NCBI RefSeq assembly: GCF_041431415.1 | Contig: NZ_CP107845.1 | Span: 8,254,249-8,318,248, forward strand | Direction: 5' to 3' | From: Streptomyces sp. NBC_00513 | Lineage (GTDB): Bacteria > Actinomycetota > Actinomycetes > Streptomycetales > Streptomycetaceae | DNA: 64,000 nt | Shown here: positions 1-64,000 of the stretch, piece by piece | Numbering within the stretch: the first letter of the stretch is position 1 | Layout of the letters: the number at the start of each line of letters is the position of its first letter | The notes under the pieces: model-generated | Told to the model about the DNA's origin: nothing | Databases searched by the model: none | What the model saw: only the letters and a program-made list of their open reading frames with translations | Translations under genes and position numbers: made by a program

Positions 1-28
1 ACACGTCCACGATCGAGCGAGACCGCAC

Positions 29-450
29 GTGCTGCCCCGCCCCCGCGCGACCGCCCTCACCCTGGTGGCCGGGCTGCTCCTCGCGCACGCCGCGGTGCCG
101 GCTCTCGCGGACGGCGGGGGAGTCGTCTGTCCCCCTCGGGAGTTGGACTGCGACATCACAGCCCAGGACCCGGGCAAGCCCCTGCCGGGCAAGCCCCGGC
201 AGCGACCGGGCAAGACCGGCGGCGACGGGCCCTCCTGCGCGATCGACGGCACACCCGTGCCCTGCTCCACCCCTGACATGGGCGTCCTCAGCCCGGCGGG
301 CTCCTGCTACTGAAAGGAGACGACCGGCCCGGCCGGCGGACTCCCACTGTCCGTGGACAGCGACTTCGACGCCTACTGGCACTACCACCAGCAACGCGAT
401 CACCTACAGTTCACACCATCCGCTACCGCGGCATACTCACTCGCCGCATG
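29..450 (+). pseudogene. Small secreted Cys-rich protein broken by an in-frame TGA
   Basis: The first 94 codons (29-313) encode a Sec-type signal peptide (about residues 1-27, AHAAVPALA) followed by a Pro/Gly/Lys-rich segment with four cysteines and the motif DCDITAQDPGKP. This recalls a Streptomyces family of small secreted proteins in which the final CY is normally followed by Trp-Lys and more sequence. Here the codon after CY is TGA, and the same frame continues with KETTGPAGG and DSDFDAYWHYHQQ until a second TGA near 450. A single TGG-to-TGA change therefore seems to have truncated the gene. Function is unknown. No ribosome binding site could be judged because the window starts 28 bases upstream. 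Confidence 0.5.
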
Positions 451-539
451 ACCAGCAGCCCGGGAACAAGGACTGCCCGCGGCGTTAGGGTTTCCGGGAC
501 AGGCCATACGGCACGCTGCACCCCCGGGGACGAAACAGT

Positions 540-2939
540 ATGGGACACGGAGCGCGGAAGCAGCTGGCGGAGCTGCTCGGCGACGCGCAGCAGGGCGGGG
601 ACTTCAGCACCCGTATCGAGATGTCGGCCCGCGCGCTGAGCATCGAGGTCGACGGGGTGGGGGAACTGCCGCTGCCGCTGCGTGCCCCGGTCACCAAGAA
701 ACTGATCGCGCAGGCCCGGCGGGCATCCTTCGGCCGCGGCGAGCAGACCCTATCCGACACCAGCGTCCGTGACACCTGGGAGGTCACCCCGGACCGCATC
801 ACGCTCGGCGGAACCGACTGGGACCGCACCCTGGACGGCGTCCTCGACGGTGTCCGCACCGCGCTCGGTCTGCCGCCCACCGTCGTCCTGCGTGCTGAGC
901 CGCACGCACTGCTCGTCTACGGCAAGGGCCAGTTCTTCCTACCGCACCAGGACTCCGAGAAGGACGACTCCATGGTGGGCACCCTGGTCGTCTCGCTGCC
1001 CTCGCACCACACCGGCGGCGAACTCGTCGTCTCGCACGCCGGCCGCAGCGTCGTCCACCAGGCGTCCCGGGAGAACCTGACCTTCGCCGCCTTCTACGCG
1101 GACTGCCTGCACGAGGTCAAGCCCGTCAAGTCCGGCTACCGCGTCACCCTCACCATGAACCTCCTCGCCGAACGCATCCGCCCGGCCGGCGAGGACGACG
1201 GGGAGCCGGTCGCCGACCTGGCCCACTGCTTGACCCAACACTTCACCGAGCCGGCCGAAGAGCGCTACGCCTACGGCCGCCGGAAGGCCGCGCCCCCGAA
1301 CCGCCTCGTGTACCTCCTCGACCACGAGTACACCCAGCGCGGCCTGGACTGGGACCGCCTCAAGGGAGCCGACGCCACCCGCACCGCCCTGCTCCGCCAA
1401 GCCGCCGCAGAGACGGACTGCGAAGCGGTCCTCGCGTTGGCCGAGGTGAAGGAGACCTGGGACGCGCATGCGCCGTACGACCGCTACGACTACTACGGCG
1501 AGGTCGAGCACTGCGACGACTGCGAGGACGAGGAGTGCGGGGGTGAATGTCTCCTGGATCCCGACGGGGAATTTGGTGCCGAGCGCCGCCGCAGCGGCGA
1601 CTTCTCCAGCTACGAACTGCACGAGCTGATCGACGACGAGATCACGCTGAGCTGGTGGACCCGCCCGGACGGCACCGGCGGCGAGCAGATCAACCTGCCC
1701 GTCGCGTACGCCGAGGTGTCCGCCACCACCGAGAACAAGGACCTGACGCCCTACCAGTCCGAGTACGAGGGCTACATGGGCAACTACGGCAACACCCTCG
1801 ACCGCTGGTACCGGCGGGCCGCCGTGGTCCTGTGGCCCCGGCAGCGCTCGTTCACGGCCCGCGCCGAGGCCGGCTCCGAGGGCGCACTGCGGGAACTTCA
1901 GAGCCACCTGGATGCCGGGGACCTCGACCGGGCGCGCACGCTCGCCCAGTCGCTCGCCCCGTTCTGGAAGCACCACGGTTCGGGCGAGGCGGCCGCGGCG
2001 CTCTTCGCCGCCGCCCTGCCCGTCGCGGTGGGACTGCGGGAAGCGGACACTGCCACGATGCTCCTCGCGCCTTTTGGGGTGGAGGCCTTGGGTGAGCGGC
2101 ACGCTCCGGGGCTCGCGGCAGCGGCCGCGCGGTACGGACGGACGTGGGCCCGCAGGGTCGTCAGCAGCTGGTTCGGCACGGTTGGCGCGTACACCGGGGC
2201 TGGCCGCGCGGCGTGGCTCGAATCGCTGCCCGGCCTGTGCACCGCGCTGCGGGCCGTCGACGGCGATGGGGACGCGATGGCCTCGCCGCTGGCCGAGGGT
2301 GCCTGGCAAGCAGTCGAGCAGCAGCTCACCAGCTGGCTCGGCGTCGGCCGCGAGACGGAGCGCCGCACCGGCATGGAGGGGCTCGGCGCATCACTGGCCC
2401 GCGTCCTTCAGGCGGCAGGACCCGAGACCGCCGACACCATCGCCGCCACGCTACGCGGCCTGCCGGACACCGCCCTGGAATGCCTGCTCCCCGCCCTGCG
2501 AACCGCGGCCCACCAGCCGACGACCATACGCGACGGCGCACCCGCCGGCCGCGCCTTCCAGACCCTCGCCGACCACTGCCAGGACCGGCTCGCCGCAGCC
2601 CTCACCCGCCCTGAACGCGCGGCCGACGACTGGTCCCTCACCCCGGTCGGGACATGCCGGACTGGCTGCGGACTCTGCCCCGACTTGGACGCCTTCCTCA
2701 CCTCCCGTACCCGCCACGTCATGGAGTGGCCGCTCGCGAAGGACGGACGCCGCCACCTCCACAGCCGCATCGACCAGGCCGGCCTGCCCGTCTCCCACAC
2801 CACCCGGCGCCAGGGACGTCCCTACGTTCTGGTCCTGACCAAGACGGACGCCGTCTTCACCCGTGAACAGGCGGCCCGTACCCGCGCCGAGACCGACTTG
2901 GCGTGGCTGCGGGACAAATGGCCCCGGGCGGGCGGCTGA
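540..2939 (+). CDS. 2OG-Fe(II) oxygenase (prolyl hydroxylase-like) family protein, 799 aa
   Basis: The N-terminal part carries a double-stranded beta-helix dioxygenase signature. HQD at residues 136-138 supplies the HxD iron ligands, H191 in CLHEVKP is the distal ligand, and R201 in GYRVTLT is the likely 2-oxoglutarate anchor. GGELVVSH sits between them, as in prolyl 4-hydroxylase-like proteins. The C-terminal ~550 residues are not a recognised domain. They include a Cys/Asp-rich patch (CDDCEDEECGGEC, about residue 325) and CRTGCGLCPD near residue 710, which could bind metal. The substrate is unknown. The gene is intact, reads in typical high-GC codon usage and stands alone between two damaged loci. 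Confidence 0.7.
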   Translation: MGHGARKQLAELLGDAQQGGDFSTRIEMSARALSIEVDGVGELPLPLRAPVTKKLIAQARRASFGRGEQTLSDTSVRDTWEVTPDRITLGGTDWDRTLDGVLDGVRTALGLPPTVVLRAEPHALLVYGKGQFFLPHQDSEKDDSMVGTLVVSLPSHHTGGELVVSHAGRSVVHQASRENLTFAAFYADCLHEVKPVKSGYRVTLTMNLLAERIRPAGEDDGEPVADLAHCLTQHFTEPAEERYAYGRRKAAPPNRLVYLLDHEYTQRGLDWDRLKGADATRTALLRQAAAETDCEAVLALAEVKETWDAHAPYDRYDYYGEVEHCDDCEDEECGGECLLDPDGEFGAERRRSGDFSSYELHELIDDEITLSWWTRPDGTGGEQINLPVAYAEVSATTENKDLTPYQSEYEGYMGNYGNTLDRWYRRAAVVLWPRQRSFTARAEAGSEGALRELQSHLDAGDLDRARTLAQSLAPFWKHHGSGEAAAALFAAALPVAVGLREADTATMLLAPFGVEALGERHAPGLAAAAARYGRTWARRVVSSWFGTVGAYTGAGRAAWLESLPGLCTALRAVDGDGDAMASPLAEGAWQAVEQQLTSWLGVGRETERRTGMEGLGASLARVLQAAGPETADTIAATLRGLPDTALECLLPALRTAAHQPTTIRDGAPAGRAFQTLADHCQDRLAAALTRPERAADDWSLTPVGTCRTGCGLCPDLDAFLTSRTRHVMEWPLAKDGRRHLHSRIDQAGLPVSHTTRRQGRPYVLVLTKTDAVFTREQAARTRAETDLAWLRDKWPRAGG

Positions 2940-3000
2940 GAGGTGACACCTCCGTACCTCTCTCCGACAGCGATGACGAGAAGAGCGAAGGGCGCGGGCA

Positions 3001-3336
3001 ATGCCGTTGCTTGAATGGCTAGACCAGTTCGGGTACGAGGGTGATGGCCTTCGGCTGGACGCGGAGGGTCGGTTTGAGCCTCCCTGCCCCGCTGCCCGTC
3101 CGGCGCCGCTTACAGCCAGCGCGTCGCCGGTTACCAATCCCCAGACCCCGGCCTTCAGCCACCGGTTACCAGTCGGGTTCATCACCGCCGACGACGGGGG
3201 CAAGGACGTCTTCGTCCACTTCGCCGAAATCCAGTCGAATGGGTACCGGACCCTAGAGGAGAATCAGCGGGTGGAGTTCGAGATCACCCAGGGCCCCAAG
3301 GGACCGCAGGCCTCAAAGGTCAGGCTGCTGGACTGA
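3001..3336 (+). pseudogene. Cold-shock domain remnant fused to unrelated N-terminus
   Basis: Residues ~59-111 match the second half of a CspA-type cold-shock domain: [16 protein letters not shown] contains the RNP2-like patch, and the tail ends [11 protein letters not shown]. The first strand and RNP1 region (the usual GTVKWFN...KGFGF) are missing. They are replaced by ~58 residues ([15 protein letters not shown]...) with no recognisable relation. Compare the intact cold-shock gene at 11418-11621. A cold-shock fold without its first strands should not bind RNA normally, so this is best read as a chimeric remnant, though the frame is open. Confidence 0.6.
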
Positions 3337-3566
3337 CAGCTCAGGCCGCACCGCCGCGCCTGCCCGGCCCGCTGGACGACGGGCGCGAGGGCCCGAGGTA
3401 GATCGTGCGAGGTCTCGACCGTCGCTGTGCGCCGCCCTCTTGACCGGGAAATCCCTCTAAACGCACACCCTACTGCGCCGTTGTTGATCTAGTAGGACGA
3501 ATGCCCGAACACGCGTGAGCCCCGCCTGTCTGCCCAGGGGGTGACAAGCGGGGTGGCAGAAGAGTG

Positions 3567-4766
3567 TCAGCCGGCCGTCAGGACGGGGCGGTCAGGGGAG
3601 TCAAGCCAGGTTTGTTCCCCGTCGCTCCCCACAGTCAGACCGAATCGCTCGAATCCGGGTCGGCCCTGCGCTTCCCACCAGCGGTGGGCAGCTTCCGTCT
3701 CGCCCCACAACCGACGCGGTCCGAACTGGACCACCTCGTACTCGGTGGTCCCGGGCTCGTAGTCGGCCGTCGCCCACGACTGGGCATCCAGGCTGTACGT
3801 CCACAGCGTGTAACTGCCATCTTCGTACCTCTCGGTGCTCCAGAACGCCCCGGGCACCCGCAGTCCGATGGCGAACTGTTCCACCCACCCTCCGACGTCG
3901 GCGGGAGATAGCCGGGTGGCACTCCGATCACCCTCCGCGGGCCACTCCCGGCCCTTGAAGTGGTCATCATGGTTCGGTCGGTCGGCACGCTGCTGCCGAA
4001 GCCGCATGAAGGCACTGGAACGGGTGAAATGGCCGCTCGCCGTACCGTCCTCGTTCACGGTCAACCGAACGATGGCCTCGCCGCCGTACTCCGTGCCCCA
4101 AGGCGCGACGATCAGACCGCCCGTAACGGTCTGTTCCACCCACGACTGCGGGATCTCGCCGACACCACATGTGGCAAATACCCGGTCGTACGGCGCCTCA
4201 CCGACATACCCGAGCCGGCCGTCTCCCAAGATCAGGAGAGGGGAGAGTTCAGCCGCGCGAAGGTTTGCTCCCGCGCCCCGTGCCACCTCGGGGTCGAACT
4301 CGATCGAGACGACATTTTCGGAGCCCAGCCGGTGCGAGAGAAGTCCCGCGTTCCAACCGGTACCGGTCCCGATCTCCAGGACCTTGTGACTGTCCTTGAT
4401 ATCCAGATCGGCCAGCGTGCCGAACACCATGCACGGCTGGGAATTGGAGCTGCTCGGGGTCCGGCCGAAACCGTCCCCGCTGTGCTTCCCGTCGTCCCAC
4501 TGCGTCGTCAGCGGGATGTCCGAGTACACCGCCCTGAGCCAGGCATCGGGGTCCACGTCGCGGTCTACCAAGGGGTTCTGTTCCGTACCGGCCGGGATCC
4601 CCGGCCAGATGCGAGCAGGTACGAAAGGCTGTTCGGCCTCAATTCGTTCGCACAGCCGCAGCAGGATCACCTTGCCTTGGTCGACTACGCGATCAGGAAA
4701 GTACGAGTCGTCGTACATCTGCTGCAGGAACGAGTGCCCCGCTAGCTGCTGGTTTGTGATCGGCAT
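3567..4766 (-). CDS. Chimeric ORF: DUF5713 N-terminus fused to PCMT-type methyltransferase
   Basis: Residues 1-~45 (MPITNQQLAGHSFLQQMYDD, ERIEAEQP) match the start of DUF5713 proteins. From FVPARIWPG (~46) onward it matches SAM-dependent methyltransferases of the protein-L-isoaspartate methyltransferase superfamily. These include the type encoded near actinobacterial RiPP and ATP-grasp loci. SAM motif I is VLEIGTGTGWNAG and a later motif is PYDRVFATCGVG. The usual N-terminal ~40 residues of such an enzyme, ending in HRFVP, are absent. The junction lies near 4625-4635. A good ribosome binding site (GGAAGG) precedes the DUF5713 start, so the fusion is probably expressed from the DUF5713 signals. 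Whether it is active is unknown. Confidence 0.65.
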   Translation of the reverse strand: MPITNQQLAGHSFLQQMYDDSYFPDRVVDQGKVILLRLCERIEAEQPFVPARIWPGIPAGTEQNPLVDRDVDPDAWLRAVYSDIPLTTQWDDGKHSGDGFGRTPSSSNSQPCMVFGTLADLDIKDSHKVLEIGTGTGWNAGLLSHRLGSENVVSIEFDPEVARGAGANLRAAELSPLLILGDGRLGYVGEAPYDRVFATCGVGEIPQSWVEQTVTGGLIVAPWGTEYGGEAIVRLTVNEDGTASGHFTRSSAFMRLRQQRADRPNHDDHFKGREWPAEGDRSATRLSPADVGGWVEQFAIGLRVPGAFWSTERYEDGSYTLWTYSLDAQSWATADYEPGTTEYEVVQFGPRRLWGETEAAHRWWEAQGRPGFERFGLTVGSDGEQTWLDSPDRPVLTAG

Positions 4767-4878
4767 GGCGCCTTCCTACCTTCGCGAAGAGCTGGTGCGC
4801 CGATCATGCACAGCACCACTGACAACGATGCCCTCATGAACGCCAGACCCCACGCGACCAGCACTTTCACAACAGGCC

Positions 4879-5940
4879 CTAGTCTTCTGAGTCAGGAATT
4901 CTGTTCAGATAGCTGGCGAGGCGTTCGAGGATCTCGTCTGCGGTCTTGGTCCAGACGTAGGGCTTGGGGTCGGTGTTCCATGTGGCGATCCAGGTTCGGA
5001 TGTCCTTCTCCAGGGCCTGGACGGATCTGTGGACGCCTCGCCGTATCTGCTTGTTTGTCAGCTCGGCGAACCATCGCTCCACCAGGTTGAGCCAGGACGA
5101 TCCGGTTGGTGTGAAGTGCGGGTGGAACCGGGGGTGTGTCAGGAGCCAGGTCTTGATGGCCGGGGTCTTGTGGGTGGCGTGGTTGTCCAGCACCAGGTGG
5201 ATTTCGAGGCCGGCCGGGACTTCCTTGTCGAGCTTGATGAGGAACTTCTTGAACTCCTCGGCCCGGTGGCGCCGATGCAGGGAACCGATCACCTTGCCGG
5301 TGGCCACCTCCAGGGCAGCGAACAGAGTGGTGGTGCCGGCCCGGACGTAGTCGTGGGTGGTCCGCTGCGGAACTCCGGGCATCATCGGCAGCACCGGCTG
5401 TGAGCGATCCAGGGCCTGGATCTGCGACTTTTCGTCGACACAGAACACCAGAGCCCGCTCCGGCGGGTCCAGATAGAGACCGACTACATCGTGGACCTTG
5501 TCGACGAAGTACGGGTCTGTCGACAGTTTGAACGACTCCGAGCGGTGCGGCTGCAGGCCGAACGCCCGCCAGATCCGCGACACGGTCGACTGCGACAGGC
5601 CCAGCTCCTTCGCCATCGAACGCGTCGACCAGTGGGTCGCGTTCTTCGGGGTGGACTCCAGCGTCCTGGATACCAGCGCGGCCACCTGTTCGTCCGTCAC
5701 CGTCCGCGGGCCGCCCGGACGCGGCATGTCACCCAGACCGGCGATCCGATACCGCACGAACCGCGCACGCCAGCGGCCCACCGCATGGGGAGTCGAGCCG
5801 AGTCGAGCCGCCACGTCTTTGTTCGAAGCGCCTTCGGTGCAGGCCAGGATGATCCGACATCTCAGGGCCCACGCCTGCGGCGTGGAACGGCGCCGCACCC
5901 ACCCCTCGAGTGCGGCCCGCTCCTCGTCCGACAACGTCAA
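4879..5940 (-). CDS. IS630-family transposase, 353 aa
   Basis: Helix-turn-helix regions occupy roughly residues 20-140 (RCRIILACTEG, AARLGSTPHAVGRWR). The DDE domain follows, with D in VFCVDEKSQIQA, D in LVLDNHATHK and E in WLNLVERWFAEL. Length is typical of the family. The stop codon uses the TA target duplication at the element's left edge, so translation ends exactly at the IS boundary. It catalyses cut-and-paste transposition of the surrounding element. Confidence 0.93.
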   Translation of the reverse strand: MTLSDEERAALEGWVRRRSTPQAWALRCRIILACTEGASNKDVAARLGSTPHAVGRWRARFVRYRIAGLGDMPRPGGPRTVTDEQVAALVSRTLESTPKNATHWSTRSMAKELGLSQSTVSRIWRAFGLQPHRSESFKLSTDPYFVDKVHDVVGLYLDPPERALVFCVDEKSQIQALDRSQPVLPMMPGVPQRTTHDYVRAGTTTLFAALEVATGKVIGSLHRRHRAEEFKKFLIKLDKEVPAGLEIHLVLDNHATHKTPAIKTWLLTHPRFHPHFTPTGSSWLNLVERWFAELTNKQIRRGVHRSVQALEKDIRTWIATWNTDPKPYVWTKTADEILERLASYLNRIPDSED

Positions 5941-6014
5941 CTCGGCCTTCGGCCGCCCCGTCCGCGCCGTACCGCAAGCCTACACATCTGAACAAAATTC
6001 ATGACTCAGAACAC
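4882..6014. mobile_element. IS630-family insertion sequence, intact, 1133 bp
   Basis: The terminal inverted repeats are 4882-4910 and 5986-6014; 26 of 29 positions match (left end GTCTTCTGAGTCAGGAATTC). The element is flanked by a TA dinucleotide on each side (4880-4881 and 6015-6016), as expected for the IS630/Tc1 type of target duplication. It contains a single transposase gene on the minus strand. Near-identical ends and an open transposase frame suggest recent insertion. Confidence 0.9.
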
Positions 6015-6260
6015 TAGGGACGGCCACCGCGACTACACCGGCGTCGTGCCAGTGATCGTGACGGTCCTGGACCTCCTGGAGGAGCACGGCCCGCATGGGC
6101 CCATCTGGCGGTCCACGGCCGCCAAGACCACGAGACCCTCACCGACGCCTTGGCCAACCCTGACTACTACTGCGCCTACTCCGTCCGCGAGGAGCAACGC
6201 CGCGCCGCCGATGAGTCGGAGCGCCAGTGGGAGGAGCGGAAGCACGAGAAACGGATGTGC

Positions 6261-6716
6261 TCAGATGCCCAACAGGCGTAGCTTCGCCGTTTCGAAGTCG
6301 TGGGGTGAGATCACGCCTTGGTCGCGCAACGCAGCAAGCTTCAAAAGTTCGTCGGCACCCGATGGCGTGCCGGCCGTTGACCGGGACGTGTGGCGCGCGG
6401 CGATGGCAGCGTCGAGAACGGAGCGTAGCTCTTCGAAGGCTGGCTGTTGCTTCTTGATGAAGACGACGGAGTTCTCGTCTTTGAGGGCGGCCATGGTGCT
6501 GGATCCCTTGGAGGGCTGCCGTTCGCTGCTGCCGGGGATGGTCAGTTGGATGAATCCGCCGCTCATGAAGCCCGGGGGCTTCCACCGCACAGCGCTGATC
6601 TGGCTGACGTAGAAACGCTTCTCGCCACGTCCGAGTGGACTGGATCGATCACGCGTGATGACGACGTGATGTCCGTCGAAAGTCATTTGCCCACCCATAC
6701 CCGTTGCCTGGGTCAT
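6261..6716 (-). CDS. DUF4429-like protein with C-terminal SHOCT domain
   Basis: 151 residues. The N-terminal half (MTFDGHHVVITRD, FYVSQISAVRWKPPG, GFIQLTIPGS) looks like the DUF4429/PH-like fold seen in Streptomyces phage and plasmid proteins. The C-terminal ~30 residues (DELLKLAALRDQGVISPHDF) form a SHOCT motif, a short helical module often at the ends of small actinobacterial proteins. It lies just upstream of the small membrane protein at 6823-7083 in transcription order reversed. Its 3' end overlaps the tail of the replication-relaxation remnant on the other strand. The function is not known. Confidence 0.65.
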   Translation of the reverse strand: MTQATGMGGQMTFDGHHVVITRDRSSPLGRGEKRFYVSQISAVRWKPPGFMSGGFIQLTIPGSSERQPSKGSSTMAALKDENSVVFIKKQQPAFEELRSVLDAAIAARHTSRSTAGTPSGADELLKLAALRDQGVISPHDFETAKLRLLGI

Positions 6717-6822
6717 TGGTACTCCTCAATGTAAAGGCGCCTGGGTGAGGCTCCGATGATGTGAGTTCTGACAGCACGCGTGCGCTGGCTTGGGGGATGC
6801 CCCTGAAGGAGCATGGGCGCCG

Positions 6823-7083
6823 TCAGAAGCCCCTTCGGCGGTTCCACGACGACACGTACTTCGCGTAGATCACGTTTCCGATTCCCGCCGTGCAGAGGAA
6901 CAGGATGAAATGCATCCCGGCTGACTGCCGCCGCCTCCCGCCGTAGCGGCCAAATGTCGTGGCCGAGGCATTGACCGAGTTGTTGATGATGATGGGGGGT
7001 CCTTGGTAGCCGCCCTGGTGCCCCTCGTACGGACCTGAGGGGTGCTGCGGGTGTTGTTGTTGCGAGTGCACTGTCTTCCTCAC
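6823..7083 (-). CDS. Small single-pass membrane protein, unknown function
   Basis: 86 residues from a GTG start. The N-terminal half is Gln/His/Pro/Gly-rich and probably disordered, then INNSVNASATT. One hydrophobic helix (HFILFLCTAGIGNVIYAKY, about residues 57-76) precedes a short basic tail ending RRRGF. It is co-oriented with the DUF4429-SHOCT gene 107 bases downstream, and the two may be co-transcribed. Similar small N-rich/one-TM proteins accompany DUF4429 genes in Streptomyces mobile elements. No biochemical role can be given. Confidence 0.55.
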   Translation of the reverse strand: MRKTVHSQQQHPQHPSGPYEGHQGGYQGPPIIINNSVNASATTFGRYGGRRRQSAGMHFILFLCTAGIGNVIYAKYVSSWNRRRGF

Positions 7084-7352
7084 CGGTCAGGTAGCGGCTG
7101 AAATCGATGCCGCTCCCGGCATAACTGCCATCGCGGCGATACGACACGCCGAGGTGGCCGTGCGCGTGAAACGGCTTCGGCGCCTCGGAGGGATCGCCAG
7201 CCGGCTCTGGAATCACCGTGAGGGTGGTGACGTCTGCCTGTTGGGGCCGTTGAATGTGTCCATGCCAGCCGACGAATTGGGTGGTCCCGGCTCGGGCCAC
7301 GTCGAGATCGCCGGCCGACTTCGACTCCAGCGACTTGTTGATCGAGGAGATC
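7084..7352 (-). other. Possible broken coding stretch between two small genes
   Basis: On the minus strand a frame with coding-like composition reads ALTASTISSINKSLESKSAG, then VARAGTTQFVGWHGH and LGVSYRRDGSYAGSGIDF, running into the start of the membrane-protein gene. It lacks a good start and is out of frame with the small secreted protein upstream. It may be the 3' part of that gene after a frameshift, or a separate remnant. I could not assign a family. Confidence 0.25.
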
Positions 7353-7362
7353 GTCGACGCTG

Positions 7363-7662
7363 TCAGGGCTGGCGACGATACGACGCCGTGTCGAAGCCAT
7401 CCGACTCGGGCCCGCCGGTTCCGGTTGGCCGTCGATGGACCAGGCGGGCGTTGGGGGCTCCGATCTGAGTGAGGGGCTGGAGGATGTTGCCCACGCCCTG
7501 GATGACGCTGTCCCCGCTGGTGACGTGGTAGCTGTTGAGCGAATCGTCGATGTTGATGTGGCGCGTGCCGGTAAGGAGGTACTGTTCGTCGCTGGCGTGC
7601 GCGGTGCCGGACAGGGTGAGTACGGCCCCGGCAAGAGTGAGGACGGCGAGCGTGTTGTTCAT
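7363..7662 (-). CDS. Small secreted protein, possibly 3'-frameshifted
   Basis: About 99 residues from MNNTLAVLTLAGAV. A clear Sec signal peptide ends at GTAHA-SD near residue 24. The mature part contains INIDDSLNSYHVTSGDSVIQ, resembling short secreted Streptomyces proteins rich in Asn/Ser/Val. The signal peptide is close to that of the small secreted protein at 43102-43320 (GTAHA in both). The last ~25 residues (RPTGTGGPESDG...) look out of frame, and a plausible continuation lies in another frame at 7084-7352. It starts right where the truncated HATPase gene ends. Confidence 0.45.
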   Translation of the reverse strand: MNNTLAVLTLAGAVLTLSGTAHASDEQYLLTGTRHINIDDSLNSYHVTSGDSVIQGVGNILQPLTQIGAPNARLVHRRPTGTGGPESDGFDTASYRRQP

Positions 7663-7675
7663 GCCGGCCAAACGA

Positions 7676-7959
7676 TCATCGACGCGCCGGAGTCACGAGT
7701 ACGTGGGTGCGGGGCGGTTGCGGGTTGGGGTCGTGGACTGCCACCTCGATACCGTCCGCGCGGGCGGTGAGCTGGAGGCCATAGGTACCGCCGCCGTGAC
7801 GTAGGGCGTTACTGACGAGCTCCGAGACGACCATGAGGACGGTGTCGCCGGCCTCGACCGTGGTCGCAGAAACGAGACCGCGAAGAAAGTCACGGGCACA
7901 GTGACGTGCGCAAGCGGACGTTGTGGGTCGGTCGCGGCGGTGACGCGCTTCGTGCTCAT
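7676..7959 (-). pseudogene. HATPase anti-sigma factor remnant (frameshift, lost C-terminus)
   Basis: The start reads MSTKRVTAATDPQRPLAHV. After a frameshift the sequence continues ARDFLRGLVSATTVEAGD, then VVSELVSNALRHGGGT and DGIEVAVHDPNPQPPR, ending at 7676. The ELVSNALRHGG motif is the N-box of GHKL/HATPase_c serine-kinase-like anti-sigma factors. It closely parallels the intact paralogue at 9535-9924 (ELVTNALRHGGGT). The G-box region (GGTGGFGWPMV in the paralogue) is missing, so this copy cannot fold a complete ATP site. Confidence 0.65.
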
Positions 7960-8161
7960 CAAGATCACCCTGGTTTCCGGATCGTCACCGCGCGCGTTCG
8001 TGTCGGCGAGGCGCCCTTTTCCGCAGCCTGAGCCGGCCCACGGCCAACGCGACTGTAGGAGTCCGATGGCGCCGACGTGGACTGGCTGAACTCCCCACGT
8101 CGGCGCGTCCCATCCAGCAGTGGCCGGACGGGATGGCACGCGTGCGATCAAGGAATGATCT

Positions 8162-8494
8162 GTGGAACAACAAGTACTGGTCCTGCCGGACGAGGGTGAC
8201 GGCGTGCGGGTGATCGCGTGCGTCGGTGAGTTCGATCAGGACACCCTGGGATCCTTCCGGCAGGCTGGGAACCCGGCTGTGGCCGACCCGGCCGTCCGGC
8301 GGATTGTCCTGGACGTCAGCCGGCTCACCTTCGCCGACTCCTCGATGCTCAACGAGATGCTGCGCCTGCTGCGTTCCGGCCGCCTGGTCCTGGCTGGCCC
8401 GCTTCCGCCCGGCCTGCGGCGAGTCCTCGAACTCACCCAGGCCGGACCGCTGTTCCCTGTCGCCGACAGCGTGGAAGTGGCCCGCACCCTGTAG
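8162..8494 (+). CDS. STAS-domain anti-anti-sigma factor
   Basis: 110 residues spanning a single STAS domain: VRVIACVGEFDQDT at the start, then RRIVLDVSRLTFADSSMLN. The serine pair in ADSSML is the usual phosphoacceptor position of SpoIIAA/RsbV-like proteins. Such proteins bind HATPase anti-sigma kinases and release sigma factors (partner switching). The gene is divergent from the broken HATPase gene at 7676-7959 and convergent with the STAS gene at 8583-8933. Confidence 0.85.
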   Translation: MEQQVLVLPDEGDGVRVIACVGEFDQDTLGSFRQAGNPAVADPAVRRIVLDVSRLTFADSSMLNEMLRLLRSGRLVLAGPLPPGLRRVLELTQAGPLFPVADSVEVARTL

Positions 8495-8582
8495 GGCGAC
8501 ACGACCATCAGGTCGAACGGGCCATCGACTGCCCACGGGGCGCTCCCGGCACACGATCGGCATGTGGGACGTCGCGTGCGGG

Positions 8583-8933
8583 TCAGGCGGCCGGTGGGGG
8601 GTCGAGGGTGAAGAGGGTGAGGGCGCCGGCGCGGTGCAGAAGCCGTACGAGTTGGGGGTTGGGTGCCCGCAGTCGCAGGGTGCGGCCGTGGGAGAGGGCG
8701 GCGAGTTGGGCGTGCAGGAGGATGTTCAGGCCTGTGGAGTCACAAAACATGAGCTCGCTGACGTCGACCGTGATCTCCGCGGGGTTGTCGGGGTCGGTGA
8801 TCGCACGCCGCAGGGCCGCGTCGAGTTCGGCGGCGCGCCCGGTGTCCAGGTCCAGTTCGCCGCGGACGCGGACCAGGTCCGGCCGGGCATCCCTGGGTTC
8901 GGGGCGCTGTGATGGTTGGTCGTGGTCGGTCAT
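8583..8933 (-). CDS. STAS-domain anti-anti-sigma factor
   Basis: 116 residues from ATG at 8933 (MTDHDQPSQRPEPRD). The STAS core is RVRGELDLDTGRAAELDAAL, EITVDVSELMFCDSTGLNIL and TLRLRAPNPQLVRLL. The Ser in FCDSTGLN is the canonical phosphorylation site. It is probably the partner of the HATPase at 9535-9924 on the same strand, ~600 bases upstream. Role: control of a SigB/SigF-like sigma factor through partner switching. No sigma factor gene is present in the window. Confidence 0.88.
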   Translation of the reverse strand: MTDHDQPSQRPEPRDARPDLVRVRGELDLDTGRAAELDAALRRAITDPDNPAEITVDVSELMFCDSTGLNILLHAQLAALSHGRTLRLRAPNPQLVRLLHRAGALTLFTLDPPPAA

Positions 8934-9534
8934 GGTTCCCCCGTGGCTGCTGCGTTCCTGCGCCGACGGTATCGGTCTCGGAGGTGTCCGAACCCGCCAC
9001 CGGGTCAACCCGGGGTGCCCCCGCCTTGGCGCTGTGGGCCACGGCGAACGCCGGTGAATAGACGTGCCCGCGAGCATCTGGTGCGGCGGGCAGGGGGTGG
9101 TGCTGGTGAACGGCGCCCGGTTCGGGTTCATTGCCGTGTCGGGGACGGCGGATACGTGGTGGCTGCTGCGGATCACCGGCACGTCCCGCCTACCGGGTCC
9201 GCCTCCTCGCCGCCCGGGAAGCCGGCGGCGTCGAGGACGAGGCGGATCCCACAGGGGTGAGGGGCCGGGGCCTCTTCCGTCCGGGTGGATGCGACTCCCT
9301 CCTCCAGCGCGGCAGCAGGCGGTCTCAACGCGATGTCGGTGGGATAGTGGCCGCTGGAGGCGCACTCCAGGGCGGCTCCCAGCTCCGTGGGGCTGTCGGC
9401 TGCTGCGCGGGTCGGTACCTGTCGCACGTTGCCGGCCACCAACCCGGACGTCAGCCCCACTCCCACGCCCGACTTCGGGGCGTCCGTGGAGAACGGCGGA
9501 CCCTCGTCTTTCTCCAGCGGTCTCCGGCGGGCGG
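8934..9534. other. 601-bp interval with no supportable gene
   Basis: Open frames exist on both strands (for example 9173-9466 minus), but none has a convincing start, a family motif or a ribosome binding site. It may hold the promoter of the STAS gene at 8933 and decayed sequence between the two partner-switching genes. Confidence 0.4.
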
Positions 9535-9924
9535 CTATCGGGCGAGGAGGGCGCTGACGGTTTTGCCGCCGGACGGCCGGCAGGTGACGGTGGTGGCCTG
9601 AGCGGGGCGGTTGACCATGGGCCAGCCGAATCCTCCGGTCCCGCCATTCAGGTCCGGGGTGCGCATGCGCGGCGCCTGCGGACTGCTGTCGTGTACGGCC
9701 ACCTCGATGCCGTCGGGATACGCGGTCAGGCTCATGGTGGCGGTGCCGCCGCCGTGACGCAGCGCGTTGGTGACGAGCTCCGACACGACCAGGACCACGG
9801 TCTCGGCGACCTCGGCCGCGATGACCGGCAGGAGGTCTTCGAGGAAGCGGCGGGCGCTCTCGCGGGCGCCGGCGATGGATGTCACGGGACGAGCGGGGGC
9901 GACGGTGACGCTCATCGTGTCCAT
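9535..9924 (-). CDS. HATPase_c anti-sigma regulatory protein (serine kinase-like)
   Basis: 129 residues; translation may start at MDTMSV or at MSVTVAP three codons later. The N-box is VLVVSELVTNALRHGGGT, the G1-like patch is DGIEVAVHDSSPQAP and the G2-like patch is NGGTGGFGWPMV. The C-terminus KTVSALLAR completes the fold. It is expected to phosphorylate a STAS antagonist and sequester a sigma factor. It is the intact version of the pseudogene at 7676-7959 and lies on the same strand as the STAS gene at 8583-8933. Confidence 0.85.
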   Translation of the reverse strand: MDTMSVTVAPARPVTSIAGARESARRFLEDLLPVIAAEVAETVVLVVSELVTNALRHGGGTATMSLTAYPDGIEVAVHDSSPQAPRMRTPDLNGGTGGFGWPMVNRPAQATTVTCRPSGGKTVSALLAR

Positions 9925-10109
9925 CAGCTCACCTCATCCCTGATCGTCGCCGCTCTGTCCTGTTCGTGCGGTTCTTGTGCCCCGGCCTGCGTGGGTTACC
10001 CCGGCGATGACCGACTTGCCTGCCCGGCCGTCGCGACGATCGTCCGAGGTGGGTTACCTCGCTGCCGAGCGCCCGGAAATCTATGCCAGCTGGATTAGAC
10101 ATTGGCCGA

Positions 10110-10545
10110 TGGTGTGGTTATGGTTTCTCTCGTAACCCAGAAGGACCGCAGGGCCTGGCAGAGACGAACTGGCAGGCAGCAGTACCCGTAAGTGCAGTGC
10201 GCAGGGCGGTGCGGTGGTGGAGTTTCGAAGCCAAGCTTGTTGCAGGTCGGCGACGGGACTGACGACCGGACCGGGTGGCCCGCGGTGATCAGGGGCCACC
10301 ACAAGCAGTACCGCAGTAGCAGCACCCAGCAGTACACGCAGTTCGCAGTATCAGCAGTGAAGTGAGTGGTACCTCGGTAAGGGTGTCGATGGTGGACGCT
10401 CGCGCCGGGAGGTTCGGCGGTGGGGTTCTAAGCCAGAGCAGATGCAGGACGGGCAACGGGGCTGGCTGCCGAAGACGTGGCGCTTGGACAGGCCACGAGC
10501 AGTACACGCAGTACGCAGTTTCAGCAGTATGTAGTTCCTATTTGG
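10110..10545 (+). repeat. Degenerate tandem repeat units with GCAGTA-rich tails
   Basis: At least two, probably three, related units lie head to tail. Unit heads are GGTGTGGTTATGGTTTC (10110), GGTGCGGTGGTGGAGTTTCG (10209) and GGTTCGGCGGTGGGGTTCT (10411). Each is followed by AAGCCA/AACCCA-like sequence and a G/C-rich stretch. Tails are dense in GCAGTA-type hexamers: 10178-10202, 10305-10360 and 10499-10530. The last two share AGCAGTACACGCAGT and TCAGCAGT. The best-matched pair is offset by ~200 bp. The array fills a leader with no recognisable gene. Confidence 0.6.
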
Positions 10546-10761
10546 TATGTAGTTGATCCCGAGGGATGAACGGAGGAATTGGCGCCATCAGGATCGCCCG
10601 GGCGCAGTGACAGGGTCCGGGTACCGCAGGACATCGTTTGTGAGGTGGTCTCCGGTCAAGCAACCGCGATCCCCGTACACCCGACGTTATTGAGGTCGGG
10701 TCGGCGGAAACAAGTAGGCCGGTGCAGTATCAGGGCCGGTAGATGGTGTAGCAGTTCCTTC
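10546..10761 (+). other. Non-coding leader between repeat units and terminator
   Basis: No convincing gene. A further GCAGTATCAG occurs at ~10723 and GTAGCAGTTCC at ~10748, continuing the hexamer theme of the repeats upstream. GATGAACGGAGGAATTGG at 10565-10582 contains a Shine-Dalgarno-like GGAGG without a clear following frame. Confidence 0.35.
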
Positions 10762-10792
10762 GGGGCCCCGGTGCCATAGGCACCGGGGCCCC
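10762..10792 (+). terminator. Perfect 14-bp hairpin directly upstream of the MerR gene
   Basis: GGGGCCCCGGTGCC (10762-10775), a 3-base ATA loop and the exact complement (10779-10792), ending 25 bases before the ATG at 10818. It can end a transcript from the repeat-bearing leader, or act as an attenuator for the downstream MerR/cold-shock genes. Confidence 0.8.
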
Positions 10793-10817
10793 TCCACGCG
10801 TTTCACAGAGAGGTGTA

Positions 10818-11168
10818 ATGACGGCAGAAACCCCGACCGGTCCGTTGGGCGGTCACCTGGACGACGACGACTATCCCGCCTACACGATGGGCCGGGCCGC
10901 CGCCATGCTCGGCACCACCCAGGGCTTCCTCCGCGCCATCGGGGACGCCCGCCTGATCACCCCGCTGCGCTCGGAGGGCGGGCACCGCCGCTACTCCCGG
11001 TACCAGTTGCGGATCGCGGCCCGCGCCCGGGAACTCGTCGACCAGGGCACGCCGATCGAGTCGGCTTGCCGCATCGTCATCCTCGAGGACCAGCTCGAAG
11101 AAGCGCAACGCCTCAACGCCGAATACCGGAACGCCGCCGGTTCGGCGAACCCGCCCGCCGCGACCTGA
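10818..11168 (+). CDS. MerR-type helix-turn-helix regulator
   Basis: 116 residues. YTMGRAAAMLGTTQGFLRAI is a winged-helix MerR DNA-binding motif, followed by LITPLRSEGGHRRYSRYQL, the typical MerR wing. A C-terminal helix (ACRIVILEDQLEEAQRLNAE) probably dimerises. No effector-binding domain is present. The ribosome binding site is AGAGG at ~10808. In Streptomyces this small regulator type is repeatedly found directly before a cold-shock gene, as here (11418-11621). The long repeat leader with a terminator upstream suggests regulated read-through. Confidence 0.85.
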   Translation: MTAETPTGPLGGHLDDDDYPAYTMGRAAAMLGTTQGFLRAIGDARLITPLRSEGGHRRYSRYQLRIAARARELVDQGTPIESACRIVILEDQLEEAQRLNAEYRNAAGSANPPAAT

Positions 11169-11307
11169 TTCGGTACGCGCCCGCCGGCACGTGCGGTTCC
11201 CCGGCGGGCTCTCCGTGGGGTGTGGCGTATGAGTCGTTTCGCGTGGTGACGGAGGGTGCCGGCGTGTAGCGTCGGGCTCAAGCTGTCGTGGTTCGGAAGT
11301 TCCCTTT

Positions 11308-11328
11308 GCCCACGCCTTCGGTGTGGGT
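11308..11328 (+). terminator. Hairpin with T-run between the MerR and cold-shock genes
   Basis: A 9-bp stem with two G-T pairs (GCCCACGCC, loop TTC, GGTGTGGGT) is followed by GTTTTG. It sits ~90 bases upstream of the cold-shock start, so it may terminate the MerR transcript or attenuate the cold-shock gene. Confidence 0.6.
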
Positions 11329-11417
11329 GTTTTGCTGTGCTGTGCCGCAGGAACCAGGACGATCACCTCCGTCTTCCGCACCGAGCGGGAGACGTCAATC
11401 GACTGGAAGGCATGGAT

Positions 11418-11621
11418 ATGGCTACGGGAACTGTGAAGTGGTTCAACGCGGAGAAGGGCTTCGGTTTCATCGCCCAGGACGGCGGCGGCCCGGACGTGTT
11501 CGCCCACTACTCGGCGATCAACTCCTCGGGCTTTCGTGAGCTCCAGGAGGGCCAGGTCGTGATGTTCGACGTCACCCAGGGCCAGAAGGGCCCCCAGGCC
11601 GAGAACATCAACCCGGCCTGA
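11418..11621 (+). CDS. Cold-shock protein, CspA family, 67 aa
   Basis: A complete cold-shock domain. [20 protein letters not shown] holds RNP1 (KGFGFI), and [10 protein letters not shown] holds the RNP2-like patch. The tail [16 protein letters not shown] is usual for Streptomyces Csp proteins. It binds single-stranded RNA/DNA and acts as an RNA chaperone. GGAAGG precedes ATGGATATG; the second ATG (11418) gives the standard family start. It follows the MerR-type gene and is followed by a strong terminator at 11740-11772. Confidence 0.95.
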
Positions 11622-11739
11622 CCTTCCCCTACCGGCCCGCGGGCACCGACGGCACTGCCCTTTCTGGGCGGCCTTTGGGGCTCGCCGAGCCGAACAGCGG
11701 AAGCCTGTCCGACGCCCCGGCGGGAGTGGACACGCAGGT

Positions 11740-11772
11740 GATGAGGGCCGCGCCCCAGGCGCGGCCCTCATC
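11740..11772 (+). terminator. Perfect 15-bp terminator hairpin
   Basis: GATGAGGGCCGCGCC (11740-11754), loop CCA, exact complement (11758-11772). It lies ~120 bases after the cold-shock gene and is the probable end of that transcript. Confidence 0.85.
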
Positions 11773-12573
11773 CGTGTCGAATGCGGTCACCGCGCCGATC
11801 AGACGCTTTTCGTAGGGCGCCGTGTCGTGCCGCCCATCAGCAGTGGCCATGTGCGGGCGTTCTGGCAGCAGTCGTCATCTCGCGCGCGGCCCTGGATCGT
11901 GCGGCTGCCTGGGAATGAGGCAAGACGATGCGGGCCGATACGGGCCGCTGTGCGGGTCGCCGAGGCCGTGTACCTGGCGGTTCGCGGATGTCCCCCGGCT
12001 CGGTGAGGCTCTTCCGGGCCCGGACCTTGGCCGATGTCCAGCACGACGGCATGGCACGTGATCAGCAGGTCCTTTCCCGCTCGGCGGTGACCTGTCGCAG
12101 GTCGAGCCCGGACGCCGTCCACGAGGTCAGAGCAGGCCAGGCGATGCGCAGGTCGTGGCGGATGCGCCGGAAGGCGGCCGGAGCGTGCCGGAAGCAGCCG
12201 CGGCCGCGCAGCACCCGCACCCAGCGTGAAGTGGCCCGCAGACAAGGGCGCGGGCACGGTCACATATGGTCCGGGTCCGCGCCTTCATCTCCCCGCTTCG
12301 TTCAGTCGACAGGGCCGCGCGGTACGGCGTGTCGGGGCTGTTGCCCACCAGCGTGGACAACAACTCGACCATCGTCGCGTTCACCGTGCGGTGCGCACAG
12401 GCCGTTGGGGTCCTCCCGCGCAAGGAGACATCGCCGGCCAAACTTGTAGTCCTTATCAGTCGGGCCGCCCGCCTCACGGCGGGAGGCCGCCTTCGGCTTG
12501 CTAAGGCTTGACCATGACACCTCGGCAGGCAAGGAGTGCCACCGGTGTGCGTCTCCAACAGGAAGCGGGAACC
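11773..12573. other. 800-bp interval without a supportable gene
   Basis: Frames are open on both strands because of high GC, but none has a family motif, a good start or a ribosome binding site. The last ~70 bases (GGAAGCGGGAACC before 12574) serve the secreted protein gene. Confidence 0.4.
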
Positions 12574-12996
12574 ATGAAGAGTTCCAGTGTGCTCCGGACA
12601 CTCGCCGTGACAGGCGTGTTGGTCGCTGCGACGGTCGGCGGGACGGGTTCGTCCTCGGCCACCGCGAACGGCGACATCATCTTCAGCGGATCGGCGCCAG
12701 GCACCTATAGCGAGTTCGTCGGATGCAAGGGCTGGGTCGATATGGGCCACGAAGTGGGCAGTGGTACCGCATATGCGAGAGGATCGTTCGTACTCGGTAC
12801 GAGCACTCGCGGCACGGTGTGCAAAGGCTGGCTGGAACGCCGCACAAGCCCGAGCAATGCCTTCGAACAAGTTTCTGCCACCCACACGGCCAGCGACGTC
12901 ACCGGCTGGTTCTACGATGGAGGCGGCTACCAGGCCCGCGTGTGTGTAGGCGATAAGCTCTACGCCAACTCGTACAGCTGTATCGGCTTTTGGTAG
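12574..12996 (+). CDS. Small secreted protein, unknown function
   Basis: 140 residues starting MKSSSVLRTLAVTGVLVAA, with a Sec signal peptide cleaved near SSATA-NG (about residue 32). The mature ~108 residues contain four cysteines (GCKGW, VCKGWLERR, VCVGDK, SCIGFW), probably two disulfides. The Trp/Gly/Tyr-rich pattern suggests a compact beta-rich extracellular protein. A spaced AGGAAGCGGGAACC precedes the ATG. I do not recognise a named family. Confidence 0.6.
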   Translation: MKSSSVLRTLAVTGVLVAATVGGTGSSSATANGDIIFSGSAPGTYSEFVGCKGWVDMGHEVGSGTAYARGSFVLGTSTRGTVCKGWLERRTSPSNAFEQVSATHTASDVTGWFYDGGGYQARVCVGDKLYANSYSCIGFW

Positions 12997-13223
12997 CAGC
13001 ACACGGCGTGCGGATGACCGAAGCCCGCGTCGTGGGTCAGCTCCATCGGCATGCGGACGCGGAGCCCGGTCAATACGCAGTTCCCCGATGCACTCCTGGA
13101 GTGCATCGGGCAGGACCCGTGTCATGGGCAGGACCGGCGGGTGCTGAGCTTGCCGGTCGCCGATGGGGTAGACGGTCAGCCAGGCCGGCTGCCGTACACG
13201 CGCAGCAGGCTCATTGAGCTTCT

Positions 13224-13976
13224 TCAGCGTTGCCTCTCCAGGGTGAGGATGGCCTTGGCGATTGACGTGAGCTTGTTGGGGCTGACGCGGGCTCTGCGGA
13301 AGATCCGCCAGGCTTTGAGCCGTGCGAAGGCCCGTTCGACGGGTGAGCGGAGTCGGGCGTGTGCACGGTTGACGGCCTTCTCTTTGACGGTGAGCTCACG
13401 GTCTCGGCGCTTCTTGACGGGTGTGGCGAAGGTTCCGCCTGTACCCTGGTACGCCTTGTCCGCGAGGGCGGGGATCTTCAGCCGCTCACAGATGGTGACG
13501 ATGTCGTGGGTGCGGGCTGCGGTGATGTCCGCGGTCCGTCCGGGCAGGGCTGGCGACTACCAGACGAGTTCGCCGACCGGATTGGTGACCGCCTGGATGT
13601 TCATGCCGTGCTTGCGGTGCTTGCCGGAGTAGTCGTCCTGGCTGTTGCCGACGCGGTCGCACTCGGTGAGCGTGCCGTCCACGAGCACGTACTCCGGACG
13701 TGCCTGCCGCAGCGCGCGGGTGAGCGAGGGAGCACGGGGGGCCAGGTGTGTGATCACGCTGTGTACATAGGCGTGGGCGGTGCTCTCGCTAATCCGGAAC
13801 CCGGCCGCGATATGGGCCAGGGTGTCGTGCTTGCGCAGATATACGAGTGTGATCAAGGCCCGCTGAGAGGCCGGCAGCTTGCACCGGCGGTCACCCTCCC
13901 GGGTGACGATCAGCACCGTCAGCCACTCCACCAGGGCATGCGGAAGGTCCAATGCGGCAGGATAGGTAACCAACAA
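13224..13976 (-). pseudogene. IS5-family (DDE_Tnp_4) transposase with in-frame TAG
   Basis: Reading from [18 protein letters not shown], the frame encodes a helix-turn-helix ([15 protein letters not shown]) and the first DDE aspartate in [14 protein letters not shown]. It then meets TAG at 13557-13559 in VW*SPALPGRTADITAA. The same frame continues with ALADKAYQGTGGTFATPVKK and the third acidic residue in RSPVERAFARLKAWRI, ending at 13224. Only the stop separates the halves, so this is a recently killed transposase or a sequencing/readthrough case. Confidence 0.75.
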
Positions 13977-14032
13977 GGCTCCCTGGCTAACGAGTTGAGA
14001 CGTGAGACATCTCGCTCAACCGTCCGGGAGCC
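13977..14032. repeat. Long imperfect hairpin at the IS5 end
   Basis: GGCTCCC (13977-13983) pairs with GGGAGCC (14026-14032), and inside it GAGTTGAG pairs with CTCAAC, closing around GAGACGTGAGACATCTC. It lies immediately upstream of the transposase start and probably marks the terminal/subterminal repeat of the IS5 element. Confidence 0.45.
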
Positions 14033-14458
14033 TTGCCCGTTACGCGCCCTCGCCCGTCACCCGATCAGGAGCCAACTCGAAGAAGCTCACTGAGCCCAGC
14101 GCGGATGACAAGCCCATCAGCTCGCCCTCGCCCTCGCCAGCGTGGCGGCAGGCCGATCGCGATGCGGTCCGAGCGGCCGTGGGCCTGCCCCCGGAACCCA
14201 AGGGCAGCCAGAGGCAGGCCTTCCTCGACGGTCTCAACGCGATCGACAAGGACATCGTTCACGCCAAGGGTGACAAGGCCATCAGCTGCGGGCATCGACA
14301 CCTGCGGCATGATCAAGGACCACCCGAAGGACTCGGTCAAGCAGACGGAGCAGACCAACAAGCGCTGGACCAGCCCGACCCATCCCGACGGCCACGGCCT
14401 GACCAAGGCCGCACGAATCCTGGCTGTCACCCACATGATTATCTGCCCCAGCTACTGA
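14033..14458 (+). pseudogene. Truncated, frameshifted DUF732-like protein remnant
   Basis: One frame gives KKLTEPSADDKPISSPSPSP, then FLDGLNAIDKDIVHAKGDKA. A second frame, one base over, continues with GIDTCGMIKDHPKDSVKQTE and GHGLTKAARILAVTHMIICP to a stop at 14458. Together these match small actinobacterial secreted/lipoproteins of DUF732-like type. The signal peptide has been lost at the IS5 end, and a frameshift near 14285 separates the halves. Confidence 0.5.
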
Positions 14459-14682
14459 CGGGGTGCATGGACGAGGAGTCGTGCGGCACTACGCTTGCCG
14501 CCGCGACGGAACGGGGCGGGCCGCTGGTTCGGCGGCTCGTGGGCAAGGCCGGTTTCAGACCCCGCCGGAACCGACCGTGCCCGTGATCCGCAGGGGTGCC
14601 GTGCCCGCGCCGACTGCGGCGCCGGTGGAGCGCCCGCCGGGCCTGGGCCCGATCGCGGCCTGGTCGACGGAGGTGCCTCTGC

Positions 14683-16020
14683 GCCGGGGTGCCTCACGAG
14701 CTGATCCGCTGGACCTCCCGGCGCAGCGACCAGATCGCCGCCTGCCTGGAAGAGCTGGAGCACGAGTACGTCACCGCCGTCGACGACGAAGGCGAGCTGA
14801 AGTTCCTGCCCGTGGTCTCCGAGCGGGCCCGCGCCAAGCTGAACCGGATCGCCGCCCGCAAGACCCGACCGCCCAAGCAGAAGACCCGGCCGCTCGCACA
14901 GCTGCGCGTCTGGTGGAAGACGAGCGCGATTCTGACCTCCGGGGTGGCTGTCGACGTCATCAACTCTCTCCTCGAGTACGCCCGCGCCGCGGCTGCCGCG
15001 ATCCGGGCCCGGGTCGCGGCCGTGGTTGATGTTGCGCTGGCGGCCGTCGACGTCACCGCGACGGTGTTCGTGATGAACGACGGCGGACGCTTCCACCGCC
15101 GGCACCTGCTCGCCGAAGCGCGCCGCCACCTCGCCCTCGTCCTGCGCGGCCGCCGCCGCGAACCCGGCCTGGACGAGATGATCGTGGCCACCGCCATCTC
15201 CACGTACTGCCTGGACATCAGCGAGCCGAAGACCGTGATCGGCCTGCTGTCGGACTACCGCCTCTACACCGCCCGGTGGTCCCTGTCCGACCTCCCCGAC
15301 CGCCGCCACACACCCACCCCCGTGCCCGACCCGGACCGGCAGCCCCCGGCCGATTCCGGCGATTCGGCTGCGCCCCGGGCATGGGGCCAGGACGCGGGGG
15401 AGTGGGAGATCCCCCGTATCCCGCTGCAGTACGAGCGCGCTGTCCTCGCCGGTGCGGTGGTGCGGGACAAGCTGCGGACCACCGCCACTGTCACCGCCGT
15501 GCGGGGCCGGGCGTTCGACGTCCTCGCGCACCAGCAGGCGGCGATGCCCGAGCAGCTGCTCGCGGCCGCGGCTGCCGACCCCGACGACGAGGACCAGGAC
15601 GAGGACCAGGAGCCGGAGGTCGGACGCGGCGGGGCGATCGACATGACGGCGTTACGGGCCCTCCGGGAGTCCCGCACCGACGTCGAAGCCCTCGACCTCA
15701 CTGCCGAGCGGCTGCGCCACCTCCAGGACGCGTTCACCAAGGCGGCCGGCGACTCCCGCACCCGCGCGACCCGCTACGCCCAACAGGACGACGCCGCCGC
15801 GGTGCGTCCGGTGCGTCGGGACGATCAGCAGGCGCACCGCCCGCCAGAGCCCGGACCACTGCCTGGACGCCTCGGGGCCGAGCAGCGAAGGACGGCCGCC
15901 GTCTCCAACGGAAGCGGCGGCCGGCGGGCGGCACCAGCCCTGACCCAGAGTCGCGCTGACGTTGATCGCCGGGCCGGGCCCGGCGGGATCAGGCGAAGGC
16001 CAGGCGATTCAGCTCGGTGA
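14683..16020 (+). pseudogene. MobF (TrwC-like) relaxase, internal/C-terminal remnant
   Basis: AGVPHELIRWTSRRSDQI and then LPVVSERARAKLNRIAARK match the segment just after the HUH relaxase domain of MobF proteins. VFVMNDGGRFHRRHLLAEAR resembles the TraI/TrwC linker. The catalytic His/Tyr N-terminus and the helicase motifs are absent. The C-terminal part (EWEIPRIPLQYERAVLAG, LRALRESRTDVEALDLTA) is nearly repeated at 26677-27357. Such proteins nick plasmid DNA for conjugation, but this piece cannot. Confidence 0.6.
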
Positions 16021-16307
16021 TGGTCTGGCTGCGGCCGTCGGAGGGCTCCTGCCGCGCGATCGAGGCGCACCGCCCAGCCGCACCGTCGTCCCGGGTGGAT
16101 CCGGGTATCGCATACGCGGTGGAGCGGCAGAACGCCGTGATGCGTGAGCTCAGCCAGCGGTCGTTCCCCAATCAGAAGAAGCTCGCCGACGAGCAGCCGA
16201 CGCCGATAGACAGCGCCATCCTCACGCGGCGCCGCGAATTCGCTGCCACCGAGACTGCTGCCCTGCACCGGGCGCGAGCCGAACGTTCAGGGCCCGGGCC
16301 GCGGTAA
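16020..16307 (+). CDS. Possible small hypothetical protein
   Basis: About 95 residues starting at ATG 16020 (MVWLRPSEG). The second half has protein-like composition (PGIAYAVERQNAVMRELSQR, FPNQKKLADEQPTP). The start overlaps the stop of the relaxase remnant, so it may be the tail of a once-longer reading frame. No family recognised. Confidence 0.25.
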   Translation: MVWLRPSEGSCRAIEAHRPAAPSSRVDPGIAYAVERQNAVMRELSQRSFPNQKKLADEQPTPIDSAILTRRREFAATETAALHRARAERSGPGPR

Positions 16308-16456
16308 CCCTTCCGCAGGGCGCTCCGCTCCGGTGCACGGCGTGACTGGCGGCGAGGACGCGTCGTGCATCAGCGTTGGCCGCCGCAGGATCACACCGGC
16401 CTGGCGCGCACCGGCGGCGGGGCGGGTCTTGAGCGGGTGGCCCGCCCCACCTGTTG

Positions 16457-18424
16457 TCATGCCGGAGGGACCAGCATCTGTTCGGTGCCGAGGCTGTTGG
16501 TGCGGGTGTCGCGGTACATGGTGGTTTCGCCGTCACTCCAGCGGATGACGAGGTCGTTGGTGAGGCTGTCGCCGGTGTAGTTGCCGGTGGTCATGACGAC
16601 GCTGTGGGTCCAGGTCTTGTTGGGGCCGTGGACCGGTTGCTCGGAGCCGAGGCCGGCGGTGGTGGTGCCTACGTAGTTGTTGAGTGCGCCGCTTGTCCAG
16701 CGGACCATGAGGTCCCATTTCTGGTTGCCGGAGTACTGTCCGGCGGTCAGCAGGGTGGCGTCCTTCCACGCGCTGTTGGGGTCCTTGAGTTTGTATTCCT
16801 GGCCGAGGGTGCCGGCGCCGACGTTGGTGAAGAGACTGAGTTCGCCGTCGGACCAGCGGACCATGAGGTCGGTGACGTAGGTGGTGGCGTTGAAGCGGCC
16901 TGCGGCGATCTGGGTGGCGTGGCTCCAGACGGATCCGGAGGGGGCCATTTCAGTGATGCTGCCGAGGCCGTTGGATCCGATGTCGGCGTGGAGGGTCATG
17001 CGGCCGTCGTTCCAGCGGACCATGAGGTCGAACTGGTTCGAGCCGGTGAAATCGCCTGCCGTGATGGTCGCGGCTTCTTTCCATGCCGCGTTGGGTGCCT
17101 GGAGCTGGCGTTCGGGGCGGAAGCCGCCGATGCCGTCGCCGGGGTAGAGGGTGGCTTCACCGTCGGTCCAGATGACGAGCATGTCGCTGTGTCCGGTGTT
17201 GCTGAAGTCTCCGGAGGCGATCTGCTTGGCGTGCTTCCAGGTTTCTCCGCTGCCCGGGAGTGCTGGGCCGTCGTTCGGGGGCTGGTAGGGGTTGGGGCGT
17301 TTCACGTTGTCCGGGCCGATGCCGTTGGCGGCGTCGTTGTAGAGGTCCTGGGCGTCCTTGCCGAAGAGGGGCGCGTACGAGACCCAGTCGACGTTGGCGT
17401 CGTTGCCTCCGCCGTTGTATCCGCCGAGGTTGCCGATGACCTGTCCGCTGCGGGTCTTGGCGTCGTAGCCCTTGATCCAGGGGCTGCCGGAGACGCCTCC
17501 GTAGTAGCCGCCGCACTCCATCTGCATCTGCCGGAACCGGTGGAGCCGTTTGGTGCGAACGGTGCAGGTGATGGCCCTGTGGGTCGGGTTGTCCTTGAAG
17601 CTGCTGGGGTAGCCGACCACGGTCACTGTGTGGTCGTATCCCGATGCCTGGGTGAAGGTCAGTCCGCCGGTGACGTTCTCCACCAGGCCCTTTGCGCTCG
17701 GGCCGGCTGTGGCGAAGGCGATGTCGAGGTCGGACGTGGGGCCCTTGGTGTAGTTCTCGTACCGCGGGTCCAGGTAGACGTCGGTGATGGGAAAGATGCC
17801 CGAGGGCTGCGAGCCCGCGTCCAGGCCGTGGCGGTACTGCGGTACGAAGATGCGCTGCGTAGCGTTCTTGAGGCCGGTCCCGCAGTGACCTGCGGTGAGC
17901 ACGAGGTTCTTTCCCTTGCTGCGTACGACGCTGCCGGTGCAGGAGGTGGCGGTGCCGTGGATGGGCTTGCCCTTGTAGAAGAACGTCCCGACCATGGGGA
18001 GTCCTTCGAAGTGGCTGGCGGTGGGGGTGTCTGCCGGTGGTGCGGCTGCGAGGCCTCGCGCCGCTTCGGAGGCTCTGCCGCGGTCGGCGTCGATCGGCTT
18101 TGCCCGGGCCATGCGCTCCGCGGTCCAGAACGCAAGCTCACCGGACAGGTCAGGACGGGAGGTCGCTGCCTGGTTGGTGGCGGAGCTGGGTGGGGGAGTG
18201 GCCGGCGGTGATTCCCGGGGACGGGGAGGAGTTGGGGTGGGGACGGGTGTTGACCGTTCGGGCCGACCGTGCGTCTTGGAGGGGAAGGGCGTGGGTGGGG
18301 CGGTCGGTGACGGTAAGGACTCAGCGGGTGTGGGACTGGGTCCGGCTGCGGCGGCCGGAGTCACGAACAGGGCAGCTGCGAGAGTGAGCGTGGTCGCAGT
18401 GATCCATCGGGTTCTTCTTCTCAA
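16457..18424 (-). CDS. Secreted trypsin-like serine protease with FG-GAP-like repeats
   Basis: 655 residues. A signal peptide (1-~26, LFVTPAAAA) is followed by a Pro/Ser/Thr-rich linker (28-90). The protease domain has H180 in LVLTAGHCG, D234 in SDLDIAF and S312 in GGVSGSPW, so the triad is complete. From ~390 on there are five tandem ~50-residue repeats of the form DLMVRWSDGELSLF, an FG-GAP/VCBS-like beta-propeller that may bind cell surface or polymer. The protein should be exported and active outside the cell. It is divergent from the membrane-anchored protein at 18544. A second, inactive-looking relative is at 51072-52592. Confidence 0.85.
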   Translation of the reverse strand: MRRRTRWITATTLTLAAALFVTPAAAAGPSPTPAESLPSPTAPPTPFPSKTHGRPERSTPVPTPTPPRPRESPPATPPPSSATNQAATSRPDLSGELAFWTAERMARAKPIDADRGRASEAARGLAAAPPADTPTASHFEGLPMVGTFFYKGKPIHGTATSCTGSVVRSKGKNLVLTAGHCGTGLKNATQRIFVPQYRHGLDAGSQPSGIFPITDVYLDPRYENYTKGPTSDLDIAFATAGPSAKGLVENVTGGLTFTQASGYDHTVTVVGYPSSFKDNPTHRAITCTVRTKRLHRFRQMQMECGGYYGGVSGSPWIKGYDAKTRSGQVIGNLGGYNGGGNDANVDWVSYAPLFGKDAQDLYNDAANGIGPDNVKRPNPYQPPNDGPALPGSGETWKHAKQIASGDFSNTGHSDMLVIWTDGEATLYPGDGIGGFRPERQLQAPNAAWKEAATITAGDFTGSNQFDLMVRWNDGRMTLHADIGSNGLGSITEMAPSGSVWSHATQIAAGRFNATTYVTDLMVRWSDGELSLFTNVGAGTLGQEYKLKDPNSAWKDATLLTAGQYSGNQKWDLMVRWTSGALNNYVGTTTAGLGSEQPVHGPNKTWTHSVVMTTGNYTGDSLTNDLVIRWSDGETTMYRDTRTNSLGTEQMLVPPA

Positions 18425-18543
18425 GGAAGGGCGCTTTCTGGGCGTACTGGTGACGCAGCGGGTTGCATTGGTGCGTCAGTTCGATAAGCAGGCAGGCTAT
18501 TCAGGGACCTGAAAGATCGTCAACAGAGAATGAAAGGCATCAA

Positions 18544-19431
18544 ATGGGGTTAATCCGAGTCAGCCGCAGCGCCGCAAGCATGGTGATCATCCTGTCGTCG
18601 GCAGGGACGGGCGCGGCGTCGGCCTTGCCGGCCACGGACGCGCCGAAGCCACTGCCGAGCGGGGCGTCGCTCTCCGTCCAGCCCGGTGACCGGGTGGCCG
18701 TGTCCACGCCGGCCCGGGTCTCCGCTGATGCCCGCAACGGCGTCCGGGTCACGTCCGGCGCGTTCGCCAAGGACGGCATGCTGAGGATGCAGAACACTGT
18801 CGTCACGGCCGTCGTGACCATCTCCTGTGCAGCGACTGCCGGTCCCCATGAGGTGTTCCTGAAGCCTCCGGCCGACGAGCAGGAGGAATCAGGTGGCAGC
18901 CGGCTGTGGGGAAGCGTGCAGGTGGCTGCGGCCGACGGGCAGGCGCGCGAGGAGTGTACCCGCCGTACGGCGCAGGCGCCGGAGGAGTCGCAGGAGGAGG
19001 ACTGGGGCCGTGACGCGCCGTGGCCGCAGACGCCGTGGCATGTGCGAACCGTGCAGGCCGGAGCCCGGATCGCCGCTCAAGACAACACGCACACTGCGTA
19101 TGACGGCCAGGTGAAGCTGACGTCTTCCGGCTTCACGGCCCCTGTGGTGATGCGTGGCGACAAGATGGCCACGGCCACAGCCGCGATCCGGTGCGATGCA
19201 CAGCCAGGCCTCTACACCGTGGAGTGGAAAGAGGCTGGTAAGTCGCAGAAGGTCTGGGCCCGCTACCGGGTCACACAGGCCGCACCCGACTGCATGGACG
19301 CTGAAGCGCAACCCCAGGCAGGAGGCTCGGCGTCGCGAGCCCCGTGGCTGGCCGGGGGCGCAGGCACTCTGCTGGCCCTCACCCTTGGAACGTCACTGTG
19401 GCTACGACGCCGACGGGCGAAGTCCAGCTGA
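18544..19431 (+). CDS. Secreted protein with C-terminal membrane anchor
   Basis: 295 residues. GAAAGG precedes ATG 18544. The signal peptide (MVIILSSAGTGAASALPA) ends near residue 28. The ectodomain seems to hold two similar modules: VRVTSGAFAKDGML with VVTISCAAT, and VKLTSSGFTAPVVM with ATAAIRCDAQPGLYTVEW. Each has Cys residues and ends in a Pro/Cys segment. A C-terminal TM helix (GGAGTLLALTLGTSLWL) and the stop-transfer RRRRAK keep it at the surface. There is no LPxTG. It is divergent from the protease at 18424, and the two could share a promoter region. Confidence 0.6.
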   Translation: MGLIRVSRSAASMVIILSSAGTGAASALPATDAPKPLPSGASLSVQPGDRVAVSTPARVSADARNGVRVTSGAFAKDGMLRMQNTVVTAVVTISCAATAGPHEVFLKPPADEQEESGGSRLWGSVQVAAADGQAREECTRRTAQAPEESQEEDWGRDAPWPQTPWHVRTVQAGARIAAQDNTHTAYDGQVKLTSSGFTAPVVMRGDKMATATAAIRCDAQPGLYTVEWKEAGKSQKVWARYRVTQAAPDCMDAEAQPQAGGSASRAPWLAGGAGTLLALTLGTSLWLRRRRAKSS

Positions 19432-19436
19432 ACTGC

Positions 19437-19835
19437 GGCACCCCAACCGGGTTGACTAGGACTACCCGCTCCCTGCGGCCTGGGCGGATGCATGATGCGA
19501 CCGCCGCACGCAACGAAGGCATCGGGATCTGTTTCCAGCACTGTCCCGACGTCGAGGTCCTCCTCGACGACGGCTGTCTCGGGCTCCGACGTGATCACCC
19601 CCGGGCAGGCGGTCATCCCGCCCGGAAGGGCAACAAGATCAGCCCGCCCGAAGTCCTTGAGGCCCGTCGAAGAGCCCGTCACCGGAACTCTTCGAAGCGC
19701 ATCACTGTCGAACACGCCCTCGTCGACCACAAACGCTGGAAGCAACTGACCCGCTGGCCCCACCGACGCGAGACCCTGCCCGCCACCTGTCAGGCCATCG
19801 CACGTCTCGTCTCCGGCCGCGCTGTGGAGACCTGA
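19437..19835 (+). pseudogene. IS5-type transposase, C-terminal fragment
   Basis: One frame reads GRMHDATAARNEGI, then VEVLLDDGCLGLRRDHP, RITVEHALVDHKRWKQLTRW and ATCQAIARLVSGR. This matches the last third of IS5-family DDE transposases, with E in VEHAL as the final acidic residue. The N-terminal part is absent: the fragment begins right after the stop of the anchored protein. Confidence 0.65.
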
Positions 19836-19989
19836 GAATCGGCCACGACCAGGAGAAACACGCCTCACCCGCTATCACGCACCAGCCCGTTAGTGGTTGT
19901 TGTCTTTCCGGTCGTGACCGCAGTGTCTCCGCTGGTCGGACGTGGGCGTGGTCATTCGGTGGGAGGGGTGGTCTGTCGGGTTGTCGCTC

Positions 19990-20328
19990 TCCGGGTCGCG
20001 GATGCCGTCGGTTTCTGGGTTGGTGGAACAGCGGGAGCTCACCGCTCGCCGTCGTGTGGAGGAGTTGCGGGAGGAAGCCGATCGCGTCCAGGCCGAGCTG
20101 GTGGTGGTCGAGCAGGGCTGGAAGGAGCGGGTCATTGCCCGCTCGACGGGTCGACGAGGTCTTGGCCCCGAGCGGTGATGGAGCTGCCGGGTCCGGGATG
20201 CCATCGAGGTCGTGCGGGATACCGATCCGCAGCCTGAATCGGCTATGGAAACAGCGAAACCGAAATCAGTGGTGCCGATGTGGCGCGCGGGGCGGCGCAT
20301 GGTGCTCACCGCCGAAGTCTCGCAGTAG
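19990..20328 (+). pseudogene. Frameshifted remnant of a small Streptomyces hypothetical
   Basis: Coding-like segments run through three frames in order: RELTARRRVEELREEADRVQ, then RRVDEVLAPSGDGAAG, then DAIEVVRDTDPQPESAMETA ending TAEVSQ at 20328. Together they resemble the N-terminal coiled-coil half of a widespread Streptomyces hypothetical protein often found near insertion elements. The C-terminal helix-turn-helix-like part is missing. Confidence 0.45.
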
Positions 20329-20876
20329 AACTGTGACGGGCCGTCTGCCGAGGGGTCTGCAGGAACCGCCCGAACTCAGCCGCACGGAGAGGGATTCACG
20401 TCACCAGACCGCTGTTTCTCGCCATTTCCTCCGGGTATCCCGACATGAGTATGGGCCACCGAGCGTAAGAAGTCGTTTCCATTTCAATCGAACTGGGGTG
20501 GAATTATCGATTCATGCTGTCACTTTGTGTGAACTGCTGGGTTGTTTTGCGCCAGACTGGCCGATGGCGACGGCAGTGTGGGCTGTCTGGAGCCATTAGG
20601 TTCGGCAGGCACATCTTTGAGTGCCTGTCAGCTCGCGTGAAGCAAAGGGTTCCGCGGCATGTCGCCCATGACTTGTTCACTGTGCTCGCCGGTTGATCAC
20701 ATGCAGAGCTGCGGGATACGTTCCACCTTGAGCACGCCCCGGCCAGACCAACCAGGTCGGTATATGGGGGCAATTAATGGGGAAGAAGTCCGCAGGGAGA
20801 CCTTTCGGTTTCCACGCCAGTTTCGGTCACCCGGACGGGCTTCCTCCCCTTGCGATTGAACGCAAGGAGATTCTAC
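20329..20876. other. Upstream region of the peptide/ABC cassette
   Basis: About 550 bp, with 20440-20720 noticeably less GC-rich than its surroundings. No gene is supported. It probably contains the promoter of the cassette. AAGGAGA at 20863-20869 is the ribosome binding site of the precursor gene. Confidence 0.4.
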
Positions 20877-21350
20877 ATGAACCGCAATACTGTCCGTATA
20901 GCGACGGTTTCGGCCTTAGCCGCCCTCACCCTCGGCGCCGGCGCCAGCCTGGCACAGGCATCGGAGGCCCCCCAGGCGCGTCCGGCGGCCACCGTCCAGG
21001 CGACCCTGTCGGCGTCCGACGCCCGCGCCCTCCTCGCCAACCCGGCCGTCTCGGCCGAGCTGAAGGCCGAGGACGCGCAGACGTTGCGCGCGGTCGCCAA
21101 CGGCACCGCCACCGAGGTCCAGGCCCGCGCCGCCATCGGTGGAGCCGTCAAGGCTCTGTTCAACCTGCTGAAGAAGTACGGCGGGAAGATCCTGAGCGGC
21201 GCGTACAACGCCGCCAAGGCCGGATGGGGCAAGTTCCGTTCGTACATGGACGGCCTGCCCTGGTACCACCCGGTGCGTATCGCCTGGGTCGCGGCCGGCG
21301 CCGAGATTCAGTACCAGCTGTACACCTACATCCGCAGCCTGGTCGTGTAG
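20877..21350 (+). CDS. Secreted bacteriocin-like cationic peptide precursor
   Basis: 157 residues from ATG 20877, after a strong AAGGAGA. The signal peptide is MNRNTVRIATVSALAALTLG, with cleavage near AQA-SEA (~27). An acidic/neutral propeptide follows (LSASDARALLANPAVSAEL, ending EVQARAA ~82). The last ~75 residues are strongly cationic and amphipathic, rich in Lys, Gly, Ala, Trp and Tyr: GGAVKALFNLLKKYGGKI, AAKAGWGKF, YQLYTYIRSLVV. This layout is that of a secreted pore-forming bacteriocin or antimicrobial precursor. It is followed by a small membrane protein and an ABC ATPase/permease pair, the usual immunity/export set. I recognise no named family. Confidence 0.6.
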   Translation: MNRNTVRIATVSALAALTLGAGASLAQASEAPQARPAATVQATLSASDARALLANPAVSAELKAEDAQTLRAVANGTATEVQARAAIGGAVKALFNLLKKYGGKILSGAYNAAKAGWGKFRSYMDGLPWYHPVRIAWVAAGAEIQYQLYTYIRSLVV

Positions 21351-21358
21351 GGGAAGAG

Positions 21359-21384
21359 GTGGTGCCCCGGTACCGGGGCACCAC
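21359..21384 (+). terminator. Perfect 26-bp palindrome after the precursor gene
   Basis: GTGGTGCCCCGGTACCGGGGCACCAC equals its own reverse complement and starts 8 bases after the precursor stop. As RNA it forms a strong hairpin, probably a partial terminator that makes more precursor mRNA than downstream mRNA, or an mRNA-stability element. Confidence 0.75.
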
Positions 21385-21442
21385 CCGCCGCCGCGATAGG
21401 CCGGCGGCGTGTCGTCCAGCCCGGCTCGTTAGGAAGAATCTG

Positions 21443-21712
21443 ATGGCCAGTACCGAAGTGTCTCCTGATCTGCGACATCTGTGGGCTTCTCCCGCTTACT
21501 TCATTACGGGGGCCTTCATCGCGTTCAACATCTTCGGCAACCGGGGTGTGGGCTGGGCCCTGATGGCTGCGGGTCTCCTCGGACCGCTCGGCGCCCTCGT
21601 CTGGGGTGCCTTCCGACGCGAACGGCCCGACTCGTTCGGGATCATCCCGGTCGGGGCACTGGTGCTGTTCACGGTGCTCTTCGGCATCGCCGAAGGTTTC
21701 CCCTGGTCCTGA
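21443..21712 (+). CDS. Small polytopic membrane protein, possible immunity protein
   Basis: 89 residues after AGGAAG. Two to three hydrophobic helices are visible: YFITGAFIAFNIFG, GWALMAAGLLGPLGALVWG and IIPVGALVLFTVLFGIAEG. RRERPDS sits between the last two. Small size, position between a secreted cationic peptide and an ABC transporter, and co-orientation suggest a self-protection role. The family is not recognised, and a simple accessory membrane protein is also possible. Confidence 0.55.
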   Translation: MASTEVSPDLRHLWASPAYFITGAFIAFNIFGNRGVGWALMAAGLLGPLGALVWGAFRRERPDSFGIIPVGALVLFTVLFGIAEGFPWS

Positions 21713-21748
21713 CCCGTGGTCAGGATCCCTGCACGTTAGGAACACACT

Positions 21749-22662
21749 GTGCCGCAAAGCGGTGTACTGGCCGAAGCTCAGGGCCTGCGGCGCTCGTTCG
21801 GCAGCAGAACGGTTCTCGATGACGTGTCTCTGACGCTGCACGCGGGCGAGGTGACCGGGTTCGTGGGCGCCAATGGCGCCGGCAAGACCACCACGATCCG
21901 GCTGATGCTGGGCCTCGCCCATGGCGAGGGCAGGGCACTCTTCCTTGGTCGTCCGCTGCACGCCTGGGGATCCCCCGGAAAGGTCGTGGGCGCGGTCCTC
22001 GGCGGAATTGCGGGCCACCCGAAGCATCGGGTCCGGTCGCATTTGCGGATGGTGGCCGCCGGGTGCGGCGCGTCCGACCAACGTGTCGACGAAATGCTGG
22101 AACGGGTGGGGCTCACCCAGGCCGCCCGGCTGAAACTCTCCCAGCTTTCTCTGGGAATGGCACAGCGCGTGGGAATCGCGCAGGCATTGCTCGGCGATCC
22201 GCCGGTGCTCATCCTCGACGAGCCCGCGAACGGCCTTGACCCGCACGCGATCCGCTGGCTGCGCGAGTTCCTTCGGGCCCAGGCAGCGGAGGGCAGGGCC
22301 ATCATGGTGTCCAGCCATCTGCTGGGCGAGATGGAGCAGCTCGCGGACCGTGTGGCGGTGCTGTCGCATGGCCGCGTCGTGGCCGCCTCGCCGATCGCGG
22401 ACCTGCTGTCCCGGGCCGGCGACCAGGCCGTGGTGACCGTACAGCACCGGACCTGCCACAGCTCGCACGCCTGGTGAAGGAGAGAGGCGGTCGGTTGGAA
22501 CCGACCGGCGGGCCGAGCGCGCACATCACCGGCCTGGACCGGATCCAAGTCGCCATCCTGGCGGCGGAGGGCGGCGTGCCCCTGCACTGGCTGTCCCAGG
22601 AGATGCCCTCGCTGGAGGACTTCTACCTGTCCATCGCGGAAGAGGAGTTCAAGATCTCGTGA
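21749..22662 (+). CDS. ABC transporter ATP-binding protein with late frameshift
   Basis: From GTG 21749, residues 1-~230 form a complete nucleotide-binding domain: Walker A GANGAGKTTT, signature LSLGMAQR, Walker B LILDEPANGLDP and H-loop SSHLL. The frame ends at 22477 after VVTVQHRTCHSSHAW. One frame over, from ~22448, the expected tail resumes (PDLPQLARLVKERGGRLEP, then EMPSLEDFYLSIAEEEFKIS) to TGA 22660-22662, which overlaps the permease GTG (GTGA). A one-base change, or a -1 shift, separates the tail. All ATPase motifs lie upstream of it, so a shortened protein could still work. It resembles the CcmA/bacitracin-type exporter subunits. Confidence 0.75.
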
Positions 22663-23567
22663 CCGCGCCCCCGACACATATTCCGCCGACCGCCGACGTG
22701 CCCATGCCCCCGCCTTCTGGCACCCCGCGGATGACCCCGACCGACGAGGCGTTTCGCAACGCATGCCGGTATGAGTGGCGACACCTCACGGGCCTGCGCT
22801 CCACGTGGGTACTCCTCGGCGTAGTGGCAACCCTGAGCCTCCTGACCGGGCCCGGGCTCCTGTTCGACCTGGACAAGACGAGAACGATCAGCGCCGCGTC
22901 GATGGGCGACGTGCTGGCATGGGCGCCGATGGCGACTCAGCTCCCCCTGCTGTGCTTCTTCGTCCTGGTCCTCGGTACGGGCCCGGTCTCCACCGACCTG
23001 GTGCGCGGCGCGGCGCGCACGACGTGGCTGGCGGTCAACGGACGCCGGATAGCGTACGCGGCCAAGGGCACGGTCGGATTCCTGGTGGGCGCCGCAGTGG
23101 CGGCGGCCAGCGCGCTGGTGGGCGCGGTCTCGGCGGCTCTCGTCCTGGCCGTCTCTGGAGCACCGCAGCCGGCGTGGGGCGCGGTGCTGGTGCCTGTGCT
23201 GCGGTTTGTACTGTGGATGGGCTGCTGGGCACTGCTGTGCATGGCCCTGGTGGCACTGATGCGGAACAGGATCGTGCCGGTGCTGGTGCTCTGTATGTGG
23301 CCGTTGCTGGGCGAGCGGCTGGCGGGCCTGCTGCTGGGGTACGTCCCCGGACTGGATGGTGTGGCCGACTGGCTGCCCTTCGCGGCCGGCCGGGCGATGC
23401 TCACCGACGTTTCGGCGCTCGCAGGAGAGGACCGATCGTTCGCAGCAGGCATGGTGGGGTCGGACCTCTCGACCCCAGTGGCCCTGGTGGTCTTCCTGCT
23501 CTATACGGCGGCATTGACAGCGGCGGGCTACTGGGCGTACAGCCGCCGAGAGGCCACAACCGGCTGA
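22659..23567 (+). CDS. ABC transporter permease
   Basis: 302 residues from GTG 22659, translationally coupled to the ATPase by a 4-base overlap. About six hydrophobic segments: STWVLLGVVATLSLLTG, LPLLCFFVLVLGTG, GTVGFLVGAAVAAASALVGA, FVLWMGCWALLCMALVALM, VPVLVLCMWPLLGERLAG and VALVVFLLYTAALTAAGYW. VSTDLVRGAARTTWLAVNG matches the ABC-2 type pattern where target-gene edges face the cytoplasm. With the ATPase it should export or remove the cationic peptide, giving secretion or immunity. It is the last gene of the cassette. Confidence 0.8.
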   Translation: MTAPPTHIPPTADVPMPPPSGTPRMTPTDEAFRNACRYEWRHLTGLRSTWVLLGVVATLSLLTGPGLLFDLDKTRTISAASMGDVLAWAPMATQLPLLCFFVLVLGTGPVSTDLVRGAARTTWLAVNGRRIAYAAKGTVGFLVGAAVAAASALVGAVSAALVLAVSGAPQPAWGAVLVPVLRFVLWMGCWALLCMALVALMRNRIVPVLVLCMWPLLGERLAGLLLGYVPGLDGVADWLPFAAGRAMLTDVSALAGEDRSFAAGMVGSDLSTPVALVVFLLYTAALTAAGYWAYSRREATTG

Positions 23568-23700
23568 CGCCCACGCAATAGCGGGATGTGAATGAAGGAC
23601 ACCATGGTCTCCGTGTACGGAACTTCGCTGTCGACCACGGGAAGGCACTCGTATCGAAGTGCACCGGCCGACGGGCCTTGACCCCGGATTTTGAACACGT

Positions 23701-24505
23701 CTATGCGGCTTGGGTCAGGGTAGTTGCAGCTGGCTGGAGGTCGTTCTCGTAGGCGATCGGGGACCGGTGGCCGAGGCGGGAGTGCCGGCGGCGGGTGTTG
23801 TATCGGGTCAGCCAGCGGAACGCGTCGAGCCTGGCCTCGCGCTCGCTCGACCAGGCTTTGCGGCCTTTGAGCGTCTCCCTCTTGAAGGCGGCGTTGAAGC
23901 TTTCTGCGGCTGCGTTGTCGGCGCTGGATCCGATCGCGCCCATGCTCTGCCGGACCCCGGCTGACCTGCAGATTTCAGCGAAGGCCCTGCTCGAATATTG
24001 GGATCCGTGGTCCGTGTGCATGATCGCTCCGGCCAGGTTTCCACGGGTCCGCTCGGCTGCCGCCAGGGCGTCGATGACGAGCTCGGTTCGCATGTGATCG
24101 GCGATCGCCCACCCGGCCAGCCGGCGCGAGCACAAGTCGATGACGGTCGCGAGGTAGAGCGGCTTCGCGCCGCTGACCGGCAGGTATGTGATGTCGCCTA
24201 CGTACTTTCTGTTCACCTCGGCCGCGGTGAAGTCACGGCCGATCAGGTCCGGCGCCTTCGACGCGGCCTGGTCCGCGACGGTGGTGCGGTGCCGGCGACG
24301 CAACCGGACTCCCTCGAGCCCTATGGTCCGCATGATCCTGGCGACCCGCTTGTGGTTGACCACCGGACCCTCCTCGTCGCGGAGTTCCGCGGTGATTCTG
24401 GGGGCTCCGTAGGGAGAAGCTCGAACGGGCCAGGCCGAGGATGTCGCAGAGCCGCTTCACGCCGTGACGGCGCTGGTGATCGTCAACGAACTGGTAGCGG
24501 TTCAC
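23701..24505 (-). pseudogene. IS3-family OrfB with internal deletion
   Basis: It starts MNRYQFVDDHQRRHGVKRLC DI..LARSSF. Then ~30 residues normally present are missing, and the frame shifts to YGAPRITAELRDEEGP and VVNHKRVARIMRTIGL. The integrase core is intact afterwards: first D in YVGDITYLPV, second D in MHTDHGSQYSS and E in ADNAAAESFNAAFKRE. The deletion removes the N-terminal linker, so OrfAB fusion is impossible. Confidence 0.75.
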
Positions 24506-24807
24506 CAGCGCGTCTCCGTCGCGAAATATCGGGCCGCCTTGCGGAGAATGTCCCGTTCTTCCTCCAGCTCACGGATCCTCTTGCGGGCGGCGGCCAGCTC
24601 CGCCTGAACGGCGTCGCCGGCGGCCTGCGAGGTGGCCGGCGGTGCGGAGTGGGCGACAGGTCGGCGGCCGTCGGCGGCCCGGATCCAGTTCCTCAGCGTC
24701 TCGGTGTTCACCCCGAGATCAGCGGCGACCGACTTGATCGTCGCTCCCGGCCTCGACCGGTACAACGCGACCGCGTCCGCCTTGAACTCGGCGGGGTAAT
24801 GCTTCAT
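24502..24807 (-). CDS. IS3-family OrfA (helix-turn-helix)
   Basis: About 101 residues from MKHYPAEFKADAVALYRS. The helix-turn-helix is SVAADLGVNTETLRNWIRAA. A leucine-zipper-like C-terminus follows (AAARKRIRELEEERDILRKA), ending ARYFATETRW. It matches IS3/IS150-type OrfA, the DNA-binding half of the transposase normally joined to OrfB by a -1 frameshift. Confidence 0.85.
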   Translation of the reverse strand: MKHYPAEFKADAVALYRSRPGATIKSVAADLGVNTETLRNWIRAADGRRPVAHSAPPATSQAAGDAVQAELAAARKRIRELEEERDILRKAARYFATETRW

Positions 24808-24879
24808 CCCCACGGGGACTCCGTTCTCCCGGACCATCAAGATCCAAGTGTCTCCGGTGTCCAAAATCCAGGGTCAAGG

Positions 24880-26667
24880 CCCAATGCCGGGTAGTTAGCA
24901 CATTTCCGCTGGTGGCAAGGGGTGTAGGCGTCGAGTCGGAACACGGCCAGCGGAGTCTCGTTGGTCAGGTAGTCCGGCAAGACTGCTGATCATCGAGGTG
25001 TTCCGTTGCCCGCACGCTATTGTCCTCTTTCGCCCGGCCTGACGACCATCTCGCGTGAGTTCACCGTGGCCTCGGGCCGGTTCGCCCCCGGTCATCTGGG
25101 CGGGCTGACCCAGATCGTGCCGTTCGACCTCGTCGATGCTCTCCTGGACGAAACCCGTTGCGTTCAGCGGCGGTTACGGGTTCTTCCTTCTCGGGTCGGG
25201 GTCTACTTCCTGCTCGCGATGTGTATGTTTCCCGAGGTCGGCTACCGGCTGGTCTGGAGCAAGCTGATCGCAGCTCTGACGAGCGGCGGGCTCGAGGTCG
25301 CTGATCCGACCGCGAAAGCCCTGCGCGACCTGCGTCGCCGTATCGGCACCGAACCGATGCGCCGCCTGTTCGATGTCCTGGCCGGACCACTCGCCCGACC
25401 GACGACTCCCGGGGTACGTTTCGGACCATTTCGGATGGTCTCCTTCGACGGCTGCAGCTCCATCAAGATTCCTGACACCGACCGCAACGTGGAGTGGTTC
25501 GGTCCCGGCAACCGCGGCGGACATCCAATGCTCGAGCTGATGACCCTGGCGGAGACCGGAACCCGGGCCCTGATCGGCGCGGTGTTCGGACCAACCAGCG
25601 ACGGCGAGACCGCCTACGCCCGAAGGCTCCTGCACCACCTGGGCCCGGACATGCTGGTCATGTGGGACAAAGGATTCGACGCCAACGCCTTCCTCGCCTC
25701 CGTGAACGACACCGGAGCCAAGTTCCTGGGCCGGCTGCGAGCCAACCGCCGCACCCCGGTCCTCGCTCCACTCGCGGACGGCTCCTACCTCTCCGTCATC
25801 GGCGCCGTCCCCGTGCGCGTCATCGAAGCACAGATCACTGTGACCTGCGGCGACAGCTCGTTCACCGGCTCTTACCGGCTGGTCACAACGCTGACCGACG
25901 CCCGCCGCTACCCTGCCACGATCCTCGTCACTCTCTATCACCAGAGGTGGGAACACGAGTCGGCGTACTACGCCCTTCGCCACACGATCACGGACGGCCG
26001 GGTCCTGCGCTCCGGTGATCCTGTCGGAGTCGAGCAGGAGATGTGGGCCCTACTCACCCTCTACCAGGCACTTCGAACCGTGATGGTCGAGGCCGCCGAG
26101 TCCCGGCCGGGCACCGACCCGGACCGCTGCGGCTTCACCATAGCCATCCAGACTGCCCGTGACCTCGTCGTCCAGGCGGCCGAGATCGTTTCCCCAATCG
26201 CCGGCACGGCTGGCGTCATTGCCAACCGTGTCCTTGCAGGACTCCTCCCGCACCGGCGCCCCAGCATCAGCACCCGAAAAGTCAGGTCGTCGATCTCCCG
26301 GTACGCCGAACGCCAGGACGACGGCCGGCCAGACACCAGCCTCCCGGTCACCGGCCTCGACGTCACCATCCTCGAACCCGAACCCGACCTGCCCACCGTC
26401 TCCCACGACGACCGGCACATCCCGCCCACCGACCGACGCCGACAGCGCGTCCTGGACCTCCTTGACGCCGACCCCGACCGCCACTGGCACACCCGCGAAC
26501 TCGCCCGACACCTCGGCGACATCACCCTCAGCACCATGTATCGCCAACTCGACAGATGGGCCGCACACGGACTCATCGACAAGACCGGACCAGCCATCTA
26601 CAGCAGCCCACGAAGCCACCCAACACCACTGCCACCAGCGGAAATGCGCTAACTACCCGGCATTGGG
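24880..26667. mobile_element. IS4-family element, intact, nested in the IS3 terminal repeat
   Basis: Terminal inverted repeats run CCCAATGCCGGGTAGTTAGC (24880) inward through CATTTCCGCTGGTGGCA. The right end is the reverse complement with one difference in ~34 bases. TCAAGG flanks both sides (24874-24879 and 26668-26673), a probable 6-bp target duplication taken from the IS3 end. Confidence 0.85.
25006..26652 (+). CDS. IS4-family transposase, 548 aa
   Basis: An N-terminal IS4 domain (IVPFDLVDALLDETRCVQRR, LPSRVGVYFLLAMCMFPEVG) precedes a DDE_Tnp_1 core. That core has the first D in MVSFDGCSSIKIPD, the second D in DMLVMWDKGFDANAF and the E in the Y2-type motif YHQRWEHESAYYALRHTI. The C-terminal ~100 residues contain a helix-turn-helix (ARHLGDITLSTMYRQLDRWA). 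It is a full-length open frame inside matching terminal repeats, so probably active. Confidence 0.92.
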   Translation: MPARYCPLSPGLTTISREFTVASGRFAPGHLGGLTQIVPFDLVDALLDETRCVQRRLRVLPSRVGVYFLLAMCMFPEVGYRLVWSKLIAALTSGGLEVADPTAKALRDLRRRIGTEPMRRLFDVLAGPLARPTTPGVRFGPFRMVSFDGCSSIKIPDTDRNVEWFGPGNRGGHPMLELMTLAETGTRALIGAVFGPTSDGETAYARRLLHHLGPDMLVMWDKGFDANAFLASVNDTGAKFLGRLRANRRTPVLAPLADGSYLSVIGAVPVRVIEAQITVTCGDSSFTGSYRLVTTLTDARRYPATILVTLYHQRWEHESAYYALRHTITDGRVLRSGDPVGVEQEMWALLTLYQALRTVMVEAAESRPGTDPDRCGFTIAIQTARDLVVQAAEIVSPIAGTAGVIANRVLAGLLPHRRPSISTRKVRSSISRYAERQDDGRPDTSLPVTGLDVTILEPEPDLPTVSHDDRHIPPTDRRRQRVLDLLDADPDRHWHTRELARHLGDITLSTMYRQLDRWAAHGLIDKTGPAIYSSPRSHPTPLPPAEMR

Positions 26668-26676
26668 TCAAGGCCC

Positions 26677-27357
26677 GCCGCCATCTCCACCCACTGCCTG
26701 GACATCAGCGAGCCGAAGACCGTGATCGGCCTGCTGGCGGACTACCGCCTCTACACCGCCCGGTGGGACCTGGCCGACCACCCCGCCCGGCCCCGCCCAC
26801 CCACTCCCGCGCCCGACCCGGACCGGCAACCCCCGGCCGACCCCGGCGAGCCGGCTGCGCTCCGGCCACCGAGCCAGGACGCGGGGGAGTGGGAGATCCC
26901 CCGCATCCCGCTCCAGTACGACCGGGCCGTCCTCGCCGGTGCGGTGGTGCGGGAGAAGCTGCGCACCACCACAACCGCCGCCGTGCGGGGCCGGGCGTAC
27001 GACGTCGTCGCCCACCAGCAGGCGGCGATGCCCGAGCAGCTGCTCGCGCCCCCGGCCGCCGAAGCCGAGCACGACGACCAGGAGCCGGAGCCCGGCCGCC
27101 AGGAGGCGATCGGCATGACGGCCGTGCGGGCCCTGCGGGAGTCCCGTACGGATGTGGAAGCCCTCGATCTCACGGCCGACCGACTGCGCCTTATCCAGGA
27201 GACGGCCGCCAAGATGGCCGCCGAATCCCGGCTCCGCGCGGATCGCCACACCGGCCAGCACGACACCGACGTAGTGCGCCCGGTGCGCCCGGACGACCAG
27301 CAGGCGCACCGCCCGCAGGGGCCCGGACCGCACCGCGGCCGCGAGGCCGGCCACTGA
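26677..27357 (+). pseudogene. MobF relaxase C-terminal remnant (second copy)
   Basis: It begins abruptly at the IS3 edge with AISTHCLDISEPKTVIG and runs to a stop at 27357. GEWEIPRIPLQYDRAVLAGA, RGRAYDVVAHQQAAMPEQLL and VRALRESRTDVEALDLTADR closely parallel 15190-15840. Differences are spread through the copy, so it is a diverged paralogue rather than a recent duplication. It is directly followed by the palindrome array at 27361-27785. Confidence 0.6.
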
Positions 27358-27360
27358 GTG

Positions 27361-27785
27361 GACCCGATGGTGCGCACCCGGTGCGGTGGTGCGCACCGAC
27401 GGTGCGGTGCACCCCATTCCACCGAGTGGAGGCCACCGCACCGGAGTGGAGACCACCGTGCGGCATCCATTCCACCGAGTGGAGCCCACCGGCCCGGGAG
27501 TGGACGCCACCGGCCCGGCTCCACTCCACCGAGTGGAGCCCACCCGGTGGGAGTGGACGCCAGCGCCCGGGACGATGGCGTCCATCCACCCGATGTGCAC
27601 CCGCCGCATTTCCCCTTGACCTGGGTCCGTGTCAAGGAGGAATGCGCCCGCCTTCAGGCGGTCCACTCCGCCGCACCGACCCACCGGGATGCGCACCACC
27701 CCGGGTGCGCTGGCTGCCTTGGTGCGCACCGCCCACCGAGTGGATGCGCACCGGATGGACGGTGGTGCGCATCGTGCGCGTGGCT
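27361..27785. repeat. Palindrome/iteron-like array downstream of the relaxase remnant
   Basis: CCACCGAGTGG cores occur at 27419-27429, 27472-27482, 27526-27536 and 27733-27743, mostly as TCCACCGAGTGGA, a near-palindrome. GAGTGGA alone recurs at 27444, 27498 and 27551. The palindrome GGTGCGCACC occurs at 27369, 27388 and 27721, with ATGCGCACC variants at 27689 and 27744. No gene spans the array. The density and placement beside a MobF gene suggest an origin of transfer, an origin of replication or a partition site. Confidence 0.6.
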
Positions 27786-28221
27786 ACGGACGCATGGACT
27801 TCAGGGTGCGTGCCCACTTCAGGTGTTCGTCGCGCATGGTCTCCAGGGTGGCGCGGGTGTCTCCGTGGTCGTCGGGATCGGGGATGACGTTCTCGACGAA
27901 GCGGATGATGCTGCGGGCGATGCCCAGCACGGCGGTAGTAGGGGAGTCGCGCGTCCAGTCCCGTAGGGCGGACAGCAGGATGCATCCGACCTCGTCCAGG
28001 GCAAAGGAGTCCGAGTGCGGCTCCCCGTCGCCCAGGACCCCCGTGACGGGGAAGACGATGTTCTCAGCGAGCCGCAGCAACAGGAAGGCCAGCTCGGGAG
28101 TAGCCGACGTGCGTCCGGAGGCGTGGTTCCCGCCGCCCATCTGCAGAGCGAGAAGGTAGTCGAAGGCGCGGTCGACCTCTCCCGGGGTGAGCGGGGTGCG
28201 AGGCGGGATCAGGTACGGCAT
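27784..28221 (-). CDS. Conserved hypothetical protein, 145 aa
   Basis: Starts MPYLIPPRTPLTPGEVDRAF; the region before 28221 reads GAGGAGACCTCC, a good ribosome binding site. It looks soluble and largely helical (LLLRLAENIVFPVTGVLG, CILLSALRDWTRD, SIIRFVENVIPDPDD) with no signal peptide or TM segment. It sits between the palindrome array and the replication-relaxation remnant. Family unknown to me. Confidence 0.5.
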   Translation of the reverse strand: MPYLIPPRTPLTPGEVDRAFDYLLALQMGGGNHASGRTSATPELAFLLLRLAENIVFPVTGVLGDGEPHSDSFALDEVGCILLSALRDWTRDSPTTAVLGIARSIIRFVENVIPDPDDHGDTRATLETMRDEHLKWARTLKSMRP

Positions 28222-28290
28222 GGAGGTCTCCTCAACTGGGTGACGTCGCTCGGATTACGACGACTCCCAGCAGCCTCGGACGATCACCCT

Positions 28291-29072
28291 GTGGACAGAG
28301 GCCAGAGAAATCTCCCCCTCCGCCGGCTGGGGAAGCGGATCACCAACCCGGCGGGGTCGACGAACAGCTACCGCGGCGACGTGCTGCGCGTGCTCGGAGC
28401 GTTGAAGGTGGAGACGGCTGATCAGATCCAGCGGATCGGCGCTCCGCACCTGACCTTCCGGCACGCCGACAAGGAGACCCCCTCGAAGCAGAAGCAGGCC
28501 CGCACCGCCTCGCACTCCGGCGCGCTCTCCGACATGCGCAAGCACGGCCTGTCCGAGAACGGCGGCTCCGCAGAGACGGGCGACTCGCTGCGGAACCTGA
28601 CCCCCAAGGGCCTGGAGGCCGCCTCCTACGAGCTGCGGCGCCCGGCGGGGGAGATGGGCTCCACCGCGCGCGGCGCGGGCTCCAGCGGGGCCTCCCACCC
28701 GATGGCCGTCAACGAGACGGTGATCGCACTGCTGCGCCCGAAGCCGACATGGCCAAGCTCGCCGACGACCTGCCACACGTCCAGGCCGCCGCCCAGGCCG
28801 CCGTCGACTCACCGGACGGGATCGGCACCATCGCCTCGTACTGGACCGAGGTCCCGCTGCCCGCCACTGGGACGTGGAACGCGCCCGGCAAGGGCGGCGC
28901 CCAGGCCGACCTGGTCCTCACCGCCCCGCAGGACCAGGTGCCGCCGCTGTTCATCGAGGTCGACAACTGCCACGAGACCGCTGAGGAGCTCGCTGCCAAG
29001 CTGGACTTCACGGCTCCTGACCTCGCCCCGCAGCACTGGCTTATCGCCGCAGTTCCCTCCCGCACGGCATAG
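28291..29072 (+). pseudogene. Replication-relaxation family protein, N-terminal remnant
   Basis: GDVLRVLGALKVETADQIQR is the winged-helix start of Replic_Relax proteins. It is followed by GALSDMRKHGLSENGGSAET, NLTPKGLEAASYELRRP and EMGSTARGAG...HPMAVNETVIALL. A frameshift near 28740 moves the frame to DMAKLADDLPHVQAAAQAAV, GIGTIASYWTEVPLP and PPLFIEVDNCHETAEELAAK, which ends early at 29072. The C-terminal third is missing; the counterpart of that third is at 4806-6281. Confidence 0.6.
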
Positions 29073-29198
29073 GGCGCGACCGCGTGACGGGGCTCTTCGG
29101 GCCGCCTGCCCGTGCGGCAGGCGGCCCGAAGGAGCCCTTGCCCTGCGCCACACCACCGCACCGGCGGTGGCGCTACCAGACATGCCTGCCGTCGGGAG

Positions 29199-29429
29199 CT
29201 ACAGCCAGTACACGTACCGGTTGTCGTACTCGCCGCCCTCGCAGACCTCGCGCTGGGTGCCGGGGTCGGTGGCCACGAAGCCGCCGCCCGCTTCGCACTG
29301 CCAGAACGCGACCGGCGGCCCCGAGGGGAAGGCCACCGGGGCGGCGGCCGCCCGGGCGGCGGTGGGGGCGAGGGCGCAGGCGGCCAGGGCGAGCGCGGCG
29401 GTGGCGAGTGCTCGGGTGATGCGGTGCAC
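29199..29429 (-). CDS. Small secreted protein, 76 aa
   Basis: GTG start at 29429 after CGGAGGAGAAAC. An Ala-rich Sec signal peptide (MHRITRALATAALALAACAL) is probably cleaved near ARA-AAA (~30). The mature ~45 residues contain two Cys (FWQCEAGGGF, REVCEGGEYDNRY), likely one disulfide, and end YVYWL. Unknown function. It is one of several tiny secreted proteins in this window. Confidence 0.6.
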   Translation of the reverse strand: MHRITRALATAALALAACALAPTAARAAAAPVAFPSGPPVAFWQCEAGGGFVATDPGTQREVCEGGEYDNRYVYWL

Positions 29430-29592
29430 GGGGGTTTCTCCTCCGATCGGTTGGCGCTGCCGACGGAAGGAGCACCGGGGCGGGGTCCCGGCGGCCGGTA
29501 GCCGGTTGGCTTCAGATGGCGGCCCGGCCTGCGGGCTCGCGACGGGCCGGGGCGGGCCGTCTTCGGGCCTGCTCCGGTGGCATGTCCGGCGC

Positions 29593-29819
29593 CTACTGCA
29601 CGCCGAGGATGATGCCGCTGGCTGCGGCCTGCGCGTCCGGGTTGCTCAGGAACTCGTGGACGCTGTGGACGAACTCCTTGCGGCTGAGCGCGCCGTCGCT
29701 GTCCGTGTCGAGCTGGTCGAATGCATCCCATGCGACGGGAGGGGTGAAATTCCAGACACCGGCGAGGTACTCGAAATCGGCCATGCTCACCTCGTTGACG
29801 CGCTTGCTGTCCACGATCT
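29593..29819 (-). pseudogene. EF-hand calcium-binding protein, C-terminal fragment
   Basis: DSKRVNEVSMADFEYLAGVW and AFDQLDTDSDGALSRKEFV show a canonical EF-hand loop (D-T-D-S-D-G-A-L-S-R-K-E), as in Streptomyces CabC-like proteins of ~180 aa. The N-terminal hands are absent. The break is at ~29820, where IS110 sequence begins on the other strand. Confidence 0.65.
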
Positions 29820-30300
29820 CTGGACGCGGCCTGTCAGGCGGTCGATGACCTGGCGCGTGCCACCGAGGAGGCCTTTCGTTCACACCCGGACGCGGCGATC
29901 ATGCTGAGTTTTCCGGGGATCGGGCCCCAGGTCGGTGCTCGCATTCTGGGCGAGATCGGCGACGACAGGAGCCGGTTCGCCACGGCTGGAGGGCTGAAGG
30001 CGTACGCGGGCTCGGCCCCGATCACGCGGGCCTCCGGCAAACGCCGCTACGTCGGACGCCGGTTCGTCAAGAACAACCGGCTCAACCACGTCGGCCACCT
30101 GTGGGCCTTCGCCTCCATCAGCGGTTCAACCGGCGCGGACGCCCACTACCGGCGCCGCCGGGCAGGAGGAGACTGGCACATGCAGGCCCTCCGGCACCTG
30201 TTCAACGCATGCTCGGCCAACTCCACCACTGCCTTCAGGCACGAGTTCCCTTCGACGAATCCATCGCCTTCCCCACCGCTTGTGCTGGACAGGCGGACTG
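29820..30300 (+). pseudogene. IS110-family transposase, C-terminal fragment
   Basis: LDAACQAVDDLARATEEAF, then MLSFPGIGPQVGARILGEIG (helix-hairpin-helix-like), FATAGGLKAYAGSAPITRAS and NNRLNHVGHLWAFASIS match the transposase_20 domain of IS110/IS116-type enzymes. The N-terminal DEDD domain is absent. A second related fragment is at 34946-35260. Confidence 0.75.
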
Positions 30301-30352
30301 AGCAGGGGAACCTGGTCGTGATTGATGCTGTCGGTGGGATACAACGGTTGGT

Positions 30353-30847
30353 ATGACGGTCTTCTACTGTGCGAAGTGCGGTGCCGAACTCACCCCGGAC
30401 CTGCAGGAGCTTCAGGGCGTCCCGGACATCTCGCTGCATGACAAAGACCGGCACGGCAAGACGCCGCTTGCGCCTTCGACAGTCCCGCGAGGCAGCTACG
30501 CCATTGATCCCGAACCCTGGGGCGCCCCTTTCGTGGCTTCAGGCGCCCAGGCGGCGTGTGCACTTGTGAGCCGGGCTCTTCTCATGCCGCCCGGCATGAC
30601 CGACATGGTGCCCGCCGGCCCCCGGGACTCTGTCGTCGTGCACCCGGAGGACGCGCCGAGCCTGCAGCTGGCCAGCTCTTTGGGTATGCACCACGGTTGC
30701 TGCGGACCTCTTGGAACTGGAGGCCCCAACATGACGTGTGTGTGCGGGGCGGCCGTGGGAACTCTTGCTGCGGACTGTATGGGTCCGCACGAGCTACATC
30801 TGGATCCGCTGCGGACGTACGCCTTCACGCCCGGCACATCCCTGTGA
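30353..30847 (+). CDS. Hypothetical protein with zinc-ribbon-like cysteines
   Basis: 164 residues from ATG 30353 (MTVFYCAKCGAELTPDLQEL). Cys pairs CAKCG at the N-terminus and CC, CVCG near 122-137 suggest metal binding. PWGAPFVASGAQAACALV and GMHHGCCGPLGTGGPNMTCV are distinctive. No signal peptide or membrane segment. It follows the IS110 remnant and looks intact. I recall similar Streptomyces hypotheticals but can give no function. Confidence 0.55.
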   Translation: MTVFYCAKCGAELTPDLQELQGVPDISLHDKDRHGKTPLAPSTVPRGSYAIDPEPWGAPFVASGAQAACALVSRALLMPPGMTDMVPAGPRDSVVVHPEDAPSLQLASSLGMHHGCCGPLGTGGPNMTCVCGAAVGTLAADCMGPHELHLDPLRTYAFTPGTSL

Positions 30848-30926
30848 TCATGAACCATTTGACGCTGCCAGACCGGTGTCCCTGCCGGGCATCTTGACTC
30901 CTTAGCTGCATGAGGTGCCTTTGTCC

Positions 30927-30996
30927 GCGATAGCCGGAGGAAGAGGTCTGTCCCGTGTCCGGGGGCTGGCAGTGCTGCACGGGTACATGTACCGGT
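30927..30996 (+). promoter_or_regulatory. Conserved leader, copy 1 (GCGATAGCCG ... GGTACNNGTACC)
   Basis: Shared blocks are GCGATAGCCG, GAGGTC, GGGGGCTGGC and GGTACATGTACCGGT, the last ending directly before ATG 30997. GGTACATGTACC is a perfect 12-bp palindrome, operator-like. Related copies: 34791-34860 and 35281-35352. Confidence 0.55.
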
Positions 30997-31339
30997 ATGG
31001 CTCGTGAACGGATCCGGTGGCCCCTCGTTGTGGACCGCTCCTGAAGGTCAGGCTCAGGCAGGTGATGTACCGCCGGCTGTCCGCGCAGCTGATCCAGGCT
31101 CGCCGCGAGGGCTGCTTCCTCGACCTGATCGACATGGTCTGAGCCGTCCACGTCCTACCGGCACGGGCCGAGCTCGGACGCCTTCGTGTACGAGATGCCC
31201 GGCTGGCTCCGCCTCGACCGCACCAAGTCAGGAGCACGCCCTGTACGTCGCAGCCGAGAAAGACACCCTCCGACAGCAGCTGGCCCCCTGGCTCGAGTTC
31301 GCGGGCATCCCCGTGCTCGTTGGCCGCGGCTTCGCATGA
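30997..31339 (+). pseudogene. TOPRIM/TopVIA-like plasmid gene, decayed copy
   Basis: It starts MARERIRWPLVVDRS then stops (TGA). Pieces of the same gene follow in other frames: RQVMYRRLSAQLIQARREG, FLDLIDMV and EHALYVAAEKDTLRQQLAPW with GIPVLVGRGFA. These resemble an actinobacterial plasmid/phage protein whose later part carries a TOPRIM-like GDFD motif. That part is absent here. At least one deletion and one frameshift are evident. The 5' end is nearly identical to 34861-34905. Confidence 0.5.
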
Positions 31340-31440
31340 TGGAACGGTGAGTCCCGCATGCGGGACTCACCGTTTTGGAAGAGCGAGCTCGGGGGGCTGC
31401 TACTGGAGGCCGCTGGCAATGGGGACCACGGCGGCGGCGG

Positions 31441-31746
31441 GTCCACTGCCCTGAACTGGATGCCCTCACCGGCCACGTCCGCTTCTTCAGCAAGATGCTC
31501 ACCGAGCGCCAGGGCGAACGGCTGCCGCAGTGGCTCGATGCCGTCCGACAAGATGACCTCCCCGGCCTCCATATCCTCGCCGCAGGCATCGACCGCGACC
31601 GCGATGCAGTCATCGCCGGCCTCACCCTGCCCTGGAGCTCAGGCGTCGTCGAAGGCCACGTCAACCGGATCAAGATGCTCAAACGCCAGATGTTCGGCCG
31701 AGCCGGCTTCGATCTCCTCCGCAAGCGTGTCCTGCTCTACTCATAG
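31441..31746 (+). pseudogene. ISL3-family transposase, C-terminal fragment
   Basis: VHCPELDALTGHVRFFSKML and SGVVEGHVNRIKMLKRQMFG match the end of ISL3-family transposases, with the final catalytic E in VEGHVNRIK. It closes with AGFDLLRKRVLLYS. Only about the last 100 residues remain. Confidence 0.75.
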
Positions 31747-31794
31747 GACATCGCCTTGCGATGGCTTCCAAGCACTTTGCGGGGCAGACCAGGC

Positions 31795-32214
31795 TCAGGC
31801 CGCCATGAAGCGGCCCAGATCGCGTGACTTGCACTGAAGGGCGGCTGCCCAAGCCCCCTCAGAGGAAACCGAGGCCGCCGGGACCTGAACATCCTTGAGA
31901 CCGCCGTTGCCTGCTGGCTGCCAGTTCACCTCGATGCCTGCCCTCTCCGCCAGGACCAGCACCGTGGCGACGAAGCCCTCGGACAGGGCAGCCATGACTG
32001 CGTGACTCGCTCTCCGGTGCCACGCAAGCAGGGCGTCGACGAACTCTTTGAACGCAATGGGGTCGATCTGACACTCGTCAGCTTGCATGGGTCCGATACC
32101 GGACGGCATCCCCAGTTCGGCTTCGTACACGCGCACCTGGCTCATGAACAGCCGGGAGGCCCCGTCGGACGGGTTCCACAGGGTCTCGTCGCCCATGTCG
32201 TAGTACTGGCTCAA
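31795..32214 (-). CDS. DUF6086-like hypothetical protein
   Basis: 139 residues starting MSQYYDMGDETLWNPSDGAS. The early motif GIGPMQADECQIDP and the following FKEFVDALLAWHRR resemble Streptomyces DUF6086 proteins. The second half is helical (GFVATVLVLAERAGIEVNW). The last ~30 residues look less conserved. Soluble, single gene, function unknown. Confidence 0.55.
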   Translation of the reverse strand: MSQYYDMGDETLWNPSDGASRLFMSQVRVYEAELGMPSGIGPMQADECQIDPIAFKEFVDALLAWHRRASHAVMAALSEGFVATVLVLAERAGIEVNWQPAGNGGLKDVQVPAASVSSEGAWAAALQCKSRDLGRFMAA

Positions 32215-32556
32215 TGCAGCCCCTCCCTGTTGGTCATACCGACCGGCGTCGCAAGCACATGAGATTACGGTCAGTCAGCCCTCCACGGAAAGTGAGCCAG
32301 AATCCCAGAGGATGACGTCGCCCAGCGGCGATGAGGATCGTTGAAAACTGGGTCTGCCCGCAGTTCCGTGAGAGATCTTGGAGCGCCTTGCCCTGGCAAC
32401 AGGGGCGAGTAGAAAGTCTCGGCCTCCGCCTCTCCGCGCCGCTACTGTGCTGCTGGTAGATCGTCGTGACCAACGAAAGGAGCTGAGTTGTGCTGACCAC
32501 CACGCACCCGCCGTAGGTGCCTCTGGAAAGCCCAGAGGGCCCTACGGAGGCTCTCA
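32215..32556. other. Intergenic region between divergent genes
   Basis: About 340 bp with a slightly lower GC content. It must hold the promoters of the DUF6086-like gene (minus) and of the gene at 32557 (plus). I see no repeat or RNA structure worth naming. Confidence 0.35.
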
Positions 32557-32916
32557 ATGTCCCGAACTGTCCGCACGACTCCCAGGCGACTCCGAGTCCA
32601 AGAGGGCGCATCGGAGTCCATGTCGCTGTACGACCTGCGCTATGCAAATGCTGAACTGGCCCGAGCCGCCCGCGAAGGCCGTCGCCCCGCCCCGGCGAAG
32701 ACGCTGCGCCAGCTCACCTCTTGGCAATGGATGGTGCTTTATTGCAGGAAGGGCTCGTTTTCCGCCGAGATCGCTACGGCAGAGGGCCGCGCCCGGCTGC
32801 AGGGTCGACTCGACGCCCAGCGGATCCGCGGACTGCACCGTGCTGGCCACGAACTTGACGACGCAGCCATGCCGCCGGTCCGCCACCGTCATGGTGTGCT
32901 CTGGAACGCCTGGTAG
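32557..32916 (+). CDS. Small phage/plasmid-type hypothetical protein
   Basis: 119 residues: MSRTVRTTPRRLRVQEGASE, then SLYDLRYANAELARAAREGR and the C-terminal MPPVRHRHGVLWNAW. The SRTVRTTPR start and the RHRH..LW ending characterise small basic proteins seen in Streptomyces phages and integrative elements. No enzymatic motif. Its high Arg content suggests nucleic-acid contact. Confidence 0.55.
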   Translation: MSRTVRTTPRRLRVQEGASESMSLYDLRYANAELARAAREGRRPAPAKTLRQLTSWQWMVLYCRKGSFSAEIATAEGRARLQGRLDAQRIRGLHRAGHELDDAAMPPVRHRHGVLWNAW

Positions 32917-32995
32917 AGGCGAAGCACCCAGGACTGACCGACACTCGCGAGCATAGGAAGTGCGCACCGGTGACGGCCCTCCGGGCCGGGGGCCG

Positions 32996-33328
32996 TCAAG
33001 CGGGAGCTTGCACGGTCAGCTGGCTTGGGCGTGTCCTTCGGCTCGGGCTCGGGTGCTGGCGAGGCGGTATGAATCGGTGCCGGTCTCGATTGTCCGCACC
33101 GGCCAGGTCGCCATCCTTGCCGTAGAAGAGGTCCTTGTTCGCGCTGTTCCAGTTCTCCACCATCTGCAACCCCTCGTGGATCTCCTGCCGCATCTCGACG
33201 TCGGCCAGGTAGTCGCAGACAAACGAGGTCCTCACCGCCCGGCCCAAACGGTCCAGGTCGCCGGCGAGCGCAGAGTCGCGCAAGGTGTGGTGCTCGTGGG
33301 CGAGGTCGGGCGTGTGGTCGGTGGGCAC
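32996..33328 (-). pseudogene. Tn3-family transposase fragment
   Basis: [40 protein letters not shown] and [15 protein letters not shown] match the C-terminal region of Tn3-family TnpA found in Streptomyces. After GAD the sequence diverges. No 38-bp Tn3 ends or resolvase are visible nearby. Confidence 0.65.
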
Positions 33329-33515
33329 GATGTCCTCGGATTCCCCCGGCGCGCGGCCGGGTCAGCAGTCGTCCGGCCCGCACGCGGACGTGCGTACGGG
33401 CTGTACCGCAGGCCCCCGGGTAGACGTGCTCCGCGATGAGAGGGGGATGGCGGGGCCCCGACACGTGTGCGTGACGTGTGGGTACGGGGGTGGTGGACTT
33501 CCTATGGTGGCTGGC

Positions 33516-33845
33516 ATGGATCACTACGCGGGGCGGCGGCGCGGCTGCCGGAACCTCACCGATGTCCAGGACGAGTTGGCGCGGCGCTTGGAGGCGCAGG
33601 CGGGCCGGCTGCGTGCGGAGGCCGGCCGCGGCGGCGGGGACGGGCTGTCGGTGGTGGAGGCGGTGGCCCTGGCGGCGGTCCAGCTCGGCCTCAAACGCCG
33701 GCGCCGACCGCGTGAGCCGGCCGCAACCGGCGGCGCGCCACGGCGGTGTCAGTGTCAGGGCCACCCCGGCGGCCGGGGCCGTGCCGATCGATCGGCCGCC
33801 GATCGGGAACCGATGCCGGCCTGCGGGTTGCGATCAATCCGATGA
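33516..33845 (+). CDS. Possible small basic protein
   Basis: Starts MDHYAGRRRGCRNLTDVQDE. ELARRLEAQAGRLRAE and SVVEAVALAAVQLGLKRRRR could form a ribbon-helix-helix-like or helical DNA-binding unit. The C-terminal part beyond RRRRPREP is probably out of frame or low complexity. Composition alone supports it. Confidence 0.3.
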   Translation: MDHYAGRRRGCRNLTDVQDELARRLEAQAGRLRAEAGRGGGDGLSVVEAVALAAVQLGLKRRRRPREPAATGGAPRRCQCQGHPGGRGRADRSAADREPMPACGLRSIR

Positions 33846-33988
33846 GCGCCGCCCACCCCTGGACGGGAGAAGCGCGCCGACGGCTGGCTCGGCTGAGGCT
33901 AGGGTTTTGATCAGTCCGCGCCGACATGGGTGCGCGGGTCAGGACCGGTGCCCAGAGCGCTCTGGGGCAGTACGACCGGACCGCACCT

Positions 33989-34023
33989 CGGCCCCGACAC
34001 ACCGGCACGGTGTGTCGGGGCCG
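33989..34023 (+). terminator. Perfect 15-bp hairpin
   Basis: CGGCCCCGACACACC (33989-34003), loop GGCAC, exact complement (34009-34023). No gene ends right before it except the weak candidate at 33845, so it may belong to an unrecognised transcript on either strand. Confidence 0.75.
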
Positions 34024-34190
34024 CGTCGTGAGTGGCCGGGCGGGCGCCTGCCAAACAGACGTCCGCCCGGCGGGGATGTGCGCTCCCAGCCAAGGCGCCC
34101 GGGGCCATGACCAACACCCCGGACGTCCATCTTCCACGCCACGCCCGCAGGCCGGGGTCTGCGCTGCCTGCCCGTACACCTGATCCGCAG

Positions 34191-34264
34191 CCCATTCAAG
34201 AGTTCTGGGCGAACTCCGCAGCGCTCTGACCTGCTGCGATGTTCGCCGAGAACTCTTGAATGGG
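34191..34264. repeat. 31-bp inverted repeat around a 12-nt loop
   Basis: The left arm (34191-34221, CCCATTCAAGAGTTCTGGGC...) and right arm (34234-34264) match at 28 of 31 positions. The loop is CGCTCTGACCTG. No transposase lies between the arms. It could be a tiny non-autonomous element, two IS ends joined head-to-head, or a protein-binding/recombination site. Confidence 0.7.
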
Positions 34265-34433
34265 CCGCCGTTGACGGTCATGGTGCTGACGGACGCCGGG
34301 GGTTGCGGCGCTAACCCCCGCCTCCCGCACTCTGCTGTCCGACCGCCTCCCCGCGACACAAGGGTCGCGGATCCTCCACGTTCCACCCCACCGCATGCCG
34401 ACTCCGGCATGCCCAACGAAGGGAACTGCCCCC

Positions 34434-34676
34434 GTGTCCTCGCTCGCCCTGGCCGTCGTGCTGCTCCTGGTCCTCGTGACGCTGCTCTTGGGCGGCGTCG
34501 TCTACGTGCTCCACCGTCACCCGGCCGCCACCGCGCCCGTGATGGGCGGCGGCCGGCCGATATCGTCCAGAGCGTCTGGGCAAGCCGTCCTGGCCGGGGG
34601 GCTGCCGGGTGGGTGCCGATGCGCAGGAGGGTTGCACCGGAAGGGGGCTGGAGGGGTGGCTGCAGGGGTGCACTAG
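34434..34676 (+). CDS. Small membrane protein, probably C-terminally altered
   Basis: GTG 34434 follows GAAGGGAAC. SSLALAVVLLLVLVTLLLGG and VVYVLHRHPAATAPVM form one strong TM helix with a short basic tail, as in small Streptomyces plasmid membrane proteins. The remaining ~45 residues (RASGQAVLAGGLPGGC...) are low complexity and may be out of frame. Confidence 0.4.
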   Translation: MSSLALAVVLLLVLVTLLLGGVVYVLHRHPAATAPVMGGGRPISSRASGQAVLAGGLPGGCRCAGGLHRKGAGGVAAGVH

Positions 34677-34790
34677 GCGGGGGACCGCAGGTGTGACCGG
34701 AAGTGGGACCCCCCGAATCCGGTGATCTTCCATTCGTGCAGGTCAGAACGCGTGGGCAAGCCCCCTTCGGAAAACGACACCTCTTACCTC

Positions 34791-34860
34791 GCGATAGCCG
34801 AGGGGAGGTCTATCCGTACCCCGGGGGCTGGCGGCCGCGAGCAGGGGTACAAGTACCGGT
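34791..34860 (+). promoter_or_regulatory. Conserved leader, copy 2
   Basis: GCGATAGCCG, GGAGGTC, GGGGGCTGGC and GGTACAAGTACCGGT directly before ATG 34861. It is the same arrangement as copies 1 and 3. Confidence 0.55.
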
Positions 34861-35260
34861 ATGGCTCGTGAACGGATCCGGTGGCCCCTTGTCATGGACC
34901 GCGCTCGGGAGATCGTGAACGGGTATGCGCCGCTGCAAGCCACGCTCAGGGCATACGGGGGCGCGGTCCCCATCACCCGGGCCTCCGGCAAACGCCACTA
35001 CGTCGGGCGCCGGTTCGTCAAGAACAACCGGCTCAACCACGTCGGCCACCTCTGGGCCTTCTCCTCCCTCGGCGGATCGGCCAGCGCCGAGTGCCCACTA
35101 CCGGCGCCGACGGACCGGCGGGGACTGGCACATGCAAGCCCTGCCACACCTCTTCAACCGGATGCTCGGACAGCTGCATCGCTGCCTCCAGGCCCGGATC
35201 CCCTTCGACGGATCCATCGCCTTCCCGACGCCCACTGACCCCGTCGTCTTGACGGCTTAA
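34861..35260 (+). pseudogene. Chimera: TOPRIM-like gene start joined to IS110 C-terminus
   Basis: The frame begins MARERIRWPLVMDRAREIVN and GYAPLQATLR, the N-terminus of the gene also seen at 30997. It then switches directly to AYGGAVPITRASGKRHYVGR and FVKNNRLNHVGHLWAFSS of an IS110 transposase. A frameshift near 35090 follows, then GDWHMQALPHLFNRMLGQLH to the usual IS110 end (IAFPTPTD) at 35260. The chimera is best explained by a deletion between an IS110 copy and the plasmid gene. Confidence 0.6.
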
Positions 35261-35280
35261 CTCCATGAGGTGTCTTTCCA

Positions 35281-35352
35281 CGCGATAGCCGTGGGGAAGA
35301 GGTCAGTTTCGATCGAGGGGCCGGCGGCGGGGCGATGGGTACGAGTACCGGT
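35281..35352 (+). promoter_or_regulatory. Conserved leader, copy 3
   Basis: GCGATAGCCG, AGAGGTC, GGGGCCGGC and GGTACGAGTACCGGT directly before ATG 35353. The short frame after it (MTRLGEPQLGGAVFD...) does not continue as the TOPRIM-like gene. It lies upstream of the three-gene operon at 35533-37678. Confidence 0.5.
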
Positions 35353-35532
35353 ATGACGCGGCTGGGTGAACCTCAGCTGGGCGGCGCTGTTTTCGATTCC
35401 CCGGCGGCGTCCACTCGATACCGGCCTCGCAACCCGTTCGGTGCAACTTCTTCAGCAGCATGAGGGATCGGGTGGGCCATTCGTGTTGTGTGGCCCCTGG
35501 AATTGTCTGTGGCTCGCTCTACGTTCCGGGCC

Positions 35533-36465
35533 ATGACGGATTGGATCGAGCCCTGTGCTCGTGAAACAGAACCGGCGTACTCCTCTGAGCAGGTGGAGCT
35601 TGGCCGGAAGCTCGTAACTCGTGATGATCTCCTGACGAACGAGAAGCAACGGACGCGCCTGGAGATCGGAGATCTCCTGCTTGAAGTCGCGCCGGTGGAC
35701 AACGGCGAGCCCTCCATCGACTCCCGCGAGTTGATCAGGGCGTTCGCAGCAGACATCGGCATGACTGCCGGGATGGCCCGTGAATACCGGTGCGTGTCCG
35801 CAGGATGTGACAGTGCGCTCAGGCAGGTGCTGGCCGAGTCCGCTGTCACGGTGTCCTACTCGGTCGTCCGCGAGGCTGCGCTGGGGTTCTCCCTGCCGAA
35901 GGAGACCCCGGAGGCTGAGACGGCTCCGGCGAAGGCTGACCGTGAGCGCCAACGCCAGGACCGCTGGGAGATCCTGCTGCGAATGCTTCAGGAGCCCGGC
36001 CGCCGCCGTGTGACGGCGCAGGAGTTCCGCGCAGCGATCGGCGCGCGGCCGATTCCGAACTCGGCCTCCGCGATGACTGCCGAGAAGATCGTGGAACAGC
36101 TCGCCCGCCCCGACGTCAGGTCCGCGGTAATGGCGAGCGTGATGGAGCCGACGTTCCTCGTAGAGGCGTTCGCGGCCGATCCGATGGCGGAGCTGAAGAT
36201 CCGCGACAGCCTCGCTCAGGTCACCCAGGTGACAGGCAGCAGCAAAAGCACATCCCTCCCCGAGGAGACCGACGACCGGCTGGTCCTGCAGTTCCGGCGC
36301 CGGGTGAACCTGCTCTACGGCCTTGTCGAGATGCACCCCGAGCAGATCATCAACATCGCCGACGAAGCCATGCTCAACGACCTGGAGAAGGCGTGCGAGG
36401 GCGTGGTGCACTGGGCGCAGCGGCTGCACTCGGTCCGCGCCGGCGGAAAGGCGGGTGTGCGGTGA
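35533..36465 (+). CDS. DUF6192-like protein, first gene of a CoiA-like operon
   Basis: 310 residues from ATG 35533 (MTDWIEPCARETEPAYSSEQ); an upstream GTG at 35488 is possible. The first ~110 residues (GRKLVTRDDLLTNEKQRTRL, EIGDLLLEV, FAADIGMTAGMAREYRCVSA) resemble the N-terminal helical domain of actinobacterial DUF6192 proteins, perhaps a ParB/KorB-like DNA-binding helix-turn-helix. The rest is helical (KIVEQLARPDVRSAVMASVM, QFRRRVNLLYGLVEMHPEQI). The stop overlaps the next start (GTGA). Confidence 0.5.
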   Translation: MTDWIEPCARETEPAYSSEQVELGRKLVTRDDLLTNEKQRTRLEIGDLLLEVAPVDNGEPSIDSRELIRAFAADIGMTAGMAREYRCVSAGCDSALRQVLAESAVTVSYSVVREAALGFSLPKETPEAETAPAKADRERQRQDRWEILLRMLQEPGRRRVTAQEFRAAIGARPIPNSASAMTAEKIVEQLARPDVRSAVMASVMEPTFLVEAFAADPMAELKIRDSLAQVTQVTGSSKSTSLPEETDDRLVLQFRRRVNLLYGLVEMHPEQIINIADEAMLNDLEKACEGVVHWAQRLHSVRAGGKAGVR

Positions 36466-37148
36466 CCGCCTCGCGCTTCACATCCGTGTCTGCTGCGACC
36501 CGGCAGTGGATCACGGACAACTATGGCCCACTGTTCGCCCGGCACGGTGACAAGAACCGGCGGACCGGAGAGTTCATGGAGATCATGATCGAAGGGGTTC
36601 AGGCGGGCGAGTTGTCGACGATCGAGTTCTTCAAGATCGGCTTCGGCCCCGTCGTGGGTGCACTGGACCACGACCTGATGCTTCGCTTCGCGCACAGCGG
36701 CACGGAATCGCCGCCGGCAGAGTCGGGGAAGGAGGGCGGTACGACACCACCGATCCCTGGTCTTGGAAACGGCGAGGTATCCCCCGGGTCCGCTCCCGGC
36801 GGATGCGGCACAGGGCTCGACGGGGGGATCACCATCCCCGGGCAGCGCTCCTTCCTGCCCGCCGACCTGGTGCACGCCCGCATCGTGGAGGTGTCCAAGC
36901 AACTCCTCGCCATCAAGGGAAATCAGAAGCACCTGCGCGAGCAGGAGAAGGACAGTCGGGCGTTCCGCAAGCTCCTCGACGGCCAGTACGCGGAGTTGGA
37001 AGACCAGCTCCGTTCCCTGCGACGGGCACAGGAGCACATGAAGAAGAACCCGGAGATCGGACTGGACGCGCTGGCTGCCCTGGGGATCGGTGCTGCGGAA
37101 CTCGGCATGAGCGATGCCGACCTGGCGGTGCTGGTGGGAGCGGTATGA
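36462..37148 (+). CDS. Hypothetical protein, second gene of the CoiA-like operon
   Basis: 228 residues from GTG 36462, overlapping the upstream stop by 4 bases. It has an N-terminal globular part (VSAATRQWITDNYGPLFARH, FMEIMIEGVQAGELSTIEFF), then a Gly/Pro/Ser-rich linker (~80-125). A long coiled coil follows (IVEVSKQLLAIKGNQKHLRE, YAELEDQLRSLRRAQEHMKK) and an acidic C-terminus. It looks like an adaptor or structural subunit. The stop overlaps the next ATG (ATGA). Confidence 0.5.
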   Translation: MTASRFTSVSAATRQWITDNYGPLFARHGDKNRRTGEFMEIMIEGVQAGELSTIEFFKIGFGPVVGALDHDLMLRFAHSGTESPPAESGKEGGTTPPIPGLGNGEVSPGSAPGGCGTGLDGGITIPGQRSFLPADLVHARIVEVSKQLLAIKGNQKHLREQEKDSRAFRKLLDGQYAELEDQLRSLRRAQEHMKKNPEIGLDALAALGIGAAELGMSDADLAVLVGAV

Positions 37149-37678
37149 ACGGCCTGTCGTACTCCTCGACCCAATGGCACGACTACTGGAAATCCATGGT
37201 GGCCGTGACCAGGCGTGAACAGCGGCGCGGAAGCCACATCGCCGATGTGATCGCGGCCGACGGATGTGTGGTGGAGATCCAGCACGCGAGCATGTCTCCG
37301 ACGAAGATCATGGGACGTGAACTGGACCACGGCCACATGGTGTGGATCTGGGACGGCCGCTCCGCCTACGCCTCCGGCGCTCTCTCACTGACCGCCTTCG
37401 CGGGTGGCATTGTGAGCTTCCGGTGGAAGAACCAGCGCCGCAACCTCCGTACGTGCCGGCGCCCATGTTTCCTGGACCTTTGGACGCTGGGGGAGTCAGG
37501 GGAACGGGTGCTGCTGAAGGTCGACATCCTCAATGAGGACGGAACGGGTTCGGGTCAGTTGGTCGCCCACGACACCATGCGGCTGTGGATCGTCTCCGGC
37601 CTCCCACGCCGTCCCCTTGCCGAGCTTCGTGAAGGTTGCGGCATCCCGTCGGTGAAGCTCGCCGCAGCAGTCGCTTAG
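37145..37678 (+). CDS. CoiA-like nuclease domain protein, third gene of the operon
   Basis: 177 residues. SSTQWHDYWKSMVAVTR is followed by RRGSHIADVIAADGCVVEIQ, the H..AD....(V/I)E(I/V)Q core of CoiA-like PD-(D/E)XK nucleases. Then come HASMSPTKIMGRE and MVWIWDGRSAY, the usual W-(I/V)-(W/F)-D strand. FRWKNQRRNLRTCRRPCFLD matches the family's later basic segment. Family members act on DNA, in competence-related and mobile-element contexts. Start overlap with the preceding gene implies coupled synthesis. A terminator follows at 37688-37728. Confidence 0.65.
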   Translation: MNGLSYSSTQWHDYWKSMVAVTRREQRRGSHIADVIAADGCVVEIQHASMSPTKIMGRELDHGHMVWIWDGRSAYASGALSLTAFAGGIVSFRWKNQRRNLRTCRRPCFLDLWTLGESGERVLLKVDILNEDGTGSGQLVAHDTMRLWIVSGLPRRPLAELREGCGIPSVKLAAAVA

Positions 37679-37687
37679 TACCATCCA

Positions 37688-37728
37688 CCAGATCGGGCCC
37701 GGACCAAGACGTCCGTGGCCCGATCTGG
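37688..37728 (+). terminator. Terminator of the CoiA-like operon
   Basis: CCAGATCGGGCC (37688-37699) pairs exactly with GGCCCGATCTGG (37717-37728). An inner CGGAC/GTCCG pair closes on CAAGAC. It begins 10 bases after the operon's last stop. Confidence 0.8.
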
Positions 37729-37817
37729 TCCGGGGGATCGGTCAGTTGTCGTCCACCTCGGAGGGCGGTTCGTACTGCTCGATGATGGAACGCAGAGGGG
37801 CGGGGGTGTGAATCAGT

Positions 37818-38159
37818 TCAGACCCTCTCCCAGTACCAGAACGAGCAGGGACCGCCGCTGACGCAGATCCGCCACTGCATCTGGTGGCCCCACAGGGAGG
37901 AGGGGAGGTACTCGTCCCGCCAGGTGCCGTTGCCATTGTGGTTGTAGATCGGCGTCTTGCGGTAGCCGTCGATGCTCCACTCCATTAATACGGACCGGCC
38001 ATCAGGCTCGGTGTCACCGATGCCGAACATGTGCTTGTTGGGGTCGTAGTAACCATATGCGCCCTTGATGACGGCGCTTTCCGCGCTGGCCGTTCCCGCG
38101 CCAACGCCGATCATTGCCAAGGCGATCAGGCCGGCGGCCGCGATCTTCCCGAGGTGCAT
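37818..38159 (-). CDS. Small secreted protein, unknown function
   Basis: 113 residues from ATG 38159 after GGAAGGAGATTCTC. Signal peptide MHLGKIAAAGLIALAMIGVG, cleaved near TASA-ES (~27). The mature part is Tyr/Trp-rich (GAYGYYDPNKHMFGIGDTEP, MEWSIDGYRKTPIYNHNGNG) with a Cys pair (WRICVSGGPCSFWYWERV). Probably a small beta-sheet extracellular protein with one disulfide. No family recognised. Confidence 0.6.
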   Translation of the reverse strand: MHLGKIAAAGLIALAMIGVGAGTASAESAVIKGAYGYYDPNKHMFGIGDTEPDGRSVLMEWSIDGYRKTPIYNHNGNGTWRDEYLPSSLWGHQMQWRICVSGGPCSFWYWERV

Positions 38160-38457
38160 GAGAATCTCCTTCCGTTTCCGTATGTGGTCGAGAGCCATCC
38201 AAGCTCTCGGACTCTGTGGAGATTCGACAGTGCGATACCACTTGACTGACCGTCAACGCAATTCCGAGCCAGGTGAGGACCACCATTCGGCCGCCGGAAG
38301 CAGGAACCCGGGGTCGGGGCCCGCCTCGATGGAGTCGTACGGGTCAACGACAGCCATGGCCCTGTCACGGACCGCGCCGGGGCGGTGCTGGTCAGGGCAG
38401 GAAGTTTCGGACCCTGGACCTTGGCAGACCCGGGGTCCGGTCGGAGCGGGGGAGCGG

Positions 38458-39003
38458 TCAGTAGTCGTCGCGTTCGGAGGGCGGCCCGTACTGCTCGATG
38501 AGGTCGCAGGTGCAGTTCCCGCCCTCGTAGAGCGTGTTGTCGCCCTCATCGTGGTGATTGCGATGCTGCGGCGCGGCCTGCACGGCGGGCTGCGCCGCAG
38601 CGTCCTGGGCGACCTGGACCGCTCCGGCCCAGTCGACGCCCAGGGCGGCGAGGGCGGCGAGCTGGTTGGCGCTGAGCTTGTCCCGCCTCGATTTGACGTT
38701 CGAATTCCATACGCCCAGCTTCACGATCACCGGCTCCGTCTCGCCGTCGACGGTGATCGTCTCGCTGTGCCCGCGCGGCACTGCCCGCTGCCCTTCCCGC
38801 TCCACCCACTGCGTCAGGGCCGCGAGGCCCCGCTGGAACGCCGCCTCGGCCTTGCTCCCGACCTTCTTCGGGCCCGTGGCCGCGTCGATGGGTGCCGCGG
38901 GGAGCTCCGCCGGGGCGGGGGCGGTCAAGGGGAGGGTGGCGCCCCGGATGCCCAGTGCGGTGAGCCGTTCGCGCTGTTCGGGCAGCCAACGACGCGTGGT
39001 GGG
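38458..39003 (-). pseudogene. DEAD/DEAH helicase C-terminal (helicase-associated) fragment
   Basis: WLPEQRERLTALGI, AAFQRGLAALTQWVEREGQR, GETEPVIVKLGVWNSNVKSR and LSANQLAALAALGVDWAGAV match the C-terminal helicase-associated domain of the large helicase at 60164-62836 (FQRGLTALAQWVEREGTDR, VKLGVWITNTKQRRGKLTAE). Everything upstream is missing; the break is at ~39003. The tail beyond GVDWAG (QAAPQHRNHHDEGD...) is additional. Confidence 0.65.
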
Positions 39004-39032
39004 CGGCCCTGACCAAGGCGCTGAACGACGCG

Positions 39033-40133
39033 ATGGCAAAGCTCAACCAGACGCTGCAGTTCGATGACTTCTTCACCCAGGCGCTTCCCGTGTGGGTGTC
39101 GATGGCCAGCGCCGTCGCCAACTTGCTCCTCGTCGTGATCGACGCGTTCCGCAACCACAGCGACATCTCCTGTAAGCGCGCCATCGGGATGGGCCGCTAC
39201 GAACTCGCCATGCTCTCCCGCAGCGGCGGTACCACCTGGAGGTTCAACGGAGACGGCTCCCACGACCTGCGGGTCAAGTACACCGGCGATACCGTGCCCT
39301 TCGCCGAAGGCACCCTGGAATACGCCGTACACGGCGCCACCGGCTGGGCAGCACCGCAACCCCTGCCCTTCCGCAGCATCACCACCCCCGCCCTGGCCGC
39401 CTACGCCGACCGCCTCTACACCGCCTACCTGCGCCCCCACGACCAGGCGGTGATGTGGTCCAGCATGGACAGCAACGGCAACTGGACCGTGCCCGCGCAG
39501 ATCGGCGGCGACCAGAGCTGGTTCGCCCCGGCCCTGACCTGGGCCCACGGCAAACTGATCTACGCCGTCACCGGAAAGAACGGCGCCATCTTCACCCGGA
39601 CCTTCACACCGTCGCAGGGCTGGAGCGCACCGTCCCAGCTTCCGGGGAATGCGAAGCAGGCCCCGGAAGCTGGGCACCTTCGCCGACCGGGCGTGGCTGA
39701 CCCACGTCGGCGCCCACAACACGCTCCACCACAGCCTGTTCAACGGCAGCACCTGGAGCGCCTGGGGCCCGGACCACCTCCATGGGAGGTGCCCAGCCAC
39801 GTCGCGATGGCCCCGCAAGGCGACCGCCTCTGGCGCGTCGCCACCATGGCGGACCAGCAAATCCACACCAGCATCAACGGGGGCGTCAACGGGGGCAACT
39901 GGGTCAGCCAGGGCACCCTCGGCACCTCGCGCTCCACCCACGCTCCCGCGCTCGCCAACAACACCGGCACCCTGCACATCTTCGTACGCGGCAAGGACGG
40001 CGCCCTCTGGGCAGGCCACTACGACGGCGGCTTCAAGGGCCTTCACCAAGTCCCCGGCGCCCGGCCGGTGGAGGCACCGGCCGCCGCATCCTTCAACAGC
40101 AAGCTGCACGTGATGTACCGACGCCACGGCTGA
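39033..40133 (+). pseudogene. Beta-propeller-like protein, 5'-truncated, with an out-of-frame segment
   Basis: 366 residues. A TM-like stretch (PVWVSMASAVANLLLVVID) precedes repeats of the type RFNGDGSHDLRVKYTGDTVP, ALAAYADRLYTAYLRPHDQA and ALANNTGTLHIFVRGKDGAL, a sialidase/propeller-like pattern. Between ~39660 and 39785 the translation turns to PQHAPPQPVQRQ. The +1 frame there reads GTFADRAWLTHVGAHNTLHH, SLFNGSTWSAWGPDHLHG, clearly the intended sequence. Two opposite frameshifts therefore enclose a ~125-base stretch. Coding similarity also extends upstream of the ATG (WWAALTKALND), so the 5' end is lost. Confidence 0.55.
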
Positions 40134-40395
40134 GACCCGCCGGCTGCTGCTGTGACCCCGGGCCGTCGGGCACAACAGCAGGCATCGCGGTGCTGTACCG
40201 GCAGGATCTCCTCGAAGGGTGCAAAGCCGGATCCGGGGAGACCCTGAGCTGAGGCGGCATCACGGCGGGATGGGCTCTGCCAGCCAGCTCCGCATCCAGC
40301 TCGCTGATCGCCCGGTTGGCCAGCTGCTGCTGCTGCCAGCCCAGCCACCCTCGCACGGCCCGCCAGCTCTCCAGGTGGGCCTCGAGGTCGCTCAT
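40093..40395 (-). CDS. Possible small protein upstream of an IS3
   Basis: 100 residues from ATG 40395: MSDLEAHLESWRAVRGWLGW, then QQQQLANRAISELDAELAGR. The N-terminal half is convincingly helical and Gln-rich. The second half is less so and overlaps the 3' end of the propeller-like gene on the other strand. Before the IS3 inserted, its start overlapped an upstream frame ending EPGTRSS (ATGA). Confidence 0.35.
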   Translation of the reverse strand: MSDLEAHLESWRAVRGWLGWQQQQLANRAISELDAELAGRAHPAVMPPQLRVSPDPALHPSRRSCRYSTAMPAVVPDGPGSQQQPAGLSRGVGTSRAACC

Positions 40396-40463
40396 GAGGA
40401 CCGTGTCCCCGGCTCGGTGACGATGCCACCGTTGAGGTTCCCCCGCTGTGCGGGAGGTGCTGA

Positions 40464-41384
40464 CTAGCTGGTCAGGGCGGGGTGACGTGGTTTCAGGTTC
40501 GCTTGATCGGTCGCTGCCTGGTTGGCGTAGTGCTTCTCCTCGAACTCGATCGGGCTGAGGTAGCCGAGCCGCTTCTGGATGCGGCGGGGGTTGTAGAAGC
40601 CGTCGATGTAGTTGAAGAGCGCGAGGTTCGCCTCGGCGCGTGTGGCGAAGACGCGGCCGCGGACGCACTCGGTCTTGACCAACATCCACAGATTCTCCGC
40701 CAAGGCGTTGTCGAACGAGTCGCCGACGGATCCCATCGACGCTTGGATACCGGCTCTGAGCAGGCGTGTTGTGAGTTTCACGGACGTGTATTGGCAGCCG
40801 TGGTCCGCGTGGTGAATGAGCTCGCCGGCGATGGGATCACGGGAGGCGAGGGCGTACTCGAGGGTGGTCAGGACCAGGTCGGCGTCGGCGCGGGCGGAGG
40901 TTTCCCAGGCCACGACCCGGCGCGAGAACGCGTCGCGGATCGCGGACAGCCACAACGGGCCCTCGCCGGTCGGGATCATGGTCAGGTCGGTGACCCACAG
41001 CCGGTTCGGCCCGGGTGCGGTGAAGTCGCGCTCGACCAGGTCAGGGGCCAGTTCCGCGTTCGGGTCGCGGCGGGTGAATCCCTTGCCCCGGCGCGGGCTG
41101 ATTCCCGCGAGGCCGGCCTGGCGCATGAGCCGTTCGACGCGTTTGCGGCCGACGCGGGTGCCCTCGCGCTTGAGGATGGCGTGCACGCGCGGTGAGCCGT
41201 GGATCCCGTCGGACTCGTCGTGGACCTCCCGGATCCGGTCTGTCAGCTCGACGTCGCGGCGGCGCCGCTCGCACGGTTCCTTCTCGGCCTGGCGCCACCG
41301 GTAGTAGGTGGTGGAGGGGATGTTCAGTTCCCGCAGGACGGGCTCGACCCCCAGGTGCGGGTGCTCGTCGAGGAGCGCGGTCAC
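40464..41384 (-). CDS. IS3-family OrfB (integrase core)
   Basis: 306 residues overlapping OrfA by GTGA. The HTH_21-like segment (DRIREVHDESDGIHGSPRVH, GRKRVERLMRQAGLAGISPR) leads into a DDE core: first D in NRLWVTDLTMIPTGEG, second D in GELIHHADHGCQYTS, E in FDNALAENLWMLVKTE. It ends in the usual YNPRRIQKRLGYLSPIEFEE. Full length and intact. Confidence 0.92.
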   Translation of the reverse strand: MTALLDEHPHLGVEPVLRELNIPSTTYYRWRQAEKEPCERRRRDVELTDRIREVHDESDGIHGSPRVHAILKREGTRVGRKRVERLMRQAGLAGISPRRGKGFTRRDPNAELAPDLVERDFTAPGPNRLWVTDLTMIPTGEGPLWLSAIRDAFSRRVVAWETSARADADLVLTTLEYALASRDPIAGELIHHADHGCQYTSVKLTTRLLRAGIQASMGSVGDSFDNALAENLWMLVKTECVRGRVFATRAEANLALFNYIDGFYNPRRIQKRLGYLSPIEFEEKHYANQAATDQANLKPRHPALTS

Positions 41385-41695
41385 CTGGGCCGGGTCGGGT
41401 CGAGCTGGGCCGCGAAAAAAGCCGAGGCCGTCCGCAGGACCTCGTTCGCCCGCTTGAGCTGGACATTCTCTTTCCGCAGGGCGGTCAGTTCCTCGCGCTC
41501 GGCGGTGGTGAGGTGGTCGCCTCGTTCGCCGGCGTCGGCCTCGGCCTCGGCCTGACGGATCCAGTTGCGCAGTGCCTCGTGGTGCACGCCGAGTTCCTCG
41601 GCCATACGGCGGATCACTGGCTTCGGCTCGGTGGTCCGGTACATCCGCACCGCACGCTCACGCAACTCCAGCGGGTACTTCCTCGGGGCAGACAT
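41381..41695 (-). CDS. IS3-family OrfA
   Basis: About 104 residues from MSAPRKYPLELRERAVRMYR. The helix-turn-helix is MAEELGVHHEALRNWIRQAE and the coiled coil is AEREELTALRKENVQLKRAN. It ends ASAFFAAQLDPTRPR. A run of six T in the coding strand (codons of SAFFAAQ) just before the overlap is a plausible -1 slippage site for OrfAB synthesis. Confidence 0.88.
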   Translation of the reverse strand: MSAPRKYPLELRERAVRMYRTTEPKPVIRRMAEELGVHHEALRNWIRQAEAEADAGERGDHLTTAEREELTALRKENVQLKRANEVLRTASAFFAAQLDPTRPR

Positions 41696-41820
41696 CGTCT
41701 GGGTTCCTCTCATACGACCCATCTGACAGCCTGTCACCACTTCCCGCATCTCGGGGGAACCTCACGTCCGCGAAGGCCACGCCCGTGTCCAGGGCTCGAT
41801 GTGGCCGTGGGCTGGGGCTG

Positions 41821-41913
41821 CTACCGCGCCCAGCTCACACCCAGCTCGGCGAGCTGGGCGAGCTGGGCCGGGGTGAGGCGGCCGCGACGTTATTTCTGGT
41901 TGGCGATCCACAC
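41821..41913 (-). pseudogene. Second helicase-associated domain fragment
   Basis: VWIANQK, a TAA stop, then RRGRLTPAQLAQLAELGVSW. This is the extreme C-terminus of the helicase family (compare VWITNTKQRRGKLTAEQLNA at 60164-62836). An in-frame stop and loss of everything upstream make it a relic. Confidence 0.55.
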
Positions 41914-42080
41914 CCCGGTCACGGTGCTCACCGTCGTCCGGGAGCAATTCGACGTGGCCGCGCAAATTGCAGGCTGGTGGCATCCGATTCGCCAGCACTC
42001 AGTCGATCCCCGACAGCCGGCTGGTCACCCCTGACAGCAGCCACCCGGGCCGAGCCCGGCGTATCGCTGAGACTTTGGGG

Positions 42081-42551
42081 ATGACCACGCAGCGGCTGCC
42101 GTTCCCGATCCCAGACGAACGCGCCCACTACTTCGTCGGCCAGTACGCCGACATGCACGACCTGGTTGAGGACCTGGTCGTGCCCGACGGCGTGCCCGAG
42201 GCCGCAGCGACCGTCCTGCGCACGGCCCGGGAGCTGCTGCGCCAGTCGTACTACTGCTACGAGGTCTCCACCGTGGCGGTCATGCACTCCTTGATCGCGG
42301 TGGAGATCGTGCTGCGCGACCGCATCCCGGGCGCGGGCAAGAAGGCGCTGCACCAGCTCATCAAGCAGGGCGCGGAGACCTGTGTCCTGACCGCTCGACA
42401 GGCGGAGTACCTCGACGACGGCCGAAAGATCCGCAACGGCATGGCGCACGGCGAGACCACGCACATAGCGATGCCGCCGGCCATGGCGGTGCCGATGGTG
42501 ACGACCTCGTTCACGATCGTCTCCGAGCTCTGCGCCAAGCCTGCCAAATGA
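42081..42551 (+). CDS. HEPN-like protein with RNxxxH motif
   Basis: 156 residues from ATG 42081 (MTTQRLPFPIPDERAHYFVG). The protein is all-helical in appearance (LRTARELLRQSYYCYEVSTV, MHSLIAVEIVLRDRIPGAGK). RKIRNGMAHG fits the R-N-x-x-x-H signature of HEPN ribonuclease/abortive-infection domains. No nucleotidyltransferase partner is adjacent. Role uncertain: it may be a small HEPN effector or a non-catalytic relative. Confidence 0.55.
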   Translation: MTTQRLPFPIPDERAHYFVGQYADMHDLVEDLVVPDGVPEAAATVLRTARELLRQSYYCYEVSTVAVMHSLIAVEIVLRDRIPGAGKKALHQLIKQGAETCVLTARQAEYLDDGRKIRNGMAHGETTHIAMPPAMAVPMVTTSFTIVSELCAKPAK

Positions 42552-42642
42552 TCACGGCTCGATAACGGGCGTCACACCGTCGACTCCCAGGCTTCGGGGC
42601 CGCCTCCGGTCCGGTGGTGCGTGACCGCCCGTGCGTCGGGTC

Positions 42643-43000
42643 GTGAAGTTGGCGGGACGCACCGGGATCGTCGACGTGTGGGTCCACACCCCTACGGGTG
42701 GAGCCCCACCACCCCGGCCGCCCGCTACGCCTACGGGCCGCCGACCGTCACCTCGATCAGCCCTGCCACCGGGCCCGCCGGAGGCGGGAACAAGGTCACG
42801 CTGACCGGAACCAATTTGGCCGACACCACCGCGGTCACCTTCGGACCGGGCGGTAACGCCACCGCCCGGCGTGCACCGCGACCTCCTGCACTGTCACCGC
42901 TGCGGCAGGCACCGGCTCTTCCAAGGTTCCCGTGCAGGCAGTCAACGCCGCCGGCACCAGCCCGACCAACGGCAGTACCTTCTACACCTACGGCCGCTGA
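42643..43000 (+). pseudogene. IPT/TIG domain fragment with frameshifts
   Basis: GRTGIVDVWVHTPTG in one frame, GWSPTTPAARYAYGPPTVTS and TLTGTNLADTTAVTFGPGGN in the next, and ATSCTVTAAAGTGSSKVPVQ with NGSTFYTYGR in a third, ending at 43000. This is one or two IPT/TIG immunoglobulin-like repeats from the end of a secreted Streptomyces protein. At least two frameshifts are present, and the front of the gene is missing. Confidence 0.6.
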
Positions 43001-43020
43001 CCCCAGGCCCGTCGAAGGCA

Positions 43021-43069
43021 GGCAGCGGCGGTTCTCTCTCTTGCAGGGGGAAAAAGAACCGCCGCTGCC
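43021..43069 (+). terminator. 15-bp stem terminator after the IPT/TIG remnant
   Basis: GGCAGCGGCGGTTCT (43021-43035) pairs exactly with AGAACCGCCGCTGCC (43055-43069) around a 19-nt loop. It was probably the terminator of the broken gene upstream and also faces the small minus-strand gene at 43102. Confidence 0.8.
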
Positions 43070-43101
43070 GCGTGTGGCACACCCCGTTTTGAGCTCCGCA
43101 A

Positions 43102-43320
43102 TTAACTTGGCATGCCGCCGGGGTACATGCCGCTGGGAGACGCTCCCCCGGGGTTCTGCGAGTTCGGCTGCCCGGAGGTCGTGGGGTTCATCCCGCCGGG
43201 GTACATCGGGTTCGACGTCTGGGGCGGTGCGGGGTCCGCGGCGTGGGCCGTGCCGGACACGGTGAGTGCTGCCCCCGCGAGGGCAATTGCGGTGAGCGTG
43301 CGCCGAGCGGTGTTGTTCAT
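43102..43320 (-). CDS. Small secreted Pro/Gly/Met-rich protein
   Basis: 72 residues: MNNTARRTLTAIALAGAALT with cleavage near AHA-AD (~27). The mature ~45 residues consist of repeats NPMYPGGMNP, SGQPNSQNPGG and GMYPGGMPS. This is low complexity with no Cys. The signal peptide is close to that of the gene at 7363-7662. Possibly a surface or wall-associated peptide; function unknown. Confidence 0.55.
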   Translation of the reverse strand: MNNTARRTLTAIALAGAALTVSGTAHAADPAPPQTSNPMYPGGMNPTTSGQPNSQNPGGASPSGMYPGGMPS

Positions 43321-43457
43321 ACCCCGCTAACGATCTTCATCCCGTCGGGGTCACGCGCGGGGGTTGGGACACGGGCGGGAACGTGTGACCGCTCTGCCGT
43401 CCGTGTCGCAAGCTCAAGACGCGCGAGACATCGCCGAGCTGCTGCGTCCTCGCCCCC

Positions 43458-44423
43458 TCATTGGTCGATGTCGTCGAACAGGCTGCGTCGGTTCTGGGCG
43501 TGCTCACGTGCTTGTGCCAGCCGTTCGCGCCAGCTCGATCTGTTGGGAGTCCAGTCTCTGTCGTCTGTGTTGTCTGACACCTCACGAAGTTGCTGGTAGC
43601 TGTCACGCGCATGTTCGAACTCTGCAGCCGTGTCGAAGTCCTGTCGCTCCTGGAACGCCTCCCCGTACTTCCACAGGGCGTTCTCGACCGGATCGTCGTC
43701 CTCGTTACCGCTGAACTCTTCCGCCCAGCCGGCAGCTCTGTCTTCCAGGTAGGGGACGAGTGCGTGGCGCACGTGCTCGAACATGGCCTCGCGCTCCTGA
43801 GAGGTGAGAAGGACATCCCACGGCCAGGTACCGTCTCCCTCTTCAGTCCAATCAGCATCAGGTTGTGTGACAGCCAGCTCGGACATGCGCGCGATGGCCT
43901 GCTGTCGAACATCTTCGGGCAGGAGGCCAGCTTGGAAGAGGCGTGCCAACACACGCGGACGACTGTCGTACCCAGTCGGGGCGTCAAATTGCACGAGCCC
44001 CGCGCAGATGTCGGGATCCATAGACAGGTAGACGCGCAGGAAGCCGTCGCTGCTGGCACGCCCCAGGTAGACGAGAATTGCCTTGTGCCGGTCGTGGTAC
44101 CGCAGCCAGTCCTCCTGATGCTCGCGGGGCTGCTGGCGTAGGGCGGCCACGCGACGGGCCACCTCCGGGTAGAGCGAGGGCGGGATACGCAGGAGCGTTC
44201 CCTGGCGCTGCTCGCTGTCGGGGGCGAGGCAGTCTGTACGGGTGAGCAGCGCATCGTCGGTCATGCCCACGAGGACCATGGGCATGAGATGCGGTTGAGT
44301 TGCCAGCCAGGTGGCGAAGCCCTCCCGGAGAGTGGGGTGGTGGAACGTCCAGTACCTCTGCCCGTCGGAAGAGGTGTTGAGGCTGAGGAAAGAGCCGGTT
44401 AGCGCATCTAGTACTGCAATCAC
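43458..44423 (-). pseudogene. nSTAND-type ATPase protein, C-terminal fragment
   Basis: 321 residues: ALTGSFLSLNTSSDGQRYWT, then FHHPTLREGFATWLATQP and LVGMTDDALLTRTDCLAPD resemble the region after the NTPase domain of actinobacterial nSTAND3-type proteins, where FHHPTLRE is characteristic. The remaining ~200 residues (RRVAALRQQPREHQEDWLRY, GLVQFDAPTGYDSRPRVLAR) form the C-terminal helical part. No Walker motifs are present. The 5' end abuts a transposase remnant at 44426, which probably removed the ATPase part. Confidence 0.5.
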
Positions 44424-44425
44424 AG

Positions 44426-44640
44426 TTAAGGGGTATGTCCGCGTTGTTTGTAGTGGCTGTCGCGGGCGCGTGTCTGACTGAGTCTTCGCCAGTGTGACCA
44501 GTGCAGATGGTGGTGGACGGTGAGGTGGTGGGGATGGAGGAGGTGGCCGATGAGGCGGCGTATCTCCGCTACGGACAGCGGTATCAGGCCACCGCTGTTT
44601 CCCCGGTCCGAGAGATCTCCCGCCCGTCCTCGGTCAGCGG
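44426..44640 (-). pseudogene. Transposase C-terminal remnant
   Basis: PLSVAEIRRLIGHLLHPHHL and LHWSHWRRLSQTRARDSHYK end a frame at 44426. This pattern (HW.HWRR...A...HY) is that of the last ~55 residues of a Streptomyces transposase family related to IS701/IS4-like enzymes. The rest is absent. Confidence 0.5.
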
Positions 44641-45202
44641 CCTGACCGCGGTCTGCGCGAACATCGCCTGACCGGCACCCCTTGGCGACGCTCCTCGGCG
44701 GGGCCCCTACCGGTCCGCGGCCGAGGAGCGCCGCCGCGCCTGCCCCGCCTGGTCCCCGCCCCCGAGCCCGTCCTGGCGCGCGTCTACCGGGGGCCGGATT
44801 ACCTGCTGGCACGCCGAGGTTCCGGTGAGGGAGGCTGGGGGCCGTTCGGCAGCGACAAGGGAATCGCCGGAACGATGCGGGAGTGCCGTCTGGTGGGAGA
44901 GTCGCTTTCCTGCCGGCAAGAGGGGCTTCTCCGACGTGCGAGGTGGGGGACATGCGTGCCGGCCGCTGCCGTCGGCGTGCTGCCGGTAACCGTTCGCCCG
45001 CGGGGCCGTTGATCGGGTGATACCCGTGCTGCCCTCGGTGTTGCGGGACCTCGCAAAGGCGTGTGCCGCGTACGCGACAGCGCGGTCGGCGCCCGTTCCA
45101 ACTACTTCAGCGCGTGCCCGTCCTGGCCGTGAAGCCGGGGCGGGCGCCGCGATGTTCACGAGCTGTGGTGCTCGCCATCTCATTCGTCCTGTCTGGAGAT
45201 TC
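44641..45202. other. 560-bp interval without a supportable gene
   Basis: Open frames on both strands lack starts or motifs. CTGGAGATTC at 45193-45202 is the ribosome binding site of the Excalibur-domain gene. Confidence 0.35.
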
Positions 45203-45874
45203 GTGTTCCCTCCTGCTGATACCGCCACGTTCCAACCGGCCCCACCGCGCCGCTGGCACCCGGCGCTGGCGGTTCCCGCCGTTGTCCTCGCCACGCTCGT
45301 GGTTCCGCCACTCGGTGCCGCACTCGCGTTCATGGCCCGCTGGGACAAGGCCGGCCGGGCGGTAACCGTGGTCCTGGCCTCGATCTGGTTCGGTGTACTG
45401 CTTGCCACCGCCTCCGGCCCGAAGCCTGTGCGCGACGATGCGAAACCCGGTTCCCAGCCGGTGGTCACCGTCACCGTCACCGCGTCGGCCCCCACCTTGG
45501 CCGCCCCCTCTTCCACGCCTTCGCCGACACCCGTTTCGGCATCACCCACACCTGTCTCGCCGTCTGTCTCCGCACCGGCGTCGGTCCCGCCCGTTGCCGC
45601 CCCGGCCCAGCCGCAGGATCCCCAGGCTCCGCCGAGCCGGCCACACGCCCCGGCCCCGGCGCGGGCTGACGACGGGAAGGCGGGGACCTCGGATGACGCT
45701 CCGGCGGCCGTGGGGGCTTCGTCAGGCGGGAGTTCGACCAGCGGGGGAGGAGGCAGGGCGTACTACCGCAACTGCACGGCGGTCAGGGATGCGGGGGCAG
45801 CTCCGATCCGCCGCGGGGACCCCGGTTTCGACAGCCACCTCGATCGCGATGGCGACGGCATCGCCTGCGAGTGA
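45203..45874 (+). CDS. Excalibur calcium-binding domain protein
   Basis: 223 residues from GTG 45203 after GGAG; longer in-frame starts exist. RRWHPALAVPAVVLATLVVP and GRAVTVVLASIWFGVLLATA are two TM helices. A long Pro/Ser/Ala/Thr linker (~75-175) follows. The C-terminal Excalibur domain is YYRNCTAVRDAGAAPIRRGD with DSHLDRDGDGIACE, where D-R-D-G-D-G is the calcium loop. It is membrane-anchored with the Excalibur domain probably outside. The domain's exact role is not established. Confidence 0.85.
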   Translation: MFPPADTATFQPAPPRRWHPALAVPAVVLATLVVPPLGAALAFMARWDKAGRAVTVVLASIWFGVLLATASGPKPVRDDAKPGSQPVVTVTVTASAPTLAAPSSTPSPTPVSASPTPVSPSVSAPASVPPVAAPAQPQDPQAPPSRPHAPAPARADDGKAGTSDDAPAAVGASSGGSSTSGGGGRAYYRNCTAVRDAGAAPIRRGDPGFDSHLDRDGDGIACE

Positions 45875-46075
45875 CCATGCCACCCTCGCGCGCGGGCATC
45901 GCCGGCGAAGCGGAGGCGACCTGAGATCGGATGACTCGCGTGGTGTCCGTTCCGACCCCGGGCACCACACCAAGGGGGTGCCCCCGCGTATCGGCGCGTA
46001 CCCCGGGCTGACGGAGCGGCGCACCATGGTTGGGCCCGCCGCTTCGGCAGTCACCCCGAGCCGGGCAAGCCGGAA

Positions 46076-46255
46076 TCAGGTGGTGCGGGGCGGGCGGGCT
46101 GCAGGTTCGCCTTCGCGCCGGTTGGGGCAGGCCCTCTCGTGCACGATGACTCCGCCTTCGGGGCCACCTATCGCAAGGGCCCGGGCTCCGCACCGTCTGC
46201 AGGCGGGTGGCCGATCGTCCTTTTCACCGGTGGGTCGCGCGGCGCGCGCGTTCAT
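46076..46255 (-). CDS. Small Cys-rich protein (second of a pair)
   Basis: 59 residues from ATG 46255: MNARAARPTGEKDDRPPACR, then RCGARALAIGGPEGG and RACPNRREG. CRRCG and C are candidate zinc ligands. The start overlaps the stop of the upstream small gene (ATGA). These short basic Zn-ribbon-like proteins are common in Streptomyces plasmid-type regions. Confidence 0.45.
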   Translation of the reverse strand: MNARAARPTGEKDDRPPACRRCGARALAIGGPEGGVIVHERACPNRREGEPAARPPRTT

Positions 46256-46461
46256 GAGGCGGGCCTTGTCCTGGGGCAGGCCCACACCTCGATGTCGGTG
46301 TTGTGGACGCCTTGCCGGCTGGAGATCTTTCCGCGGGAGACCGCACCGGCGGTGAGTTTCCTGCCGCAGGCAACGCAGGCCCGCCCCACACCGACCGCCC
46401 AGGGCAGGCCCTGGGCCGGGGGCAGGGGAGCGTCCGCGCATTGCAGCGTCGTCGTGGTCAC
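46252..46461 (-). CDS. Small Cys-rich protein (first of a pair)
   Basis: 69 residues from GTG 46461: MTTTTLQCADAPLPPAQGLP, then WAVGVGRACVACGRKLTAG, VSRGKISSRQGVHNTDIEVW and a final ACP. CVACG is a zinc-ribbon knuckle, with the second Cys pair partly supplied by the C-terminus. I recall near-identical small Streptomyces proteins of plasmid/ICE origin. Function unknown. Confidence 0.5.
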   Translation of the reverse strand: MTTTTLQCADAPLPPAQGLPWAVGVGRACVACGRKLTAGAVSRGKISSRQGVHNTDIEVWACPRTRPAS

Positions 46462-46941
46462 GCGGCCACCCTCCCACGGGCGTCGGGGCTGTGGCGCGCG
46501 GCGGTCCGCCTCAGAGGTCGCGGGGGCGGGCTGAGTTGGGCATGCCCCGACCGGCGAGGAGTTCGGATACGCCGGCCCCTCGTGCCGCCGGCAACACCCG
46601 CCCTCGGGCAGCCCCTGTCCCTCGGTGGCCTGGGGTCCTTCGGATGTCGGCTTCACCGCGGAATCGTTCCCGCTTGTTCGCGAGATGACGCGCATGCCCG
46701 GCGCGGTTGTTCCGGCGGCCGCTCGTTGGCGCCTTCCTGACTCCGCGCTGACCTCAACCGCCGCGCCATGCTGCCCACCCGGCAGGTGATCCGAACGGAC
46801 GACTGCCTGTTCGTCGGTGCTCTTGACACGGCTTGTGAAGGGCACGAGTCCGCGACGCACCAGGAACGGGCCGGCTACTGACCTTGAAGTCGTCTTGTCG
46901 TAGGGGCTGACGGTTGGTGATCGTCGCGGTATGCCGGGTGT
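46462..46941. other. 480-bp interval before an IS630
   Basis: No supportable gene. The left terminus of the IS630 element must lie here, but I could not find an unambiguous inverted-repeat pair. Confidence 0.3.
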
Positions 46942-48026
46942 ATGAGGTATCCGCAGGGTGGGGGTCTGACCGCGGAGAGGCAAGCTTTCCGTGAGCGGGT
47001 CCGGATGGAAGCGGTCGCGATGTTCGCCGAGGGGCGGGGCAGCACGGAGATCGCGAAGGAGTTACGGGTCAGTGTCAGGTCCGTCCAGAGGTGGCGGCGG
47101 GCCTGGCGGGAGAACGGCCATGACGCGGTTCGTTCCCGTGGCCCGGCGTCGCGTCCGAAGCTGAGCGATGGGCTGTTCGCCGTGCTCGAGGAGGAGTTGG
47201 CCAAAGGCCCGATCGCGCACGGCTGGCCGGATCAGCGGTGGACGCTGGCCAGGATCAAGACGCTGATCGGCCGACGGTTCCACAAGAGCATGACGTTGTC
47301 GGGGATCTCGCAGATGCTCCGGCGTCGTGGCTGGAGCCATCAGGTTCCGGCCCGTCGGGCGGTCGAGCGTGACGAGGCGGCGGTGGCCAGCTGGGTGAAG
47401 GAGGTGTGGCCGCACCTGGAACCACCGCGGCGGCGCTCGGGGCCTGGCTCGTCTTCGAGGACGAGGCAGGATTCTCGATGACGCCGCCGACCTCCCGCAC
47501 GTGGGGCAGGCGGGGTTCCACTCCGGTCATCCGGGTGAGAGGCCGTTCTCAGCGCCGTTTCTCCATCGCGGCCCTGTGCTGCTACAAACCCGGCGAACGG
47601 TCCCGCCTGATCTACCGGCCCAAACGGCATACCGATCACAAGAGCGGCGGCCGTAAGAGCTTCGCCTGGACCGAGTACCGCGACCTCCTCATCGCCGCCC
47701 ACCAGCAGCTGGACGGGCCGATCGTCCTTATCTGGGACAACTTGAACGTCCACAAAGACCGCCGCATGCGGGCCTTCATCGATGCACACGACTGGATCAA
47801 CGCCTACCACCTGCCGCCCTACGCACCCGACTTCAACCCGGTGGAAAGCATCTGGTCGATCCTCCGCCGGACCAGCCAGGCCAACACCGCCTTCACCGAT
47901 CCCGAGCACCTCATCCGCCGGCTGCGACACGGGCTCCGCCGGATCCAGTACCGCAGCGACATCATCGACGGATGCCTCACCGGTACCGGACTCACGCTGC
48001 CGACACCACGCCTGCAAGCTCAGTAA
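46942..48026 (+). CDS. IS630-family transposase in two frames (-1 shift)
   Basis: The first frame (46942-47481) has the winged-helix part (EIAKELRVSVRSVQRWRRAW, LSGISQMLRRRGWSHQVPAR). The second, from ~47419 to 48026, carries the DDE core: D in LVFEDEAGFSMTPP, D in VLIWDNLNVHKDRRM and E in PPYAPDFNPVESIWSILR. The frames overlap between WVKEVWPHLE and TTAAALGAWLVFEDE; a -1 shift near CTGGAACCACCG joins them. Some IS630 relatives use programmed frameshifting, so the element could still be functional. Confidence 0.8.
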
Positions 48027-48449
48027 CCGCCGAGTCGGCGAGGTGGTCACCCAGGATGGGCGGACGAATTCGTTCTGATCTCCGATTTCCGCCTGCGCGT
48101 GCGAAGAATCGTGCAGGACGACCGTTACGGAATTGGCTGCTCCGGTTGAGTGACGGGTGGACGAGTGCGCCCGGAGCGCACTACCGGGCGCGGTGATCGA
48201 TTCTGCCGTGCGCGGGCTGGGTGGGTGTAGCGGTCAGTGAATGTCAGGGCCACGCTCATGCGGACTGCGTGTAGGTTGCAGGTGTGTGTGACGGGAATGT
48301 CCGGGGTCGGTAACCGGCCTCGTCGGGGGCTGTGGTCGGCCCCGTGTCGGGTCGAGAGTTTGGGTCCTCGGCCCACCAACGGGCCGGGCACCCGCACCAC
48401 TACGAGATTCGTATCGGCGGGTGCAGCACTGTTCTTGAGGGGTCACCGT

Positions 48450-48911
48450 ATGTCTGCTTCGTCGACCGCCCGCCGTGTCGCCGCGACCGTACTCGCCGCC
48501 GGCGCCATCGTCTCCGCCGCCGCACTCCCCGCCACCGCGGCGGACCGGGGTCATGACCGGCACCCGCGGGTGGAGATCTCCCGGGTCCAGGCCGACGCTC
48601 CCGGGCGTGACGACCGCTCCAATCGTTCCCTGAACGGCGAGTGGGTCGAGATCCGCAACACCACCCGCCAGCCGGTCAACCTGCGCGGCTGGACGCTGCG
48701 GGACTCCGACGGCAACCGGTACCGCTTCAACGACACCCGCATCGGCGGCCGCGCCACCATCCGGATCCACACCGGATCCGGCCGCGACACCCGCACCGAC
48801 CTGTTCCAGGGCAAGCGCGACCACGTCTGGGACAACCGCGCCGACACCGCCACCCTGCGCGACGACCGTAACCGCACCGTCGACACCGAGTCCTGGGGCC
48901 GCCGCCGCTAA
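48450..48911 (+). CDS. Secreted lamin-tail domain (LTD) protein
   Basis: 153 residues from ATG 48450 after GAGGGG. Signal peptide STARRVAATVLAAGAIVSAA, cleaved near ATA-AD (~32). The LTD core is VEISRVQADAPG, NGEWVEIRNTTRQPVNLRGW, LRDSDGNRYRFNDTRIGGRA and WDNRADTATLRDDRNRTV. LTD modules in bacteria are secreted or attached to exported nucleases. This one is stand-alone. A terminator follows at 48966-48999. Confidence 0.88.
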   Translation: MSASSTARRVAATVLAAGAIVSAAALPATAADRGHDRHPRVEISRVQADAPGRDDRSNRSLNGEWVEIRNTTRQPVNLRGWTLRDSDGNRYRFNDTRIGGRATIRIHTGSGRDTRTDLFQGKRDHVWDNRADTATLRDDRNRTVDTESWGRRR

Positions 48912-48965
48912 CCGCGACTACGGCCGGCCGCCCGTGAACGGTCGGCAGTCGAAACCGCAGTGAGC

Positions 48966-48999
48966 GTGTGCCGGGCAGCCCGACAGCCGCCCGGCACAC
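48966..48999 (+). terminator. Terminator after the LTD gene
   Basis: GTGTGCCGGGC (48966-48976) pairs exactly with GCCCGGCACAC (48989-48999), loop of 12. Confidence 0.75.
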
Positions 49000-49278
49000 A
49001 CCCATGTCCCGGGTCGGTCGCCAAGAGCGGCAGGTCGTTCCACGCTCCCGGTGCGGCCGATGCCGAGGGCCCGGTTGCGTGGCACGCCGGGCGACACGTC
49101 CCTGGACGTCACCGCTGATCGGCCGCCGGCCCGGTGCAGAGCCGGCGGCGGCGGTGTACCGCTCCGCTTCTCGCCGGGGCGTCATCGTGGTCCGGAGTGA
49201 ACTCGCCGATTCCGGTCCCGGGTGCACCCTCGGATGCGAGATTGTCGTCCCGGGGTCGCGGAACCGCAGCCCTGAACG

Positions 49279-49902
49279 GTGTTGGAGGTGTCTGTGGAGA
49301 CGGACGAGACGTGGACGTCGGATGAGTACGGCCGGTCGCACGAGGGTCGGGTGGGTGTGCTCCTGGATGACGGGTCGGTCCCGAAGCCGGTCTACTTTGA
49401 TTCGGCGTCGGGCAGCTCGGGCTGGGAGGTGCGTCACTGGAGCGTCTACGACGGCGCCGGCACCTACCTTCCGCGCCCGAAGGCACACCTGCTGCGGGCG
49501 GAGTGTTCCTGCGGCTGGACCGGAACCCGGCACACTGTCGACTGGACGACAGTGGGCGACCTCCCGTTCCACGAGAGCGGACTGCGCACCGCGGAGCGGT
49601 GCGAGGAGGACTGGGACGCCCACATCCGCGCCGTCGCGGGCACCACGATTCCCCTCCCCGCCGAGTTGGAAGCCCTCTTCCAGACCGTGACCGCCGAGAT
49701 CGAGAAACTCGCCCAGGACTCACCGACCGCCGCCCTCAAAGCCGCCCGCACCCTGGAACTCATCGCACAGCGCACCGCGCACTGGCCGGCCCACGACGCC
49801 CGCGACCAGGACCCGCAGACGGTGGCCGCTGATCTCGGCCTGTCGATGGACGCCACCCGCGGCCTGCTGGCCCGCTTCGGAGGCTGGCACGCCCACGGCT
49901 GA
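49279..49902 (+). CDS. Conserved hypothetical protein, 207 aa
   Basis: Starts MLEVSVETDETWTSDEYGRS, or four codons later at GTG (VETDET). The N-terminal half is beta-rich, with AECSCGWTGTRHTVDW (one Cys-x-Cys) and GGSVP-type turns. The C-terminal half is helical (TVTAEIEKLAQDSPTAALKA, LELIAQRTAHWPAHDARD) and ends with a possible helix-turn-helix (VAADLGLSMDATRGLLARFG). Soluble and intact. Similar proteins occur in Streptomyces accessory regions. Confidence 0.5.
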   Translation: MLEVSVETDETWTSDEYGRSHEGRVGVLLDDGSVPKPVYFDSASGSSGWEVRHWSVYDGAGTYLPRPKAHLLRAECSCGWTGTRHTVDWTTVGDLPFHESGLRTAERCEEDWDAHIRAVAGTTIPLPAELEALFQTVTAEIEKLAQDSPTAALKAARTLELIAQRTAHWPAHDARDQDPQTVAADLGLSMDATRGLLARFGGWHAHG

Positions 49903-50000
49903 CCGGCAGGGCAGATCACTTCGTGCGTACCCGGCGGGCCGGGTCCGGTTCCCCGCGGCAGTACCTCGTGCGCCGGATCCCGTGCACGGGCAGACGACGC

Positions 50001-50031
50001 AGGGCCGCCGCCCGTGCGGGGCGACGGCCCT
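50001..50031. terminator. Bidirectional terminator between convergent genes
   Basis: AGGGCCGCCGCCC and GGGCGACGGCCCT form a 12-pair stem with one mismatch and a 5-nt loop, between the stops at 49902 (+) and 50049 (-). Confidence 0.75.
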
Positions 50032-50048
50032 CAACCCTGCCGGTCTGC

Positions 50049-50729
50049 TCACGGGGCGGGGGTGACCTCCACCTCGGTGCCGCCGCATCCGGCCGCGATG
50101 TCGAGCAGCCGGTCGCGCTCCAGTTCGTCGACGGCCAGGCCCCAGCGGAGCTTGGTCGCGGTCCACTCCGCGCCGTAGCGGCACAGCGCGTCCGCGGACG
50201 GCGGCAGCCACTCCGCCGGATCCTGGTCGGACTTCTGACGGTTCGAACGGGCCGTCACCGCCACCAGCGACGTCTCCTGACCGAGGTCGTTCGCATACGC
50301 CTCCCGGCGCGCCGCCGTCCACGCGGAGGCTCCGCTGTCCCAGGCCTCGGCCAACGGGACCATGTGGTCGATGTCCAGCGCCCCGGCCGGGGTCACGGGC
50401 CGTTCGTCGTAGTACGACCACCACACCCCACCCGTCAGCGTGCAACCGGGGCCGATCTCGGGGGCCTCGACTGCCTCCGCGATTAGCACCTCCAACCTGG
50501 TGTTGCAGCCGTCCGACGGGTTCGCGCCCGCGTTCCAGTGCTTGAAGGAGGTGCGCTGGTATCCGGTCCGATCCTCGATTGCGAGCTGGAGCGCGGACAC
50601 CGCGACGCCGATCGGCACGATCTGCGGAGCGGCGGTCGGCCGCTGTTCGGCGGCGTGGGCGGTGGTGGCGGGGAGGGACAGGGCGAGCGCCGCGGCGGCT
50701 GCGGTCGCGGCCCACTTCATGATCATCAT
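50049..50729 (-). CDS. Secreted HNH (DUF1524/GmrSD-type) nuclease
   Basis: 226 residues from ATG 50729, with a signal peptide (MKWAATAAAAALALSLPATT, cleavage ~AHA-AE). The nuclease core is GALDIDHMVPLAEAWDSGAS (the D-H-M-V-P-L motif), then REAYANDLGQETSLVAVTA and SNRQKSDQDPAEWLPP, the N..K.D..P..W signature of secreted Streptomyces HNH nucleases. CNTRLEVL and CTLTGGVWWSYYDE precede it. Expected to cut DNA or RNA outside the cell. Confidence 0.88.
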   Translation of the reverse strand: MMIMKWAATAAAAALALSLPATTAHAAEQRPTAAPQIVPIGVAVSALQLAIEDRTGYQRTSFKHWNAGANPSDGCNTRLEVLIAEAVEAPEIGPGCTLTGGVWWSYYDERPVTPAGALDIDHMVPLAEAWDSGASAWTAARREAYANDLGQETSLVAVTARSNRQKSDQDPAEWLPPSADALCRYGAEWTATKLRWGLAVDELERDRLLDIAAGCGGTEVEVTPAP

Positions 50730-51071
50730 GAGGCTGGTTGTACCGGCCGAGGCGGCATCAGGAACACCCCCGGGAGCCCGGTTCACCCGGCCGAGGCGAC
50801 AGGTTCACCGACGAAACGACACTGCACCTCGCCGGATCCAGACACAGAGAGGCGTGAACGCGCGCGCCCCCGACTCCCGCCCACGGTCGCTCGTGCCCCT
50901 GCGAGCGGTTGTCGGCTTTGATCGCCCCGTACGCCAAAGGTTTGTGTGATGCCGGTCGAGCGGCTGCATGGGTGTGGCGGCTGGGCTCCGGAGTGTGGCA
51001 GGCCGGGGCCCAGCCGATGTGGTGGGGTTCTGGCAGCGGCTGGGCGGCCAGGGTTGGCAGTCTCGGGGTGG

Positions 51072-52592
51072 TTAGGGGTTCATCGGCCAGATCTTGATGC
51101 CGGTTGTGAAGAGGCCGGTGCCGTCGCCCTTGTAGAAGCGGAGTTCGGTGGTCCAGTGGCTGAGGAGGTCGACCTTCTTGTCGCCGTCGTAGTCACCGGC
51201 GAAGATTTTGGCGTTGTTGACGGCCCAGCTGTTGTTGGGCCAGATGTTGACACCGCTGTTGAGGCCGCCTTGGGCGTTTTGGTCGTAGCGCATGAGGGAG
51301 CCGCCGGGGGTGACGGCGACGATGTCGTCGCGGGTGTCGGTGTTGAGGTCGCCCGTGGTCAGGAGCTTCATGGTCTTCCATGACTTGTCGGGCCACATCT
51401 GGCGCTTCTGCTCGTTGAGGAGGCCGTTCGTGCCGGTGTTGTAGGCGTACATTTCGCCGGTGTTCCAGATGGCCAGGAGTCCGTCGCGGCCGGAGTTGTC
51501 GACCTTGAAGCGGGCCAGCTGGAGCATGTCCTGCCAGTTGGTGTTGCCAGGCCACATCTTCTTGTCGGCGGCCAGGGTGCCGTCGGTCTTGCCCACGTAG
51601 AGTTGAAGGGTGCCCGTACCCCAAACGGCCGCGATGTCCATGTTGCCGTCGCCGTTGAAATCGCCACCGATGATCTCGGCCACGGACTTCCAGCTGCCGT
51701 CGAGATTCCACAGGGGTCGGCCGTAGGCGAACGTGCCGTCGGGGAGGCCGTAGGCGGCGTGGAGGTTCCCGTTTCCGGTGACCGCGACGATGTCGGAGCG
51801 GCCGTCCTTGTTGAGGTCGGCGGTGGTCATCACCTGCGTCACGTCGGGAAGGATGGTGGCCAGGCGGATCTGTTGGATCCATCCGGCGACATCGTCGGTT
51901 CGCGCGGTGATGGCGTTGGTGCGGGTCTCACTCTCGCCGATGCAGCCTCCTTGCCAGGAGCGGCTGGCGACGGCGACGACGTCGCCGGCGGCGTTGAGGA
52001 TCGGGGCTCCGGTGTCGCCCTTGCAGATGGCGTCGTTCGCGCTCTTGCCGACGATGTCCACGGTCGCGGTGTTGACCGCGGTCACTTTGAAGGCGGCCTT
52101 GTTGGGCTTGTTGACGCCCAGTCCCCACAGGGTCTGGGTGTATCCGTAGCCGGCGGAGGAGACCTCGCTGTCCGCGGTGGGGGCGGTGGTGGCGAGGTTG
52201 GCCGGGGTGATGGCCGTGATGGGTTTGTCCAGTCGGCCCAGGACCAGGTCGCGGCCGGCGCGCGGTTTGAGGTCGGTGATCGTCGCCACCTGACCGCTGT
52301 TGAAGGTGACGGTGGCGCTCTGTTGGGGCTTGCCCGCGGGAACGGTGTCGCCGGGTGTGGCGGCGAAGCAGCTGGCGGCGGTGACGACCCAGCTCTGATC
52401 GATCAGGGTGGCCGTGCAGGATCTTGCGGTGTCCTCGGGGCCGATGGTGAGCCGCGCGGTGTAGGAGTGCTCGCCGGCGGCGACAGACCCTCCGACGAGC
52501 GCGGCTGCGGTGCCGGCCAGGAGGAGGGAGGCGGAGACTCCGGCGACGGCGAGAGCGGCAAACCGCGTCGGGCGCGAGCGGGTATGGGACAT
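51072..52592 (-). CDS. Secreted trypsin-fold protein with FG-GAP repeats, catalytic residues replaced
   Basis: 506 residues from ATG 52592. Signal peptide (AALAVAGVSASLLLAGTAAA, ~1-35). The trypsin-like domain has S74 in VVTAASCFA where His is expected, D115 in AGRDLVLGRL, and T194 in CKGDTGAPIL where Ser is expected. Two of three triad residues are changed, so proteolysis is unlikely. From ~250 there are five FG-GAP/VCBS-type repeats (LNKDGRSDIVAVTGNGNLHA, FNGDGNMDIAAVWGTGTLQL) with D-x-D/N-x-D calcium loops. Probably a secreted binding protein. Its active relative is at 16457-18424. Confidence 0.8.
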   Translation of the reverse strand: MSHTRSRPTRFAALAVAGVSASLLLAGTAAALVGGSVAAGEHSYTARLTIGPEDTARSCTATLIDQSWVVTAASCFAATPGDTVPAGKPQQSATVTFNSGQVATITDLKPRAGRDLVLGRLDKPITAITPANLATTAPTADSEVSSAGYGYTQTLWGLGVNKPNKAAFKVTAVNTATVDIVGKSANDAICKGDTGAPILNAAGDVVAVASRSWQGGCIGESETRTNAITARTDDVAGWIQQIRLATILPDVTQVMTTADLNKDGRSDIVAVTGNGNLHAAYGLPDGTFAYGRPLWNLDGSWKSVAEIIGGDFNGDGNMDIAAVWGTGTLQLYVGKTDGTLAADKKMWPGNTNWQDMLQLARFKVDNSGRDGLLAIWNTGEMYAYNTGTNGLLNEQKRQMWPDKSWKTMKLLTTGDLNTDTRDDIVAVTPGGSLMRYDQNAQGGLNSGVNIWPNNSWAVNNAKIFAGDYDGDKKVDLLSHWTTELRFYKGDGTGLFTTGIKIWPMNP

Positions 52593-52899
52593 GGTTCCTC
52601 TTCGAAAGCGGAGCCCTGCGGGTGCGGTGGGCTCCGGAGTGCTGGGGCTGCGGCGTGCAGAAGTGTCAGTGGCAGGTGATTTGCCGGGCTGCCGGCCGTG
52701 GGTCTCGGAAGCAATGCCCTCGACGCCGGAGGCGGAGCGGCGGTGACGACCGCGATGCGCGGCAGGAATGGCGGTCTCGACGGCGGGAGCGCGGCCCTTG
52801 AAGGAAGTGCCGGTTCCATCCTGGGCTTCCGGCGACGCCGGCGCGAGCGATGCGGTGCGGTGCGGTGCGGTGCGCCGGGAGTTTCTGGAGGCGGAAGGG

Positions 52900-53403
52900 T
52901 TAGTTGACGCGGAGTTCGATGAGAGTGGAGACGGCTCCGCCCGCACTGCCGGCCTCGCCGTAACCCGTGAAGCGGTTGGCGGGTGCGTCGAGAAGGCTGG
53001 TCTTGTCGTCGGCCTTAATGGTGACCTTGACCGGGTCGGTCTTGGTCCAGATGCCGTAGGCGGAGGGCAGCTCCAACTGAACGAAGGCCGGCTTGGCCTT
53101 GACGTCGAAGCAGTAGAACATCTGCCCCTCGGTGCTTTCGATCTTCAGGTCCTCCGAGCCCGTGCAGGCCGTGTAGACGAGCCGGCCATTGCCTCGCTTG
53201 AGGACGAGGTGAGTCGTCTCTGCCTTGATCTTCGCCGCGTTCGGGTAGGCGAAGTTGTCGATGGCGTACGGCATCTCGCCAGGAGTCGCCGCACTGACCG
53301 CAGGCGCCGGGGCGGCCGAGACGGTCGGAGCCGTGCCGAGGGTTCCGGCACAGGCTGCCGCCAGGCCGAACATGAAGAACTTGCGGGTACGAGCTGTCGG
53401 CAT
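52900..53403 (-). CDS. Secreted protein, unknown function
   Basis: 167 residues from ATG 53403 (MPTARTRKFFMFGLAAACAG). A signal peptide ends near VSA-AP (~31). The mature part is beta-rich (YAIDNFAYPNAAKIKAETTH, VYTACTGSEDLKIESTEGQM, FYCFDVKAKPAFVQLEL) with two Cys and ends LIELRVN. A long, probably non-coding 300-base stretch separates it from the FG-GAP gene downstream. No family recognised. Confidence 0.55.
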   Translation of the reverse strand: MPTARTRKFFMFGLAAACAGTLGTAPTVSAAPAPAVSAATPGEMPYAIDNFAYPNAAKIKAETTHLVLKRGNGRLVYTACTGSEDLKIESTEGQMFYCFDVKAKPAFVQLELPSAYGIWTKTDPVKVTIKADDKTSLLDAPANRFTGYGEAGSAGGAVSTLIELRVN

Positions 53404-53885
53404 AAGAGGCCCTTCGAAATGGGAATGGAACATAGGGGTGCCCCAGTGGATTGAAGCAAATTCAACCACACCTGTGATCTTCGATTCGCCGGCGCGTCTG
53501 TGATTCGGATCTCAAGGCTCGATCTGATTATTCAAGTCGGAGATCCGGGCCGCCGCAACCGCGGGCCATCGTTACGCGAGGAATGGCTTCGGGTTACCGC
53601 GTGTATCTACGGGCCGAACTGACCCAAACGGCACCTGAAGTGCACAAACGAGCACACGGGTATGGGTGCAAAGCGGCAGTTCGAGGCCTGTACGATCATC
53701 ACTTCCGTCCTGGGATGAGACCGCTAATCCGCCTGCAACCTGACCTGTTGCGGGCAGGGGTTCCTTCCGCATGTGAATCGACCGCCGCGCGGTTCAGACC
53801 TGCCCAGGGCTGTCTTCCTATTCAACGATGAGGGGGGTGCGCCATCAATCGGAATTCGCTCTTCCGGAAATCTGTACCGGATGCG
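53404..53885. other. 480-bp divergent promoter region
   Basis: It lies between the secreted protein (minus) and the large toxin gene (plus). No gene, repeat or RNA structure stands out. Confidence 0.35.
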
Positions 53886-56800
53886 TTGAGAACATTCACG
53901 GCCCGTCGCCGCACACTGCGCGTAATACTTTCGGCCGGCCTGCTGACGGGGCTGCTCGGCACGACGCCTGCGGCTGTCGCCGCCGAGGAGCCGGGGCTGA
54001 CGCCTCAACAGGCACGGCCATACGTGGTCGGCTACTGGCAGACCGGCGGCCGCGGCCTCAAGGAAGCCGCCGAGCAGGCGCTGCTCGGCGGCGACGATGC
54101 GGTCCGCAAGTTCCTCGACGAGGCCGAGGGGATCGAGCACGCCGACAACCGTGTGGAGACCGCACGGCTGGCGATGACCGGTGGGCCGCGCGTGCGCGAG
54201 GCGGCGGTGGCGGCGTTGCATAAGACGCCTGCCGAGTTGCGGGACTTCCTCCTGAAGGGTCTCGAGCAGCCGCAGGATGCCGACCGCAGGGTCGACATCG
54301 CCCGCCTGGTGCAAATCGGCGGACCTCGCGTGCGTCAGGCTGGCGAGGCCGCTCTCAAGGGCAGCTACGCCGACCGCGAGACGTTCCTGCAACAGGACCA
54401 GTACACCGCCCAGGAGACGGACAACCGGGTCGAAGTGGCCCGTATGACCAGCACCGGCGGCCCGAACGTCCAGGCCGCGGCACGGGCGGCGTTGCAGGGC
54501 ACGCCCGAGGACATCGTCGAGTTCCTGGAGGTCGGTCAGTTCACCGCCCGCAACCGCGACCAGGAGCACGCGACCATCGCGGAGCTGACCGCGCAGGCAC
54601 AAGCGGCCGGCAAGCAGGCCGAGGACGCCACGAAACAGGCTGAGGAAGCGTCCAACAAGGCCGTACAGGCATCGAACCTGGCCAAGGAAGCGGCCACGAA
54701 GGCCGCCGCGGAGACGCAAGCGGCGAAGAACGACGCCAAGCGGGCCGCGGTCAAGGCGGCCCAGGCAGCCGAAGCCGCCCGCGCCGCCGCCCAGGCGGCC
54801 CAGGAAGCCATCGGCTCCGCCAACGCCGCCAACCGCGCCGCCCGCAGAGCCGCGCTCGCCGCCGCCCAGACCGCCTCCGCCGCGGCCGCGGCAGCCGACG
54901 CCGCGAACACGGCCCACAACGCGGCCGTGGCCGCGGCCGGCGACGCCTCCAAGGCGGACGCCGCAAGGACGGCCGCCGCCGGCGCCCGCGCAGCAGCCCA
55001 GTTCGCCACCCAGTCCGCCGTGGCGGCCCAGAACGCCGGTCGCGCCTCCGCCGCGGCCGCCCTGGCCTCCGACGCGGCCAAGGGAGCCTCAGCCAACGCT
55101 CTGGCCGCCGCCGCAGCCGCCGAACAAGCCAACGACTACGCCGACGCGGCGGGCGCCCACTCTACGGAAGCGCGCCAGGCAGCCATCGAAGCCCGCCGCC
55201 ACGCCAACGCGGCCAACGCCGCCGCCAACCGCTCCGCCGGCTTCGCCCGCCGCGCCGCCGACGCCGCATACGGCGCACGCGACGCCGCGAACTCCGCCGC
55301 CGCCCACGCCAACAAGGCAGCCGACTACGCCGACGACGCCGCTGAACACGCCGGCGTAGCCGCGACCTACAGCGCCCAGGCACAGAAGAACGCGGAAGCC
55401 GCCAAGAACGCCGCCGACACCGCGGCCGCAGCCGTGACCAAGGCCAAGGAAGTCGCGAGCCTGGCCAGAGAAATCGAAGCCGGCGCCCTGGAGACCCGCA
55501 CTCAGGCGGCGATCGAACGCGCCATGAGCCTGAAAGCGGAAAGCGAAGCCCAGGTCTCCGCATCCGCCTCCCTCCAGGTCCAGGCCCTGTCCCTCAACGA
55601 CACCGCGACCTCCCTGGCCACAGAAGCCGCGCGACCCGACGTCGACGTCAAGGCGACGGCCACCAAGGGCCGCCAGCTCGCCATGCAGGCGATGAAGCTC
55701 CTCGGGCCCTGGCACCAGGACGCCGCCGCACGCGCCCTGTCCGGAACCGACCAAGACGTCCTGGACTACCTGCGCACCCGCTGGAAGGAAGCCAACCACA
55801 GCGACGCCCGTCAGCGCGTCGCCAACCTCAGCACACAAAGCCCCCACCCCTCCGTCCGCACCGCCGCCACAGAGGCACTGAAGGGCACCCCCGAACAAGT
55901 CGAAGCGTTCCTGAACGAAGGCCGCTTCACCGCCGGGTACACCGAGATGCGGGTGGAGGTGGCCCGCTACACCAACACCGGCGGAACACACGTCAAGGAA
56001 GCCGCCCAAAAAGCCCTCACCAACGGCAGCGGAAAGGCCCTCGCCGTCTTCCTCCAGGCGGGCCAGTACGCGGCCCGTATGGCGGACGAGCGGGTCGCCG
56101 CGGCCCAGCTGACCAACATCGGCGGCGAGGAAGCAAAAGCCGCCGCCAAAATCGCCCTCGCGGGATCGCCCGCGAGCCTCCACGACTTCATCGCCACCGG
56201 CCAGCACACAGCCCACCTCAAGGACGACCTGGCCACCCACCACGTCGACCAGATCAACCGGCTTCTGAACGAAGGCGACGTCATCGTCGCCAAAGCCCAG
56301 AAGAACCGCTGGCTCGCAGCCGAAGCCGCCGCCAAGGCCGTCCAGGCAACAGCCGACGCCCAAAAGGCCGCCGGGCAGGCCGCAGAGTCAGCACGCCAGG
56401 CACAGACCGCAGCCAACGACGCCACAGCCTCCGCGAACAAGGCCGCCAACAGCGCCGCCGCCGCCCACAACTCGGCAGCCACAGCCCGCAACGCCGCCGA
56501 CCGAGCCAACCAAGACGCATCCGACGCCGAGAACTCCGCCGCCCAAGCCGATGACTCAGCCTCCTACGCCCGGCAATCGGCCAAGCAGGCCAACGACTCC
56601 GCCGAGCAGGCACACAAGTCCGCCCTCGCCGCCGGCAAAAGCCGCGACGAAGCCGAGACCATGGCCAAGGACGCCTGGACGGCTGTCCGCGACCTCGTCG
56701 AGAAGGAGATGGCCGAGGCGCTCCGCCAGGCAGAGGCGGAACGCAAGCAGCAGCAGCAGCAGAAGGCAAAGCCCAAACGGATCTGCCGGCCGTTCGCCAG

Positions 56801-57992
56801 CCGCGAATCCATGATTCCATTGATCCCCTGCCTCCAGGATTTTGAGAACTCCGAGATCTCGGTTGGGGAAGTCGCACCCGTCCTGCGGAACATCATCTGG
56901 GAAGTCACCGGCCTCAACGACATCAAGGCCTGCATCAAGGAACCCACCCTCTTCGGATGCACCGTCGCCGCCGCGGGAGTCACGCCCTGGGGCAAAATCA
57001 AACTCGTCGGCAAACTCGCCGGCAAACTCGATGACGCCGTCGAAGCCCTGAAGAACATGCGTGTCACCAGGCGCGCGGTCCAATGCCTCACCTCGAACGC
57101 AGCACACAGCTTCCCCGCCGGCACGCGGGTCCTCACGGCCGCGGGCACATCCGTGCCCATCGAGGAGATCCGAGTCGGTGACCGGATCACTGCCACCGAC
57201 CCCACTACCGGGGAAACCGGGCCCCGTGCGGTCACTCGCACCATCCGCACTCCCGACGACCGCAACTTCACCGACGTCACCCTCACCGACGGCTCCTCCA
57301 TAACCTCTACGGCGGGCCACCCTTACTGGGTCGAGAACCGAAAGCGCTGGATCGACGCACGCGACCTGCGCGCCGGTGACGCCCTGCGCACGCCGGTCGG
57401 TACCACCGTCGAGGTCAACGACACTCATCGCTGGACCGGCCTACAGCCCGCCTACGACCTGACCGTCGATGACCTCCACAGTTACTACGTCAACACCGGC
57501 TCCGTCGATGTCCTCGTCCATAACACCGACGGTGTGTGTCCCGCCTGGGTCCTCAAAGCGCTGGATGAACTCGGGCCTTCGCCGCGTGGGCACGCCACCT
57601 CCGGCTTTGCGTTCCGCGATGGAGAGCGTGTCTGGCAGCGCCCCATCGTGAGTGGACTATCGCCCAACTCCCAGAAGATCAGCGACTTCTTGGAAGCCTC
57701 GGACGACTTCCCCGAATTCTTGGAGTACGTCGGTACGGCTCATCATGCCGAGGTCAAGCTGGCGTGGGAGATGGCGGAGAACGGGCCCAAGGGCGAGAAG
57801 CTTGATTTTGTCATCAATAAGAATTACGTTTGCCCGAAGCCTCCCGAGGTGCCGCAGCCGAAATTGACTCCAATGGGCTGCCTTCAGGCTGTCCCTGCGA
57901 TCCTGTATGAAGACCAGGAGATGTGTGTCTACTTTTCCGGGAGTAATGACTACTGTGAGCCGTTGAAGGGAAAGCGGAAGCGGAAGAAGTAG
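53886..57992 (+). CDS. ALF-repeat polymorphic toxin with Hint and deaminase-like domains
   Basis: 1368 residues. Signal peptide 1-~32 (LLGTTPAAVAA). ALF repeats follow (VETARLAMTGGPRVREAAVA, VEVARMTSTGGPNVQAAARA; again at ~645-780). Two very long Ala-rich coiled coils flank them (~230-600, ~800-960). A basic/Gln tract (KQQQQQKAKPKR) precedes a Hint domain: HSFPAGTRVLTAAG, TSTAGHPYWVENRKRW and a final VLVHN. The last ~150 residues carry H1287-A-E1289 (TAHHAEVKLAWEM) and C1316/C1332 (YVCPKPP, MGCLQAVPAIL). This resembles the zinc site of SCP1.201/DddA-like deaminases, but the Cys spacing is long. Secreted toxin, released by Hint self-cleavage. Confidence 0.75.
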   Translation: MRTFTARRRTLRVILSAGLLTGLLGTTPAAVAAEEPGLTPQQARPYVVGYWQTGGRGLKEAAEQALLGGDDAVRKFLDEAEGIEHADNRVETARLAMTGGPRVREAAVAALHKTPAELRDFLLKGLEQPQDADRRVDIARLVQIGGPRVRQAGEAALKGSYADRETFLQQDQYTAQETDNRVEVARMTSTGGPNVQAAARAALQGTPEDIVEFLEVGQFTARNRDQEHATIAELTAQAQAAGKQAEDATKQAEEASNKAVQASNLAKEAATKAAAETQAAKNDAKRAAVKAAQAAEAARAAAQAAQEAIGSANAANRAARRAALAAAQTASAAAAAADAANTAHNAAVAAAGDASKADAARTAAAGARAAAQFATQSAVAAQNAGRASAAAALASDAAKGASANALAAAAAAEQANDYADAAGAHSTEARQAAIEARRHANAANAAANRSAGFARRAADAAYGARDAANSAAAHANKAADYADDAAEHAGVAATYSAQAQKNAEAAKNAADTAAAAVTKAKEVASLAREIEAGALETRTQAAIERAMSLKAESEAQVSASASLQVQALSLNDTATSLATEAARPDVDVKATATKGRQLAMQAMKLLGPWHQDAAARALSGTDQDVLDYLRTRWKEANHSDARQRVANLSTQSPHPSVRTAATEALKGTPEQVEAFLNEGRFTAGYTEMRVEVARYTNTGGTHVKEAAQKALTNGSGKALAVFLQAGQYAARMADERVAAAQLTNIGGEEAKAAAKIALAGSPASLHDFIATGQHTAHLKDDLATHHVDQINRLLNEGDVIVAKAQKNRWLAAEAAAKAVQATADAQKAAGQAAESARQAQTAANDATASANKAANSAAAAHNSAATARNAADRANQDASDAENSAAQADDSASYARQSAKQANDSAEQAHKSALAAGKSRDEAETMAKDAWTAVRDLVEKEMAEALRQAEAERKQQQQQKAKPKRICRPFASRESMIPLIPCLQDFENSEISVGEVAPVLRNIIWEVTGLNDIKACIKEPTLFGCTVAAAGVTPWGKIKLVGKLAGKLDDAVEALKNMRVTRRAVQCLTSNAAHSFPAGTRVLTAAGTSVPIEEIRVGDRITATDPTTGETGPRAVTRTIRTPDDRNFTDVTLTDGSSITSTAGHPYWVENRKRWIDARDLRAGDALRTPVGTTVEVNDTHRWTGLQPAYDLTVDDLHSYYVNTGSVDVLVHNTDGVCPAWVLKALDELGPSPRGHATSGFAFRDGERVWQRPIVSGLSPNSQKISDFLEASDDFPEFLEYVGTAHHAEVKLAWEMAENGPKGEKLDFVINKNYVCPKPPEVPQPKLTPMGCLQAVPAILYEDQEMCVYFSGSNDYCEPLKGKRKRKK

Positions 57993-57998
57993 CCATGG

Positions 57999-58040
57999 TG
58001 TGCTGGGGAGGTTGATTGTGTAGGAATCCTCCCCAGCACA
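57999..58040 (+). terminator. Terminator of the toxin gene
   Basis: TGTGCTGGGGAGG (57999-58011) pairs exactly with CCTCCCCAGCACA (58028-58040), 7 bases after the stop. Confidence 0.85.
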
Positions 58041-58845
58041 TTCTGATTCGATCAACGCGATGAAAGTCGACCCGTGAAATGAGCGGTGCCCCCTGTTTTG
58101 GATATTTGGGGTGCGAGATCAGTTCGCAGGTGGGAGACGCTGGCTTCGCGTGGTGTCGGCTGGAGCGCCGGAACCTCGGTCCGATAGCCTGCGCTCATGG
58201 CGATGAACTCAGGATCTGTGGTGGATTGCCTCTGCCTTGGAAAGTCCAGACGAGGTTTTGCGGCGTACTGGCTGGGTCGAATGAGGAACGTATGTAGCTG
58301 CAGGGTATGATTTGCTTCCAGGAATTCCTAACTTTTTCCAAGGTCTTCTGCGTGCCGAATGTGCGGCCAAGCGAATTGTCATGCGTCTCGTCAGGATCGT
58401 TCGGCGGCTGCCAGACGCCGTAGAAGGCGCGCCGTCCCGACCCCCGTCGTTGGAGTCGGCAAATGCCTGCGTCGGCTGTCCCCACACCCCGCGCAGCACG
58501 GTTACGCACAAGTCCTGAAAGCTCGCCATCCCAGAGCGTGGAGAGCGAACCGGGGCGAGCCGACGGCTACCACCTCCCCTTCACCGCTCACGTTCTTCAC
58601 CCCCATGAGTATCTCTCCCTCCCGTATCGCAGGTTGCGTCGACATTCCGATTCTGCTGCTTCGCGAGCAGCGAGGCAGTGGACTTGGGAGAAGGCCAGTT
58701 GAATGGGCTGGCACGGGCCCGGAGCGTCGCTTTTGTGGAGCGGCTTGGCCAGCGATGCTGGGGCCGACGGCGCTCTGAGGGGGCGGGCATGGGGGCGGTC
58801 GGAATCCTGGCGGCGTTGTCAGTGCTACTTCGTACAATCCAACCC
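58041..58845. other. 800-bp region after the toxin; possible decayed gene
   Basis: No clear gene on the plus strand. On the minus strand between ~58195 and 58529, coding-like pieces sit in two frames: FQDLCVTVLRGVWGQPTQAF with ADSNDGGRDGA, then FYGVWQPPNDPDETHDNSLG and RTFGTQKTLEKV. Together they suggest a frameshifted small gene, family unknown. No recognisable immunity protein is present. Confidence 0.35.
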
Positions 58846-60075
58846 ATGTCCTACGCCTCGGCTCGCGATCTCCCCTCGTTCCTGGAATCGGAACGACAGC
58901 TGAAGGCCCTGCGCCTGTTCGCGTGGCCCATGAGGGCGCGGATCAAGTCGATCGAACGGGACATGCACGAGCTTGCCGGGACCGTCGACGCCTTCTACGA
59001 ACTGCTCAGCGACAAGCACTGGATCTTCCACGACCACTTGTCACTGACGGCGGTGCGCGCCCTCCTCGCCGAAGCGCCCGAGGATCCGGACCAGGCCGAG
59101 AAGATGCTCATCGACCACTACAACGACCGCGAACACCTCCGCCTCATGCTCGGACCGCTGCGAGACCTGTCCGCGATGCGCCGCCGCCTGCCCCTGGTGG
59201 AGAAGGCCCAGGAGGACTACTTCGCCGGCCGCTTCTACTCCTGCGTTCAGGTCCTGCTGAGTGTCATGGACGGGTTCGTCAACGAGTTCGAGACCGTACG
59301 CCGCGGCCTGCATGCCCGAACCCCGGAGGAACTACACGCCTGGGACAGCGTCGTGGGCCACCACCGCGGCCTCCAGCATGCCCACCGCACCTTCACCAAA
59401 GGCCGCACAAATACGAAGGAAGAACCGGTCTACGAGCTGTACCGCAACGGCATCGTGCACGGCAGCATCCTCAACTACGACAACATCATCGTTGCCACCA
59501 AGGCATGGAACCGGCTGTTCGCCGTCGCCGACTGGGCACGCGCCACACAGAAGGAACAGCAGGAAGTTGCCGAGCCCCCTACTTGGTCCGAGCTGGGAAA
59601 GCAGCTCAAGGACACCTTCGGGCAGCTCATCGACCAGGCGCAGATCAACCGCCTCAACGAACAGTGGTCACCACAGGAGCTTCTTTCCGACAGCGAGGCG
59701 TTTACCGCTCACCCCGCCTACGACCTCTCCGAGCGTTTGTTGACGTACTGGGTCCGCAGCAACTACGGATCCCTGAGCGACCTCATCAGCCGTGACCTGC
59801 ACACCAAGCACGGCAAGGCGGCACGCAGCGAAGTACGCCGCGTCTACCAGGACCTTCCCCTCGCATCATTTGAGATCGTCGCTGTCGGGCACGACATGCC
59901 CGCAGCGTGCACGGTGACCGTCCGTCTAACCCACCCCGACGGCCGAACAAGCACAGCCGGACTGAGATGGATCAGGGAAGACGACCGCGCCCTCCCGCGC
60001 CCCGATCCATGGCCCGGGCAATGGCGACTGTCCAACTGGGAGCCTTGGCATCTGATAGCCCGCGGAGAGGGCTGA
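58846..60075 (+). CDS. HEPN-like RNxxxH protein, 409 aa
   Basis: From ATG 58846 (MSYASARDLPSFLESERQLK); longer in-frame starts look unlikely. The N-terminal ~120 residues are helical (IERDMHELAGTVDAFYELLS). The middle (CVQVLLSVMDGFVNEFETVR ... PVYELYRNGIVHGSILNYDN) carries R-N-G-I-V-H, the HEPN catalytic signature. The C-terminal ~110 residues are a separate beta-rich unit (FEIVAVGHDMPAACTVTVRL, GLRWIREDDRALPRPDPW). Possibly an RNase effector of a defence or toxin module, but no partner gene is adjacent. Confidence 0.55.
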   Translation: MSYASARDLPSFLESERQLKALRLFAWPMRARIKSIERDMHELAGTVDAFYELLSDKHWIFHDHLSLTAVRALLAEAPEDPDQAEKMLIDHYNDREHLRLMLGPLRDLSAMRRRLPLVEKAQEDYFAGRFYSCVQVLLSVMDGFVNEFETVRRGLHARTPEELHAWDSVVGHHRGLQHAHRTFTKGRTNTKEEPVYELYRNGIVHGSILNYDNIIVATKAWNRLFAVADWARATQKEQQEVAEPPTWSELGKQLKDTFGQLIDQAQINRLNEQWSPQELLSDSEAFTAHPAYDLSERLLTYWVRSNYGSLSDLISRDLHTKHGKAARSEVRRVYQDLPLASFEIVAVGHDMPAACTVTVRLTHPDGRTSTAGLRWIREDDRALPRPDPWPGQWRLSNWEPWHLIARGEG

Positions 60076-60163
60076 CGACCAAAGACCTCAACCAAGTGGC
60101 GGGCAGGTACCTCCGCGTCCATGCGCCACGAACGCCTCAACCCCAAGCTGCAGCACTCATGTC

Positions 60164-62836
60164 TCATGCCCACACAATGCCGAGTTCTCGTAGTGCGTTG
60201 AGTTGCTCGGCGGTGAGTTTTCCGCGCCGCTGCTTGGTGTTGGTGATCCATACGCCGAGTTTCACGACCACGGGCTCCGCCTCACCCTCGACCGCGATCT
60301 CCTCGCCGTGCGCGCGTGGCACTGGTCGGTCTGTGCCTTCCCGCTCGACCCACTGCGCGAGCGCTGTCAGCCCTCGCTGGAATGCCTGCTGCGCCTTGCT
60401 CGGACCCTTCGTGGTACGCGCTGCCGCAGGCGCGGGAGACGGGGCCTCAGGGGCCTGGATGCCCAGTGCGGTCAGCCGTTCCTGCTGCTCGGTCGACAGC
60501 TGCGCCCAGGTGCCCGGTTCTTGCTGCCGCCACCGCCATTTGCCGATGTCGTCGCCGTCGAAGGTGACGCCGGGTGCGATGTAGGGCAGTATGCCGTCGG
60601 CGTCGACCAGGTCGGCGAGGACGCGGTGGTGGCGTTGCCAGTCCAGTGGCCACGGGCAGTCCCAGTCCTCGTCGATCGCGGTGAGCTGCGCCGCCCGGGT
60701 CGTCGCGGTGTCCTCGTTTTTTCCGAGGCCGTTCTTTGCGCCCTTGCGTCGGAGGTTGGCCATGTGTTGCCCGATGGGCACCATCGCCTCGCCTTCGCCC
60801 CACATCGCGTCCTGTCGGGGTGCGAGGTGTCCGGTGGCCCGCCGGTACGACCGCAGGGCGGCGAGCTTGGCCTCCCACGCTTCCTCGCCGGGCTCCCACA
60901 CCATGCCAGCCTCCGGGGCGTCGAGCAGGGTCTTGCGCCGTTCCTCGAGTTCGCCGGCGCGCAGGGCCTTGCGCTGTTGGTGGACCCATCGGCCGAGGGG
61001 GAAGTCCTTGGTGACCCCCAATTCGACCTCGGTGTCGTAGGGGACGGCGTGGATGCCGGTGATCTTGTTCTCCTTCCGCCAGCGGATGAGGGCTTGGTAG
61101 CCCTCCAGCCACACCAGCGACTCGGGCCGGTAGACGCGGGTGCGCAGGAACGCGGCGATGGTGGCGGCGTCGCGCGGGCTGGAGAAGTGGAGCAGGGCCG
61201 ACTCAGCAGCGGCGTCGACTCCGTCCTCCTGGTCCTCGCCGTCGCTCTCACCGCCGGCCCCGGTGATCCGCCCGTCTTCGTCACGCTGGACGTGGACTTT
61301 GCGCTTGCCGCTGGTGAGGGCGCGGGAGGCGAGCTGTTCGACGAGTCGTTCGTCATGGCTGCGGAGGCCTTGGAGGACCGCTACGAGGGGTCGGTAGCTG
61401 GCGCTGGCGACCATGTCGGTGGGGTCCTCGTTCGGGGCCAGGAACACCGGCACGATGATGCGGGCGACCTTCGTGCTGCCGTCGCGGTTGAGCCGCAGGG
61501 CGCGGCCGATGTTCTGGACGATCTCGACCTGCGAGCCGCGGGTATCGGCGAAGCAGACGGCTTCCACGCCCCGCTCGCCGGTGATGTCGACGCCCTCCCC
61601 AAGTACGCGAACGGACGCGAGGAAAGCGCGGTGGACCCGGCGCCCGGCCGCGTCGATGCCGTTGGCGAACTGGCGCAGGACCTCGCGCCGCTCGGACACG
61701 AGGTGGTCGCCGCACAGCCACGCCGACCACACGCGGTCCGGCGGTACGTGGCGGCCGGCCTCGAGTTCGTAGAACTCCGCGTCGATCGACGACTTCGGCA
61801 GCCTGTTGGCTGCGGCCAGGTCGGCGTCGGACGCGTCGTTCATGTACAGCGCGGCGGCGGTCTCGGGCAGCTTCTCCGCGAACGCGGCGGCCTCCTCCAC
61901 CTTCTGGTGGAACGTCATGACCGTACGCAAGTTGTACGTCGCCGCGTGCTCCAAAAGTGCGGTCTGCAGGAGCGCCAGGCGCCGGCCCCGCCGCGCCTCT
62001 TCCGACTCCCCGAGGATGGGGGAGGGGTCGCGGATCTCCAGGACGTCGATCTCGAAGCCCGCAAGGATCTCGCGCTCGATTGCCTCCGAGAGCCCGAGCT
62101 CTGCGAGCCACGCGCCGTAGGTGCCGTCCGGGTCGTCGGCCATGGACGCGATCTCCGCCTCCTGGCCGTCCGCGCCCTTCTGGGGGCGGGCTGCTGCGAG
62201 GATGCGCGGGGTGGCGGTGAGGTAGAGCCGGAAGTCGGCCGGGATCCGCTGGTTGTCGTGGATCGCCGCCCACGGCCGCCCGAGATCGCCGGCGGTTCCA
62301 TGGGCCTCGTCCACGATCGCGAGGTCGAACGGGGCCATCTGCTGCCCGTACAGCCGTTCCCCGCCCGCCAGGGCGGCCTCCAGCGGCCCGCGCATCTTCC
62401 GCTGGCCCTCGGCTGCGTCGATGTCCTCACGGTCCACGAGGGAGGCGTACGTGGCGAGCACGACGACCGGGCCGGTCGCGGCCCACAGGGCGAGCTGGAT
62501 CGGGTTGGTGGTGGTGCGCACCCCCAGCGAGTTGAGCACCGCGTCGTTCTCCAGCGAGCACACCGCGACCATCGGCGCGGTGTGGCCCACCAGGCGCCAC
62601 GCTTGGGCGGTCTGCGCGAGCAGGTCCAGGGTCGGCACGGTCACGAGGATCCGGCCGCCCGGGAAGCACTCCAGCGCGCACGCGGCGGCTGTGATCGTCT
62701 TGCCCGACCCGGTAGCGGAGACGATCGTGCCCCGAGCCCCCTGAGAGGGTACAGATGACCTTGCAGGAAATCCCACCCACTTTCGGAACGCCGACTTCTG
62801 GTCGACTTGGTGTTCCCTGAGCTGAACACCGTACAT
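60164..62836 (-). CDS. DEAD/DEAH-box helicase with helicase-associated domains
   Basis: 890 residues from ATG 62836 (MYGVQLREHQVDQKSAFRKW), preceded by GGAAGGGA. The start is chosen because family members begin at this REHQ region. Superfamily 2 motifs: Q-like YGVQLREHQ, Walker A SATGSGKT, DEAH in LAIVDEAHG, TAT in LYLTATPR, and motif VI QNIGRALRLN. Several C-terminal helicase-associated repeats (WLEGYQALIRWRKENKITGI, FQRGLTALAQWVEREGTDR) end GIVWA. Such proteins are common on Streptomyces accessory replicons; substrate unknown. Two C-terminal relics of relatives lie at 38458-39003 and 41821-41913. Confidence 0.88.
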   Translation of the reverse strand: MYGVQLREHQVDQKSAFRKWVGFPARSSVPSQGARGTIVSATGSGKTITAAACALECFPGGRILVTVPTLDLLAQTAQAWRLVGHTAPMVAVCSLENDAVLNSLGVRTTTNPIQLALWAATGPVVVLATYASLVDREDIDAAEGQRKMRGPLEAALAGGERLYGQQMAPFDLAIVDEAHGTAGDLGRPWAAIHDNQRIPADFRLYLTATPRILAAARPQKGADGQEAEIASMADDPDGTYGAWLAELGLSEAIEREILAGFEIDVLEIRDPSPILGESEEARRGRRLALLQTALLEHAATYNLRTVMTFHQKVEEAAAFAEKLPETAAALYMNDASDADLAAANRLPKSSIDAEFYELEAGRHVPPDRVWSAWLCGDHLVSERREVLRQFANGIDAAGRRVHRAFLASVRVLGEGVDITGERGVEAVCFADTRGSQVEIVQNIGRALRLNRDGSTKVARIIVPVFLAPNEDPTDMVASASYRPLVAVLQGLRSHDERLVEQLASRALTSGKRKVHVQRDEDGRITGAGGESDGEDQEDGVDAAAESALLHFSSPRDAATIAAFLRTRVYRPESLVWLEGYQALIRWRKENKITGIHAVPYDTEVELGVTKDFPLGRWVHQQRKALRAGELEERRKTLLDAPEAGMVWEPGEEAWEAKLAALRSYRRATGHLAPRQDAMWGEGEAMVPIGQHMANLRRKGAKNGLGKNEDTATTRAAQLTAIDEDWDCPWPLDWQRHHRVLADLVDADGILPYIAPGVTFDGDDIGKWRWRQQEPGTWAQLSTEQQERLTALGIQAPEAPSPAPAAARTTKGPSKAQQAFQRGLTALAQWVEREGTDRPVPRAHGEEIAVEGEAEPVVVKLGVWITNTKQRRGKLTAEQLNALRELGIVWA

Positions 62837-62972
62837 ACCAGGCCATCCCTTCCAGGATTTTTGTGCGAGGCTATAGACTTTTCCGGCGAGCCGACGCGTG
62901 GTCTCTCGGGTGGTTGATCGTGAGGCTGGCCCCGACAGGGTGGGCCAGGCGAGGGCCCGTATGCTCGTGCCC

Positions 62973-63176
62973 ATGATCAGCCCTGTCTCCGGTCCTCCCA
63001 CGTGGAAGCACCTGCTGGCCTCCCTGGCTCTCGGAGTGGTCATTTTGGGCTGCTGGTACGGGGCGCAGCCGGTTTACCCGGACTGCGTGTACTTCGGCGA
63101 CTATTCAATCGAAGATGCTGTTGAATCTGGACAGTGCGATCCACCTCGAATGAATTGGAGTACTTGGATTGAATAG
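62973..63176 (+). CDS. Small single-pass membrane protein
   Basis: 67 residues from ATG 62973 (MISPVSGPPTWKHLLASLAL), one TM helix (LASLALGVVILGCWYGA), then an extracellular/periplasmic-like tail with two Cys (YPDCVYFGDYSIEDAVESGQ, CDPPRMNWSTWIE). It is divergent from the helicase start, so expressed from its own promoter. GC content of the 3' end is lower than average. Unknown function. Confidence 0.45.
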   Translation: MISPVSGPPTWKHLLASLALGVVILGCWYGAQPVYPDCVYFGDYSIEDAVESGQCDPPRMNWSTWIE

Positions 63177-63280
63177 TGGAAACGATGCAGCATGTCGCCT
63201 TCTTCTGCCAATGGTACATGCTGAATCAATTTTGATGCAGTGACTCTCGGGAACCGACATAAACAAGCGAGGAGTCTGTT

Positions 63281-63808
63281 GTGGTGAAGTCGGACATGGA
63301 TCGTGACCACTGGTCCTGGACCCCGCTCGTGGCGGTGGGGATGCTGGAGTTCGGGATGCGCCGAAGTGAGGTCGCGGCCGCGCTGGGCCGGTCGACTGCG
63401 GACGACGATGACCGTCTTGGTGCAGTCGGGCATGAGCACTTTCCCCGCCAAGGTGTCAGCGCGTACTACACGACCGCGGGTCACCTCGCGGCGGTGGCCT
63501 TGTCGGCACTGACAGGCCCGCAGGTCACCCTCGGCGGAATTTCACTGGTGGGACAGTCGATCGGAGAGCCGGCGGGAGGGCTGTGGTCACCCACACTGGA
63601 ACGCTTCCACGACTACGCGAAACAGCACGGCATGAAGGCGTCATGGCTTCCCTCGGGAGACCCGGCACTGCAGCAGTATGGTCTCGTTCTGCGCAGGGTC
63701 AGGGTCGGAGACGTTGTTTTGAGTCGCCCCTTGCTGATGTACAGCGGATGGACCTGGGGCGCGTGGGAGGAGTTCATCCCGGACGAGGAGTGGACCGCAG
63801 GCCCCTGA
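63281..63808 (+). CDS. Hypothetical protein, 175 aa
   Basis: Starts VVKSDMDRDHWSWTPLVAVG (GTG 63281; ATG 63296 also possible). Soluble alpha/beta look with GRSTADDDDRLGAVGHEHFP, VTLGGISLVGQSIGEPAGGL and LRRVRVGDVVLSRPLLMYSG. The composition is like small immunity-type proteins, but that is only an impression. It lies alone near the window end. Confidence 0.4.
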   Translation: MVKSDMDRDHWSWTPLVAVGMLEFGMRRSEVAAALGRSTADDDDRLGAVGHEHFPRQGVSAYYTTAGHLAAVALSALTGPQVTLGGISLVGQSIGEPAGGLWSPTLERFHDYAKQHGMKASWLPSGDPALQQYGLVLRRVRVGDVVLSRPLLMYSGWTWGAWEEFIPDEEWTAGP

Positions 63809-64000
63809 CAGGCCCCGAAGCCCGGACCAGCGATCGAAAGACCGCCCCGCCCTCCTTGGCTGGCGGAGCCCACGCAGTGGGCTTCAACGGTCCTGGAGGC
63901 GCAGCCGGAAGGACTATCTGGCGGGAGAGCGCAGCGGACCCCAACTCCCCCACTAAAGCTCCCACTAGCCCGCACCACCCGACCCCATCGCCACGGCCAC
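63809..64000. other. Window end, no gene seen
   Basis: The last 192 bases contain no frame with a supportable start. Open minus-strand frames here are unsupported. Confidence 0.3.

Follow-up and report, generated by a model that had tools for sequence, protein, structure and literature searches.

The window, by which we mean the whole 64,000-nt stretch of Streptomyces sp. NBC_00513 DNA that was analyzed, most likely codes for a secreted antibacterial peptide of a type not yet described, judging from its sequence and from that of related loci. We consider it likely that this is a bacteriocin cassette belonging to a Streptomycetaceae family that has not been described before, comprising a Sec-secreted, proteolytically matured, membrane-active helical peptide, a cognate immunity protein and an optional ABC module for self-protection. 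The sequence-only reading had proposed four co-directional genes, coding for a precursor, a small membrane protein, an ATPase and a permease, and all four are indeed present at the places it gave on the + strand. The cassette is located at a chromosome end, and a second chromosome-end copy (L006) is identical to it over 3471 bases.

The precursor gene (20877–21350, + strand) codes for a 157-aa protein consisting of a Sec-type signal peptide at about residues 1–28 with AQA before SE (signal and cleavage site were read by eye), a helical pro-region at about residues 29–87 and a cationic, helical C-terminal domain at about residues 88–157. The last 78 residues have a net charge of +7 and contain six Lys, three Trp and no Cys, and the highest 11-residue helical moment, 0.66, falls in AVKALFNLLKK, in agreement with the cationic, amphipathic C-terminus recognized earlier. 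In the full-length AlphaFold2 model the C-terminal domain has pLDDT values of 85–95 by ten-residue block, and the structure prediction that had been proposed for this part of the protein, performed on the domain alone, gave an all-helical model with a mean pLDDT of 89 and a pTM of 0.77.

Homologues of the precursor form 26 protein clusters (best E 2e-88) and the gene recurs together with its downstream neighbor in many genomes, so this conservation and the family alignment rule out a chance ORF. Neither the precursor nor the 89-aa membrane protein is covered by any family in Pfam or NCBIfam, as the absence of a recognizable named family for the precursor had suggested. The wider family was represented by 29 hand-selected aligned members, with the domain boundary (residue 88) set after viewing the alignment; all of them have the signal peptide and the pro-region. 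The C-terminal domain is 60–75 residues long, cationic in 29/29 members (mean charge +6.7) and free of Cys in all 29, with one to five Trp residues (mean 3.5). The pro-region has a mean charge of −1.9, a value lowered by one member at −16, and is net positive in six of the 29. As aligned here, the precursor represents a Streptomycetaceae family with a conserved signal peptide, a helical pro-region and a cationic C-terminal domain.

The ABC transporter is encoded by a 242-aa ATPase ORF (21749–22477, +) with a complete nucleotide-binding domain (full-length match to Pfam ABC_tran, E 3e-28) and by a 302-aa ABC-2-type permease gene (22659–23567, +), which matches ABC2_membrane_2 with E 7e-5 and 22.7 bits, under the 27.2 cut-off, and has 93 homologues among the 7997 candidate proteins scored. 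The best NCBIfam match of the ATPase is the lantibiotic-protection ATPase TIGR03740 (E 6e-46), whose 156.8 bits, taken on the 242-aa broken ORF, lie below the 309.75 cut-off; 195 other models match as well. Directly downstream of the permease gene there are transposase ORFs, one with an integrase core (23704–24363) and one of the IS4 type (25006–26652).

That an ATPase gene belongs to the cassette was correctly recognized in the sequence-only reading, which overlooked that its frame is broken near the 3′ end. In its tail the ORF departs from the related ATPases, whose final 62 residues have their counterpart in a continuation in another frame at 22474–22662 (+), 82% identical to the in-frame C-terminus in the L048 relative; the start of the permease gene overlaps the stop of this continuation. 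The offset is one base, the two ATPase pieces being 725 nt apart here, whereas in 8/8 loci with both pieces the spacing is divisible by three (726 nt in L048). A programmed frameshift was rejected because the frame is kept in all eight of these relatives. With the frame broken in this way, the transporter in NBC_00513 is probably impaired. In this strain the whole cassette may even be in decay and have lost its function as a unit, which would be compatible with the bacteriocin reading for the family and which we regard as unlikely but deserving of serious attention: the break is shared by both chromosome-end copies, the transposase ORFs adjoin the cassette, and a related precursor survives as a truncated relic elsewhere in the same genome (G000:C1:8003424), but the precursor, membrane protein and permease genes are open and conserved and many relatives manage without any ABC pair.

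Precursor homologues occurring widely without the transporter had been named as a finding that would count against the earlier proposal, and they do occur: of the 24 genomes in which the precursor is strongly matched, 14 have no permease match. The ABC pair was found in 8/32 loci examined; in one genome (G387) it is divergently oriented and the permease match has an internal stop. Since precursors occur without it so often, the transporter is accessory, which makes it, on the comparison of these loci, an optional add-on to the precursor and membrane-protein pair. The permease itself was detected (E up to 1e-20) in 11 of the 392 sampled Streptomyces genomes, and in 11/11 of these a precursor lies no more than about 3 kb away on the same contig. 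Many bacteriocin genes have an ABC pair beside them, and this, together with the lack of any permease match without a precursor among the 392 genomes, would suit a pair that exports the peptide rather than protecting against it. We find that role improbable, given that the precursor has a Sec-type signal of its own, that those 14 genomes have no permease match, and that the ATPase resembles lantibiotic-protection ATPases, though among many other models.

The small polytopic membrane protein of 89 aa (21443–21712, +) belongs to a set of 19 proteins including itself, from Streptomyces where named, and its gene adjoins the precursor gene in 8/8 close-relative loci (L008–L012, L015, L048, L049). 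More broadly, a small membrane ORF, defined automatically as 55–140 aa with at least two hydrophobic segments, lies downstream of the precursor in 37/43 related loci compared to 5/106 control genes, which may themselves include cassette genes as they were not purged; such linkage of a secreted-peptide gene to a small membrane gene is of the bacteriocin type. The rule gave no clear downstream membrane ORF in six of the 43 loci (L051, L053, L056, L063, L093, L109). The 43 loci exclude unfetched signal-only or pro-only matches (e.g. G036, G126, G275, G287) and the partial loci L018 and L019, and duplicates were counted once (L017 and L045 of L091, L025 of L052, L042 of L089). Across the genomes compared, the core unit is the precursor together with the small membrane protein.

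Over 27 pairs, the membrane protein diverges most closely in step with the C-terminal domain (r 0.89) and less so with the pro-region (0.78) and the signal peptide (0.63), although its covariation with the C-terminal domain could reflect plain co-inheritance. The membrane protein was found in 11 genomes, five of which have no precursor match: G335 has an intact membrane ORF, with the precursor and ATPase left only as apparent relics, G290 is partial, and G099 is a weak case with a 27-residue precursor resemblance (E 0.006) about 0.5 kb upstream of the membrane gene. From the linkage, the covariation and the copies lacking a precursor, we infer that the 89-aa protein probably protects the producer and is a putative immunity protein.

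The two genes of the core pair are separated by a stem-loop with a 13-bp perfect stem (21358–21385, +). The RNA fold of 21345–21442 has a z-score of −2.59, with 3/200 shuffles as good, and a stem score of at least 10 within 70 nt of the precursor stop was obtained for 21/30 loci vs 10/92 controls (Fisher P 1e-9, for loci that are not independent).

Strong precursor matches (E up to 4e-30) were found in 24/392 sampled Streptomyces genomes, and the number rises to 58/392 with weak and partial matches. The distribution is patchy, the precursor being present in 5/61 near relatives, and some copies are plasmid-borne. A class survey gave precursor matches in 8/394 genomes, three of them outside the genus; spread beyond Streptomycetaceae was rejected, as these three match only 33–59 signal/pro profile positions with E above 1e-4. 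No description of the precursor family was found in a search confined to the open-access literature.

The sequence-only reading had left the choice between a new bacteriocin and a signaling system; anatomy and comparative genomics favor the former, and the latter is less likely. A secreted pheromone sensed or imported by the small membrane protein or the ABC transporter would fit the layout, with a secreted, processed peptide beside a membrane protein and a transporter, and the occurrence in 58 genomes. We nevertheless hold it to be distinctly improbable, because the domain of 60–75 residues, cationic in every aligned member, is unlike short signals, no regulator was noticed by eye beside the window genes in the ORF list, the 89-aa membrane protein leaves no room for a soluble signaling domain, and membrane genes exist without the precursor. 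A developmental or surface-active role, as a surfactant or coat component functionally like SapB or chaplins, is very unlikely, for although the precursor is secreted, amphipathic and Streptomycetaceae-restricted in these searches, its occurrence is very patchy and partly plasmid-borne and its membrane partner is tightly linked and diversifying.

Regarding known bacteriocins, no match to any of them was found in Pfam or NCBIfam, and no lactococcin 972 match was found there for the window precursor or A4 members. Foldseek with the predicted structure returned nothing below E 2.5, and the Foldseek and VIA-align lists for the all-helical model, inspected for a saposin-like fold, contained neither a bacteriocin nor any confident match. 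When profiles were compared, three aureocin-like peptides scored 15.9, where the highest of 100 shuffles reached 15.6, and 19.4 with one member as master (probability 4–16%), a similarity hardly exceeding that of shuffles and at noise level. The aureocin-like Pfam model, presumably PF11758, was not among the 20 families listed for the 29 members at E up to 10, in a Pfam copy that may not hold it.

Class II bacteriocins of the propionicin/closticin 574 type, which are secreted by Sec and have pro-regions, release a C-terminal active part from a precursor with a signal peptide, and the precursor studied here would resemble them in both respects; no Streptomyces relatives of this type were recognized in the open-access literature search. 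The ATPase resembles lantibiotic-protection transporters through TIGR03740, which we take to be of the LanFEG type, whereas lantibiotics have a Cys-containing core and the C-terminal domain lacks Cys in all 29 members. Aureocin A53 and lacticin Q are cationic, Cys-free, Trp-bearing helical peptides, and the C-terminal domain is likewise cationic, Cys-free and Trp-bearing in all 29 members and predicted to be helical, but they comprise 51–53 residues and are leaderless, unlike the aligned precursors with their Sec signal and pro-region. Leaderless bacteriocins of the aureocin type are usually encoded with membrane-associated proteins (PMC6072434, PMC11580447), and aureocin-like peptides have been reported in Actinomycetota including Streptomyces (PMC11580447). 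Circular bacteriocins (AS-48 and circularin type) have four to five helices and are cationic, Cys-free and about 70 residues long (PMC6072434), features shared by the C-terminal domain here, whose helices are predicted; DUF95/SpoIIM, a circular-bacteriocin trait, was not detected in the window's cassette proteins by a Pfam scan at E up to 1. The peptide may work in the manner of saposin-like leaderless or circular bacteriocins, a likeness of mode and not a class assignment.

According to the bacteriocin reading, the precursor would be exported by Sec with removal of the signal peptide seen in its sequence, and the helical pro-region, usually near-neutral to acidic, would be removed extracellularly, probably close to a Gly-Gly or small-residue junction; the cassette shows no evident maturation protease. 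The freed cationic, Cys-free, Trp-containing domain of 60–75 residues and, as predicted, four to five helices would most likely insert into and permeabilize the membranes of Gram-positive competitors, probably related ones. The membrane protein from the next gene would be the cognate immunity protein, with the stem-loop probably keeping peptide expression above that of the immunity gene, and the optional ABC pair would probably expel the peptide from the producer membrane, as lantibiotic-protection transporters do. With the ATPase broken in NBC_00513, the producer would depend on the small membrane protein for its protection.

Small-molecule antibiotics come mainly from Streptomyces, and few peptide bacteriocins are, to our knowledge, described from the phylum to which it belongs. 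According to PMC11580447, leaderless bacteriocin production had until then not been characterized in Actinomycetota. A genetically encoded system of just two genes, apparently free of modification, would be easy to synthesize and assay, and the precursor and membrane-protein family provides family models for genome mining. We lean, by a modest degree, towards the broader view that streptomycetes carry an unrecognized, genus-wide and fast-diversifying arsenal of helical, pore-forming peptides that are secreted by Sec and activated by proteolysis, each with its own membrane immunity protein of about 90 residues behind a stem-loop and some with a dedicated ABC pump for self-protection, whose sub-branches share a signal and pro-region style, one having a dibasic KR junction, and differ in their toxic C-terminal domains. 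Such an arsenal would serve close-kin warfare, and peptide-based kin competition in Streptomyces becomes a directly testable question.

The cassette consists of four genes on the plus strand, coding for a precursor of 157 aa (20877-21350), a membrane protein of 89 aa (21443-21712), an ABC ATPase (21749-22477) and an ABC-2-like permease of 302 aa (22659-23567). The precursor does not match any Pfam or NCBIfam family, in agreement with the sequence-only reading, which had found no named family for it, and no description of the precursor family was recognised in the open-access literature. Its homologues form 26 clusters among 5.8 billion proteins, and those clusters that bear an organism name come from Streptomyces or Kitasatospora. 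The precursor was detected in 5/61 relatives (the own genome counted), in 39/392 Streptomyces genomes with the first profile and 58/392 with a wider one, and in 8/394 genomes of a class survey, which revealed no convincing precursor outside Streptomyces; these counts are lower bounds because the surveys score few candidates per genome. In 24 of the 58 genomes the match spans almost the full profile with E 4e-30 or lower; in many of the others it is confined to the signal and pro-region. Relatives were also found on three plasmid records, two from S. rimosus and one from S. globosus, the latter with a tblastn E of 0.4, yet aligning well.

The 29 aligned members, picked by us so that the branches are represented, have in common a Sec-like signal (consensus MNRNTLRMAAV..), a pro-region and a variable C-terminal domain (boundary placed by us at residue 88) built around F..W..GL.W. 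The domain is positively charged in 29/29 members (mean +6.7, range +3 to +15), lacks cysteine in all 29 and contains one to five tryptophans (mean 3.5), and the pro-region has a mean charge of -1.9 (range -16 to +3) and is net positive in 6/29. Structure prediction, proposed for the C-terminal part in the sequence-only reading, gives an all-helical domain in the full-length AlphaFold2 model (pLDDT 85-95 by block), and residues 80-157 modelled alone (mean pLDDT 89.1, pTM 0.77) contain, numbered as in the precursor, helices at 81-100, 104-115, 117-125, 132-139 and 142-156. Searches of solved structures with the precursor or domain model returned no confident match. In a side branch (loci L043, L044 and L047), the signal and pro-region are alike in style and end in a dibasic TKR or AKR junction, after which come a conserved ALGMGTIVRKLIVAGLRHGG domain and a four-segment membrane ORF; the L043 precursor did not match any family. 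Four other loci (L041, L090, L094, L095) encode further secreted precursors, cationic and helical in appearance, whose C-terminal domains are quite different; in each of these loci a small membrane ORF comes next.

Such an ORF, defined automatically as one of 55-140 aa on the precursor strand with two or more hydrophobic segments and a start at most 700 bp from the precursor stop, lies downstream of the precursor in 37/43 loci outside the window, namely 31/36 in the main set and 6/7 re-oriented loci, versus 5/106 long genes of the same stretches used as a control. The 43 loci, which include both kinds of side branches and mostly exclude signal-only or pro-only matches, are mutually related and not an independent sample. 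Loci L051, L053, L056, L063, L093 and L109 failed the rule, and L051 and L053 have a one-segment membrane candidate under looser inspection. We take the pair of precursor and small membrane protein genes to be the core of the system. Between the two genes lies a 13-bp perfect stem-loop (21358-21385, plus strand), detected in the sequence and by RNA folding, with a fold z of -2.59 equalled by 3/200 shuffles. A stem score of at least 10, with one mismatch permitted, occurs within 70 nt past the precursor stop in 21/30 loci (window included) versus 10/92 control genes (Fisher P 1e-9, the loci not being independent), and the stem sequences vary among subfamilies.

Among 27 pairs, the distance between membrane proteins correlates most strongly with that of the C-terminal domain (r 0.89) and less with that of the pro-region (0.78) or the signal (0.63); in 2000 permutations none of these values was reached. 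Shared ancestry alone could produce these correlations; their order is the one predicted by a match between peptide and immunity protein. The membrane-protein profile matches 11/353 genomes, six of which also carry the precursor (G000, the own genome, and G027, G282, G325, G338, G341). The other five, taken by their handles as covered by the precursor search, are missing from both 392-genome precursor lists. Two of them match strongly (G343, E 5e-44; G156, E 4e-34), and no precursor-like ORF was found in the approximately 1.5 kb inspected upstream. In G335 (L125), the membrane ORF is intact and is flanked on one side by a degenerate stretch that to the eye resembles a pro-region and on the other by an ATPase relic of 38 residues; this is a decayed locus with an apparent pro-region relic. 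The G290 match is partial, and the weak one in G099 has a 27-residue precursor resemblance about 0.5 kb upstream (E 0.006). Retention of an immunity gene where the peptide gene is missing is familiar from bacteriocin systems.

The permease profile matches 11/392 genomes with E up to 1e-20 (G000, G107, G182, G250, G309, G328, G333, G338, G341, G367, G387), and in all 11 a precursor lies within about 3 kb on the same contig. The chance of all 11 falling among the 58 is P 3e-10, physical closeness not counted; because the 11 include the own genome, and both profiles drew several of their rows from these genomes or their relatives, the independent part of this result is the absence of the permease from every other genome. 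The permease is on the precursor strand in 10/11, the divergent one in G387 containing an internal stop within the match. The G387 locus (L056, G387:C2:5583444-5584915) has two tandem precursor matches about 1 kb apart and a divergent ABC pair, and may be a two-peptide system whose transporter is decaying. No permease match was present in 14/24 genomes with a strong precursor match, and no ABC match in six closely related loci (L008, L009, L011, L012, L015, L049) over about 5 kb or more downstream. Precursors therefore occur widely without the transporter, which tells against this part of the four-gene unit in the sequence-only reading, while the link to the membrane protein stands. We regard the transporter as optional yet faithful to the precursor.

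The nucleotide-binding domain of the window ATPase is whole (ABC_tran, residues 23-161, profile 1-137 of 137), the nearest proteins being lantibiotic-protection ATPases, but under that model's cut-off. The tail of the ORF is unlike that seen in relatives; the 62 residues with which theirs end are encoded here in another frame, starting at 22474. Derived from match coordinates, the spacing of the two pieces (21749-22662) is 725 nt, i.e. a one-base offset, versus a multiple of three in 8/8 loci with both pieces (L048, L054, L056, L058, L059, L061, L062, L067). As read from these frames the gene is broken, a sequencing error being a possible alternative; the break is common to both chromosome-end copies of the cassette.

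The window is the terminal 64 kb of an 8.318-Mb chromosome contig that looks linear (its first 64 kb if counted on the minus strand). A second copy of the cassette, identical across the 3471 fetched bases, lies about 43 kb from the opposite end, so the cassette appears to be within a terminal inverted repeat. Downstream are ORFs with integrase-core (23704-24363, minus strand) and IS4-type (25006-26652, plus strand) transposase domains. A shortened relic of a related precursor, with the pro-region and the beginning of the C-terminal domain, is present elsewhere in the own genome (G000:C1:8003424-8003567; L007, L019), close to apparent insertion-sequence remnants, as judged by eye. Besides the window, members within about 125 kb of long-contig ends are G019:C1:14191, G117:C1:68080, G309:C1:8200494 and G182:C1:7044178; together with the plasmid members, they hint at enrichment of the family in mobile or subtelomeric DNA.

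The C-terminal domain physically resembles saposin-like leaderless and circular bacteriocins as described in PMC6072434, and aureocin-like peptides occur in Actinomycetota including Streptomyces (PMC11580447). Unlike the aureocin-like leaderless bacteriocins, the family precursor carries a leader and a pro-region, does not match the aureocin model and has profile similarity only at noise level; the peptide is therefore likened to these bacteriocins in its probable mode of action and not assigned to them. Building on the demonstrated gene order, homology, linkage, composition, predicted helical fold and stem-loop, we propose that the precursor would be exported via Sec and its pro-region cleaved off outside the cell near a small-residue or Gly-Gly junction (IGG|AVK in the window precursor, AGG|K or AAG|K in others of the alignment). 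A 655-aa secreted-looking protein with a trypsin-like domain (E 7e-6) and FG-GAP repeats is encoded about 2.4 kb upstream of the precursor gene on the opposite strand (16457-18424, minus) and is conceivable as a candidate maturation protease. The freed domain would permeabilise membranes of related bacteria, the 89-aa protein would give immunity and the ABC pair would remove the peptide. We consider the cassette real, conserved and without a named family, and its bacteriocin reading probable; the system is most likely a bacteriocin-immunity pair with an optional ABC self-protection module, the ATPase of which is broken in the window.
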